Below are positions 1-44,861 of a stretch of DNA of 44,861 nucleotides, in pieces. The notes beneath the pieces were generated by a model. That model made no database searches and was not told the DNA's origin. It saw nothing but the letters and a program-made list of their open reading frames with translations. Made by a program: the position numbers and the translations under genes. This stretch comes from Deltaproteobacteria bacterium (GTDB taxonomy: Bacteria > Bdellovibrionota_C > UBA2361 > OMII01): contig CANLCB010000006.1 of the NCBI GenBank assembly GCA_947488865.1, forward strand, positions 1 to 44,861, read 5' to 3'. Position 1 is the first letter of the stretch, and each line of letters begins with the position of its first letter.

Positions 1-133
1 CCTCTTCCGGTTGAGCTAAGGTTTCCACCACTTCGGCGGTATCAGCCTGAAGCTCCGCAACCTGCTCAGGCTGTGCTTCAACCGACACTTCAGCGTTTTC
101 CTGAACTACTTCGCCGCTATCCTCAATCGTCAT
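1..133 (-). CDS. scpB: ScpB, N-terminal fragment (cut by window edge)
   Basis: A minus-strand reading frame opens at the ATG at 131-133 and stays open to the window edge (44 codons). It is too short for the ORF track. A GGGAG Shine-Dalgarno lies just upstream. The visible residues are an acidic, Glu/Val/Gln/Ala-rich stretch beginning MTIEDSGEVVQEN, with no recognisable domain yet. It starts 65 bp after the scpA stop on the same strand, where scpB sits in most bacteria. ScpB forms the winged-helix dimer that binds the ScpA kleisin in the SMC condensin complex. The identity rests on gene order only; the acidic tail would be an N-terminal extension ahead of the usual ScpB start. Confidence 0.55.
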   Translation of the reverse strand, partial: MTIEDSGEVVQENAEVSVEAQPEQVAELQADTAEVVETLAQPEE

Positions 134-198
134 TTCGCTTACTCCCGATTCGGTTCTTGAAATTATCTCTGACACAGACACCACAGATTAACGAGAAA

Positions 199-1014
199 CT
201 ATGCCGCAACCTCTGCCAAGTTTTGGGCTGGCAACGCTTCCGCCGCCCCAACGCTCGCCTCATCGTCGTTGCTCGCGAGCGATATCTTAATTTCGGTGTT
301 CACACCCTCTTGGACAACTGAGACCATGCTACGTCGGCACAGCTCCAAAACGGCGACAAAAACACCGATTGCGGTCATCCTGTCGGCGTTAGGGCCAACT
401 AAATCCGCGAAGGTGCCGCTACCTCCACACGTCTTCAGGCTATCGACAACCGTTCGCATACGCTCGACCACGGATATGGTGTCGATAACGATCGAATAGG
501 TCGCCGACTTCTCTCCAAGTCGAGAGAGCACCGACTGGAACGCTTGAACCAACAGCTCCGATTGATGGTCAGCTATTGGAATGAGCGCGGGGTCTATCTT
601 CTTAACCTTTACTGGCGGGGCGAATACATCATGTCCAAGAACTGGCCGGGAGCCCAAGTTTGCGGCTGCGGATCGGAAAGCCTCCAGCTCCTGCAATCGC
701 TTCACCAAAACCTCGTGAGGATCGACCAACTCACCATTTTCGTCGGGAATAAGCTCAACGGGGTCATTGAGAAGAACGCTGGCTTTTACTGAAAGCATTG
801 TGGCGGCGATAACCAGGTATTCCGCAGCTACTTCGACATCGTAGTAGCGAAGCGCCTTGATACACTCAAGATACTGTTCGGTTACCTCAGCGAGCGAGAC
901 CTTCTCGATAGGAAGCTCTCTCTTTTTTACGAGGTGAAGAAGGAGATCGAGAGGCCCATCGAAGAGCTCTAACCTGACCTCAAAGAATCGACTGTAATTA
1001 TCCGCTGCAGACAT
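199..1014 (-). CDS. scpA: Segregation and condensation protein A (kleisin)
   Basis: ScpA is the kleisin that bridges the SMC heads and recruits ScpB during chromosome condensation and segregation; it acts on the nucleoid. The N-terminus (residues 10-35) carries the family signature FDGPLDLLLHLVKK, followed by the helical EVTEQYLECI region. The C-terminal part (about 190-255) has the winged-helix-like segment that contacts SMC. At 271 aa it has the usual family length. The ATG at 1012-1014 is preceded by GAGGGG, which supports this start. It lies 21 bp downstream of rlmB and upstream of the probable scpB, so the three look co-transcribed. The call is firm from the N-terminal motif. Confidence 0.93.
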   Translation of the reverse strand: MSAADNYSRFFEVRLELFDGPLDLLLHLVKKRELPIEKVSLAEVTEQYLECIKALRYYDVEVAAEYLVIAATMLSVKASVLLNDPVELIPDENGELVDPHEVLVKRLQELEAFRSAAANLGSRPVLGHDVFAPPVKVKKIDPALIPIADHQSELLVQAFQSVLSRLGEKSATYSIVIDTISVVERMRTVVDSLKTCGGSGTFADLVGPNADRMTAIGVFVAVLELCRRSMVSVVQEGVNTEIKISLASNDDEASVGAAEALPAQNLAEVAA

Positions 1015-1035
1015 TCCGCACCCCTCTTTGCAACT

Positions 1036-1908
1036 TTAAGTTACTTTAAGGGAGGGCGTTTGTCCATGGCGCTTTGAAAGCTCCCGGTGCTGCTTGGACA
1101 GCTCATGGAGCATGACCGAAGTGGCCTGCGAAACGTTCAGCGAGGAAAGAGCCCCTTCCATCGTAATATAGACACGGAAATCGAGCGAGCGCTCAATAAG
1201 CTGATGCAACCCCTCCCCCTCGGCGCCCATCACGAGAACCGCCTTCTCTGGGTAGGTAAAAGCATCCAGAGCAGAGGCATCAGGCGCCACGACCGCCCCA
1301 ACTGACCAGGCCCCTGCCTTCTTAAGCTCCTCAAGAGCGCGATGAAGGTTCGAGACCGGGCATAGCGGAACAATCTCACTTGCGCCAACACTAACCTTAG
1401 AAACCACAGGACCAAGTGGAGCGCTCCTATTCTTCGACCACAGAACCGCATCGACACCAAAGCACTCTGCGGCACGAAGGATGGCCCCGAAGTTTTGAGG
1501 ATCCACCACTCCATCAAGCGCAAGGATTGAACAAACGGAACTCTCTTGAACCATGCTCACGAGGTCCTCAAGCGATAGGAACGACCGCGGTCGAACCCTC
1601 GCGACTACTCCTTGGTGCGAGTCGGAATTAACCATCGAGTCGAGATCTCGGCGCGGAACCTCGCGTGTAGAAACTCTGAGATCGCGCAGCGTATCGTGAA
1701 TATCAGCGCGACGTTTGTTTGAGTGAGAATCTTCTCTAGCCTCCGCGAGAAAGACCTCCAAAATACGCTCAGGAGAACGCTTAAGCACCTCCTCCACGCA
1801 GTTTCGTCCCATGATGAAATCACCATGAGAGACACTCTCTTTGCGCGAGGGCGCCGCATCTCGGCGATGAGGATGTTTATGCTGCGATGGAAAACGACGT
1901 CGGGACAT
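1036..1908 (-). CDS. rlmB: TrmH/SpoU-family 2'-O-ribose RNA methyltransferase (RlmB-like)
   Basis: This is an SPOUT-class methyltransferase, most like RlmB, which 2'-O-methylates a guanosine of 23S rRNA. An N-terminal substrate-binding part (about 30-110, starting MGRNCVEEVL) precedes the trefoil-knot domain with all three SpoU motifs: DPQNFGAILRAAECFG (motif 1), VMGAEGEGL (motif 2) and SLNVSQATSVML (motif 3). A 30-residue basic Arg/His/Lys-rich leader and a short basic tail extend the usual length of about 245 aa. No Shine-Dalgarno precedes the ATG at 1908, and a small inverted repeat (CGAGTA/TACTCG) sits directly upstream; the start could be further in, at MGRNCVEE. It heads the rlmB-scpA-scpB run. 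A related TrmH-family target cannot be excluded. Confidence 0.88.
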   Translation of the reverse strand: MSRRRFPSQHKHPHRRDAAPSRKESVSHGDFIMGRNCVEEVLKRSPERILEVFLAEAREDSHSNKRRADIHDTLRDLRVSTREVPRRDLDSMVNSDSHQGVVARVRPRSFLSLEDLVSMVQESSVCSILALDGVVDPQNFGAILRAAECFGVDAVLWSKNRSAPLGPVVSKVSVGASEIVPLCPVSNLHRALEELKKAGAWSVGAVVAPDASALDAFTYPEKAVLVMGAEGEGLHQLIERSLDFRVYITMEGALSSLNVSQATSVMLHELSKQHRELSKRHGQTPSLKVT

Positions 1909-2235
1909 TCGAGTAAAAAACTACTCGTTTTAAGAAAGGCGAGAAAGGCTTTCGAAGAATTTTTACAGAATCGCCTTCTAACATAAAAATAACGCCTAGT
2001 GCGAAACCTTCGCTAACCGTATACTCCTCTGTAATCTTTGGGGAACTTTCCCCTTCGAGAAGAAAAGTCGTTTGACCAGTAGACACCCTTCACTTGAGGG
2101 CATCTTAAGGTAAATAAAAGCTGACAGACCCCCTCCCCATCAAACCGCTCAAAGCCAGGGCTGTTCGGAAGGGTTCCGTTAGTAGTAGGGCTCAAGGTTT
2201 TAAAGCACCACACCATGCTTCCAAAGGCGTCTTAC

Positions 2236-3597
2236 ATGGAATCAACCGGACCAAAGAACGACCGGATTGGGTTTGCGGCCGCCGCTCCCCATGTCGTTAT
2301 TGTATGTCCAAGTTGTAAGACTAGCTTTGCGGTAGAAACCGCAGTTGTAGCCTCCCTAGAAACCCCTCGATTCCACTGCTCTCGCTGCGATGACATCTTC
2401 GTTCTCAAGGACACCCCTTCCGACTCCAAAGCGATCCCGTCGCTTCAAGCACAAAGCCTCTCTCGCAAACAGAACGAGATAGCGCACCGAAGCGCAGCAT
2501 CATCGGCAATGCGAGAGTCCCTGATTAAGCCATCAGATTTCTCAATCACCCCTTCAACCGAAACCTTCGCAATTCCAGAACCTGCCGAGCAGATCGCAGA
2601 AGAGTCTATCGAGACGCCACAAGCCGCTCGGTCCACACTCTCTCTGCTCTCTCAAGGATTCATTGACGCTGAGGAGCCACTTCCATCGAAAGAGGAAGAG
2701 CATGCGGTAGAAACCAGGGTGTTTGAGCCGCTCCCTGTTGTAGAAGAAGTAAGTTCGAGAAAATTTGTGCTCAGCGACCCCATCCCGGCTCAGAATCCGG
2801 TTCAGAAGTCTCCACAGACCCCAACCCCAGTTCCGACCCCAACACCAAAAGGCGTCCAGCCCCCCACAGCCGCTCAAACCGCCCCTCAGTCCAACAGCAT
2901 CAAGACAGAACCTTACAGACCTCCCCTCCCGAAGAGATCCGAGCCTCAACAGACAGAGCTTACGAAAACAGAGCTCACGAAAACAGAGCGTACGAGCCTT
3001 CCGTCAGAGGGCAGACGATTCTCGCCAAGAATGCAGGGACTGGTAACTCTCAGCCTGCCAATCCTAGCGGCTTTGACCACTCTTCTCGGACTATCGTACT
3101 CAGCTCGCCTTAGCCCCTCCTCCGTAGACGCCGTGGCGAACCTCTCCATGCCTGCATTCGCCAAAGGAGCGGTATCACACCTTCCACCAGCTTCACTCAC
3201 AATACGAAACATCTCGTTCAAGTTCGAAAAAACTCGTTCCAAAGAGATAATCGGCGTGGTGAGTGGCTCGTTATTTAATCAGAGCGGCAAATCGATCGAA
3301 GGTGTAGAGCTTGAGGCTCTTGGTTTTAATGAGCGAGGCGAAATCGTACTGAGCTCTCGTTCCCCCTTAAAGTCAGCTCTCAGCCAAGAAAAGATCTCGG
3401 ATCTCCCGCTTGATACCGTGCGTAGATACCAAAGCGAAATTAACGCACGCGAGGCTACCATCGCCGGCAAAGAGAACGTTCCCTTCACGATCGCGCTCAT
3501 CAACAACAGAAATCAAGACACGGAAGACACAGAGAGCGAGCCAGTGGATCTATCTAAGGTAAAGTACTTCTCAGCTCGAGTCTTCTCAGTTCGATAA
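2236..3597 (+). CDS. Zinc-ribbon membrane protein with DUF3426-like C-terminus
   Basis: The N-terminus (about 20-55) contains a CPSCKTSF...HCSRC zinc ribbon of the MJ0042 type found in deltaproteobacterial-type proteins. A long Pro/Thr/Gln-rich, probably disordered, linker follows and includes a PTPVPTPTP run and a short TELTK repeat. A single hydrophobic segment (LVTLSLPILAALTTLLGL) then anchors the protein. The C-terminal ~130 residues (SLTIRNISFKF... to NREQ-like end) match the DUF3426 pattern of a beta-rich extracytoplasmic domain with FNQSGKSIEGVELEALGFN. This gives a cytoplasmic zinc ribbon, a membrane anchor and a periplasmic domain. The track starts at 2215, but AAAGG sits 8 nt before the second ATG at 2236, which I prefer. 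The molecular role is unknown. Confidence 0.75.
   Translation: MESTGPKNDRIGFAAAAPHVVIVCPSCKTSFAVETAVVASLETPRFHCSRCDDIFVLKDTPSDSKAIPSLQAQSLSRKQNEIAHRSAASSAMRESLIKPSDFSITPSTETFAIPEPAEQIAEESIETPQAARSTLSLLSQGFIDAEEPLPSKEEEHAVETRVFEPLPVVEEVSSRKFVLSDPIPAQNPVQKSPQTPTPVPTPTPKGVQPPTAAQTAPQSNSIKTEPYRPPLPKRSEPQQTELTKTELTKTERTSLPSEGRRFSPRMQGLVTLSLPILAALTTLLGLSYSARLSPSSVDAVANLSMPAFAKGAVSHLPPASLTIRNISFKFEKTRSKEIIGVVSGSLFNQSGKSIEGVELEALGFNERGEIVLSSRSPLKSALSQEKISDLPLDTVRRYQSEINAREATIAGKENVPFTIALINNRNQDTEDTESEPVDLSKVKYFSARVFSVR
2953..2997 (+). repeat. Three-copy 15-bp in-frame tandem repeat
   Basis: Three copies of ACAGAGCTTACGAAA (the second and third with one or a few changes) run head to tail and encode TELTK-TELTK-TERTS inside the linker of the zinc-ribbon protein. 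It looks like recent slippage expansion in a disordered linker. Confidence 0.85.
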
Positions 3598-3673
3598 CCG
3601 ACAGCTTCGAGTTGTCACGTTACCGGCGGCAGAGTCTCCAAACAAACTGTCTGCAAACAAAATGCCTCTAAAC

Positions 3674-3710
3674 AAAAAGGGCGAGCCAGTCGCTTTCGCG
3701 AGGCGCGCCC
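3674..3710 (-). terminator. Rho-independent terminator of tatA
   Basis: A GC-rich hairpin (GGGCGAGCC...GGCGCGCCC with an inner TCGC-TTTC-GCGA stem, one mismatch) is followed on the minus strand by TTTTT. It lies just downstream of the tatA stop, so it should end the tatA transcript. Confidence 0.85.
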
Positions 3711-3737
3711 TTCAATCGATTCTAGGAGGGTCAGGAA

Positions 3738-3935
3738 CTACTTACCCTCTTCCTTTTGAGAGGACTCAGACTTGGACTGCGTCGGAGTTACGTCTATCTC
3801 CATGCTTTCCTTGTACGAGCGCTTGAAGTTACTGATAGCCTTACCAAGACCAGACCCAAGCTCCGGCAACCGCTTCGTACCAAACAAAAGCACCACAAGA
3901 ACGCCAACAACTCCTAATTCCATGGGGCTTAGCAT
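3738..3935 (-). CDS. tatA: Twin-arginine translocase subunit TatA/E
   Basis: TatA oligomerises to form the pore-like element through which folded twin-arginine substrates cross the inner membrane. The 65-residue protein has the whole TatA layout: a short N-terminal transmembrane helix (LGVVGVLVVLLFG), the FGTKRLPELGSGLGKAI hinge and amphipathic helix, and a short charged tail ending in KEEGK. The length is typical. AAGGAG precedes the ATG at 3935 with suitable spacing. It is a single-gene unit with its own terminator; tatB and tatC are not adjacent in this window, which is common outside enterobacteria. TatA versus TatB/E cannot be fully separated by eye, but the short tail and FGTKRLPELG favour TatA. 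Confidence 0.93.
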   Translation of the reverse strand: MLSPMELGVVGVLVVLLFGTKRLPELGSGLGKAISNFKRSYKESMEIDVTPTQSKSESSQKEEGK

Positions 3936-4038
3936 CGCAATTCACTCCTTAGAGACAACATGAGGGTATGTAACAACCCAGTATGATTAGGGGCAGACTG
4001 TTACTTACCCCTCGCCTTTGATAACGTTACGCCATCAC

Positions 4039-5148
4039 ATGATTAGCGGCAAGTCTACGGGATACGATACAGAGCAATGGGTGGGCTTGGGCGCTTCGGT
4101 AGCGCTGCATCTACTCTGTCTCGCTATCATTTTTTGGAGCGTTCCTCCTCACCTCCCTGTGACGACGGTGTTTACTGTTACGGTGGAACCACCCCCTGCT
4201 CGAAGCCCCAAAAAGGAAATAGTCTCCCCTTCGGCACAACCATCCAAAACTCCGCCCCTAGAAACGAACAGACTCTCCGACGAGAACTCAATCGCCCTGA
4301 AAGAACAGGTGAGAAGAGGTGACAACGGGGGCATACCGGCTCAAGGGGCACAAGGAGGCCCCGCGCAACCGTCTCGTCAGCCTCAACCACCCGCTCCACC
4401 GCGCAAAGAACCCGCCGAGGAGCGACCAAATCAGAAACAACCTCAAACAAAGCAACCTGAAAAAGTTGTAGAAAAACCAAAAGAGAGCGTGGAGCCTAAG
4501 GCGGTCCCTTCAAAGGCGCCCCTAAAAAAAGAACTTGCTCTTAAAGACCTAAAGCTCGACGACGCTACCCTTTCACAACGATTCGGAGCAGAAATTCCCA
4601 AACCCCAGAGTCAGCGTCCCAACACGTCAAGTCAGGCCGATTTATCAAAATACGCCGCGTTCTCTCGACCTCCTGGTAGTGGTGCGGCATTCCTCGGCGC
4701 TGGAGGGGTAAACGATCACCTTCCAAGCTTGCCCGACGGCGACATCACGCTGCTGAACGCCAAGGCCAATACCTATGCGGGATTCGTTCGACGGGTCGCA
4801 GTACAAGTATTCACTCAACTCCGCACACAAGGATGGGAACAGCTCAGCCGAAGAGAGATTCAACAGCTTCAAGACTTCACAACCATAGAGGCAGTGCTCT
4901 CTCCTACCGGTAAATTCATAAGACTCCAATTAATCGGTGGCTCAGGCAGCGTTTCATTCGATTCAGTGGTAAAGCTCTCAGTTCAATCCGGGGCTCAAGA
5001 TCCAAACCCGCCAGAGGGAGCTCGCGCCGCGGATGGGAACATCCATTTCATCTTTAAGGCGCGAAGCTGGGCAGCCGCGGCATTCAACCCTCGTTCGGGA
5101 GCGCCGGTGGAGCAGCGATGGATTCTTCTTGCTACCGGACTCGAATAG
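4039..5148 (+). CDS. TonB/TolA-like periplasm-spanning protein
   Basis: The protein has the build of a TonB/TolA-type energy transducer. A single N-terminal membrane helix (VGLGASVALHLLCLAIIFW, about 20-38) is followed by a long Pro/Lys/Gln/Glu-rich region (about 50-170, with runs such as PKQPQTKQPEK) that would span the periplasm. A folded C-terminal region (about 225-370) begins DGDITLLNAKANTYAGFVRRV, a TonB-like segment. It lacks an obvious YP-motif typical of TonB, so TolA-like is equally possible. The track start is a TTG at 4018; I use the ATG at 4039, but neither has a Shine-Dalgarno. It is the first gene of a tight three-gene set with the lipoprotein and hypothetical protein. ExbB/ExbD or TolQ/TolR partners are not in the window. 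Confidence 0.7.
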   Translation: MISGKSTGYDTEQWVGLGASVALHLLCLAIIFWSVPPHLPVTTVFTVTVEPPPARSPKKEIVSPSAQPSKTPPLETNRLSDENSIALKEQVRRGDNGGIPAQGAQGGPAQPSRQPQPPAPPRKEPAEERPNQKQPQTKQPEKVVEKPKESVEPKAVPSKAPLKKELALKDLKLDDATLSQRFGAEIPKPQSQRPNTSSQADLSKYAAFSRPPGSGAAFLGAGGVNDHLPSLPDGDITLLNAKANTYAGFVRRVAVQVFTQLRTQGWEQLSRREIQQLQDFTTIEAVLSPTGKFIRLQLIGGSGSVSFDSVVKLSVQSGAQDPNPPEGARAADGNIHFIFKARSWAAAAFNPRSGAPVEQRWILLATGLE

Positions 5149-5300
5149 AAATCTTATTTTTTCTCGTGTTTATAGCAGGTTGCCACAACACCGTTCCGTA
5201 TACGCAAATCTCGCACACGTCGATTTCAAATCAATACGGACCTTTAAGGCACGGTTCCTGGCATTCCACTCATAATATGGGTAGGTTAGCTCCGGCGTAG
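5118..5300 (+). CDS. Putative small lipoprotein overlapping the TonB-like gene
   Basis: A 60-codon frame starts inside the 3' end of the TonB-like gene (31-bp overlap) after a GGTGGAG Shine-Dalgarno-like sequence. Its N-terminus has positive residues (YRTRIE), an 11-residue hydrophobic core and a lipobox-like FIAGC, so the mature form would be a lipid-anchored peptide of about 39 residues starting CHNTVPYTQ. It ends 4 nt before the next ATG, giving overlap on one side and near-contact on the other, as expected for translational coupling. The mature sequence matches nothing I recognise. It could be chance, since the frame is short; the signal peptide plus spacing are the only support. Confidence 0.5.
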   Translation: MDSSCYRTRIEILFFLVFIAGCHNTVPYTQISHTSISNQYGPLRHGSWHSTHNMGRLAPA

Positions 5301-5304
5301 TGTC

Positions 5305-5814
5305 ATGAACGACAGAACTAGAAATCTGCAAGCGCCCCCTAGCGAGGTCAAAGATCTATCAGACCTCCGCGCGAGCCTGCCGCAAAAATCATCCTTGGAT
5401 CAGGTTCCTACCAACACAGACCTCGCATCCGCCTCAATTCAATCGATCCCGGTGGCTCGATTGAGCGCACGTCCCGAACGAAGAACTCTCTCTAGCCTGA
5501 CCCCAACTCCCACCTTTGCCGCACTACGGGAACACGCTACGAAGGAGAACACCAAGTCTAGAGGAGCGGCGTCAAAGCCAAACGGGATCTTCAAGAATCC
5601 CTACTTCCGATACAAAGGCGGCCCACTCGGTCGAATCGTGGCTTTCATCGCCAATGTTTTGAAGGCGATCGAACAGGCCCTCTTCCGACGTCTAAAACCG
5701 CCCCCTCTCCGTCCCTCCGTAAACCCTGTTCCACAAAAAGTTCAACCAGACCAGGGCCCTCAAGGAGCGACCAAAAAAGAAACTCCTCGCACTCGTAGAA
5801 TCCACCCTCGGTAG
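5305..5814 (+). CDS. Hypothetical protein, Pro/Arg-rich with one amphipathic segment
   Basis: I do not recognise this 169-aa protein. The first ~90 residues are polar and low in order-promoting residues. A conserved-looking block around 92-130 (KNPYFRYKGGPLGRIVAFIA) carries a hydrophobic/amphipathic helix (IVAFIANVLKAIEQALF) flanked by basic residues, and a basic Pro-rich tail follows. It has no signal peptide. The ATG at 5305 lies 4 nt after the small lipoprotein stop, with no strong Shine-Dalgarno of its own, so it is probably coupled to it. The gene order suggests a link to the envelope-spanning TonB-like protein, for instance as a membrane-associated accessory protein, but this is context only. 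Confidence 0.6.
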   Translation: MNDRTRNLQAPPSEVKDLSDLRASLPQKSSLDQVPTNTDLASASIQSIPVARLSARPERRTLSSLTPTPTFAALREHATKENTKSRGAASKPNGIFKNPYFRYKGGPLGRIVAFIANVLKAIEQALFRRLKPPPLRPSVNPVPQKVQPDQGPQGATKKETPRTRRIHPR

Positions 5815-5817
5815 CCT

Positions 5818-5853
5818 TGTCCACACCTCGTCGGCTGTCGTGGACATGAATTT
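5818..5853 (+). terminator. Possible weak terminator after the TonB-like gene set
   Basis: TGTCCAC and GTGGACA form a 7-bp stem with a 15-nt loop directly after the hypothetical gene stop, followed by TGAATTTT. The T-tract is short and displaced, so termination efficiency is uncertain. Confidence 0.4.
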
Positions 5854-6023
5854 TCCAGCGATTTCTGGATAATATCCTAACAATTACGTGTTCAGGCTTA
5901 CCGTAAGTAGCCGTGTGCCAAAACAGGTAACCAACCAATACAAATAGCTTTCTACAGGATTCACACCTAAAACTGAGGCGCTAGCACCATCTGAATACGA
6001 TGACTTTTGTTAGCAAACCCCTC

Positions 6024-6029
6024 TATACT
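6024..6029 (+). promoter_or_regulatory. -10 box 6 nt before the nucleoside hydrolase GTG (leaderless)
   Basis: TATACT is followed by six bases (AGCTGC) and then GTG. There is no Shine-Dalgarno before the GTG. The spacing places the transcription start at or next to the start codon. A TGACTT lies 17 bp upstream as a weak -35. Confidence 0.5.
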
Positions 6030-6035
6030 AGCTGC

Positions 6036-7004
6036 GTGACCAACTTAATCCTCGACGTCGATACTGGTGAAGATGACGCTCTTGCGATCCTTCTGGCGGC
6101 CAACCTCAAGCTTGGATTAAAGCTTGTAGTAACGAGCTACGGAAACTCAGTCGTCGAAAACACGACGAGAAACACGGTTGGAGTAGTCGCCTTAACCGGC
6201 CTCAAGGACTGCCCCGTTTTCAAGGGAGCGCCACGCCCATCCCACAAACACCTTCACTTCCTAGACAGCGAGAAAGAATGGGAAAGCGCGGAGGATTTTC
6301 TTGGCGGCGATGGCCTTTGCGGTATCGTACTCCCTACCCCCTCTTCGGTCCCGGTAATCACCCCGCCCGAGTCTGAACGTGTTGAGCAACTTGCTGAGCT
6401 GGTCAAACGTCACGCTCCCATTCATTACGTCGTGACAGGCCCATGCACAAACCTTGCGGAGCTTTGCTCCTATTTCGGTAGTGACATCGGAAAGTACATC
6501 ACAAAGATATCATTGATGGGAGGAGCCTTAAACATCGCGGGAAATAGCGGGCCGCGAGATCCAAGGAACGGCAACCAATTCGCTGAATTTAATTTTTACT
6601 GCGACCCGTACGCGGCTAACGAGGTTTTCAAATGTGGAGTGCCTGTCTACATAGTCGCCTGGGACACCACCTTTCGTCTCACTATCCCGATATCAAAGGC
6701 AATGACCCTCAAAGCGCGCGACAAAAAAACCCGATTTATCAGAAATCTAATCATACGTTTCTTTAAGATTTACGGCCTCAAACACAATCGCGAGTTCGAA
6801 TTTAACGATCCCGCCGCCGTCTGGCTTCCACTCTTCGCGCCCGCGCAATTCAAGGAGCGAAGACTTGAGGCCATCACAACAGCGAATGGGTTCGGACGGC
6901 TCAAAGAAACTTCGAATGGTTCTCCAGTATTCTTCCATTCATGCAAGAATGAGCACATTCAGGGCATTATTCATGAGCTTCTAGAGGCACTCCACCTCAA
7001 CTAA
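6036..7004 (+). CDS. Inosine-uridine-preferring nucleoside hydrolase family protein
   Basis: Nucleoside hydrolases cleave the N-glycosidic bond of nucleosides to give a free base and ribose, using a Ca2+ held by an Asp cluster. The N-terminal ILDVDTGEDDALAI is that cluster (D-x-D-x-G-x-D-D). SLMGGAL followed by EFNFYCDPYAANEVF is the second family block. Near the C-terminus FNDPAAVW replaces the usual HDPxA: the metal Asp is kept but the His that helps leaving-group activation in classical enzymes is Asn. The track starts at ATG 6000; I prefer GTG 6036 because it puts the metal motif at the family's usual place near the N-terminus and has a -10 box at leaderless spacing. Substrate is unknown. 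It may feed ribose to the ribokinase at 18798-19676. Confidence 0.85.
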   Translation: MTNLILDVDTGEDDALAILLAANLKLGLKLVVTSYGNSVVENTTRNTVGVVALTGLKDCPVFKGAPRPSHKHLHFLDSEKEWESAEDFLGGDGLCGIVLPTPSSVPVITPPESERVEQLAELVKRHAPIHYVVTGPCTNLAELCSYFGSDIGKYITKISLMGGALNIAGNSGPRDPRNGNQFAEFNFYCDPYAANEVFKCGVPVYIVAWDTTFRLTIPISKAMTLKARDKKTRFIRNLIIRFFKIYGLKHNREFEFNDPAAVWLPLFAPAQFKERRLEAITTANGFGRLKETSNGSPVFFHSCKNEHIQGIIHELLEALHLN

Positions 7005-7016
7005 CGCGCTGCCGCA

Positions 7017-9260
7017 CTAACTCGCAGTTTTTTTTGCGGCCCCAAGATTCACCTGAACCTGTTCCCGAGCCCGAACCACCGGAACGCAATACTGCGCTCG
7101 AGATTGCTCAATGGCTTCTGCGGAATAGTTGTTTTCAGCATCTGGATACATAAGATTCAGAGTCGAACCCGAAAATGATTCCTGCACCTCACCGTTGACA
7201 CTCATTTTGAGATAAAAGTTCCTCAGCGGCAGGTTCAACAGATCGGAGCTCCCAAAAACTGGCTGAAACTCCTGAGCGATAAGCCCAGCGTCGTCAGCTC
7301 CCACTCGAAAAGAAAGGAGATTGGCGACGTTGCCGAAAACCGTATTTTTGATTGACGCTGGCAACTGACCTAAGAATTGATGCGCGACGGTCAGACATAA
7401 ACGATACTTACGAGATTCACTCAAGATTTCTCCGAACGATTCGGTGGCAAAGTTTTGCATCTCATCCACATAGAGATAGAAGTCCTTACGATTCTCCATA
7501 GGGGTATCCGCTCGGGACATCGCGGCCTCGTACATTTTCCAAATGAGTAGAGAACCAAGGAGCGACGCGTTGTCGGCTCCTAACACACCTTTCGAAACCT
7601 TCAGAAGAACAATCTTACCGTTGTCCATGAAGTGCCGAAAATCAAAAAGATTCTCAGACTGCCCCAAGATGTTTCGCATCATTTCGGTGGACAGCAGTTC
7701 GTCGAGCCTATTCAGCAGCCGAGAGATAGGGCCGTCCTCGAATTCCTGTCGTCGCGCGACAAAATCACGCAACCAGAAACGTTTTACAGATTCGTCACTT
7801 GCTCGCCGCACGATATCAGTACGAAAGGCCTCGTCCGACAACATTCGACGGAGAGAGAGAATCGTAGACCCCGGCGCGCTGATCAAACCAAGCATCGCAT
7901 AGCGCAGGACATGGTCCATCTTTTCAGACCAGTCTGAACCAAACACTCGCTTAAAGGCATCAAGGAAGCTTAACGCCACGCGCACCTTCAACTCGGGATT
8001 AACGGGACTTACTGGATTAAAACTAGCTGGAAACGCGGTGTCTGACGGATCGAATATCACTACATCATTTAGTCGATGCTTCGGGATTAACCGCAAAATA
8101 TCATCAATCAAGTCTCCATGGGGATCTATGACCGCGCAGCCATGTCCTTTATTGATATCACTCTGCACCAGAAGCTGTAGCAAGCACGACTTCCCACTTC
8201 CAGACTTACCAAGAATGTAGAGATGTCGCCGCCTATCGAAACGACGAATACCAAACGGAATTTTGTGATCACGAAAATCAGAGAGCCCGAAGAAGGAGAT
8301 GTCGTTATCTCTCTTGTCCGCCGGCAGAGCTTTAGGTGGCGGAGACTTCTTCGCTAGTACATACGCGGTATTTGGCAACGCTCCCATGAGCGGAGGATGG
8401 AACAAGGTAGATAACTCCAAAGGCGACATCCGATACGGCTTGTCGAAACGACGTTGAGCCACCTTCTTGAGTGCGGCAGCTCCGGTCTCAAGCCTTCCCA
8501 TGACGAAGCGATTCTCATCTACTGTGTCGAAGGTTTTTACAGCGTCGGCCAACTTCCGTATATGCGCCGACAAACGGGTGTTGGCCTCCGCGCGAGCGCC
8601 CGCAGGCGCCTTATGAGGAAGATCGGTGAAAGCACTGATACGATAATTAGCCATGAGCATATGCCGCGAGCACTTCTCGCGAATCCTCTTCAAGCTCTCA
8701 AGGGGCAGACCTTTCTTAAGCCATGTCCGAGGTCGGAAAACATTAACCAACTTGTCCTTTGACCGGGCTTGGGCAAGCGAAAGGTGCAGCCATGGCGAAT
8801 CCTTCAACGGACGAACGATAAGCTGCAAAAGCATGTTATCTCCCTCCGGCAGCTCAGAGAGCGCGCTTATAATACCCGAGAGGGTCTCACCTTTTATTCG
8901 TGTAAAATTATTGATGGGATAGATATCAGGCCGCCACAATCGCATGTCGGTTGATACCCCGACAGTGCTGCTAGAGAACCGAGAGGTATAATCCTCAATT
9001 TCATGAATCTCACTGTCAGGCAACCATGCGTACAAGCCAGTCATTAAAAACTCAAGAATGTCGTCGGAGCCGGCAAAGCAGATAAAAATCATCTTACCGG
9101 TAGCGAATAACTCCATGGAGAATGGCTCCCACATGCTTTCGCAAATGTCGTCCAGTTGATGCTCCAAATTTCTTGGTGGATACAGATCCCACGTAACGTC
9201 ATATAACGCGCCAATATCGCTGACGGTTCTTCGCGGAATGTGGAGGCAGATAACTCGCAT
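7017..9260 (-). CDS. VirD4/HerA-like DNA-translocase-type ATPase, copy 1
   Basis: A 747-aa P-loop ATPase of the VirD4/TraD/HerA superfamily. A shared N-terminal domain (about 1-230, beginning MRVICLHIPRR) has no motif I can name. The ATPase core follows: Walker A GKSGSGKS near residue 350, the IDPHGDL block, Walker B LYVDEMQNF near 595, and a sensor-like VAHQFLGQLP. No transmembrane segment is evident, unlike conjugative VirD4. The track extends to 9305, but the paralog at 10460-12709 starts exactly at the matching Met, and TATAAT lies 7 nt upstream of it, so I start at 9260. No relaxase, VirB4 or pilus gene is nearby. Known relatives pump DNA or protein through a ring; the substrate here is unknown. 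Confidence 0.85.
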   Translation of the reverse strand: MRVICLHIPRRTVSDIGALYDVTWDLYPPRNLEHQLDDICESMWEPFSMELFATGKMIFICFAGSDDILEFLMTGLYAWLPDSEIHEIEDYTSRFSSSTVGVSTDMRLWRPDIYPINNFTRIKGETLSGIISALSELPEGDNMLLQLIVRPLKDSPWLHLSLAQARSKDKLVNVFRPRTWLKKGLPLESLKRIREKCSRHMLMANYRISAFTDLPHKAPAGARAEANTRLSAHIRKLADAVKTFDTVDENRFVMGRLETGAAALKKVAQRRFDKPYRMSPLELSTLFHPPLMGALPNTAYVLAKKSPPPKALPADKRDNDISFFGLSDFRDHKIPFGIRRFDRRRHLYILGKSGSGKSCLLQLLVQSDINKGHGCAVIDPHGDLIDDILRLIPKHRLNDVVIFDPSDTAFPASFNPVSPVNPELKVRVALSFLDAFKRVFGSDWSEKMDHVLRYAMLGLISAPGSTILSLRRMLSDEAFRTDIVRRASDESVKRFWLRDFVARRQEFEDGPISRLLNRLDELLSTEMMRNILGQSENLFDFRHFMDNGKIVLLKVSKGVLGADNASLLGSLLIWKMYEAAMSRADTPMENRKDFYLYVDEMQNFATESFGEILSESRKYRLCLTVAHQFLGQLPASIKNTVFGNVANLLSFRVGADDAGLIAQEFQPVFGSSDLLNLPLRNFYLKMSVNGEVQESFSGSTLNLMYPDAENNYSAEAIEQSRAQYCVPVVRAREQVQVNLGAAKKTAS

Positions 9261-9267
9261 AGCTGGT

Positions 9268-9273
9268 ATTATA
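9268..9273 (-). promoter_or_regulatory. Consensus -10 box 7 nt before ATPase copy 1 (leaderless)
   Basis: On the minus strand a perfect TATAAT is followed by ACCAGCT and the ATG. There is no Shine-Dalgarno. A convincing -35 is not visible (ACAGGT lies at 17-bp spacing). Confidence 0.6.
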
Positions 9274-9455
9274 CGCTTTAGGACAATTAACCTGTAGGCA
9301 AACAATAAGCCTATACTAGCCCGTTAGAGAGCCTTACTGAAGCACCGTAATAATTTAATATTGCTCGACAAACAGCCCCTCACACCCAAACTCTGAGCTA
9401 CTCCCCTCCTAATTGCTCTCAGGATGCCCCACAAGTGCGCTTAAACCACGCAGCT

Positions 9456-10430
9456 CTACGAAAAAAGCCCCCGCTCCACCGACGGCAGACGAGCGCCCAA
9501 TTGAGCCACCACACGCCCAGCAAGGGCAGCCGCAACTTCCGCAGACTCCCTCGCAGTGTAGTTGTTCGCAATCCCATACAGAAACGCCCCAGCAAAAGAG
9601 TCGCCCGCCCCTGTGGCATCGACCACATCAACCGGAGGTACCCGCAGCTTAAACTCCTCGCGCCCGTAGCGAATCAAAGATCCCTCTCGTCCAAGAGTCA
9701 TGACTACATTACCCGACAACTCCTGGAGATGGGCAAAAGCGCCATCCACGTCTCGGATCGCAGTCAGGGCGTCCGCCTCACTCTGATTAGCGAAGAGCAG
9801 ATCCGAACATCGAGCTAACTGAATAATTTCTTCCCTGAAGTGAATCGCCACGGCTCGAGATCCAACAGACAACGCTATTCGAGTCCCGGCGCTCCGAGCC
9901 TTTTTAACCACCGCTTCGAGCATATCCATTGTTCGAGGACCGTTGGTCGCAAGATATCCCTCTAGCAGCACCCACGCAGATCGTGAGATCATTTCGGAAT
10001 CTATATCCTCAGGCCCTATATCCTTAGATACTCCCAGAGAGGTACACATGGTTCGCTCACCATCAGGCGTAACGAACACGATGGAAACACCGGTCTTCCC
10101 CTCAGCGGATATCGTAGAGCTACGGACAATCCCTCGTTGGTCTAATTCCTCCCTAAACAATGCTCCGAAATCGTCCATCGCGGTTCGGCCGATGAACGCG
10201 CCTCTTCCTCCAATTTGGCTCACCAGATAGATGGAATTAGCTGCCGACCCTCCGGTGCCATGCCGAAGCCGGCATTCAGGCAACAACCCAAGGAGCTTCA
10301 GACAATCCTCATCATGTATAAGCCCCGAGGACCCTCGTTCAAGTCCGAGGCCAATAAAAGAATGTTCATCGAGACGCGCCTGTACGTCCACGAGCGCATG
10401 CCCAATTCCACACACTGAAAGAGCTTTCAT
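9456..10430 (-). CDS. PfkB-family sugar/nucleoside kinase, adenosine-kinase-like
   Basis: A 324-aa ribokinase-fold kinase. The N-terminal GIGHALVDV and the GTGGSAANSI motif resemble adenosine-kinase-type PfkB proteins that phosphorylate a nucleoside or sugar hydroxyl with ATP. The C-terminal DATGAGDSFAGAFLYG supplies the anion hole and catalytic Asp. The track ORF runs 45 codons further upstream, but AAGGAG sits 9 nt before the ATG at 10430 and the protein then begins at the usual family position, so I use that start. It lies 29 bp downstream of ATPase copy 2 on the same strand and is probably co-transcribed with it. Substrate cannot be read from the sequence; adenosine, another nucleoside or a sugar are possible. 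Confidence 0.88.
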   Translation of the reverse strand: MKALSVCGIGHALVDVQARLDEHSFIGLGLERGSSGLIHDEDCLKLLGLLPECRLRHGTGGSAANSIYLVSQIGGRGAFIGRTAMDDFGALFREELDQRGIVRSSTISAEGKTGVSIVFVTPDGERTMCTSLGVSKDIGPEDIDSEMISRSAWVLLEGYLATNGPRTMDMLEAVVKKARSAGTRIALSVGSRAVAIHFREEIIQLARCSDLLFANQSEADALTAIRDVDGAFAHLQELSGNVVMTLGREGSLIRYGREEFKLRVPPVDVVDATGAGDSFAGAFLYGIANNYTARESAEVAAALAGRVVAQLGARLPSVERGLFS

Positions 10431-10459
10431 GGCTTCAACTCCTTCCTCCCCGCCAGGCG

Positions 10460-12709
10460 CTATCTGCCGCCCATTATTCGAGGCGACATAATTTCCGACA
10501 GCGCGAGCTGTTCCTCTGCTTGGGCTAGAGGAATCGAGTACTTTGCGCGCGATTGCGCGATACATTCCTGTACAAGCGACTCCGTCGCACGCGGATACGC
10601 TACGTCCAATGTTCGACCTGAGAAAGCTTCCTGAACCTCGCCGTCGATACTCATCTTCACATAAAACTCTCGAAGAGGAAGATTCAACAAATCCTCCGCC
10701 CCAAAGCGCGGCTTAAATTCTCCTGAAACCGTAGCGGCATCTTCAGCTCCGACTCTAAAACACAAGAGATTCGCGATATTGCCAAAAACAGTTTCTTTCA
10801 CCCCGCTCGGCATCTGACTTAGGAACTGATTCGCGAACGTCAAACACAACCGATACTTTCGAGACTCGCTGAGAATTTCTCCGAATGAGCTGGTGGCGAA
10901 ATTTTGAAATTCGTCCACGTAAAAGTAGAAATCCTGCCGTTGCTCGACGGGAATGTCAGCTCGGGACATCGCGGCTTCGTAGATCTTCCAAATAATCAAC
11001 GAACCCAGAAGCGCCGCGTTCTCCGCGCCTAAAATTCCCTTTGACACCTTGAAAAGAACTATCTTACGCGAGTCAATGAACTCCCGGAAATCAAACGTGT
11101 TGGTCGGCTGGCCCAAAATATTCCGGATCATATCCGTCGCCAGCAGCTCATCAAGCCTGTTAAGTAGCTGCGAGATTGGACCTTCCTCGAATTCTTGCCG
11201 ACGAGCGACAAATTCCACTTCCCAAAATCGGCGCACGGCCTCATCGGGATTTCGTCGCACCACTTGCGACCTAAATTCATCATCTGAAAGCAAGCGACGA
11301 AGAGAAACGATGCTAGCCCCCGGAACATTCAACAATGCGATCACCGCGTAACGCAGCACGTGATCCATCTTTTCAGACCACGAGTCGCCAAAAACCTTCT
11401 TGAAAGTGTCAAGAAAGCCCAGGGTAACCCGCATTTTTTGATCCGGATTAATCGGGATCATCGGATTGAAACTTGGAGGATGCTTAACATCGGACGGATC
11501 AAAGATTACAACGTCCTTAAGTCTGTATTTCGGGATGAGACGTAAAACATCGTCCACGAGGTCGCCGTGAGGGTCAAGGATCGCGCAGCCAAACCCATTT
11601 TCGATATCACTCTTGGCGAGCAGCTGCAGAAGACATGACTTACCGTTACCGGATTTACCAAGCACATAAAGATGACGACGCCGATCAAATCGTCGGATAC
11701 CAAACTTCGTAGATTGGCTACGGTAACTAGTCTCTCCAAAGAAGCTTATTTGGGGATCCTCTTGAGTCGCGGGCAGCGTCGGTGGTGGCGGAGCCTTCTT
11801 GGAAAGCACCATTGCCGTGTTAGGCAATCCACCAAGAGTCGGCGGATTCCACAGAGTGGAAACCTCAAGAGTCGACAGTCGAAACGGTCTATCAAAGCTG
11901 CGCTCCTGAGCTTTTCGAAGCGGAGCCTTACCAAACTTAATTCGTCGATTTCCGAATTTATTCTCGTCAAACGCATTCAGAAACTTAACGGTATTGGCTA
12001 CATGACGGACGTTGGAAACAAGTCGCCCTTTAATCCGTGCCCGCTCAGGTGTTGAGGCCCTCTCTGGCACTTCGGTGAACGTAGTAATCCGGTAGTTAAC
12101 CTTGAAAAGGCGTGAAAGCGCCTTTTCATTCATGAGCTTCTGAGTATCGTTGAGAAGATCCTTTTTCAGCCAAGTCTTTGTCCGAAAGAGCTTCAGAAAC
12201 CGATCGTAATAACGGGTCAAAGCGAGGTTGAGGTGCAACAACGAGGTATCTTCAAGCGGTTTGACGATAATCTGAATGAGCATTCTATCGCCTTGTCCGA
12301 TGCGCGAGAGAGCGGCGAATACAGGCCACAACGTCGACCACACGAACACTTTGAAGGTTTGGATTGGATAGATGTCTGGCCACTCCAGGTACATATCGGT
12401 ACCAGCGATCATCGTACGCTCAGTTATTTCATGTGTGTAGTCCTCGATGGGATGACATTCCAAGTCAGGGTAGTAGCCGTACATCCCTGTCGTCAAAGTC
12501 TCTAAAGTTTTTTCGCCTCCCGCTATACAGGCGTAAATAGTCCCATCTTTAGCGTAGAACTCTAGAGAAAAGGGGGCACTCCCCGTCGCGCTCAACTCGT
12601 CCAGCTGCGTCATGAAGAAATTGGAATTCATCCACCCCCACTTGGTGGTGTAGAAAGCCGCACCGATCGAACTTGATTGCCTTGGCAGGTGTAAGCAGGA
12701 AACTCGCAT
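10460..12709 (-). CDS. VirD4/HerA-like DNA-translocase-type ATPase, copy 2
   Basis: A 749-aa paralog of the ATPase at 7017-9260, collinear along the whole length. The N-terminal domain (1-230, MRVSCLHLPRQ) is more divergent, while from FGIRRFDRRRHLYVLGKSGNGKS onward the two are very similar. Walker A is at 351-358, DPHGDL at about 378 and Walker B FYFYVDEF at about 593-600; an RRQEFEEGPISQLLNRLDELL block is shared. No membrane segment is seen. The ATG at 12709 has no Shine-Dalgarno. It is followed 29 bp later by the PfkB kinase and then by copy 1, so a duplication has been split by, or has bracketed, the kinase. The two may form a hetero-hexamer or act separately; that is inference. Confidence 0.85.
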   Translation of the reverse strand: MRVSCLHLPRQSSSIGAAFYTTKWGWMNSNFFMTQLDELSATGSAPFSLEFYAKDGTIYACIAGGEKTLETLTTGMYGYYPDLECHPIEDYTHEITERTMIAGTDMYLEWPDIYPIQTFKVFVWSTLWPVFAALSRIGQGDRMLIQIIVKPLEDTSLLHLNLALTRYYDRFLKLFRTKTWLKKDLLNDTQKLMNEKALSRLFKVNYRITTFTEVPERASTPERARIKGRLVSNVRHVANTVKFLNAFDENKFGNRRIKFGKAPLRKAQERSFDRPFRLSTLEVSTLWNPPTLGGLPNTAMVLSKKAPPPPTLPATQEDPQISFFGETSYRSQSTKFGIRRFDRRRHLYVLGKSGNGKSCLLQLLAKSDIENGFGCAILDPHGDLVDDVLRLIPKYRLKDVVIFDPSDVKHPPSFNPMIPINPDQKMRVTLGFLDTFKKVFGDSWSEKMDHVLRYAVIALLNVPGASIVSLRRLLSDDEFRSQVVRRNPDEAVRRFWEVEFVARRQEFEEGPISQLLNRLDELLATDMIRNILGQPTNTFDFREFIDSRKIVLFKVSKGILGAENAALLGSLIIWKIYEAAMSRADIPVEQRQDFYFYVDEFQNFATSSFGEILSESRKYRLCLTFANQFLSQMPSGVKETVFGNIANLLCFRVGAEDAATVSGEFKPRFGAEDLLNLPLREFYVKMSIDGEVQEAFSGRTLDVAYPRATESLVQECIAQSRAKYSIPLAQAEEQLALSEIMSPRIMGGR

Positions 12710-12933
12710 AAATGGAGGGACGCTAGACTATGCGCTCTATGGTACCCCATATTGCTCGCCTACTGAAGGGGGCTAAGTGCCTCAAATCCCTCCCCCAAGA
12801 ATCCTCTAACCACATGGTCAGCCCCTGATACTCAAACTACCTTTCCAACTACGAGAAACACCCATCCCCCAAATACGTTGACGGCTTAGAGCTGTTCAAG
12901 CACGATTGCCTCACCACCGAGCGAGGAAAAAAT

Positions 12934-13695
12934 ATGCGCACACCATCCTTAACGATAAAAATGATTGGAGTCGGGGAGGCTTTCGATCCTGCCCTGGGAA
13001 CCTGCTCATTCCTGGTGAAAGGAGGCCCTACTCTCCTGATCGACTGCGGCTACGGCACTCCGTTTTTCCTATTCCAGGAGCTCAGCAATGGAAACGAACT
13101 GGAGGCCGTGTACCTCACCCATTTTCATGCAGACCACTATTTCGGACTTCCTATCCTTCTTGGAGAGCTCGAAGACCTCGGAAGAACCTCTCCCTTAACT
13201 ATCCTCGGTCAAAAGGGTCTCGCAACCAAGGTCATCGACCTTTGCGAAATGGCCTATCCTGGAATGTTTAAGGCTCTGCCCTATCCTGTCATCTTTGAGG
13301 AATTTACCGACTCAACAAGCTTTCGGGACCTGACGCTTCGCACCGCACTGTCGTCGCACAGCGTTCCCAATTACGCCATCTCAGTGGAGCGAAACGGAGT
13401 AAAAGCAGGCTTCAGTGGAGACGGAGCGCTCACCCCAGCGTCTAAACAACTACTCAGTGAATGCTCCGTGGTATTGCATGAGTGTTTCGTTCCTCGAAAC
13501 GCATCCACTAACCACGCAGCGGCAGCCGATCTCTTCCAAGCTTTCCAAGACACGCCCGGTTCCATCAAGCGTTTATACCTTGTGCATCTACAAAAGGGCC
13601 TTCGAACCAAAGAATCGGCGAGCTTTCTACCAGCCGAGCCCCTTCCGTTTGAGGTCGCGATACCGAACCAGGGAGAGGTAATCAGCGTGGAATGA
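12934..13695 (+). CDS. MBL-fold metallo-hydrolase (RNase Z/PQQ-like family)
   Basis: A 253-aa metallo-beta-lactamase-fold protein. The zinc motif THFHADHYFG (HxHxDH) is present, preceded by the LIDCGYGTP strand. Further metal ligands are suggested by LSSHSVPNYA, FSGDGALTP (the Asp position) and HLQKG near the end. The arrangement resembles ribonuclease Z-like hydrolases, though the long exosite arm of tRNase Z is absent, so a small-molecule phosphodiesterase or arylsulfatase-like role is just as likely. GAGG lies 7 nt before the ATG. It is divergent from ATPase copy 2 (224-bp gap) and its last 14 bp overlap the end of the convergent IMPase-family gene. Confidence 0.85.
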   Translation: MRTPSLTIKMIGVGEAFDPALGTCSFLVKGGPTLLIDCGYGTPFFLFQELSNGNELEAVYLTHFHADHYFGLPILLGELEDLGRTSPLTILGQKGLATKVIDLCEMAYPGMFKALPYPVIFEEFTDSTSFRDLTLRTALSSHSVPNYAISVERNGVKAGFSGDGALTPASKQLLSECSVVLHECFVPRNASTNHAAAADLFQAFQDTPGSIKRLYLVHLQKGLRTKESASFLPAEPLPFEVAIPNQGEVISVE

Positions 13696-14569
13696 TTGTC
13701 GCCAACAAGCTTTCTTTATTTTCGGGACGACAGATTAAATAATCGCCATTAAGGCACCAATTACGGCGCTCTACGCCCAGATCAAAATCATCCGCATTCA
13801 GTGAGCGCCGCTCTTGGCCTGTGCGAATGTCGTACATCCTCACCCCCATCGTCTCTGCTATAGCGAGAGCTCCCGCGAAATCCCAGTAGCCAAAATCCAT
13901 CACAGTTCCGACACTTCTGCCGGCAGCGATATCAAGAATGTCCGTGACCAGACACCCGAACATACGCAAGCTTTCTTGCCCCTTGAAAGAATAGCGTTCG
14001 AAGAAAACATCCTGTGCTGTAAACACAGGGCGAGCTAATTCAGAATAACGCAACTCGACTTGGGCGCCCCCATTCAAATCAGAGACAAAGGATTTGCCGT
14101 TCAGCGTGAAATAAACCTTATTCAACGCGGGAAGCGCCACTACTCCGCCCTTCAGATGATGTCCGTCGTCACTCTTTTGGGTAATCCCGACCGACACTCC
14201 GTAAATGGGATACCCGAGGCTCAGATTCTGAGTTCCATCAACAGCGTCGACGACAACTCCGTAAGCCGAGTCGAAATAACGCTGATAGGCCACCTTATGT
14301 TTGGCAACGTCCTCGGAGAACGCCTCATTCGCGCTCTCCTCCCCCAAGAAGTGCGCGGGAGGAAATTGAGCGTGTGTAAATTTCTTTAGAGCGGAGTCGA
14401 TCCGATAATCGATTTCCGTCACCACACTGTTATCGCTTTTAATGGAAGCGGCAACGGCTCCTTTTTCCATTTGGACCGCCACCTCTCGGGCAAGCTGCTT
14501 AACTTGCTCTACAAGAGACAACTCGAACTGTTGTATTCGCCTATCAACACCCTGCTCTACACTCATCAT
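13682..14569 (-). CDS. Inositol monophosphatase family protein
   Basis: An IMPase/FBPase-fold Mg2+-dependent phosphatase. The metal-binding residues are all visible: FLGEES (Glu pair), VVDAVDGTQNLSLGYPIYGVSVG (the two Asp of D-x-x-D-G-T) and YWDFAGALAIAETMG (Asp of W-D-x-A). The usual Pro after the first Asp is Ala (DAVDGT for DPIDGT), and the last motif is less Gly-rich than in SuhB. Length (295 aa) is slightly above the usual 260. Two ATGs lie in tandem at 14569 and 14566 after an AGGAAG-like Shine-Dalgarno; the second has better spacing. The 3' end overlaps the convergent MBL gene by 14 bp. The substrate could be inositol phosphate, a sugar bisphosphate or PAP. Confidence 0.85.
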   Translation of the reverse strand: MMSVEQGVDRRIQQFELSLVEQVKQLAREVAVQMEKGAVAASIKSDNSVVTEIDYRIDSALKKFTHAQFPPAHFLGEESANEAFSEDVAKHKVAYQRYFDSAYGVVVDAVDGTQNLSLGYPIYGVSVGITQKSDDGHHLKGGVVALPALNKVYFTLNGKSFVSDLNGGAQVELRYSELARPVFTAQDVFFERYSFKGQESLRMFGCLVTDILDIAAGRSVGTVMDFGYWDFAGALAIAETMGVRMYDIRTGQERRSLNADDFDLGVERRNWCLNGDYLICRPENKESLLATIIPR

Positions 14570-14876
14570 GCTTCCTGCCTTATCAGACTCAGTGCTCGTT
14601 TTTGTATACGGTAAAGGAGAACGACCAAATACTCAAAAACCGAACCAGGATAGCAGCATCTCCTCTCCGTGTCATTTTCTGTCCACATGGGTCGTTTTCA
14701 GAAAAATCTCGTTCCTGCGCGCCCCCCAAAAAACACAATTCGAATACCTAAGTCACTGCACACAAAATCAACACCATACTGACGGTTAGAAATGTGTGAA
14801 AAAGCGCCCATCCCCTTACTCAAGAGCAAGAAGCATGGCACCATCGCCGCCATCGGAATAATTGGAGACAGAGCGA
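14570..14876. other. Divergent intergenic region
   Basis: About 300 bp between the IMPase-family gene (-) and the unknown gene at 14877 (+). I see no ORF with a ribosome-binding site and no strong hairpin. TATACA occurs on the minus strand upstream of the IMPase gene, with only weak -35 candidates (TTTGGT/TATTTG at 15-17 bp). The region probably holds both promoters. Confidence 0.5.
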
Positions 14877-15824
14877 ATGTCCACCCATCAGCAGTCAGGC
14901 ACGTCGAACAACGATAAAGACCCTACCGCGCCTGCTATCGTCGGTGAATTAGCTATCCCAGCGGAAGCGCTAGCGCAGGTACAGCCGTTTCACAGACTCT
15001 ATGACTACGACCCTCAGTCTGCCCACAAAGACATAACCCAAACCGTCTCTCACAACTTCGGGCTTTGGAGGGATGGATTCGCCGCTCGAGGTATTCACGG
15101 CATCCAAGTAGCAATCGAAGGTGCTATTCAATGCGGATTTTTCTCCGGGCCAAAGGAATCAGACAATCCGTCGCTACCCGAGCATCTCGGCTTTAAATTT
15201 TTCGAAGAGATTGACCTCTCGATACGAATCCCTAAGACAAACGTATACGGCACCGTCATATCTCCTCACGATGATACCGTAAAAGATGTTGTTCTCGAGG
15301 TTCTTCGCTCGACTCCCGGCGTCAAGGACGCGGCCTTCTCAGACAAGTTCGCAAAAAACGGGTGGGGACAAGAAGCTCCACTCTCACTTCACTACGCCTA
15401 CATGGAGGTCACCTGTTCAAAAACGGGGCGAAGCCGAATTATCGAGCTTGAGATCTGCACACAACGACTCGAGGAGACCTGTGAGGTTAGCGATCACTGG
15501 GCCAAACTTTTCTCTCCTGAGGAGCGTACTGCCCAAGCCGCCGCAAGAAACAAGGCGCGAAAAATGGGAGACGACGCCTACGACAACGTCAAATTTGTGC
15601 AAAACGAGCACGCAAAATTCCGGCTACTCTGCCTCTTCCTTCACACCGAGGGAACCGCTGATCAACCGGTTCCAACAAAGTTTATCAGGTCTTGCCTGCA
15701 AAGTTGGTATCTCTGGGCTCCAGATAAAGCACCGGGTAACGAAGCTCCTCAGTACGTTAAAAAATACTGGGAAAAAGCTCGGGAGCTGATTAAAGCTAGA
15801 TCAGATTACAAATTCGACGTTTAA
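14877..15824 (+). CDS. Unknown protein, possible distant RelA/SpoT-synthetase-like fold
   Basis: I do not firmly recognise this 315-aa protein. No signal peptide or membrane helix is seen; the first ~25 residues are polar. A block at about 110-210 faintly recalls the RelA/SpoT synthetase domain: EEIDLSIRI for DxxxxR, SLH (170-172) for the GYxSLH turn, IELEICTQ (189-196) for the EIQIRT strand with its Glu kept, and SDHW for AAHW. The Tyr of GYxSLH, the Arg of EIQIRT and a clear SRxK motif are missing, and the D-to-R spacing is one residue short. So it is either a degenerate relative or coincidence. The ORF track starts at TTG 14862; GGAG lies 9 nt before the ATG at 14877, which I prefer. It is a single gene, convergent with the 2H phosphoesterase. 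Confidence 0.75.
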   Translation: MSTHQQSGTSNNDKDPTAPAIVGELAIPAEALAQVQPFHRLYDYDPQSAHKDITQTVSHNFGLWRDGFAARGIHGIQVAIEGAIQCGFFSGPKESDNPSLPEHLGFKFFEEIDLSIRIPKTNVYGTVISPHDDTVKDVVLEVLRSTPGVKDAAFSDKFAKNGWGQEAPLSLHYAYMEVTCSKTGRSRIIELEICTQRLEETCEVSDHWAKLFSPEERTAQAAARNKARKMGDDAYDNVKFVQNEHAKFRLLCLFLHTEGTADQPVPTKFIRSCLQSWYLWAPDKAPGNEAPQYVKKYWEKARELIKARSDYKFDV

Positions 15825-15849
15825 AAGGTCGTAAATTACAGACGTTCTA

Positions 15850-15914
15850 CGATAGCTCACCTTAGGCCGATGATAGGCTCCCATCCCTTTTAGGGCTCAT
15901 CGCCTGGGCTATCG
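15850..15914. repeat. Nested inverted repeat between convergent genes
   Basis: An outer CGATAGC/GCTATCG stem encloses an inner CGATGA/TCATCG stem and a CCC-TTTTA-GGG tip. It sits between the ends of two convergent genes and overlaps the stop codon of the 2H gene. Without a T-tract it is not a classical terminator but could act as a bidirectional end signal. Confidence 0.5.
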
Positions 15915-16670
15915 AAGCGGGATCCGCATGAATTCAGTTACATTGCGGCTGCTGGCGGCGTCGCCCGTCGCAGTTCCAAGGGCGACACCAACAAGAGCGT
16001 TCACGCGAGCTGAAGTCGGTAACGTAATATGCCGTGTCGCGATTTTGATCGCGGCGGGGTGTTGCTCAACGATGCCCTCTTCTAAGATTGTACAGTGAGG
16101 CACAATGCGCTGCGGTAGGTAATATTCCTCCGCACCCACAGCTTTAGGAAGGAAGGCGCGCGAAAACTGCTCGTGAGCTTGCGCAAAACGCCCCGAAGCT
16201 TTCCCTGAAAAATAAAGGGTGCCATTAGGGAACGTTGCCACCTCTTCGAATATGAAATCAAATGGACTCGTACGAAGTGAATGACGCATATCGCGCTCGA
16301 CTTCGATACCGGTGAGGGACCTCGAGGCCCCTAGCGTGATGTGTGGCTCAACCTCAGCCAATCGCGACGATTGAAGTCCTCGCTCCGCGCACTCCCTCCA
16401 CACTAAGCTGACCTTGGCGCGAAACTCCTGATCAAACGTAAGATAGAAGACAAACGTATCTACATTCGCTCCTGGAGAAAGAAGACTGGCCAAAGACTGA
16501 CTTTTCGCTATCGACGGGTTCATAGAATCTCGTAGTAGTACAAGTGTCTCACCAATCCACTCACCATTCAAAGGGATCCTTGCACCTACCCTGGGCTTAA
16601 ACAAGCACACTTCCGAGTTCGAGTTCAGACGGCAAAGACTTCCGAACTCCAGAAATAAGGGCAAGGTCAC
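15909..16670 (-). CDS. 2H phosphoesterase superfamily protein (2'-5' ligase/CPDase-like)
   Basis: Two copies of the H-x-T/S-x signature are present, VEPHITLGA and VPHCTILEEG, about 90 residues apart. This is the catalytic pair of the 2H superfamily, which opens or forms 2',3'-cyclic or 2'-5' phosphodiester bonds in RNA ends and small nucleotides. The core starts near residue 70 (DTFVFYLTFD), with the usual split beta-barrel halves. The track start is a GTG at 16670, giving 253 aa; an in-frame ATG at 16523 would give 204 aa, nearer the family norm, so the real start is open. It is divergent from the PRTase-HAD gene (263-bp gap). RNA repair, tRNA processing or cyclic-nucleotide metabolism are all possible roles. 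Confidence 0.8.
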   Translation of the reverse strand: MTLPLFLEFGSLCRLNSNSEVCLFKPRVGARIPLNGEWIGETLVLLRDSMNPSIAKSQSLASLLSPGANVDTFVFYLTFDQEFRAKVSLVWRECAERGLQSSRLAEVEPHITLGASRSLTGIEVERDMRHSLRTSPFDFIFEEVATFPNGTLYFSGKASGRFAQAHEQFSRAFLPKAVGAEEYYLPQRIVPHCTILEEGIVEQHPAAIKIATRHITLPTSARVNALVGVALGTATGDAASSRNVTEFMRIPLR

Positions 16671-16933
16671 TTACGGGCACCCTGGCCTCTAACGGCTTGC
16701 GTTATCGACGCTTTTTAAAACCCCTAAAACCCTTAAGACGCTCTCATTCAAGATGCCAGTACTAATACCTACGAGAACCCCCTATAACCTACAGCTCCTC
16801 GCTAATTTCTAATGGTATAGAGCTCGCGTACCCGCAGATTATCTATTAGAGATTACAGCCCTAGGCTACAGGCATCGCAGCAAGGCCATAACTTAGAGAG
16901 CTGCCAAGCGGAGCCGTCTACTCAGGAACCAGT

Positions 16934-18781
16934 ATGTTTAAAGTCGAACTCAAGAATCCAAATGCTGAGTCACACATAAAGCTCGACGGCAGCGTCGACT
17001 TTACATACATCATGCGCAAGGACGGCCCGTATGTAGCAAACCAGCTCGCCCCAAGCATGGCCCGTCGCACTGGAATCGAACGTTCGTTAATTACTTCCAC
17101 CGTTGGATACTACTACGATGCCTTCCATGCGGAGCTCGTCGAAATACTTGGTCGCCATTTCTCATCCAACGGACAGAAGGTAGACATCCATCTCTACGAT
17201 TCAGACTCGTTAGAAAAATTGGTGCTCGAAAAAATCGAAGAACGCAATGTGGTCAATGTGGATCCTTTATTGGAAGGAACCCTTCCCAGCCTCTCGACCT
17301 CCCGTCACTACGCGCTGTCAGGAGTAAAAGCGCTTACCCAAGGAGAACGTCCTGGCAGCCCCTCCGTACAAAGGCAAATACAGGAACTCACCAAGAACTC
17401 TATATATGGACCGGCGGTGGTTACAGAAGATGACGTCTTTTCAGGTAAGAGCATGGTTGAGGTCATCGTTGCGCTCAGACAACAGGGCATCAAGTGTTCT
17501 ATGGTGTGTCCCGGAATTCAAATCGGGGCGGCCGCGGCCTTCTCTGAGCTCCAGATTTCAGTCGACCCGGTCGTACGCTACTCGTCCGCAACTTCACGGA
17601 ATGTGTTGGATCAAGTCGACTTGGGAGATGCCCGAGATTTCTTACTTGGCGCGAGCGGCCTGGTGGTAATTCTTCCAGACAAGAGCCTTGGCCGAGCTCC
17701 TTACGTAATGCCTTTTGTTAGCCCCAACGCGCGAGTAGGGATTCCCGCGAATCAGGAGATAGCTTTCAGTCGAGAAATTCTGGTGGCGAACCTCCACTTC
17801 TTCAGGCAAGTCGAGACACTCCTCGGAGAACCGATGGTTCTTTCGGATGTGGATCCTTCTTTTGCTCATATGTGCAGCGAGCTTTACGGACTCCACCCGA
17901 ATACACCGATGACCAAGGTCGTTACATGGGCCCTTAACGAAATGGAGTCGCTCTATCGAATTAACAAGGAACTTGGAACGCTACAGAACCGATTTCATAA
18001 ATTGAACTTGCCGGAGAGAATGGTGCTGCTCGACCTGAATGGCACCCTCATTCCTGACGACGCACACTCATGCCAACTGCCGGCCGAATCAAAACTGCTT
18101 CTTCAGAATCAAATTTCTCGACTAGCGGCTTCAGGCATTCAGGTCGGACTGTGCTCGGACTCTCCGCTCGATCCTCTCTATCACAACATCGCAAAACAGC
18201 TGGGCATCAAAGGACCGATAATCGCCGAAAACGGTAACGTGATTCGTTATCAAAACGTTGATTTCTGCCTTCGAGAGCTCTCGATGATTCAATCGTTACG
18301 AGACAAGATAACCGATCTGATCGAATCAAGTGTTACTCCCTACAATCAGCAAAAAGATTGTTTGTCCATGGAGTTCGGAGGAAGACTTCCTCGATTCGAA
18401 CTAAACGAATGGGCGTTTGGCGTCGGCCGAAAGACCTCAATCAGCGTGTTTGGCCCCCCACAGCTCATCGAATACCTCGATAAACACCTCCCGCTTGAAC
18501 CCGGCTTGAGCAAGGATGCCAGCCCCCAGTATAATTATTTCGCGATTCACCCCGGTAACTTCCGCACCAACAAGGGAGAAACCCTACGAGCGTTAGCAGC
18601 GTTCGGCTATGACATGACGATGGTAGGAAACAGCATGTCTGACTGGGTAGCTCCGGACTCTAAGGTACGATGCGGCTTCGTAGGAGAGAGCACCGTCAGC
18701 GATGAGATCCTTGCTAAGGCATCTCTAACCTCCGAAAAGCCTTGCGCGGAGGGAGTTGTTGAGATTCTCAGCCGACTCTAG
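16934..18781 (+). CDS. Phosphoribosyltransferase-HAD phosphatase fusion protein
   Basis: A 615-aa two-domain protein. The N-terminal half (about 1-260) looks like a type I phosphoribosyltransferase: AVVTEDDVFSGKS (about 161-173) is the PRPP loop, preceded by strands such as DIHLYDSDSL. The C-terminal half (about 360-615) is a Cof-type HAD domain: motif I LLDLNGTLI (Asp367), a cap-region IAENGNVIRY, and motif IV MVGNSMSDWVAP. In motif I the acid/base Asp two residues after the nucleophile is Asn, which would slow or alter phosphatase chemistry. AGGA precedes the ATG. It faces the ribokinase tail-to-tail with a 16-bp gap. The fusion suggests making and dephosphorylating a ribosylated compound, but the substrate is unknown. 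Confidence 0.8.
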   Translation: MFKVELKNPNAESHIKLDGSVDFTYIMRKDGPYVANQLAPSMARRTGIERSLITSTVGYYYDAFHAELVEILGRHFSSNGQKVDIHLYDSDSLEKLVLEKIEERNVVNVDPLLEGTLPSLSTSRHYALSGVKALTQGERPGSPSVQRQIQELTKNSIYGPAVVTEDDVFSGKSMVEVIVALRQQGIKCSMVCPGIQIGAAAAFSELQISVDPVVRYSSATSRNVLDQVDLGDARDFLLGASGLVVILPDKSLGRAPYVMPFVSPNARVGIPANQEIAFSREILVANLHFFRQVETLLGEPMVLSDVDPSFAHMCSELYGLHPNTPMTKVVTWALNEMESLYRINKELGTLQNRFHKLNLPERMVLLDLNGTLIPDDAHSCQLPAESKLLLQNQISRLAASGIQVGLCSDSPLDPLYHNIAKQLGIKGPIIAENGNVIRYQNVDFCLRELSMIQSLRDKITDLIESSVTPYNQQKDCLSMEFGGRLPRFELNEWAFGVGRKTSISVFGPPQLIEYLDKHLPLEPGLSKDASPQYNYFAIHPGNFRTNKGETLRALAAFGYDMTMVGNSMSDWVAPDSKVRCGFVGESTVSDEILAKASLTSEKPCAEGVVEILSRL

Positions 18782-18797
18782 AGCATTACGCGAGCGA

Positions 18798-19676
18798 CTA
18801 GGAATCGATCTCGACAGCCAGCGGAATCGACGCGGCGGCGCCACGACGTGTCACACACACCGCGGCCGCTCGTGATGCCCGTTCAAGAGCGTTTTTTTTA
18901 TCTATCCCTCTTGTAAGGGACCCCAAAAGGTAGCCCAAAAAAGTATCTCCCGCGCCCGTTGTGTCCACCGCGGTAACTTTTTGAGCCGGCTGAAAATAGG
19001 TCTCCTCATTTGAGGCAAGGTAGGCCCCATCTCCGCCAAGGGTTAACGCGATGTCGAGTCGTGGAGCGCGCCCTCGAACACCTTTGATAATCAAGAGCGG
19101 ATCGCTCTCTCCAGTTAGGTCACGCCCTTCTGTCTCGTTAAGAATAATGAGGTCAAGGTACGGCAGGACCGCCGTAACTGTCTCAGCGTCGAACGGAGAA
19201 GGATTGTAGGCGATTCTAACGCCTCGCTTCTTGGCGTACTCAATTGCCCAAGGAACGAGATTGGTCTCGTTTTGCGCTAACAACCAATCTTCCGGCTCAG
19301 CCGTCTCGAGTGCTGTACGAATAAGCTCCTCGGAGATGGAGCCGTTGGCGCCCGCTTCGACAATTATCGCGTTTTGGCCAGAGCGTTGAACCTGAATAAT
19401 AGCATGTCCTGTTCGAACCTCTCCAACGCGAACGAATTGTACATTCACACCATTCGATTCTAGATTTCTTCTCAACTCTATCCCGTCAGCCCCAATAGAG
19501 CCGATATGCGATACATTTGCCCCAGCTCGGGCTAACGCGATGGATTGATTCCCCCCCTTCCCTCCTAGATGAGTCTGAACCTCCAAAGATTTAATCGTCT
19601 GCCCCGGGGATACGATAGAATCGACCTGATAAACGAAATCTAGATTGAGCGATCCAAGACAGTACACTTGCGCCAT
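18798..19676 (-). CDS. rbsK: Ribokinase
   Basis: A PfkB-family kinase with the ribokinase pattern: N-terminal LGSLNLDFVY, the HLGGKGGNQSIALARAGA substrate motif, EAGANG, LNETEG and the C-terminal DTTGAGDTFLGYLLG anion hole with catalytic Asp. It should phosphorylate D-ribose to ribose 5-phosphate in the cytosol; deoxyribose is a possible alternative. The track begins at a TTG 15 bp upstream, but GGGGGAG lies 6 nt before the ATG at 19676, which I take as the start (292 aa, usual length). It is 72 bp after the UPF0104 gene at the end of the serA-hemG-hemH-UPF0104 run. No ribose transporter is adjacent, so its ribose may come from nucleoside breakdown. Confidence 0.92.
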   Translation of the reverse strand: MAQVYCLGSLNLDFVYQVDSIVSPGQTIKSLEVQTHLGGKGGNQSIALARAGANVSHIGSIGADGIELRRNLESNGVNVQFVRVGEVRTGHAIIQVQRSGQNAIIVEAGANGSISEELIRTALETAEPEDWLLAQNETNLVPWAIEYAKKRGVRIAYNPSPFDAETVTAVLPYLDLIILNETEGRDLTGESDPLLIIKGVRGRAPRLDIALTLGGDGAYLASNEETYFQPAQKVTAVDTTGAGDTFLGYLLGSLTRGIDKKNALERASRAAAVCVTRRGAAASIPLAVEIDS

Positions 19677-19748
19677 ACGATTCTCCCCCAAAATGTATCC
19701 CCTTAGGTCGCGACAACTCCCATCCCCGCCGCTAGCAAACTCGTCAAC

Positions 19749-20768
19749 CTACGCCGCGCGGCAAGGCTCTTTAGCTTCGTCGCGATCGCCAGCGCTCTTC
19801 AGATCTCCGATACTCATGCCGTGTACCGTAAGGAGGTAAAACCCTATCGCCACAGCCGGGATATAGGACATGAAGTGGCTAATGAGCGAATACGCCTGCG
19901 CAACAGGAACTGGATACGCAAAGAGCGCGCATGCCTGAACACAACCGAACTGCCAGACACCGAAAAACCCTGGAGCGGATGGAGCCGCGATAGCTAGCGC
20001 CACAAACACGCCTATGGTCACGCTCAACAAGAACGAGAGATCTCCCGGGAACATGTAAAGAATCGCGTAGAATTGCAGATACGCGGTAAGCCATACAAGG
20101 CCAGTGAGCCCCACAATAACCGCGAGGCGAGCTGGAGTCTTGATGACCGCTGACCCATCGATCAAGTCGTTAAGGAATTTACCAAGCACTCGGGAAACGA
20201 CCTTCGGCATTGGCTTCAGGAAAAACGCGACCATCGAACGGATAAAGCTCGGAAAGGCGCAACTCGCCATTATGAACAACAGAAGACAGGTTGCCATCCC
20301 TCCGAGGAAATAAGCCCCAAGCACAACTTTGTCTGGAAGAGACTCAAGAAACGGAGCGATCAGCGCGAACGATAACAATACCGCGGAGAGGTCAAAAAAT
20401 CGTTCAATAACAACTGAGATGAACGAGGTTCCAAACGAGTAATTCGACCAGCGAGTAAGGACCAGAGGGCGCACCACCTCTCCGAGCCGACCCGGAAGAA
20501 GGAGTGTCGCCAGATTGCCCAGCATGAACGAGTCGAAAAGGGTGCGAACGGTGGGACGAGGCCCGTCCGTCTCAGGAAGAAAAAACTGCCATCTGTACGC
20601 TCGAAGCCCAACATGGATACCGAAGAAAAAGAGGAACGGAATAATAGGCCACAGCTTAATGTCCGCTAAGGTGTGGAGCACCTCATCGAACTTAAGGTCC
20701 CAGAGGGCAAATACCAACATCCCGATACTAATCGCGCATCCAAGCGTCAGTTGAACAACTTTTTTCAT
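19749..20768 (-). CDS. UPF0104 / lysylphosphatidylglycerol synthase-TM-like membrane protein
   Basis: A polytopic inner-membrane protein of 339 aa with about seven or eight hydrophobic helices (for example VVQLTLGCAISIGMLVFAL at the N-terminus). The motifs LRAYRWQFFL, LLLPGRLGEVVRP and the SAPGFFGVWQFG segment are characteristic of the UPF0104 flippase-like domain found alone or fused to MprF. No catalytic MprF synthase domain is present. Stand-alone members are thought to move lipids or act in envelope glycolipid assembly; that is known for few, so the function here is open. The ATG lies 15 bp downstream of hemH on the same strand, so it is probably co-transcribed. Confidence 0.85.
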   Translation of the reverse strand: MKKVVQLTLGCAISIGMLVFALWDLKFDEVLHTLADIKLWPIIPFLFFFGIHVGLRAYRWQFFLPETDGPRPTVRTLFDSFMLGNLATLLLPGRLGEVVRPLVLTRWSNYSFGTSFISVVIERFFDLSAVLLSFALIAPFLESLPDKVVLGAYFLGGMATCLLLFIMASCAFPSFIRSMVAFFLKPMPKVVSRVLGKFLNDLIDGSAVIKTPARLAVIVGLTGLVWLTAYLQFYAILYMFPGDLSFLLSVTIGVFVALAIAAPSAPGFFGVWQFGCVQACALFAYPVPVAQAYSLISHFMSYIPAVAIGFYLLTVHGMSIGDLKSAGDRDEAKEPCRAA

Positions 20769-20783
20769 ACGGTATCTCTTTGT

Positions 20784-21866
20784 TTAAGCAACGCTCTTGA
20801 GTGGGCACGTAATCGAGCAATCGAGAACCTTACGAGCGTCACCATCGATCCAACTACCAAGCTCCTCTCTGATAATGGCACTCATTCCGTCAAGCCACAC
20901 TGGGTGATCATTAAGACACGGCACCACCGAAAGCTCCTCGCCTCCGGCCTCCGTAAACTGCTCGTGCCCCTCGTTCCCCAACTCATCCAAGGTCTCAAGA
21001 CAATCAGCGGTAAACCCCGGAGCTACAAGGGTGATTCGTTTAACACCGGCATGACCAAGCTCTTCCAAGGTCTCGTCAGTGTACGGCCTCAACCACGGAT
21101 CGCGACCGAATCGAGATTGAAAGGTGTGAATCACCATCTCTTTCGGCACATTCAATTTTGGAAGCACCGCCGCTGTGGTCTCCAAACACTGACAGCAATA
21201 AGGATCTCCTTTGGTGACGTATTTCTCAGGAACACCGTGATAGGACAGCACCAGTCGCTCCGGCTTCGCGGGAAGAGACGCGAGATGTTCATTAATGACT
21301 GTGGCGAGCGAATCAACATAGCGCGGATGCGCGAAATACGGCTCAGCGACTCGCAGAGTTGGAACCCAACGACGCTTGAGAAGGTGCGGAAACACAGCAT
21401 CGTACGTCGACGCGGTTGTCGCGGCGGCGTATTGAGGATACATCGGGAACAGCAGGATCTTTGAGCATCCCTTCTCAATCAAACGATCGAGGCCGCTCTC
21501 CAAACTCGGCTTGCCGTATCGCATACCGAACTCAACCTCGATGTGACGATTCTCCGCTTGAAGTCGACTTCGAACACCGTCAGCCTGCTTTTTTGTAATG
21601 GTAAAAAGCGGCGAACCTTCCTTGCCCCAGATGCGTGCGTACAACCGCGCGGACCGCTTAGGACGAGTCACCAAGATGATACAGTTGAGGAGGATCCACC
21701 ATAGAATACGGTTCACCTCGATTACCCGGCGGTCCGAAAGGAACTGACCAAGGTATCGGCGTAGCGCCGGAGCGGTCGGCGCGTCAGGCGTACCGAGCTG
21801 CGCAATCAATACTCCGATCTTGTCCTTCGACCCACGACATCCAAATTCACACGACGCCTTATCCAT
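20784..21866 (-). CDS. hemH: Ferrochelatase
   Basis: HemH inserts Fe2+ into protoporphyrin IX, the last step of protoheme synthesis, at the inner membrane surface. The start VLIAQLGTPDAP is the family N-terminal motif (LLxNLGTP), followed by YLGQFLSDRRVIE. The catalytic His is in LSYHGVPEKY (His210), and the second active-site acid in APGFTADCLETLDEL (Glu291). Length 360 aa is normal. Several Cys occur: two near the N-terminus, a CCQC cluster after GDPY, and DCSITC at the C-terminus, so an Fe-S site is conceivable but unproven. The first 8 bp overlap the hemG stop, indicating translational coupling. Confidence 0.95.
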   Translation of the reverse strand: MDKASCEFGCRGSKDKIGVLIAQLGTPDAPTAPALRRYLGQFLSDRRVIEVNRILWWILLNCIILVTRPKRSARLYARIWGKEGSPLFTITKKQADGVRSRLQAENRHIEVEFGMRYGKPSLESGLDRLIEKGCSKILLFPMYPQYAAATTASTYDAVFPHLLKRRWVPTLRVAEPYFAHPRYVDSLATVINEHLASLPAKPERLVLSYHGVPEKYVTKGDPYCCQCLETTAAVLPKLNVPKEMVIHTFQSRFGRDPWLRPYTDETLEELGHAGVKRITLVAPGFTADCLETLDELGNEGHEQFTEAGGEELSVVPCLNDHPVWLDGMSAIIREELGSWIDGDARKVLDCSITCPLKSVA

Positions 21867-23190
21867 GACTTCTCCCTCGTAATCGCTCTACGCCCTCACG
21901 GGACAAGCGCACTCTATCAGACACTCCAACCCCACCACGATCAATTCCGACGAACACCACACCTGGATGCTCGGCCTCCACCCTATCAAGCTCCGCTACA
22001 AGCGCGTGATGGCCTACTTTCAATTGCGGTATTGCATGCGACCAGTGGGTGGCCCGCATAAATCTCGCCTCAGAAACACCAAGATAGCGTTTCAAGAGTA
22101 GCGGAATTTGCTCACGAAGCTTCGCTTCATCAGGCCGCATATCACCGGCCTGAGCTCCCCCCACCATCACTGTGAGTACTTGCTGATCAGGCGGCGCAAC
22201 ATGGGGAAAGATGAGTGAATTGAACATTACGCCCAAGAGATTATCAGGCATCCCCCGTGGAAAAAGGATCCCGAAAGCGTCAGGAAGCAACTTCTCGCTC
22301 TTTGATACAGCGAGGTGCACAACCGTTAAACTCGCGTACTCCTGCGCGCCAATTCGCGCGCTCAAAGAAGTATCAAGGCCTTGGATGAGAGAAGAGAGAG
22401 AGCCACCGGCATTTGTGACCACCACTGAATCCACTGGGACGATTTGACCGTTGGAGCAGTGGATGTCATATCCACCACAGTCCTTCTCGATCAGGCGCTC
22501 CGCCTTTGCGGCAACCAGATCTACCTTATCCTGAAGGCTGGACCACAGCGCGTTTGGAATCCGCTGGATGCCGCCGTTAACCACAAAGATGTTTGGTTTT
22601 CCGCCCTTTGGCTTCCGACGGATATACCCAACAAGCGATAGCCCCTTCTCGGCTGCCGCCCACAGCCCCGAGAATATCGAGCGTGCGCTCAGCTTCTCGA
22701 CGTCACCTCCGTAAATGCCTTTGAGTACAGGGTCGAGCATGTTGCGCGTAACCTGCTCGCCGATGAGCGGCGTAAAGAACTCTAATACCGACACATCCTC
22801 AGCTCTCGGCTTTAAAAGGCCCGGTATGAAAAGCTTAAACGGAAGAGAGATCTTGATAGACCACGGGAAGAGCGAGCTCTTTATCAGCTCACGTGGCCCC
22901 GAAGGCACCTTTTGAGCGCGTCCATCACACCAAACAAACTGCCCGTAAGGCTGAACTGAGGGATATCGAACCTCTCCTTTAAGTCCGAGTTCCCCCATCA
23001 GCTCCATGACATGGGGCCGTTCGACTAAGACGTTCGGCCCAGCCTCTAGATTGAAGCCGTCCTGCTGAATGGAACGTAACATCCCCCCTATCGATCCGGG
23101 TTCAATGAGAACGGGACGAACCCCTTGCTTGACTAAGTCATATGCCGCGGTTAATCCGGCGATACCCGCACCGATAATACCAACCGTCAT
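21859..23190 (-). CDS. hemG: Oxygen-dependent protoporphyrinogen oxidase (HemG/HemY type)
   Basis: A 443-aa FAD-dependent oxidase that turns protoporphyrinogen IX into protoporphyrin IX using O2. The N-terminal GIIGAGIAGLTAAYDL is the FAD dinucleotide-binding fold, followed by GGMLRSIQQDGFNLEAGPNVL, the PPOX signature. The C-terminal FVGIDRGGVGVSDRV closes the FAD domain. It is the HemY-type enzyme, not the flavodoxin-like E. coli HemG or HemJ. It overlaps hemH by 8 bp and lies 18 bp downstream of serA, so the last two heme steps are coupled. The Shine-Dalgarno is weak (GGGA). Use of O2 implies the cell can grow aerobically. Confidence 0.93.
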   Translation of the reverse strand: MTVGIIGAGIAGLTAAYDLVKQGVRPVLIEPGSIGGMLRSIQQDGFNLEAGPNVLVERPHVMELMGELGLKGEVRYPSVQPYGQFVWCDGRAQKVPSGPRELIKSSLFPWSIKISLPFKLFIPGLLKPRAEDVSVLEFFTPLIGEQVTRNMLDPVLKGIYGGDVEKLSARSIFSGLWAAAEKGLSLVGYIRRKPKGGKPNIFVVNGGIQRIPNALWSSLQDKVDLVAAKAERLIEKDCGGYDIHCSNGQIVPVDSVVVTNAGGSLSSLIQGLDTSLSARIGAQEYASLTVVHLAVSKSEKLLPDAFGILFPRGMPDNLLGVMFNSLIFPHVAPPDQQVLTVMVGGAQAGDMRPDEAKLREQIPLLLKRYLGVSEARFMRATHWSHAIPQLKVGHHALVAELDRVEAEHPGVVFVGIDRGGVGVSDRVRLSREGVERLRGRSHG

Positions 23191-23208
23191 AGAGATCCCA
23201 CGCCTAAG

Positions 23209-24438
23209 CTAGAACAAAAGTCTGGTTCGGATACTCGTTGGCAGCTCATCAATCTTGCTCTTGACCGCCGCGGAGATCGTTTGGTCTACGTCGATTATCA
23301 GATAGCCCACATCGCCGAGCGTGTTGAGATACTGAGCCTGAATATTGCCCCCCATCTGCGCGATGATTGTGTTAATCGAACTCAACACACCAGGGACGTT
23401 GCGATGGATATTAAGAATGCGGTGACTCTCGCGAACAAGCGGCAACTCTACCTGAGGGAAGTTAACAGCCCCTGTAGTACTTCCCACCTCTGTAAATTTC
23501 AGCAGGGTCGTACCTACTTCAAGTCCGATATTTCGCTGAGCCTCAAGGGTGCTTCCACCGATGTGAGGAGTAAGGATCACGTTATCCAAACCACTTAACG
23601 GGCAAGAGAAAACCTCGTCATTTGAGGCCGGCTCCTCAGGGAACACATCTACGGCCACACCTCCGAGCTTGCCGCTCTCGACCCCGGATTTGACCGCCGG
23701 CAGATCCACCACCTTTCCGCGACTAAGATTCAAGAGGAACGCTCCCTGCTTCATCTGAGCTATCTCAGGGGCTCCGATCAGGTTGCGGGTCTCCGCAGTC
23801 TCGGGCACATGCAGCGAAACGAAGTCAGACAAGGCAAGCAGCTCCTTGAGGCTGGCCACCTGGGTCGCGTTACCAAACGGAAGCTTTCCAAGGATGTCGT
23901 AGTAATAGACCTTCATCCCGAACGCTTCGGCGAGAAGCCCGACCTGAGGTCCTATATGCCCGTATCCCACGAGACCAACGGTTTTATTTCGAACCTCAAC
24001 ACACCCGTCCGCCGACTTCTCCCACACTCCCCGGTGCAAAAGCTGACTCTTGTGAGCCGCTCGTCGAGCCAGCATTACCATCTCAGCAAGGGTCAGCTCC
24101 GCGACGCTACGCGTATTACTAAATGGAGCATTAAAGACCGGCACGCCATGAAGCGCTGCCGCCGATAGGTCCACCTGGTCAGTGCCAATGCAAAAGCATC
24201 CGATCGCCAACAGGCTATCAGCCGCCTCTAACACCTTCTTAGAGACCCGGGTTTTCGAACGAATTCCAAGCAGATGCACCCCTGGGATGCGCTTGACAAG
24301 CTCATCCTCACTGAGGGCATTCTTTAAAAGTTCTGGCTGGTAGCCCGCCTGCTGAAGCTTTTCAACACATGCGGGATGAACCCCCTCTAGGAGGAGGATT
24401 TTGAACTTCTCTCGGGGAAATGAAACCTGCTTTTGCAT
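23209..24438 (-). CDS. serA: D-3-phosphoglycerate dehydrogenase
   Basis: SerA oxidises 3-phosphoglycerate to 3-phosphohydroxypyruvate with NAD+, the first step of serine synthesis. Motifs: APFSNTRSVAELTLAE (substrate/catalytic region), GYGHIGPQVGLLAEAFG (NAD Rossmann loop), LNLSRGKVVD (catalytic Arg) and LTPHIGGST (catalytic His). The C-terminal VPGVLSSINTIIAQMGGNI is an ACT domain, the site of serine feedback in the E. coli type. The 409-aa length and domain order match E. coli SerA. The ATG has no Shine-Dalgarno, but TAGCAT lies 6 nt upstream. It heads the operon with hemG, hemH and possibly UPF0104 and rbsK. Confidence 0.95.
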   Translation of the reverse strand: MQKQVSFPREKFKILLLEGVHPACVEKLQQAGYQPELLKNALSEDELVKRIPGVHLLGIRSKTRVSKKVLEAADSLLAIGCFCIGTDQVDLSAAALHGVPVFNAPFSNTRSVAELTLAEMVMLARRAAHKSQLLHRGVWEKSADGCVEVRNKTVGLVGYGHIGPQVGLLAEAFGMKVYYYDILGKLPFGNATQVASLKELLALSDFVSLHVPETAETRNLIGAPEIAQMKQGAFLLNLSRGKVVDLPAVKSGVESGKLGGVAVDVFPEEPASNDEVFSCPLSGLDNVILTPHIGGSTLEAQRNIGLEVGTTLLKFTEVGSTTGAVNFPQVELPLVRESHRILNIHRNVPGVLSSINTIIAQMGGNIQAQYLNTLGDVGYLIIDVDQTISAAVKSKIDELPTSIRTRLLF

Positions 24439-24444
24439 GGCGCC

Positions 24445-24450
24445 ATGCTA
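24445..24450 (-). promoter_or_regulatory. TANNNT -10 box 6 nt before serA (leaderless candidate)
   Basis: Minus strand reads TAGCAT, GGCGCC, then ATG. There is no Shine-Dalgarno, and the spacing fits a transcript starting at the ATG. A TATAGC overlapping this box is an alternative -10. Confidence 0.4.
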
Positions 24451-24578
24451 TAGCGGACAAAAGATAAACGAAAGTAAGCCCTTGCTCAAAACAGAGGATT
24501 TTTATCCCCTATCGCCCCCTTCTCAAGCAGCCCCCTACTTTTTAACGAGCCCTCTGCCTTTGTAGCCCTCTTTTGTGC

Positions 24579-24584
24579 TACCCT
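24579..24584 (+). promoter_or_regulatory. TANNNT -10 box 6 nt before the SNF2 gene (leaderless candidate)
   Basis: TACCCT is followed by ATCGGG and ATG at 24591. No Shine-Dalgarno is present and no clear -35 is seen. Confidence 0.4.
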
Positions 24585-24590
24585 ATCGGG

Positions 24591-27500
24591 ATGATCGGGT
24601 CTCATCCTTCCGCTAAATCTAAGATTCTAAGCCACCTCAAAAAGCTCGCTCCGTTCTCAGTTGTGGAGCGAGGAATCAGTTGGGCTTCCCAGGACATGGT
24701 TTCTGATTGCAACGGGTCAGCTCACGCCGTTACCGGTGTTGTTCGCGAGGATGAAAATACCACTCACACAGTATCCCTCTCAATCCTCTCGTCTCACGAA
24801 GTTGACGCGACCTGTACATGCTGCTCTCACGGTGACATGCAAGAGCAATGGTGCGCCCACGCTGTCGCGCTCCTATGGCGCGCCGCCGACCTTGATTTCT
24901 TTGAACCTCGCGGCGGTTTTGGCGAGCGGGAGTCCACCTTTCGGGTAAATTCAAGCTCACCTCAAGAGATAGCAACCGCTATTCGCGAAGTGCACTCGCT
25001 AGAGCAGTCGCTATCGGTACCCGACGGCTCGGGAGCTCCACAACCCAAGCTCTGCACGCCTGAGGTTTCGATCATTCTCGACCTCTCAAGCGATCGCCTC
25101 GGTATAAGAGTAGCTTTCGATGACCAAGAACAAGAGCCCACTATCTTCGAAGGGTTTAAGTTCGTATCCACTCGCGCGCTTGACAATCTGCTTCTTCAAA
25201 TCCTTGAAGACGAGGGGTCGTGGGACGAGACTTCTCGCCTCTGGTTCATCAACTCGAGCAAGGGCATTGAGCTTATTCTGGGGCTGTTGGAAGAATATAA
25301 AGATGTCCTCAGCATCCGAAATCTCCAACCCATAAAGGTCAGCCACATCCCCCTAAACGCGAAGCTCTCGATGTCGTGGCACCAAACGTCACTTGAACTC
25401 GCGATGAGCTGGCTCGTATACTCGGGCGAGAAGCGCGTAGAGCTGTCTCGCAATCAGGACATCTTCGGAACGGGCCCTTTCTGGACTCTCGTTGACAACA
25501 CAATTTATCGGCTCTCGCCGCAGGCGGCTCGCATCGCGTCAATCTTTGGCTCAAGCCACTCCCTCACCCTCACTCGAGCTCAGGTAGGACCGATCCTCGA
25601 AGTGATGAATGAGCTAGGCTCCGACACCTTTGGCGCTCTTCATGTGTCGAACCCAGAGCTGCAACCCTCTGTAGAGATCAAGGACCCAACCCCAATCCTT
25701 TATCTAGAGCGAAGAGATGTCGCGTCAGACCACTTTACATCACACCGCAGCATTGAACTTTCAGCGGTTATTGACTTCGAATACCCTTCTCCTCCATCGA
25801 GCTCGAATACAGTTTACTTACGAAACCGGAAACAGGAAGCTGAGCAGCTAGCCCTTCTTTCGTCGCTAGGATTCTCAAGCACTCCAGAAAACCGCCGCTA
25901 CTCAATTCAGGGCGATGCCGCTCTCGATTTCATCCACGAAACGTACAAGCAGCTTGAGGAGCCGTGGAAGGTTCACGGTTTAGACATCGTGAAGAAAGGA
26001 GTCCGATTCGCGGACCTCCGCATAGCTGTGGCCCTCTCTGGCGCCTCCGCAAAGCGAGATCTCGACGATCTAGAGGACGCAAAATCCTCGGAGAAGCGTG
26101 GAGGTTCTATTGATTGGTTCGACTGTCACGTATCAGTGGTACAAAACAACGCGAACCTTCCCCTGTCAGCGGTGTTCAAAAACGCCCGTGGAGATAACGA
26201 TCGGTGGACTCGTCTTGATAGCGGCGCGTACGCGCGTATTCCAGGCGGAAACGTAGCGCAGCTTCGAACTATTCTTGGAATGGTCGATCCTAACTGCCGT
26301 GTCAGCAACACCATCAAGACCCGACTCTCCCTCGCTCAAGCGATCAGCCTTGGTCGCATTAACGACGCCGGATTCTCAGTTTCGCTCGATAGAAAGCTCG
26401 CGGCTCTCAACGCGAAGCTCTCCTCATTCTCAGAGATAAAGCCAATCTCAGCGTCGAAAGGGTTTAAAGGGAAGCTTCGCCACTACCAAGAGGAAGGTAT
26501 TAGCTGGCTCAACTTCCTTCACGAATTCGAACTCGGTGGAATTTTGGCGGACGAAATGGGACTTGGAAAGACGGTCCAAGCGCTCGCGTTCTTCCAACAC
26601 CTTCGCGAAAAGCGCGGAAAAAAGAAGGGGCAAAAGCCAATCCTGATCGTCGCCCCAACATCAGTAATCACGAACTGGAACTACGAAGTTAGAAAATTCA
26701 CGCCAGACATGAAGGTCGTGATGCTTCACGGACCAGGAAGAAAGGCACTATTCGAGCAGGTTCCAGAAGCCGACATCGTCCTCACTTCGTATGCCCTACT
26801 CCGAGTGGATCGGTACGACCTAGAGCGGTACGAGTTCTCCCACATCGTCCTTGATGAGGCACAGAACATTAAGAACCCACAGGCCGCGACCACGAAGGCC
26901 GCAAAGAGCATTCGCGCCCGATACCGCCTCGCGTTAACAGGTACACCGACCGAGAACCGTCCAATGGAACTCTGGTCGATCATGGACTTCCTGATGCCAG
27001 GCTATCTGGGGTCGTATGAGTTCTTCAGAGCCAACATCGAGCGTCCGATCCTTGAGGGAGGAACGTCAGTCAACGTGGCGCAGCTCCTAAACGCCAAAAC
27101 ACGGCCATTCATCCTCAGACGCCTCAAGGCGGACGTAGAGAAAGAGCTTCCACCTAAGATTGAATCAGTACTTCACGTTGAAATGGCCGCAAGTCAGCGA
27201 CAAATGTACAGTCAGATCCTTAACGAAGTTCGACCAAAAGTCTTCGACGCTATCAAGAAGAAGGGCATCCAAGGGGCTAGCGTTTCGATCCTTGCCGCCC
27301 TCCTCCGACTTCGCCAGGTCTGTAACCACCCGAACTCTATCGAGGCCTTCGAAGATCTTGAGGGATACGAGTCCGGTAAGTTCAATCTGTTGAAGGATCT
27401 CACTGTCGAGGCCCTTGAATCAGGACGGAAGATTCTTCTGTTCAGCCAGTTCCGAGGAATGCTCGGCATCATCCGCACATGGCTCCAAGAGATTCAGGTC

Positions 27501-27899
27501 AACCACCTCTATCTCGATGGAAATACTAAGAATCGACAGGAGCTCATCGATCAATTTACCAACGATGAGTCCGTTCGCCTCTTCCTCATTAGTTTGAAAG
27601 CGGGAGGATCCGGTCTCAACCTTATGGCTGCGGACACGGTTATCATTTACGATCCTTGGTGGAATCCAGCAGTTGAGAGCCAAGCGGTTGATCGCGCACA
27701 CAGAATTGGACAGAACAAAACAGTTTCTGTGTATCGTCTCGTAACAGAAGACTCCGTTGAACAGAAGATCATGGCGCTTAAAGAGAAGAAGTCTAAACTT
27801 GTTGACGCTCTCGTTAACGAGAATGGACTCTCAACTCTCAAGCTCGCTAAGACCGACCTCGAAAGTCTCTTCAGTCCGCTTCCCGAAGCGGGAGAGTAA
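24591..27899 (+). CDS. SWIM-domain SNF2-family helicase
   Basis: A large SNF2/RapA-type double-stranded nucleic-acid translocase. Near residues 75-100 a SWIM zinc finger (CTCC...CAHAVALLW) precedes a ~500-residue region with no motif I can name. The motor occupies about 630-1100: DEMGLGKTVQAL (motif I), VAPTSVITNWNYE (Ia), LDEAQNIKNP (II, DEAQ), LALTGTPTENRPMELWS (III), then LLFSQFRGMLG (IV), LKAGGSGLNLMAAD (V) and DRAHRIGQNKTV (VI). The track begins at a TTG; the ATG at 24591 has a -10-like box 6 nt before it. Bacterial SWIM-SNF2 proteins are thought to remodel nucleoprotein or stalled polymerases; the exact role is unknown. It is followed by an IHF/HU gene 450 bp on. Confidence 0.92.
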   Translation: MIGSHPSAKSKILSHLKKLAPFSVVERGISWASQDMVSDCNGSAHAVTGVVREDENTTHTVSLSILSSHEVDATCTCCSHGDMQEQWCAHAVALLWRAADLDFFEPRGGFGERESTFRVNSSSPQEIATAIREVHSLEQSLSVPDGSGAPQPKLCTPEVSIILDLSSDRLGIRVAFDDQEQEPTIFEGFKFVSTRALDNLLLQILEDEGSWDETSRLWFINSSKGIELILGLLEEYKDVLSIRNLQPIKVSHIPLNAKLSMSWHQTSLELAMSWLVYSGEKRVELSRNQDIFGTGPFWTLVDNTIYRLSPQAARIASIFGSSHSLTLTRAQVGPILEVMNELGSDTFGALHVSNPELQPSVEIKDPTPILYLERRDVASDHFTSHRSIELSAVIDFEYPSPPSSSNTVYLRNRKQEAEQLALLSSLGFSSTPENRRYSIQGDAALDFIHETYKQLEEPWKVHGLDIVKKGVRFADLRIAVALSGASAKRDLDDLEDAKSSEKRGGSIDWFDCHVSVVQNNANLPLSAVFKNARGDNDRWTRLDSGAYARIPGGNVAQLRTILGMVDPNCRVSNTIKTRLSLAQAISLGRINDAGFSVSLDRKLAALNAKLSSFSEIKPISASKGFKGKLRHYQEEGISWLNFLHEFELGGILADEMGLGKTVQALAFFQHLREKRGKKKGQKPILIVAPTSVITNWNYEVRKFTPDMKVVMLHGPGRKALFEQVPEADIVLTSYALLRVDRYDLERYEFSHIVLDEAQNIKNPQAATTKAAKSIRARYRLALTGTPTENRPMELWSIMDFLMPGYLGSYEFFRANIERPILEGGTSVNVAQLLNAKTRPFILRRLKADVEKELPPKIESVLHVEMAASQRQMYSQILNEVRPKVFDAIKKKGIQGASVSILAALLRLRQVCNHPNSIEAFEDLEGYESGKFNLLKDLTVEALESGRKILLFSQFRGMLGIIRTWLQEIQVNHLYLDGNTKNRQELIDQFTNDESVRLFLISLKAGGSGLNLMAADTVIIYDPWWNPAVESQAVDRAHRIGQNKTVSVYRLVTEDSVEQKIMALKEKKSKLVDALVNENGLSTLKLAKTDLESLFSPLPEAGE

Positions 27900-28353
27900 A
27901 TTTCTTCAGCATGGAGATCTGTCGGCTACGGTCTCTGTCACAACGAGTATCGCGAGAATCGCAAGCGATACGTATTGTGCGCAGCGATCTCCTTTTAACG
28001 AGCGGCATTTCGGCAGCGCTTTACCTCGCAAACTTTTGAAAATAAATAACTTTTGCGAATCCTTTCAAGCGCCTTGGAGCGTCTTATCTAACGGACGCTA
28101 TCTGACTGTTGCTGGTCTAAGAGCCGTTGAGGCAGGAGGGAAGTGGGTCCGATTTCATAGCGGTGTTTGTTTTTGAGTCTTTTGAGACGAATTTACAAAA
28201 CCCATGCAAATCAACCACTTATCTAGGTACCTCAAAAATGGCTTTTGACCATCACTTGACGAGATTCCCGCTACTTGCGTGTAACCACTTGTCATTGCTT
28301 AGGTAGTACGTTAATTGATTTTCGATCGATACCTTCATTGGGGGATCTTCTGT
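27900..28353 (+). other. Upstream region of the IHF/HU gene
   Basis: About 450 bp with no convincing gene. It holds a GTATCGC/GCGATAC inverted repeat (27947-27971) without a T-tract, possible end signal of the SNF2 transcript, and AT-rich DNA with two TTGACN boxes around 28245-28260. The likely IHF promoter is listed separately. Confidence 0.5.
28289..28316 (+). promoter_or_regulatory. Sigma70-type promoter of the IHF/HU gene
   Basis: TTGTCA and TTAATT are separated by 16 bp, which would start transcription about 30 nt before the ATG. A second candidate, TTGACG with TGTAAC at 18 bp, lies slightly upstream. Confidence 0.5.
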
Positions 28354-28686
28354 ATGGGCAATGCACGTTACTGTTTAACTAAGGCTGACCTCGCTGACGC
28401 TATTTACGCCGCTATCGATATCGATAAGCAAAAGGCAGCGACTATCGTTGAGGACTATGTCGAGCTCATCAAGGAAGCGCTCGATAAGGAGGCCAAGGTT
28501 ATGCTTTCGGGCTTCGGATGCTACGAAGTGAAGTCGAAGCCAGCTCGTCGAGGACGCAATCCTCAGACTCGCGAGACGATTATCCTTCGCGCTCGACGCG
28601 TAGTTAAGTTCAAGCCGAGCCAACTTCTCCGCCGCGCTATTAACGGCGAGAAAGTTTCGGACGACGAGATCGACAAAGAGTATTAG
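28354..28686 (+). CDS. HU/IHF-family DNA-binding protein (IHF-alpha-like)
   Basis: A 110-aa nucleoid-associated protein that bends DNA as a dimer. LTKADLADAIYAAI opens the helical dimerisation half, and VMLSGFGCYEVKSKPARRGRNPQTRETI is the family signature including the beta-arm with the intercalating Pro. FKPSQLLRRAIN is the C-terminal helix. The longer N-terminus (MGNARYC) and the acidic C-terminal tail point to IHF-alpha rather than HU, though HU is not excluded. The track start at 28315 adds 13 unlikely residues; a GGGGGA stretch precedes the ATG at 28354. A promoter upstream and a terminator downstream make it a single-gene unit. Confidence 0.92.
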   Translation: MGNARYCLTKADLADAIYAAIDIDKQKAATIVEDYVELIKEALDKEAKVMLSGFGCYEVKSKPARRGRNPQTRETIILRARRVVKFKPSQLLRRAINGEKVSDDEIDKEY

Positions 28687-28720
28687 TCTTCCCTTGTTTT
28701 TCGAGGGTTCGAACGAAGAG

Positions 28721-28758
28721 ACGCGCCTCGCTCCAATTGCGGTAGCAGGCGCGTTTTT
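28721..28758 (+). terminator. Rho-independent terminator after the IHF/HU gene
   Basis: ACGCGCCT and AGGCGCGT form an 8-bp stem, extended by GCT/AGC across a one-base bulge, followed directly by TTTTT. Confidence 0.88.
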
Positions 28759-28862
28759 CGTTTCCTAAACTTTCGCACCTCAAAACTCGCTCTGTGGAAA
28801 CGGCAAGGGTGCCCCCTAGACAGATTTTGTCGCAAGAGTCTGCCCATCAAGAGGAACCAACG

Positions 28863-30233
28863 ATGCTTCAGTCGCTCACCAAACGACAGGTTCTAACCAT
28901 CCTCCTGGGTCTCATCGCCGGCTCTATCTGGTTTTTGTACAACCTATCCCTCCCCTCAATCTATCGGGGCGAAGGCTGCTGTGACGTTCAGCAATATTTC
29001 GCTTTATCTCAAGGAACACTTTCAAGCGTAGCGTCCCACTCATCCTTTCGAGTATTCGGATATCCGCTCATCCTTCACATCTACAACGCCTTGTTTAGCG
29101 ACCCGCAGCTTGCCGCGAGACTCATCGAACTGACTCAGCTTCTCGTCGCCTTCGCGAGCTCCGCGTTTCTTTTTTACGCGCTCCGATTCAGTGGGCTTCC
29201 GGTGCCATTCATAAGCCTAGCGCTTCTCTTAAGTCACCCAGGGCTCACGAGCGCGGCGTCCCTGCGAATCACAGACAGCCTCGCCACAAGCATTTTCTCA
29301 ATCGCCATCGGAGTGATGGCGATGCTCTTTAATGGCCATCAACGAACGCGGGCCCTGTTTTTCGCTCTTGGGATACTTCTAGGGATTCTACCGACGCTGC
29401 GCCCCTCTTTCGGACCACTCATTTTCACCACACTTCCACTTATCTTAATCGGGATGTTCCATAGGTCTCTCACACAGGCGCGCAATCCACTTTTCGCGCT
29501 CGGCAAAACATCCATTCTCGTAGGCATCTTTTGTCTCGGATTCCTCCCGCCGCTCGCCAAACTTGCCTTCAATTGCAAATCGGCAACCGGCAAATACGCT
29601 CTCATCGATCCCGCAACCTCCGCGCAACACGGCGCGGGCTCGATCACCTGGGGATTTCACTATATCCGCCTTTGGAGCGTTGTCTCAGAGCACGGGTTCA
29701 AAAACTTTAACGTCGTGCGGAACTCCACGTTCGATAACTGCAACGTAGAGCCGCCGCACCTGGCGCAAGGACTTCTCAAGTGTTACTCCGGACATTGGCG
29801 AGAAGTCCCGGAACAGATCCTTAACAAGACCATTAGCCTGTCGGATAACTACCATCTTAATTCTTACGCGAGCGAAATTACCCCCCAATGGGTCGTCTGG
29901 TACAACAGATTCTTTAACGCGATTACTTTTATAGGGCTATTCTCAGCGATTTATCTGCTAGCGCGCGGAACGATTCAACGCAGGTTTTTATCGACCGCCT
30001 TTACGATTCCAGCTCTTGTGTATGTGGCCATCCAGGTCAATATGCACATCGAAACGAGATATATGTTTCCCGTCACTCCTTTATTTTTCCTTCTTAGCTG
30101 CACATCGATCTCACTCATTCGCAAATCTCCCCCGATTTGGAGAACTCTCGGGGCCGTGTGCATCCTGGCCCTCGCCGCTCTGTTTTTTCAACGAATCACC
30201 ATGTGGGACAGCCTACCAATCGTAGCGATGTAG
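28863..30233 (+). CDS. GT-C-type membrane glycosyltransferase-like protein
   Basis: A 456-aa polytopic membrane protein with about 11 hydrophobic segments. After the first helix (VLTILLGLIAGSIWFLYNL), a loop with RGEGCCDVQQYFALSQG contains the D...Y arrangement seen at the active site of GT-C enzymes (PMT/ArnT/GT39 family), which transfer sugars from polyprenyl-phosphate carriers on the outer face of the inner membrane. ETRYMFPVTPLFFLL near the C-terminus resembles the conserved RYxxP block of these families. GAGGA lies 8 nt before the ATG at 28863, so I discard the upstream 23 codons of the track ORF. It follows the IHF terminator and is a single gene. Donor and acceptor are unknown; the family call rests on topology and weak motifs. 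Confidence 0.75.
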   Translation: MLQSLTKRQVLTILLGLIAGSIWFLYNLSLPSIYRGEGCCDVQQYFALSQGTLSSVASHSSFRVFGYPLILHIYNALFSDPQLAARLIELTQLLVAFASSAFLFYALRFSGLPVPFISLALLLSHPGLTSAASLRITDSLATSIFSIAIGVMAMLFNGHQRTRALFFALGILLGILPTLRPSFGPLIFTTLPLILIGMFHRSLTQARNPLFALGKTSILVGIFCLGFLPPLAKLAFNCKSATGKYALIDPATSAQHGAGSITWGFHYIRLWSVVSEHGFKNFNVVRNSTFDNCNVEPPHLAQGLLKCYSGHWREVPEQILNKTISLSDNYHLNSYASEITPQWVVWYNRFFNAITFIGLFSAIYLLARGTIQRRFLSTAFTIPALVYVAIQVNMHIETRYMFPVTPLFFLLSCTSISLIRKSPPIWRTLGAVCILALAALFFQRITMWDSLPIVAM

Positions 30234-30289
30234 AGCGTTCGATCTGTTAAAGGGCATCGAGTTTTTTAAGAAACGGTTTGCAGATTTTA

Positions 30290-31084
30290 TTACTCCGGCG
30301 AGGAATAGTCGCGAGCGTATACCCACATCAGTTCAGTTCGCAGCGAGTCCTTCCAGCAGCTCAGAGCATGCCCCTTACTCGGAATATCTTTGAGGCGCTC
30401 AACTACCTCCAATAGGATAGGACCAAACTGTGCCCGAACCCGCTCCCGCGCCCCTCCATCTGATACTACGCTCAATGAACAAGCGCTCACCGAGAGTTCC
30501 GCGAGCTTAATCAGGAAAGCCTCAGGGTCTCTCTTCAAGATCCCGACAAAATATTCTTTGTTAAATTGCCGCTCTATCTCCGCAAGACTCCGAGCGTCTC
30601 CCCGCATTTGAGCCGTAACAGCCATGTCGTGAAAATCTTGGGGAGTAAGCATCTCCACGATCTGCGCCACCCTCGCTCCAAACCGATCTCCAATTAACCG
30701 CAACGCCTCGCCCCGCATATTTCCGCTCGGCGAAAAGTCCCCTCCGAGCAACCGAAGAATACGATCGGGTTGATGCTCCACGGCCGCATGAAGGAGGGCG
30801 GCTTTGAGAATAGTAGGCTGGGCGAGACAAAACTTCTTCGCCGTTGTTATCGCTACCTCGAGCGGTTGATTGATAAATGGCTGACCGTCGAAGCGATCCG
30901 CTTGACGAAAATGGGCACAGAAGGATAGGTCTCGAGCCGCGAGAACATCCATCCCCTCAACATATCCAATCTTCGATTCTAGAATGATCTGGTCAAGCTC
31001 AGCGACAAGCTCTCGAGTACGCGCATACTGAGCTGAACAATTCACCAGCCGCGCTGTTTGTTGATGCGTGTCAAAGCCGACCAT
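30290..31084 (-). CDS. Degenerate RelA/SpoT-type HD-domain protein
   Basis: A 264-aa protein that follows the hydrolase half of RelA/SpoT proteins: AHFRQADRFDGQPFINQPLEVA (compare AHxxQxRKSGEPYIxHPxxVA), TILKAALLHAAVEH (AALLHDVVED), IGDRFGARVAQIVEMLT (FGxxVxxLVxGVT) and AFLIKLAELSVSACSL (LIKLADRLHNMRTL). In active enzymes Mn2+ is held by His, the His-Asp pair and the Asp of LADR. Here His58 and His99 remain but the paired Asp is Ala100, and the LADR Asp is Glu196. Hydrolysis of (p)ppGpp is therefore doubtful; a binding or regulatory role is likelier. There is no synthetase, TGS or ACT domain. GGAGGG precedes the ATG. It is a single gene downstream of tkt on the same strand. Confidence 0.75.
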   Translation of the reverse strand: MVGFDTHQQTARLVNCSAQYARTRELVAELDQIILESKIGYVEGMDVLAARDLSFCAHFRQADRFDGQPFINQPLEVAITTAKKFCLAQPTILKAALLHAAVEHQPDRILRLLGGDFSPSGNMRGEALRLIGDRFGARVAQIVEMLTPQDFHDMAVTAQMRGDARSLAEIERQFNKEYFVGILKRDPEAFLIKLAELSVSACSLSVVSDGGARERVRAQFGPILLEVVERLKDIPSKGHALSCWKDSLRTELMWVYARDYSSPE

Positions 31085-31250
31085 GAAGACCCTCCGTAGC
31101 GTTCTAGGACTATCTTCATGGTACTGAAATAATGGCGCCCAACAAAATGGAAATACGTCGCGGATAAAGAACCATCGACTCAGCTTTCACCAATCTTCGG
31201 AGGAAAAAGGTATCCTCTACAATGAGCCACCGCGAATCGCACGATTCTCC

Positions 31251-31315
31251 GTCGCCAAGCGACGTGCGAGACCGCCGTTTCCGGCGGCCCCGCGAGTAAG
31301 AACCTTGAGGTCTTA
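31251..31315 (-). repeat. Stem-loop cluster after the transketolase stop
   Basis: Three hairpins lie in a row: GTAAG...CTTAC around the tkt stop codon, CCGCCG-GAAA-CGGCGG (minus-strand GNRA loop) and GTCGC-TTG-GCGAC. None has a T-tract. They could protect the tkt mRNA 3' end or form a factor-dependent end. Confidence 0.55.
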
Positions 31316-33304
31316 CTTCTTAATCCAGGCGGAGATCTTCTCTTTTATCGCCTTGCCTGTGAAGCCAAACTTCTCGCATAGAACTTCGCCAGGAGCGGAA
31401 GCGCCGTAGTGATCGATTCCAATCGCGAGAACATCTCGAGCAAGGAGATTACTCCACCCGATCGTTGTTCCGGCCTCAACGACGACAGTCGGAACACCCT
31501 TAGGAAGCAACCCTTCTTTGAAGGACTCAGATTGCTGTTTATAGAGCTCAACGCATGGCATCGAGACGACTCGTGCTGGAGTACCTTCAGCCTCAAGCGC
31601 TGTAGCCGCCTCAACTGCCGCCCCAACCTCAGAACCTGTCGCCACAATCACGACCTTCGGTTGAGCAACCTCATTAAGAGCATACGCTCCCTTGAGAACG
31701 TCATCCGGGCTAAAGGACGCCGGACGGCTAAGTGCCGGCAAGTTCTGTCGGCTGAACAAGAGCGAGCTTGGTCCGTTCTTGCGATTAAGGGCAGCGTAGT
31801 AGCTCATAGCTACCTCAACGCCATCCGCAGGACGGAACACATACATGTTCGGAATAATGCGCAAGCTCATCGTGTGCTCGATAGGCTCGTGCGTTGGTCC
31901 ATCCTCTCCTACCCAGAAGCTATCATGGGTGAAGATGTACAGTGCTTGGAGGTGAGAGATCGCCCCTACACGCATCGCTGGACGCATGTAGTCAGAGAAC
32001 ACAAGGAAGGTCGCTGTGTAAGGGATCCATGCTTGGGTGTACGCCAACCCGTTAGCGGCCGAGCCCATGGCGTGCTCACGAACTCCGAATCGAAGGTTCA
32101 AACCCTTAAAGTTGTCAGGCTCAAGGTCGCCTCCCCCAGAAACAGCCGTTTTGGTTGAAGGGTCGAGATCTGCGGAGCCTCCAATGAAGGAAGGAACGAG
32201 CTTAGAGATAATCTGAATCGCCTTCCCTGAAAGGTTTCTGGTCGCGTCCTTCTTTGGCTCCTTAAAGGCCGCCAAAAGCTCATCCTTGAGCTTAGGATCA
32301 AGGGCTCGAGTAAGCTGAGCGTCGAGCTTCTTCGCAAGCTCTCCGTTCGCGCTGCGCCATGCGTTGTAAGAGGCGTTCCACTTAGACTGCTCCTGCACTT
32401 TCGTCTCAATGCTCGCGGCACAGAACGCCTTAACATCGTCTGGAACGAGGAACTGAGCTTCCTCTGGCCACCCGAGATTCTTCTTGGTCGCCTTGACCTC
32501 ATCAGCCCCGAGAGGCGCACCGTGCACATCGTGGGTATTCTTCTTGTTGGGACTTCCAAAGCCCAGGATGGTGCGACAGCAGATAAGACTTGGCTTATCC
32601 GTCTGAGCGGTGGCTTTATCGAGAGCGGCTGCGACAGCCTTCATGTCGTGACCATCAACGCTTTGAACGAACCAACCGTATGACTCGTACCGTTTCGCGA
32701 CATCCTCGGTGAAACAAACCTCCGTCTCGCCCGCGAGGGAGATCTTGTTATCGTCCCACAGGTACACGAGGTTACTAAGCTTCAAGTGACCAGCCAATGA
32801 GGCGGCCTCCGCGGCAACACCTTCCATGAGGTCACCGTCACTCACAAGCGTGAACACGCGATAGTTGAAGATGTCCGCGCCATACCGAGCGGCAAGCATC
32901 TTCCCAGAGAGCGCGAGACCGACACTGTTCGCGGCGCCTTGGCCAAGCGGCCCAGTGGTGCTTTCAACGCCCGGAGTCATCCCAAACTCTGGATGTCCTG
33001 GGGTAATGCTGTCCCACTGACGGAAGCTCTGAAGCTGAGACATCGGAAGGTCGTATCCAAAGAGGTGCAGCATCGAATACAACACCATGCACCCGTGCCC
33101 AGCGGAGAGAACGAATCGGTCACGGTTAATCCAAGTTGGATCTTTCGGATTGAACCGGAGGTAGTTCGCCCAAAGCACTGAGGTAAAATCCGCGGCGCCG
33201 AGTGGTAAGCCTGGGTGTCCGCTATTGGCCTTCTGAATCGAATCAATCGAGAGCGTTCGCACGGTGTTCGCGAGCTTCTGAAGGTTTGCAAGGTCAAGTG
33301 TCAT
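31313..33304 (-). CDS. tkt: Transketolase
   Basis: A 663-aa TPP enzyme that moves two-carbon units between pentose, hexose and triose phosphates in the non-oxidative pentose phosphate pathway and Calvin-type cycles. [28 protein letters not shown] and the TPP/Mg motif [19 protein letters not shown] are in the N-terminal domain; [15 protein letters not shown] and [19 protein letters not shown] are in the central domain, and [10 protein letters not shown] in the C-terminal domain. The length is that of a complete bacterial transketolase. GGAG lies 5 nt before the ATG. It sits 35 bp after the thioredoxin-like gene and is probably co-transcribed with it. Confidence 0.97.
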
Positions 33305-33339
33305 TACATCTCCTACATCAATAAAAATTTAAGAACTGG

Positions 33340-33891
33340 TTATTTCCACTTAATAGAGCATCCGAGAGGATGAACGAATTGGGGCTCTGGAACTTGGCCC
33401 GCTAATACAGATTCAATCGCCTTCGAAAGATAGTCTCTCGTAACCTTTGCTGGGTCTCGAGGACTGTCATTAATGGTTCCGTGATACACAAGCGTCAGAG
33501 AAGAATCGAAGAGATAGAACTCAGGAGTACACGCCGCGTCGAACATCCTCGCGACCTGCTGCGACTCGTCGTACAGATACGGATAAGGGAGCGACATCGT
33601 CTGAGCCTTCTCCTTCATCTTGTCGTAACTGTCTTCGGGATATTTCCCAGCGTCGTTGCTGTTAATGACAACCGTCTTCAGACCTTCGGACTGAAACCGG
33701 TTCACTATCTCAATGAGCATCTCCTCACTCCCCTTTACATAAGGGCAATGATTACAACCGAAAGCCACTAAGAGCGCTTTCCCGTCTTTCAGGTATTCGG
33801 AACCAAGTCGGCAACCATCGACGTTCAAGAGCTCAAACGTGGGCAGCTTCGATCCGAGGGAAAATGTCGTGCTGAGAGATTCTCTCTCCAT
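33340..33891 (-). CDS. Thioredoxin-fold (AhpC/TSA-like) redox protein
   Basis: A 183-aa thioredoxin-fold protein without a signal peptide, so probably cytosolic. LGSKLPTFELLNVDG opens the AhpC/TSA-type domain, and VAFGCNHCPYVKGSEEM carries the CxxC active site in place of a single peroxidatic Cys. ACTPEFYLFDSS holds the cis-Pro loop (TPE). The protein ends LGCSIKWK, as seen in a widespread subfamily of uncharacterised redoxins. It likely acts as a thiol-disulfide reductase or peroxidase; the partner is unknown. GAGGAAGG precedes the ATG. It lies 35 bp upstream of tkt on the same strand. Confidence 0.87.
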   Translation of the reverse strand: MERESLSTTFSLGSKLPTFELLNVDGCRLGSEYLKDGKALLVAFGCNHCPYVKGSEEMLIEIVNRFQSEGLKTVVINSNDAGKYPEDSYDKMKEKAQTMSLPYPYLYDESQQVARMFDAACTPEFYLFDSSLTLVYHGTINDSPRDPAKVTRDYLSKAIESVLAGQVPEPQFVHPLGCSIKWK

Positions 33892-33909
33892 ACCTTCCTC
33901 TGTTCTTTG

Positions 33910-34001
33910 TTAGGCGAAAGCAACATCTCGCCCATTCCGCCTAATGGAGCACGGATACGGGGGTAAATGGTTAACATCCAAACGTTTTTTGTTCAACGTT
34001 T
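33910..34001. repeat. Inverted repeats between alpha/beta hydrolase and redoxin genes
   Basis: TTAGGCG/CGCCTAA (33910-33944) can compete with an inner GGCGA/TCGCC stem, and AAACGTT/AACGTTT (33980-34001) forms a second hairpin. The region is 131 bp and gene-free. On the minus strand neither has a good T-tract. Confidence 0.45.
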
Positions 34002-34022
34002 TTGTTAGGACTCTTCGCCCAA

Positions 34023-34865
34023 CTACTTCATCGAGGCGGCGTGACGCGAGTGCTTTTGCAGGAACGCCTTAACCTGCCCAGCAAACCACTCTGGATGCTC
34101 AATCATCGGTGCGTGACCACACTTTGGAATGGTCACAAGCTGCGAATTAGGTATGAGCTTATGGAACATCTCAGCAACTTCCATGGTAGTCACCTGATCG
34201 TCCTCACCCCAAAGAAGCAACGTAGGGCATTTAATCTGACCCAGGAGGTCTTTGAGGTTATCCTTCTTAGCGCTTCGTGCGGCGTGGATAAGATTGAGCA
34301 CTCGACCGCGATCCTCGAGAATCTTGACGATCTCTCCCACCGCTTCTTCTGTAATGAACTTCTCATTGAAGAACACCTTAGCCATGTGTTCTTCAACGAA
34401 CTCTCTTCCAGGCCGCACAGGGAGGCTATCTACAGAGTGCTCATACAGACCACTCGTAGCGGTCAAAATAAGGCAATCCACAAGCTCTGGGGCAGCGAAA
34501 TAAAGCCGGAGGGCGACGTGGCCTCCCAAAGAGTTTCCGCACAAGCTAACGGGAGCAAAGCCCCTATTGCGGACGAAATACTCAGTATAGAGCGCCAGAG
34601 ACTTCACTTTGACTTCCGAGCGGTGCGCCGTGAGAAGCGGAAAGCTTAGCGCTATCGGCTTTGAATAATCAGCCATGAGAGGCTGCACGGTATCCCAGTT
34701 GGAGAGAGCACCGAACAAACCGTGAAGAAGGACGAGCTCAGGACCCTTGGTCCCCATCTCAACCGTCTTGAAGGTTGGCTCTTGCTCGTTAACGACCCAC
34801 AACGGATCTGACGACCCCAACTTCGGTATCGACTCTTTGATAAATTTGAAGATGCCTTTTGCCAT
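34023..34865 (-). CDS. Alpha/beta-fold hydrolase
   Basis: A 280-aa serine hydrolase of the alpha/beta fold. LLHGLFGALSNWD is the oxyanion-hole strand (HG), LCGNSLGGHVALRL the nucleophile elbow (G-x-S-x-G), LWGEDDQVT the acid position and CGHAPMIEHPEWF the catalytic His. All triad members are present, so it should be active on an ester, amide or C-C bond. No signal peptide is seen. The ATG at 34865 has no Shine-Dalgarno. It is flanked by gaps of 131 and 286 bp and looks like a single gene. The substrate cannot be inferred. Confidence 0.9.
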   Translation of the reverse strand: MAKGIFKFIKESIPKLGSSDPLWVVNEQEPTFKTVEMGTKGPELVLLHGLFGALSNWDTVQPLMADYSKPIALSFPLLTAHRSEVKVKSLALYTEYFVRNRGFAPVSLCGNSLGGHVALRLYFAAPELVDCLILTATSGLYEHSVDSLPVRPGREFVEEHMAKVFFNEKFITEEAVGEIVKILEDRGRVLNLIHAARSAKKDNLKDLLGQIKCPTLLLWGEDDQVTTMEVAEMFHKLIPNSQLVTIPKCGHAPMIEHPEWFAGQVKAFLQKHSRHAASMK

Positions 34866-35030
34866 CTGGGCCTAACTAACCGAGAACATACATCTTGATA
34901 TTGCCTAGCTTTCTCGGATGGGCCGCCGATGGAACTCTTAAGCCACCAGACGAACACCCTACTTTAATCGTATCCGTTAAAACCACCTGATTCATAGTAT
35001 AGACACAGCGATCGTGTAAATACATTGAGA

Positions 35031-35052
35031 ACTTAGGAACTTAGGAACTGAG
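35031..35052. repeat. Short tandem direct repeat ACTTAGGA x2.5
   Basis: Two exact copies of ACTTAGGA plus a partial third (ACTGAG) lie in the gap between parE and the alpha/beta hydrolase, upstream of the latter. It could be a regulator-binding site or simple slippage. Confidence 0.6.
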
Positions 35053-35151
35053 ATTTAAGTAGCGCTTTAACACAATCCTCACACCTGCCCCTTAGGGGTA
35101 CTTACGCCCGAAGATGCAGGCAACTAACTGGAACAACTAATTAAAATCTCC

Positions 35152-37080
35152 CTACACATCTACCTCAAGTCGGTGAGCGTTCTCCTGAATGAGGCGATAC
35201 CGATCCGAAGAATCTTTCCCCATTAAGCTCTCTAACATCGACTCAACCTCAGAGACCTCATCGATAGTTATCTGGAGCAGCTTCCTTGTCCGAGGGTTGA
35301 GGGTAGTTTCCCAGAGGGTATCTGGGTTCATCTCTCCAAGTCCTTTGAACCGGGTGATGTGAAGCTTGGAGCGATTCCCCCTCTCCTTCAGAACCTTCTC
35401 CTTCTCCTCGTCGGAGTACACCCACACATCCTCTTCCTTTGAGCCACTACCGAACTTCAAGCGGTACAATGGGGAAATGCCGATGTAGAGATGCCCCGCC
35501 TGAACAAGGGGCCGAAGAAATCGGAAGAAGAAGGCCATCAACAAGGCGGAAATGTGCATACCATCCGCGTCGGCATCAGTGAGGATAATGACCTTCGAGT
35601 AGCGAAGCTTATCAAGGCGAATATCCTTGCCGAGCCCACAGCCCAACGCTGAAACGAGGTCTATCAACTCTTTATTCTCGGATATCTTCTGATGCGTTGT
35701 CGCGACCGAGTTAAGAATCTTACCTCGAAGCGGCAACACAGCTTGGATAGCGCGATCACGTCCCTGCTTGGCGCTTCCACCCGCGGAATCTCCCTCTACG
35801 ATGAACAGCTCGGAATGGTCAGGCTTTGTTGACGAACAATCAGCAAGTTTACCTGGCAGGTTGAGGCGATGGCTTACGCCCACCTTGCGACTGACACTCG
35901 CGGACGCCGAACGAGCGGCGGCCCGAGCTTTCGCGGCCAGAGTGATACGCTCCACGAGCGCGTTTGCGACCGACGGCTTTGAGTTCAAAACGTTCTCGAA
36001 ACTCTTTACGAGAGCGTCGACAGGCGCCTCAATCTCAGGATTGTTGAGTCGGTCTTTGGTTTGACCTTGGAACTGAAGCTGGCTCACAGCCCCTGGAACA
36101 CTCACAGAGAGAACCGCGACAAGCCCTTCTCTGATATCGTCTCCCGTAATCTTCACTCCTTTAGGAAGAAGATTGTGGACAGAGATGTAATTACGAAGAG
36201 CCTTTGAAAGCCCGCTCTTAAAGCCTTCTTCGTGGGTTCCTCCACCCTTTGTGTGAATTCCGTTTACGTATGAGAACACACGCTCTTGGGTAGCCTCTGT
36301 CCAGCAGAAAGCCACTTCAATCTTTATGCCGTTCGCGCGGTCCAGGTCGAAACACTCCCCGCCAACCGGTGGCGTGTTATCGCCCTCAAGCATCGCCTTC
36401 AAGTACGACTTAATGCCGTCGGGATAGAAGAATGTTTTCTCGGTATCGTCTTTCTGATTCTTGAAGACGATCTTCAAACCCTTATAGAGGAAGGACTTCT
36501 CCTCGATAATTTTCTCGATGCGCTTTTCAGAGAACTCAACGGTCTTGAAAATCTCAGGGTCAGCCTTGAAGAAAATGCGAGTTCCCTTTTTTCTAGAGGC
36601 GCCGAGCTTCTTAATCGGCCCCTCGGTCTTTCCGCGAGAGAACGACTGCTTCCACTCAAAGCCATCACGGTACACTGTCGCCTCAAGCTTCTCAGAGAGA
36701 GCATTTACAACTGACGCTCCTACACCGTGCAATCCTCCGGCAGTGACGTAGTTATGATCGCTGAACTTACCTCCCGCGTGGAGAGTAGTAAGAATAATCT
36801 CAAGAGCGGGCTTCTTGAACTTTGGGTGAATATCAACTGGAATACCACGACCGTTATCCTCGATCGTAACACTCTCTCCATCCTTGTGCAGGGTCACGGT
36901 GATGGTGTCGGCGTGACCGTTCATCGCCTCATCGACTGAGTTATCAAGGATCTCTTTCACCAGGTGGTGAAGCCCGTGATTACCGTCGGTTCCCCCGATG
37001 TACATACCAGGACGCTTTCGAACAGGCTCAAGCCCCTCGAGCACCTCGATGTCTACCGCACTGTAAGTTCCCTTTGCCAT
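35152..37080 (-). CDS. parE: DNA topoisomerase IV subunit B (or GyrB)
   Basis: The ATPase/TOPRIM subunit of a type IIA topoisomerase. YSAVDIEVLEGLEPVRKRPGMYIG and ILDNSVDEAMNG, DNGRGIPVDIHPK and AGGLHGVGASVVNALS form the GHKL ATP site; LPGKLADCSS, FIVEGDSAGGSAKQGRDR and LTDADADGMHI form the TOPRIM metal site, and GLGEMNPDTLWETT is the C-terminal signature. At 642 aa it lacks the ~165-residue insert of proteobacterial GyrB, so ParE is preferred. It is 43 bp downstream of the A subunit, as a parC-parE pair. GGGAG precedes the ATG. GyrB remains possible because no second pair is in the window to compare. Confidence 0.85.
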   Translation of the reverse strand: MAKGTYSAVDIEVLEGLEPVRKRPGMYIGGTDGNHGLHHLVKEILDNSVDEAMNGHADTITVTLHKDGESVTIEDNGRGIPVDIHPKFKKPALEIILTTLHAGGKFSDHNYVTAGGLHGVGASVVNALSEKLEATVYRDGFEWKQSFSRGKTEGPIKKLGASRKKGTRIFFKADPEIFKTVEFSEKRIEKIIEEKSFLYKGLKIVFKNQKDDTEKTFFYPDGIKSYLKAMLEGDNTPPVGGECFDLDRANGIKIEVAFCWTEATQERVFSYVNGIHTKGGGTHEEGFKSGLSKALRNYISVHNLLPKGVKITGDDIREGLVAVLSVSVPGAVSQLQFQGQTKDRLNNPEIEAPVDALVKSFENVLNSKPSVANALVERITLAAKARAAARSASASVSRKVGVSHRLNLPGKLADCSSTKPDHSELFIVEGDSAGGSAKQGRDRAIQAVLPLRGKILNSVATTHQKISENKELIDLVSALGCGLGKDIRLDKLRYSKVIILTDADADGMHISALLMAFFFRFLRPLVQAGHLYIGISPLYRLKFGSGSKEEDVWVYSDEEKEKVLKERGNRSKLHITRFKGLGEMNPDTLWETTLNPRTRKLLQITIDEVSEVESMLESLMGKDSSDRYRLIQENAHRLEVDV

Positions 37081-37123
37081 CTACGATTCTCCCGATTTGC
37101 GCGATGCCAGTTGATACTAAAAA

Positions 37124-39448
37124 TTATCCCTCGACGATCGATGCGCCCGTGATCTCGTCACGATTGTACACCTTCGTACCTCTGAGAGCTCGATGCCCTT
37201 TCGTCACCTCAGACAGAGGAACCTCTTTCGTCTTACCTGACTTGAGTTCAAGCATGAGCGTTCCTTTCATCTTCCCTGAAGTCACGCCACAACAAGCGAC
37301 AAGGGAGTCATCATCACGAACACCTATGAGACATACCCCCACAGCGGCGCTGTCACGAACTGGTATCTCCTTCTCAGGGATAGCCAGGGCCGCGCCATCT
37401 TGCGTTACAAACACCACGATTGGCGCTATCGGAGCCACAGAAGCCAAGAACTCGCCGTCTCGAAGCTTCATAATTCGACGCCCCGTTCGTTTGGTTTGAC
37501 CAAGGTCTGTCAGCGTGAGCCCGTAACCAGTTCCTTGCTGTCCTACGAGCACAAGGGTATCGCCATCTTTCAATCTCTGGTCTCGAACAGAGCCAACCGA
37601 AGCTCCACCGAGAGGAAGCTCCTGCTGCCCGCTTGGAGGGGCTGAAGACGATTGGCCTCCCGCGGAAATTCCGAAGGAGCTGACAATCCTTTCGCCGTCC
37701 TTGAACTTGAGAAGCTTCTGAATAGGAGTTCCGTATCCACTTGACGCTGGGAAATCCGAAACCTTCAGCACAAACATCGTGCCGTAGCTGGTCAAAATGG
37801 CCACAGAATCAAGGGTCGTAAGAGCGTGCGCTGACAGCAACGAATCCCCTTCGCGTAAACGCGTTGACGCGAGGTCGTTCGTGCGGCGAATTCGCTTGAT
37901 CCATCCGTCCGCGGTGATGATAGCGTGCACATCTTCTTGAACAACGTAAGCGGTCTCGTCGAATTCGATATCTACGTTGTCTTTGATCAACTTAGACTTG
38001 CGACGATCTCCATACTTCTCAGCGATCTGCTCCAGGTCGGCGCAAACCAACTCTTGAAGCGCTGTCTTACTCTTAAGAAGCTTCTCGATCTCTTTCACTC
38101 GCTTATCTTTCTCCGCGAGCTCTTTCTCAATGTCCTCGATGTTCGTCTTGGAGAGTTGGTAGATTCGCATATCTACCACGGCGAATGCCTGAGCCTCTGA
38201 GAGCTTGAATCGGCCGCGAAGCTTCTCCGCGGCGTCACTCCGCCCCTCGCTCTTACGAACTATCTTCAACGCCTCATCAAGCGCGTCATAGATGATCACC
38301 AATCCTTCGAGGATATGGATACGCTCCATGAGCTGCCGCTTTTCAAAGGAGAGTCTTTTCTCCGTTACGTCAACACGGAAGTCGAAGAAGTATTTGAGAC
38401 ACGCCTTAAGGGAGAGAAGCTCAGGACGAGTAGAACCTCCCTCTACTGGAACAAGTGCCGTGAGATTTACCGCGAAATTGGACTCGAGCGGCGTGTTCTT
38501 AAAGAGATACGCCATCGCCAACTCTGGATCAGCTCCAGCCGCGAGCTCGAGCACAACCCGAACCTCATCCGTCGACTCATCACGTACGTCAACAAGCTGC
38601 GGAACTTTGCGGTCAACGATGAGTCCCGCGATTCGCTCAACCAGCGTTGATTTATTTACAGCATACGGAATCGACGACACGACAATAACCTGCTTGCCGC
38701 GCGCCTGCTCCTCAAGGGACCACTCACCGCGCATTCGAACGGAACCGCGGCCGGTCTCGTACATCTCAACGAGCTCTTTTTGAGAGTTGAGGATATTACA
38801 ACCCGTCGGAAAGTCGGGGCCCTTAATAAGGCTCGTAAGCTTTGACGTTGTGAGCTCAGGATCTTTCGCCAACTCAATGATGGCTTTGATCGTATCTTTC
38901 AGATTGTGCGGTGGAATGCTGGTCGCCATACCCACAGCGATACCAGTGGCTCCGTTGATCAGGAGATTAGGCACGCGGCTCGGAAGAACAACCGGCTCTA
39001 CTACCGTAGCGTCAAAGTTGTCTCGAAACGCCACAGTCTCTTCGTTAATCTCACCGATAACCTCCAAGGCTAGGTCTCTGAGTTTCGCCTCGGTGTATCG
39101 ATACGCGGCGGCGTTATCGCCATCGAGGGAACCGAAGTTTCCTTGCCCATCGACGAGTGGGTATCGAAGGGAGAAATTTTGAGCCATTCGAACCATGGCT
39201 TCGTAGCACGCCACATCTCCGTGCGGATGGAATCGCGCGAGAACCTCTCCCACGACAGCCGCCGACTTACGGTGACTCGAAGAAGGTTTCAAGTTTAGGT
39301 TTTGAAGCATCGCGTAAAGAATTCGACGTTGAACGGGCTTGAGACCATCGCGAACATCAGGCAACGCTCGACCAGATACCACGCTAAGCGCGTAGGTAAG
39401 ATACCTATCCTTGGATTCTTGCTGAAGGCTTGTCTTAAAAGTTGCCAT
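37124..39448 (-). CDS. parC: DNA topoisomerase IV subunit A (or GyrA)
   Basis: The breakage-reunion subunit of a type IIA topoisomerase. [21 protein letters not shown] and the winged-helix [17 protein letters not shown] are present, with the catalytic Tyr at about 118 in [11 protein letters not shown]. The C-terminal blades (from about 500) lack a clear GyrA box: [20 protein letters not shown] has a degenerate copy, so ParC is favoured over GyrA. At the position of the quinolone-contact Ser (E. coli ParC Ser80) this protein has Val79, while the neighbouring acidic residue is kept as Glu83. AGGAG lies 4 nt before the ATG. It is the first gene of the parC-parE pair. Decatenation of daughter chromosomes is the expected role. 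Confidence 0.87.
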
Positions 39449-39652
39449 AGAACTCCTAACTACGAGGCAATCAAAGAGCGAAACGGGGCATGCCTAACGG
39501 ACAACTCTGGAGCTGAGACGACTACTCCCGAGGGAAACTATTCCGGACCCGCAATAAAAACACTGATTTACTAGCACCTTGCTCACGAGGTGGAAACACC
39601 TTTAGTACCATGGTTTTCCCATAAATACGCCAATTTCGTCACCACCCCGAGC

Positions 39653-39682
39653 AAAAAAAAAGCGCCCCGGGTGGGGCGCTTT
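39653..39682 (-). terminator. Strong rho-independent terminator of the outer-membrane protein gene
   Basis: AAAGCGCCCC and GGGGCGCTTT pair perfectly (10 bp, GGGT-type loop), followed on the minus strand by nine Ts. A second small ATTCTAG/CTAGAAT hairpin (39691-39711) precedes it at the stop codon. Confidence 0.95.
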
Positions 39683-39710
39683 CCGTTTTAATTCTAGATA
39701 CTTCCTAGAA

Positions 39711-40310
39711 TTACATGGTCAAACGAAGACCTGCTGTGAGGAAGATGTCTGAATCAGCATCGATTCCAGCAGAGAGCTTAAGAGCAAGGCTGTCAGACAG
39801 AGCCTGAAGAGCCGTTGCTGTGTATGTCCAAGTTCCGCCTTGTACGTTGTAGATGCTGTTTACGCTGTCGTATGTTGCATCAAGGTTACCCTCAAGAGTC
39901 TCAGAGAGAAGAGTCCGAAGACCAAGGCCAGCGTATACACCGTTGTCGCTGCCGTCAGCGATTCCGTTGTCGAGCTGAACGTGGCTACCACCTACTCGAG
40001 CGAGGAGGTCATAATCGTTGCAGAAAGTGTTGTAGAACACGCCACCATAACGGAATGTCGACTGGTCGATGTTCGAGCTAAGTCCCTGAAGTCCAGAGTT
40101 AGCATAGTTGTAACCGCCCTCAAGAGCGAAGTGATCAACTACGTTGTACGAAATCTTTGTATCGACACCGTTAGAATCGTTAACACCATCAGCGTCAACG
40201 TGAGCCCACTGATACGAAGCATCGAGGTAAGTGTACTTCATCAAAGGCTCTGCTGATACAGAAGTAGCGCTGCAAGCCAAAGCGAGGGCAGCGATAAGAA
40301 TCTTTTTCAT
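39711..40310 (-). CDS. Putative outer-membrane beta-barrel protein
   Basis: A 199-aa exported protein. MKKILIAALALACSATSVSA is a textbook Sec signal peptide with an AXA cleavage site before EPLMK. The mature part (about 180 aa) has alternating hydrophobic/polar stretches such as KISYNVVDHFALEGGYNY, NGVYAGLGLRTLL and LEGNLDATYD, a pattern typical of eight-stranded OmpA/OmpX-like barrels. The end, FLTAGLRLTM, is close to a barrel-closing strand though not terminated by Phe. Two Cys remain, one in the mature part (NTFCNDYD). The track ORF starts 60 codons upstream; GGAG precedes the ATG at 40310 and the signal peptide fixes this start. It has its own terminator, so a high-level single-gene transcript is likely. 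No specific family is recognised. Confidence 0.82.
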   Translation of the reverse strand: MKKILIAALALACSATSVSAEPLMKYTYLDASYQWAHVDADGVNDSNGVDTKISYNVVDHFALEGGYNYANSGLQGLSSNIDQSTFRYGGVFYNTFCNDYDLLARVGGSHVQLDNGIADGSDNGVYAGLGLRTLLSETLEGNLDATYDSVNSIYNVQGGTWTYTATALQALSDSLALKLSAGIDADSDIFLTAGLRLTM

Positions 40311-40749
40311 ATATGTCTCCACATTATGTTTTGAAACGGACACGAGTCCTAGGGCGGAATATTTCAAGAAGAGTCCAGTGTGGCAACTGGAAAAATGTAG
40401 GAACAACCCAACCGCCCCTCTTAGTTCAAAGAGAGGAAGTATCGCTTTCAAAGGAGAGGTAAGGCCCCCGGCAGACCCAGGCCCTGGCAAGTGAAGGTAG
40501 GAGCCAACGCTTATCCTACCGTGACAAACACGCCTTTTTTCAGGTAATTAGACACCGCGACGCACGCCCCCTTACCATTATAACGGGCTCGTCCGCTCCT
40601 CCCACTGACTAAGGCACAGCGCCGTTTATTCAACAGTTCCCAAAATAAGCCGGCTCATTTTTCGCCCGGCACTTTTTTAGAATAGGGTTTCATAGCGGAC
40701 AGGGTAACTGTACAGCTCACCCCGCTTACAGTATTCATGCCCTCGACCT
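40311..40749. other. Divergent intergenic region upstream of the OMP and tmk genes
   Basis: A 439-bp gene-free stretch between two divergent genes. It contains a GGAC-ACGA-GTCC hairpin near the OMP mRNA 5' end, a terminator-like hairpin (listed separately) and, before tmk, TACAGT 17 bp from the ATG as a possible -10. I see no clear -35 for either gene. A small RNA or attenuator ending at the hairpin is possible. Confidence 0.5.
40649..40678 (+). terminator. Terminator-like hairpin upstream of tmk
   Basis: GCCGG and CCGGC pair across a 12-nt loop and are followed by ACTTTTTT on the plus strand. No plus-strand gene ends here, so it may end a small RNA or act as an attenuator. The stem is only 5 bp. 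Confidence 0.4.
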
Positions 40750-41397
40750 ATGATTGTTCCCTCAAACTTCAAACTCACCAACCGTCCCTCCTTTATAGCC
40801 TTCGAAGGTATAAACGGATGTGGCAAGACCACTCTTAATAAAGCTTTGAGCGGCACGCTCTTAGGCACGGGAAAGAAGGTGGTCGATACTCGGGAACCAG
40901 GCGGAACCCCACTCGGCAAAAAACTGCGAGAGCTGCTTCTTAATTGGCAAGGCGAGCAGAAGTCTCCCCGAGCTGAACTGCTGCTCTTTGCGGCAGATCG
41001 TGCCGAACATATAGATAAAGTAATTAGACCAGCCCTCGCCCAAGGCTCGTGGGTACTTTGCGACCGATTCCTCTACTCAACCATAGCGTTCCAAGGCCAC
41101 GGACGAGGACTCGATCGTGGGCTCATCGATCAAGCGAACGCTTTAGCGGTTCAAGGCACCCTCCCCGACCTTGTCATACTATTAGACATTTCCCCCGAAG
41201 AGGCTTTCAAACGATTAGCCTCCAGAACCGGCTCGGATCCAGACGCCTTTGAGGGCGAAGACCTCGCGTTTCAAACCCGCATCAGAGATGGCTTTCTAGC
41301 GTGCGCGAAGGAATCGCCAGTCCCTTTCTTAATCCTGGACGCGACAAAAACCCCGGAGGAGCTTGCGGCTCTCGCCGCGGCAGCGTGCGGTCTGTAA
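40750..41397 (+). CDS. tmk: Thymidylate kinase
   Basis: Tmk phosphorylates dTMP to dTDP for DNA synthesis. IAFEGINGCGKTTLNKAL is the P-loop region (GxxGxGKTT), TREPGGTPLG the family DRX-like/EPGG motif, LCDRFLYSTIAFQGHGRGLD the DRY-type active site (DRF here), and LDISPEEAFKRLASRTG the lid region. Length 215 aa is standard. The ATG at 40750 has no clear Shine-Dalgarno. It is the first gene of a plus-strand run with holB, the tRNA-binding-domain gene and tatD, the usual tmk-holB neighbourhood in bacteria. Confidence 0.95.
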   Translation: MIVPSNFKLTNRPSFIAFEGINGCGKTTLNKALSGTLLGTGKKVVDTREPGGTPLGKKLRELLLNWQGEQKSPRAELLLFAADRAEHIDKVIRPALAQGSWVLCDRFLYSTIAFQGHGRGLDRGLIDQANALAVQGTLPDLVILLDISPEEAFKRLASRTGSDPDAFEGEDLAFQTRIRDGFLACAKESPVPFLILDATKTPEELAALAAAACGL

Positions 41398-41424
41398 AAC
41401 CTTTCTATAACTGAGAATCCAGCC

Positions 41425-41430
41425 TACAGT
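41425..41430 (+). promoter_or_regulatory. TANNNT -10 box 6 nt before holB (leaderless candidate)
   Basis: TACAGT, then ACCGTC, then the GTG start. There is no Shine-Dalgarno. TTTCTA at 17-bp spacing is a poor -35. holB may thus have its own start point besides read-through from tmk. Confidence 0.45.
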
Positions 41431-41436
41431 ACCGTC

Positions 41437-42423
41437 GTGACGACACTCATTGGACACGAGCAACAACGAACTCAACTCGCCGCGCTGGCGCGGGACAAAC
41501 GACTCCCCTCGGCTCTTATATTCTCGGGCATTCAAGGCATAGGCAAACACGGCGCAGCCCGCGAATTAGCACGCCAACTATTGTGCTCGAATCCAGAATC
41601 TCCACAGGGAGGATGTAGCGGTTGCCGAACATGCTCATTGTTCGATTCAAAAACTCATCCCGATATCCACGAGCTGTGCTTTAGCGGTGACAAGGGCGCG
41701 ACCGTTGATGACATTCGAAAGACTCTTGAGAACATGAGCCTCAAATCCTTCATGGGAGGATCAAAGGTAGCGATCCTGAACGATGCGGATGAAATCTCGA
41801 CTGTTGGAGCAAACATCCTTCTCAAATCGTTAGAGGAACCGCGCCCTGAAACATTTTTCATTCTCGTCGTAGCGAACCCTTCAAGACTTCCATCAACTAT
41901 CCTCTCCCGGTGTCAGCGATTCTTTTTTGATAGGCTTCCGCTGGAAGCACTTCAGCAAATCGCGAATCGCCTCGGCCTCGCTCCTCTAAATGAAAGCGCC
42001 GCAGCCTTGGCTGATGGATCAGCTACCGGACTCGACGCCCTTCAAGCGCGAGCCGATATGTACGACGATGTGAAGTCTGTACTCGATAAAGCATTTCAGG
42101 GCGACGCCACCTCGATCGGGAGAGCCGCTCAGGAATGGGGAGGAGAGAAGAATCAACTTCGAGAGCGTCTCGCTTTCATCCGAACAACTATTCGTAAGAA
42201 GCTCGTCGAAAACGCTCAAGACCGCTCAGCGGCAGCAGTATGGGGCAACGCGCTCCAAAACGCCCTGGATGCCGAGTACCTCGTGCTAGAGCGCCATGTA
42301 AACCCAACGCTGTGCATTCTTAAGACTCTACAAAGCTGCAACAGAGACCTCTCGGTTGCTTATCAAACCACCCCTAACCAGATGCCTTCACTAGCGGAAA
42401 TACTGCTGGATGAACGGCGATGA
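41437..42423 (+). CDS. holB: DNA polymerase III delta' subunit
   Basis: A 328-aa clamp-loader subunit that works with delta and gamma/tau to load the beta clamp. LIGHEQQRTQLAALARDKRLPSALIF opens the AAA+ domain; the P-loop GIQGIGKHG lacks the usual Ser/Thr after Lys, consistent with the non-hydrolysing delta' subunit. CSGCRTC is the zinc-module Cys set with the earlier Cys of LLCSNP, VDDIRKTLENM and AILNDADEIS the Walker B region, LLKSLEEPRPETFFIL and the LSRCQRF (SRC) motif complete it. The GTG start has a TACAGT box 6 nt upstream and no Shine-Dalgarno. It follows tmk by 39 bp. Confidence 0.93.
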   Translation: MTTLIGHEQQRTQLAALARDKRLPSALIFSGIQGIGKHGAARELARQLLCSNPESPQGGCSGCRTCSLFDSKTHPDIHELCFSGDKGATVDDIRKTLENMSLKSFMGGSKVAILNDADEISTVGANILLKSLEEPRPETFFILVVANPSRLPSTILSRCQRFFFDRLPLEALQQIANRLGLAPLNESAAALADGSATGLDALQARADMYDDVKSVLDKAFQGDATSIGRAAQEWGGEKNQLRERLAFIRTTIRKKLVENAQDRSAAAVWGNALQNALDAEYLVLERHVNPTLCILKTLQSCNRDLSVAYQTTPNQMPSLAEILLDERR

Positions 42424-42512
42424 CCTAGCTCACCAAAGCTAGCTTAGGGCGGCCCAGCTACCATCGGCATAGTGCTGTTTTTCATGGCTATAAGTGCTAA
42501 GGTTACAACCCT

Positions 42513-42935
42513 ATGGAAACAACCGACAAACTTGAAACAACTCCTCCTGCCGAGAACACCGCAGCGACAGCTCAACCAGCGGTAGCTGCCCCAATCCCCG
42601 ATGAAGAGATCGAGATCGACCTCTTCGCTCGCGTGAAGCTGCGCACCGCCACTATCGAGGCCGTCGAGTCAGTTCCAAAATCAAAAAAACTGTACAAGCT
42701 TCAACTCGATGTTGGAGAGCTTGGGAAGCGGCAGATTGTTTCGGGCATCGCTCAACACTACACACCAGAGCAGCTGATCGGCCGACAGATTGTAATTGTC
42801 GCCAATCTGAAACCAGCTAAACTCATGGGAGTTGATAGCCAAGGAATGCTCCTTGCCGCGTCTACAGACGGAGATGGCGCGCTCGCTTTGCTCACACCGG
42901 AGAAACAGATCCCCGCCGGCTCGCGAGTTCGATAA
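42513..42935 (+). CDS. Stand-alone MetRS-type tRNA-binding domain (Trbp111-like)
   Basis: A 140-aa protein made of an OB-fold tRNA-binding domain, like the C-terminal dimerisation domain of methionyl-tRNA synthetase or free Trbp111. DLFARVKLRTATIEAVESVPKSKKLYKLQLDVG, RQIVSGIAQHYTPEQLIGRQIVIVANL and AKLMGVDSQGMLLAAS are the conserved blocks. The first ~35 residues are Thr/Ala/Pro/Glu-rich, like the linker that joins this domain to the MetRS body. No catalytic HIGH or KMSKS region is present and no in-frame MetRS lies upstream. It sits between holB and tatD, where metG often stands. It probably helps MetRS, encoded elsewhere, to bind tRNA. No Shine-Dalgarno is evident at the ATG. Confidence 0.88.
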   Translation: METTDKLETTPPAENTAATAQPAVAAPIPDEEIEIDLFARVKLRTATIEAVESVPKSKKLYKLQLDVGELGKRQIVSGIAQHYTPEQLIGRQIVIVANLKPAKLMGVDSQGMLLAASTDGDGALALLTPEKQIPAGSRVR

Positions 42936-42944
42936 TTCGCCCGC

Positions 42945-43718
42945 ATGGACATTACGGACTCACACACGCACCTCGACTTCGAGTCGTTTAATGACGATCA
43001 AGAAACGTGCATCGAGCGAGCTCGCGCCGCGGGCGTAACTCGCATGTTGACCATTGGTACTGGTGGTGGACTTAAGGGAGCTCCTCAAGCGATCGCGTTA
43101 GCGGAGAAACACCCGTTCATCTGGGCTAGCGCTGGCGTTCATCCGCATGACGCGGACCACGAGATCGACATGGAACTGCTTGAGCGCCTCGCTCAACACC
43201 CAAAGGTGGTGGCCATTGGAGAAACCGGCCTCGACTTCTTTCGAGATTGGGCGAAGGTGCCAGACCAACACAAGATGTTCGAAGCTCAGATCGATCTCGC
43301 TAAGCGGGTAAAGAAGCCGTTGATTATTCACTCGCGAGAGGCTGGCAAGGAGTGTCTCAGCGCGCTTCAATCAAACGGGGCCAGAGATGTTGGCGGAGTC
43401 TTTCATTGTTTCGCCGAGGATGCCGAATTCGCGAAGAAGCTCTGGGACATTGGCTTTTATGTCTCCTTCCCTGGAATTCTGACATTCAAAAAGAATGAGG
43501 CGATTCGAGACATCTGCAAAGCTATCCCTCTTGAGCAGATCCTTATTGAGACTGACGCTCCGTTCCTCGCCCCAGAACCGTATCGTGGCAAACGATGTGA
43601 GCCAGCTTTCGTCGTAGAAACGGCGAAATGCCTCGCTACAATAAAAGGATTGTCCCTCGAAGAAGTAGCGGCGATAACTACCAAGAACACGCTGACCCTC
43701 TTCTCACATATGAGGTAA
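42945..43718 (+). CDS. tatD: TatD-family metal-dependent DNase
   Basis: A 257-aa amidohydrolase-fold nuclease (3'-5' exonuclease/DNA repair in studied members). Metal ligands are visible in order: TDSHTHLDF (H-x-H), IGETGLDFF (Glu), PLIIHSREA (His), GVFHCFAED (His) and IETDAPFLAPEPYRGKRCEP (Asp; full TatD signature). Length is normal. It starts 9 nt after the upstream stop without a Shine-Dalgarno, so translation may be coupled; GATAAT lies 8 nt before the ATG. It is a usual neighbour of metG in bacteria, which fits the tRNA-binding-domain gene upstream. Confidence 0.95.
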   Translation: MDITDSHTHLDFESFNDDQETCIERARAAGVTRMLTIGTGGGLKGAPQAIALAEKHPFIWASAGVHPHDADHEIDMELLERLAQHPKVVAIGETGLDFFRDWAKVPDQHKMFEAQIDLAKRVKKPLIIHSREAGKECLSALQSNGARDVGGVFHCFAEDAEFAKKLWDIGFYVSFPGILTFKKNEAIRDICKAIPLEQILIETDAPFLAPEPYRGKRCEPAFVVETAKCLATIKGLSLEEVAAITTKNTLTLFSHMR

Positions 43719-43722
43719 ATCT

Positions 43723-44508
43723 ATGGCTCCTCAATCGGTCCTCGTCGCTGAATCCGGCGGAGCGGTAACGATCACTATCAATCGCCCCGAGGCACGCAAC
43801 AGCCTTAACGCCGCTACGGTTACCGCTCTCACTCAGGCGTTCGATACCGCGCACAAGTCATCGAAGGCACGATGCGTGCTTCTTACAGGAGCAGGAACAG
43901 AGGCGTTTTGCGCTGGAGCAGACATCTCGGAACTCCTCGCAAAGCCTTCACCGACCGAACGCCGCGCGTTCTTCCAATCAATCGCGACACTCATTCAAAC
44001 AATTCAAACATCCCCCCTGCCCGTTGTAGCGGCAGTCCACGGATTCGCTCTCGCTGGAGGATGCGGGATCGCCGCGGCGTGCGACATCACTCTTGTAGCT
44101 GACGACGCGGTATTCGGACTTCCAGAAACCTCTATTGGATTAGCGGCGCTCGTCGTCATGGCTCCTATTAGCCGAGTCATCGGGAAGAAAGCGCTCGCGC
44201 ATCTTTTACTGACTGGCGAACGGATCTCCTCTCATAGAGCCCTTGAGATCGGATTAGTCACGGCAGTTCATCCGAAAGCAAATCTCGCTCAAGCGGCAGC
44301 CGCGACCTGCGCTCAAATCATCAAGCAAGGACCTCACGCTCTCAAGGTATCGAAGGAAGCGATGCTTGAGGTAACAGAGCGCGATTATCAGGCAGTGCTC
44401 CATGAGTTCGCCGATAGAAGCGCGCTCTTAAGCCTAGGCGCCGAGGCGTCCGAGGGACTTGCGGCATTTACCGAAAAAAGAGAGCCATCCTGGCGCAAGA
44501 CAAGCTAG
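43723..44508 (+). CDS. Enoyl-CoA hydratase/isomerase (crotonase) family protein
   Basis: A 261-aa crotonase-fold protein acting on acyl-CoA thioesters. ITINRPEARNSLN, FCAGADISEL (first oxyanion-hole segment) and VHGFALAGGCGIAAACDITL (second) are present, with FGLPETSIGL holding the later active-site Glu. The first catalytic Glu of classical enoyl-CoA hydratase (in GGCELA) is Gly here, so it may be an isomerase, a hydratase-like enzyme with one acid, or another crotonase activity. GAGG lies 9 nt before the ATG, 4 bp after the tatD stop, so it belongs to the same transcript. No other beta-oxidation gene is nearby. Confidence 0.9.
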   Translation: MAPQSVLVAESGGAVTITINRPEARNSLNAATVTALTQAFDTAHKSSKARCVLLTGAGTEAFCAGADISELLAKPSPTERRAFFQSIATLIQTIQTSPLPVVAAVHGFALAGGCGIAAACDITLVADDAVFGLPETSIGLAALVVMAPISRVIGKKALAHLLLTGERISSHRALEIGLVTAVHPKANLAQAAAATCAQIIKQGPHALKVSKEAMLEVTERDYQAVLHEFADRSALLSLGAEASEGLAAFTEKREPSWRKTS

Positions 44509-44511
44509 AAT
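44506..44511 (+). promoter_or_regulatory. TANNNT -10 box 7 nt before the last MBL gene (leaderless candidate)
   Basis: TAGAAT overlaps the crotonase stop codon and is followed by AGAGCTC and ATG. A weak AGAG Shine-Dalgarno at short spacing is the alternative reading. Confidence 0.35.
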
Positions 44512-44518
44512 AGAGCTC

Positions 44519-44861
44519 ATGAAACTCGGCCGATTCACTATTCAAGAAGTAATCTTTGGATACTTCCGCCTCGACGGCGGGTGCATGTTTGGTTCCGTTC
44601 CAAAAAACCTGTGGGCCAAGAGCATCCCGTCCGACAACGAGAACTGTATCCGCCTCGCCTGTCGCTCCCTTGTAATCACCGATGGAGACCGTCGATTTCT
44701 CGTCGATGTCGGCATGGGCGAAAAGTGGAATGAAAAGCAGCGCCAGATTTACGGCATTCAGAATAACCCTTCCTCATCGTGGGGATTCGATCCTAACTCA
44801 ATCACCGATGTGATCCTCACTCATCTCCATTTCGATCACGCTGGAGGGATCTCTTACTTCG
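44519..44861 (+). CDS. MBL-fold metallo-hydrolase, N-terminal part (cut by window edge)
   Basis: A frame open from the ATG at 44519 to the window end (114 codons), not in the ORF track. The protein begins MKLGRFTIQEVIFGYFRLDGG; LVITDGDRRFLVDVGMG is the strand before the metal site, and LTHLHFDHAGGI is the HxHxDH zinc motif of the metallo-beta-lactamase fold. A DGG-MFG-P start and G-x-G-x-KW segment resemble quorum-quenching lactonase/PQQB-like relatives, but the C-terminal ligands are outside the window. It starts 10 nt after the crotonase gene and is probably in its operon. The substrate is unknown. Confidence 0.85.
   Translation, partial: MKLGRFTIQEVIFGYFRLDGGCMFGSVPKNLWAKSIPSDNENCIRLACRSLVITDGDRRFLVDVGMGEKWNEKQRQIYGIQNNPSSSWGFDPNSITDVILTHLHFDHAGGISYF

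Follow-up and report, generated by a model that had tools for sequence, protein, structure and literature searches.

The window analysed here, a stretch of 44,861 nucleotides, lies on contig C6 of the genome of an uncultured bacterium (1.47 Mb, 70% complete), the relatives of which are recorded as deltaproteobacteria, and carries on its minus strand two ATPase genes with a PfkB adenosine-kinase-like gene between them: ATPase A (7017–9260; 747 aa), the kinase (9456–10430) and ATPase B (10460–12709; 749 aa). All three genes, with both ATPases full-length and their Walker A and B motifs intact, are where the first-pass annotation had placed them, and the neighbouring nucleoside hydrolase is indeed an IU nucleoside hydrolase (6000–7004, plus strand, opposite to the ATPases). 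Upstream of ATPase B a divergent gene encodes an RNase Z-like MBL-fold hydrolase (12934–13695, plus strand). ATPase A begins at the ATG at 9260 and not at the TTG at 9305 of a longer open reading frame because its homologues begin at MRV. The overlap of the kinase reading frame with ATPase B is an effect of an upstream ATG (the longest open reading frame starts at 10565); the likely start is the ATG at 10430, which has a GGAGG ribosome site and lies 29 nt past the ATPase B stop, and with this short gap and good ribosome site the kinase is probably expressed after ATPase B. From the kinase stop to the start of ATPase A there are 195 nt. Promoter and terminator scans found nothing above chance.

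The kinase belongs to the PfkB family (E = 2.7e-45) and has the PfkB domain with its GAGD motif; the closest solved structure by sequence is 3ubo, named "adenosine kinase" (1.5e-44). A further, distant PfkB kinase gene is found on the same contig (18798–19691). The other genes of the contig are for core functions, for example gyrA, gyrB, tmk (thymidylate kinase) and transketolase, and the GC content is even. At 24573–27899 the window encodes a large SNF2-type protein (1108 aa) with strong PADLOC matches to DpdE and ZorD, which is probably a common bacterial SNF2 helicase.

ATPases A and B can be aligned over 738 amino acids without a gap and are 57% identical. Their Walker A motifs read GKSGSGKS and GKSGNGKS and their Walker B motifs YLYVDEMQN and YFYVDEFQN, respectively. 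The Pfam families DUF87, TrwB_AAD_bind and T4SS-DNA_transf match both proteins above cut-off, and TraG-D_C matches B, so that on family matches and identity the earlier assignment of A and B as paralogous ATPases of the VirD4/HerA superfamily is well founded. The two proteins share one architecture, which in B consists of an N-terminal domain (approximately residues 30–290) and a motor (approximately residues 321–700) with Walker A at residue 351 and Walker B at residue 595. In a monomer model of ATPase B, built from 13 relatives and of middling quality (pLDDT 77, pTM 0.55), the motor matches TrwB (TMt 0.56–0.65); longer stretches match VirB4 and HerA, with poor superposition. The N-terminal domain, which is covered by no Pfam family, was modelled separately (pTM 0.77) and has an alpha/beta fold, the seven best structure matches of which are to R388 TrwK/VirB4 (probability 0.99–1.00, TMq 0.41–0.47). 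The VirB4 family CagE_TrbE_VirB (PF03135) gave no sequence match on A or B.

A search for homologues of the N-terminal domain, as had been proposed, led to conjugation-type ATPases of Gram-positive plasmids and to some phage proteins. For example, a coupling-type ATPase from an Embleya plasmid, standing there among PrgI, a VirB4-like ATPase and a Replic_Relax gene, shows full-length profile homology to the family (P 100, columns 47–704) and is also found with the N-terminal domain by itself (P 95.9, E = 5.6e-9), 12 shuffled controls all giving 0.4% or less. Proteins from Bacillus and Shouchella plasmids, the genes of which adjoin "replication-relaxation" genes, and gp156 of phage G match the N-terminal domain with 94.7–95.3%. 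A Bradyrhizobium plasmid protein was rejected, since only its motor is related and its N-terminus is not. In Bacillus phage G (L128:2196–6338) the full-length relative gp156 directly follows gp155, a second ATPase, which is annotated as VirB; the structure search with the N-terminal fold matched both.

With relatives of this kind it should be asked whether A and B belong to a conjugation locus. The first-pass annotation had denied this, and its view is borne out by soluble proteins, core-gene neighbours and the distribution of VirB4. Hydropathy, the only measure used, indicates no transmembrane segment in either protein (maximal KD19 1.54 in A and 1.56 in B), no relaxase, VirB4, pilus or phage family was found among the window genes scanned, and NurA was found in none of the neighbouring genes scanned. 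PF03135 is detected in none of 12 genomes of the genus; four further families of the order have it, as does one control genome. A search for Replic_Relax gave no match in the genus, nor in any control, and is therefore uninformative with respect to a relaxase. It should be noted that the statements on absence rest on relatives that are up to 97% complete, the absence of a gene from the present genome being weak evidence at 70% completeness. As judged from the genes and their relatives, the conjugation-type ATPases found here are soluble proteins of the chromosome that have been inherited vertically, and their genus has no detectable VirB4.

A functional link between the ATPases and the kinase, the other proposal made for this locus, did not survive a survey of gene neighbourhoods. 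Among 29 genomes of the order an ATPase match was found in 24. Nine other species of the genus have one A and one B orthologue each, always on different contigs and in none of the nine with a PfkB-type kinase beside either gene. In these relatives B stands in the order DUF2520, Na/H antiporter, UDP-glucose pyrophosphorylase, phosphomannose isomerase, B, saccharopine dehydrogenase, aminotransferase, class II (D/K/N) tRNA synthetase, and A stands with NadA, BatD, thiamin pyrophosphokinase, a C-terminal fragment of FlhB and a sensor kinase. The ATPase-kinase-ATPase order is found in the present genome only and thus does not reflect a conserved system; a kinase adjacency that is not conserved in relatives is what the first-pass annotation had itself given as grounds for refuting its proposal. 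No orthologue of the kinase occurs in the genus; its best homologues in other members are 31–39% identical and lie elsewhere. Likewise, no orthologue of the MBL gene upstream of ATPase B was found in the genus, and homologues of the IU nucleoside hydrolase occur in only some relatives (best 40%), where they are not next to the ATPases. By these comparisons the kinase between A and B is probably an unrelated, locally acquired gene, and the gene order carries no functional message.

The neighbourhood in which B is found in the relatives is present in this genome too, on contig C10, with its order kept and B missing. Approximately 420 nt are found where B is expected (L096:8734–9155), and blastn and tblastn of this gap revealed no relict of B. 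Thiamin pyrophosphokinase and NadA, the neighbours of A in the relatives, were not found in this 70% complete genome. Either B has moved in this genome or the ancestor of the other species has split an original tandem pair; this genome branches first in both the A and the B clade with moderate support (81/79 and 88/58, respectively), which fits either course.

In a phylogenetic tree 10 A and 10 B proteins form one clade (100/100), which is split into A (100/98) and B (100/100), with the species grouped alike in both. This matching grouping points to a single duplication at the base of the genus, followed by vertical inheritance. Since both copies have been kept, A and B are probably not redundant. 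It is true, as had been noticed from the sequence, that the motor halves of A and B are very similar (71% identical) and the N-terminal 320 amino acids much less so (43%). This does not mean that the two proteins bind different partners, as had been concluded. Indeed, the window's A differs from its own orthologues in the A clade just as much (42% in the N-terminal part and 74% in the motor), which suggests that the N-terminal domain evolves fast throughout and that its divergence is not particular to the paralogues; N-terminal divergence was therefore rejected as a mark of different partners. When all A are compared with all B, only four positions distinguish them (A458G, R493K, V498R and Q514R), which are too few for a functional claim.

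Most families of the phylum have a single copy of the ATPase. Within the same order, however, families f6 and f13 have it in head-to-tail pairs that are translationally coupled, six in number, with one each in G005, G026 and G027 and three in G028 (L065, L066, L067, L073, L075, L079). The spacing within the pairs is −83 to +9 nt, mostly −4 to +3. The first member keeps the motifs DCHGD and DEFQN, whereas in the second member DPHGD is altered (DPDGAL, APSSEL) and the Walker B glutamate is lost in four of the six (DD, DA, DQ, DN). In the tree the first members make up one clade and the second members another, and their distance matrices are correlated with r = 0.993, only 2 of 720 relabellings being equally good, a value that is no more than indicative since the six pairs are related. 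The intact/degraded pairs thus appear from the tree and the distances to have been duplicated as units, which suggests that a two-subunit machine is plausible in these sister families. Indirectly, these two-paralogue operons also speak for the hetero-ring that A and B might form, as had been proposed. The window's two ATPases do not make up a pair of this type, however, since both are intact and derive from another, later duplication. Should the intact/degraded pairs assemble into mixed rings, they would lend themselves as a natural model to the question of how many active subunits a DNA-pumping ring needs at least.

Other genes are found near ATPase homologues outside the genus. A cysteine-rich family (c18, approximately 560 aa, with terminal treble-clef fingers) has genes in the vicinity of the single-copy ATPase, both in several families and on a Gracilibacteria contig (L064:12720–18000, L115:8736–10412, L116:3–3984, L114:1–447, L013:5999–7675). 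In genome G037 it is the only copy of the genome, with overlapping open reading frames; in G043 and G001 it is expanded to 25–30 copies. As a partner of the window's ATPases c18 was rejected: it is linked with the ATPase elsewhere, in other families, but is missing from the genus of the window. In genomes G025 and G024 (L060:1377–7537, L061:9086–15357) the ATPase adjoins an Eco57I-type N6-methyltransferase and a TPR protein.

We consider it probable that A and B are orphan, chromosomally fixed conjugation-type ATPases of the FtsK/HerA superfamily that combine a VirD4/TrwB-like motor with a VirB4-like N-terminal domain and have been co-opted as DNA translocases. By analogy with these families they would most likely assemble into six-membered rings and, driven by ATP hydrolysis, pull DNA (or a DNA-protein substrate) through the central pore, the VirB4-like domain serving as a dock for a partner or substrate. 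The co-opted role would be in DNA handling or DNA exchange, and it is probably cellular since there is no channel, relaxase or membrane anchor. A transport of DNA across the envelope is uncertain, A and B being soluble and without partners, and intracellular repair, chromosome handling or even protein handling would fit the same anatomy. A somewhat bolder reading, which we regard as rather improbable, is that the family provides the motor for a cellular DNA-transport machine, derived from conjugation and as yet undescribed, with two paralogous subunits; these would be an active and a degraded ATPase encoded as a coupled pair in the sister families, and two active paralogues, unlinked in most species, in this genus.

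A and B could instead be subunits of a domesticated DNA-exchange machine like the crenarchaeal Ced system, importing or exporting chromosomal DNA via a channel encoded elsewhere. In Ced the import of chromosomal DNA requires CedB and CedD; these are HerA-superfamily ATPases paralogous to each other, their N-terminal domains are VirB4-like, and they too occur in genomes without VirB4 (PMC11868833). A and B show the same combination of domains in a genus in which VirB4 was not found, and the NCBIfam model of CedD matches both with E = 1e-8, albeit with 33–34 bits versus a cut-off of 600. However, A and B lack a transmembrane segment, neither a CedA/VirB6-like nor a pilin gene was recognized next to them, and they are duplicates at the level of the genus in a phylum in which most families have a single copy. 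This reading is therefore unlikely. Still less probable is a part in an anti-phage defence system of the HerA or Mad8 type. The PADLOC models for mad8 (E = 5.5e-13) and HerA match both ATPases, and in two species of another family a single ATPase adjoins an Eco57I-type methyltransferase, but the matches are confined to the motor common to the superfamily, no other mad genes were found among 14 window proteins scanned, and neither of the two conserved loci of the genus has a nuclease, methyltransferase or other defence partner. Furthermore, the inheritance is nearly universal and follows the species tree, unlike that of defence islands.

It is most improbable that A and B are the remnant of an integrated conjugative element or phage, even if Gram-positive plasmids and Bacillus phage G encode relatives of both motor and N-terminal domain; both copies are intact and conserved throughout the genus, and a mobile-element origin of the window's copies was rejected on the basis of the even GC content and of neighbours such as gyrA, gyrB, tmk and transketolase. 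Finally, a conserved system in which a nucleoside kinase works with the translocases can practically be dismissed. The common strand, the 29 nt gap and the good ribosome site make co-transcription of B and the kinase plausible in this species, but the nine relatives have A and B apart, each with fixed housekeeping neighbours and no kinase, and the best kinase homologues of the genus (31–39%) are elsewhere; with this a false lead towards a kinase-translocase system is removed.

As probable co-opted conjugation-type translocases A and B can be compared with several known systems. With the VirD4/TrwB coupling proteins they share the RecA-type motor, the family T4SS-DNA_transf, in B also TraG-D_C, and both Walker motifs; they differ in having no membrane anchor and no relaxase or VirB4 nearby, and in being chromosomal and vertically inherited. 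To the coupling-type ATPases of the Embleya, Bacillus and Shouchella plasmids they are homologous over the full length, motor and N-terminal domain. VirB4 (R388 TrwK) is alike in the fold of the N-terminal domain, whereas the motor of A and B is VirD4/TrwB-like by family matches, PF03135 does not match and there is no secretion system. With HerA-NurA they have in common the motor superfamily and the lack of a membrane anchor; the N-terminal domain, however, is a VirB4-like alpha/beta domain and not a HAS barrel, and no NurA was seen among the neighbours scanned. CedB and CedD resemble them in being a pair of paralogous HerA-superfamily motors, each with a VirB4-like N-terminal domain, and in the lack of a relaxase; yet membrane helices occur in approximately half of the Ced-type ATPases and channel partners are known there (PMC11868833), neither of which was seen for A and B, and as paralogues A and B are younger. 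In Patescibacteria 5,713 VirD4 homologues were found in 2,918 genomes, only 148 of them near virB4, and exaptation has been considered (PMC12102498). These orphan VirD4-type ATPases, distant from virB4 and possibly exapted, are similar to A and B, and a Gracilibacteria protein that is 40% identical is placed inside the tree of the present ATPases; the phylum is a different one, however, and here a fixed pair of paralogues is found in a genus without detectable VirB4. Conjugation-type motors have become ordinary chromosomal genes, passed on by inheritance, in much of a candidate phylum, as has been reported of Patescibacteria, and A and B add to a known kind, the orphan VirD4-type ATPases already reported there.
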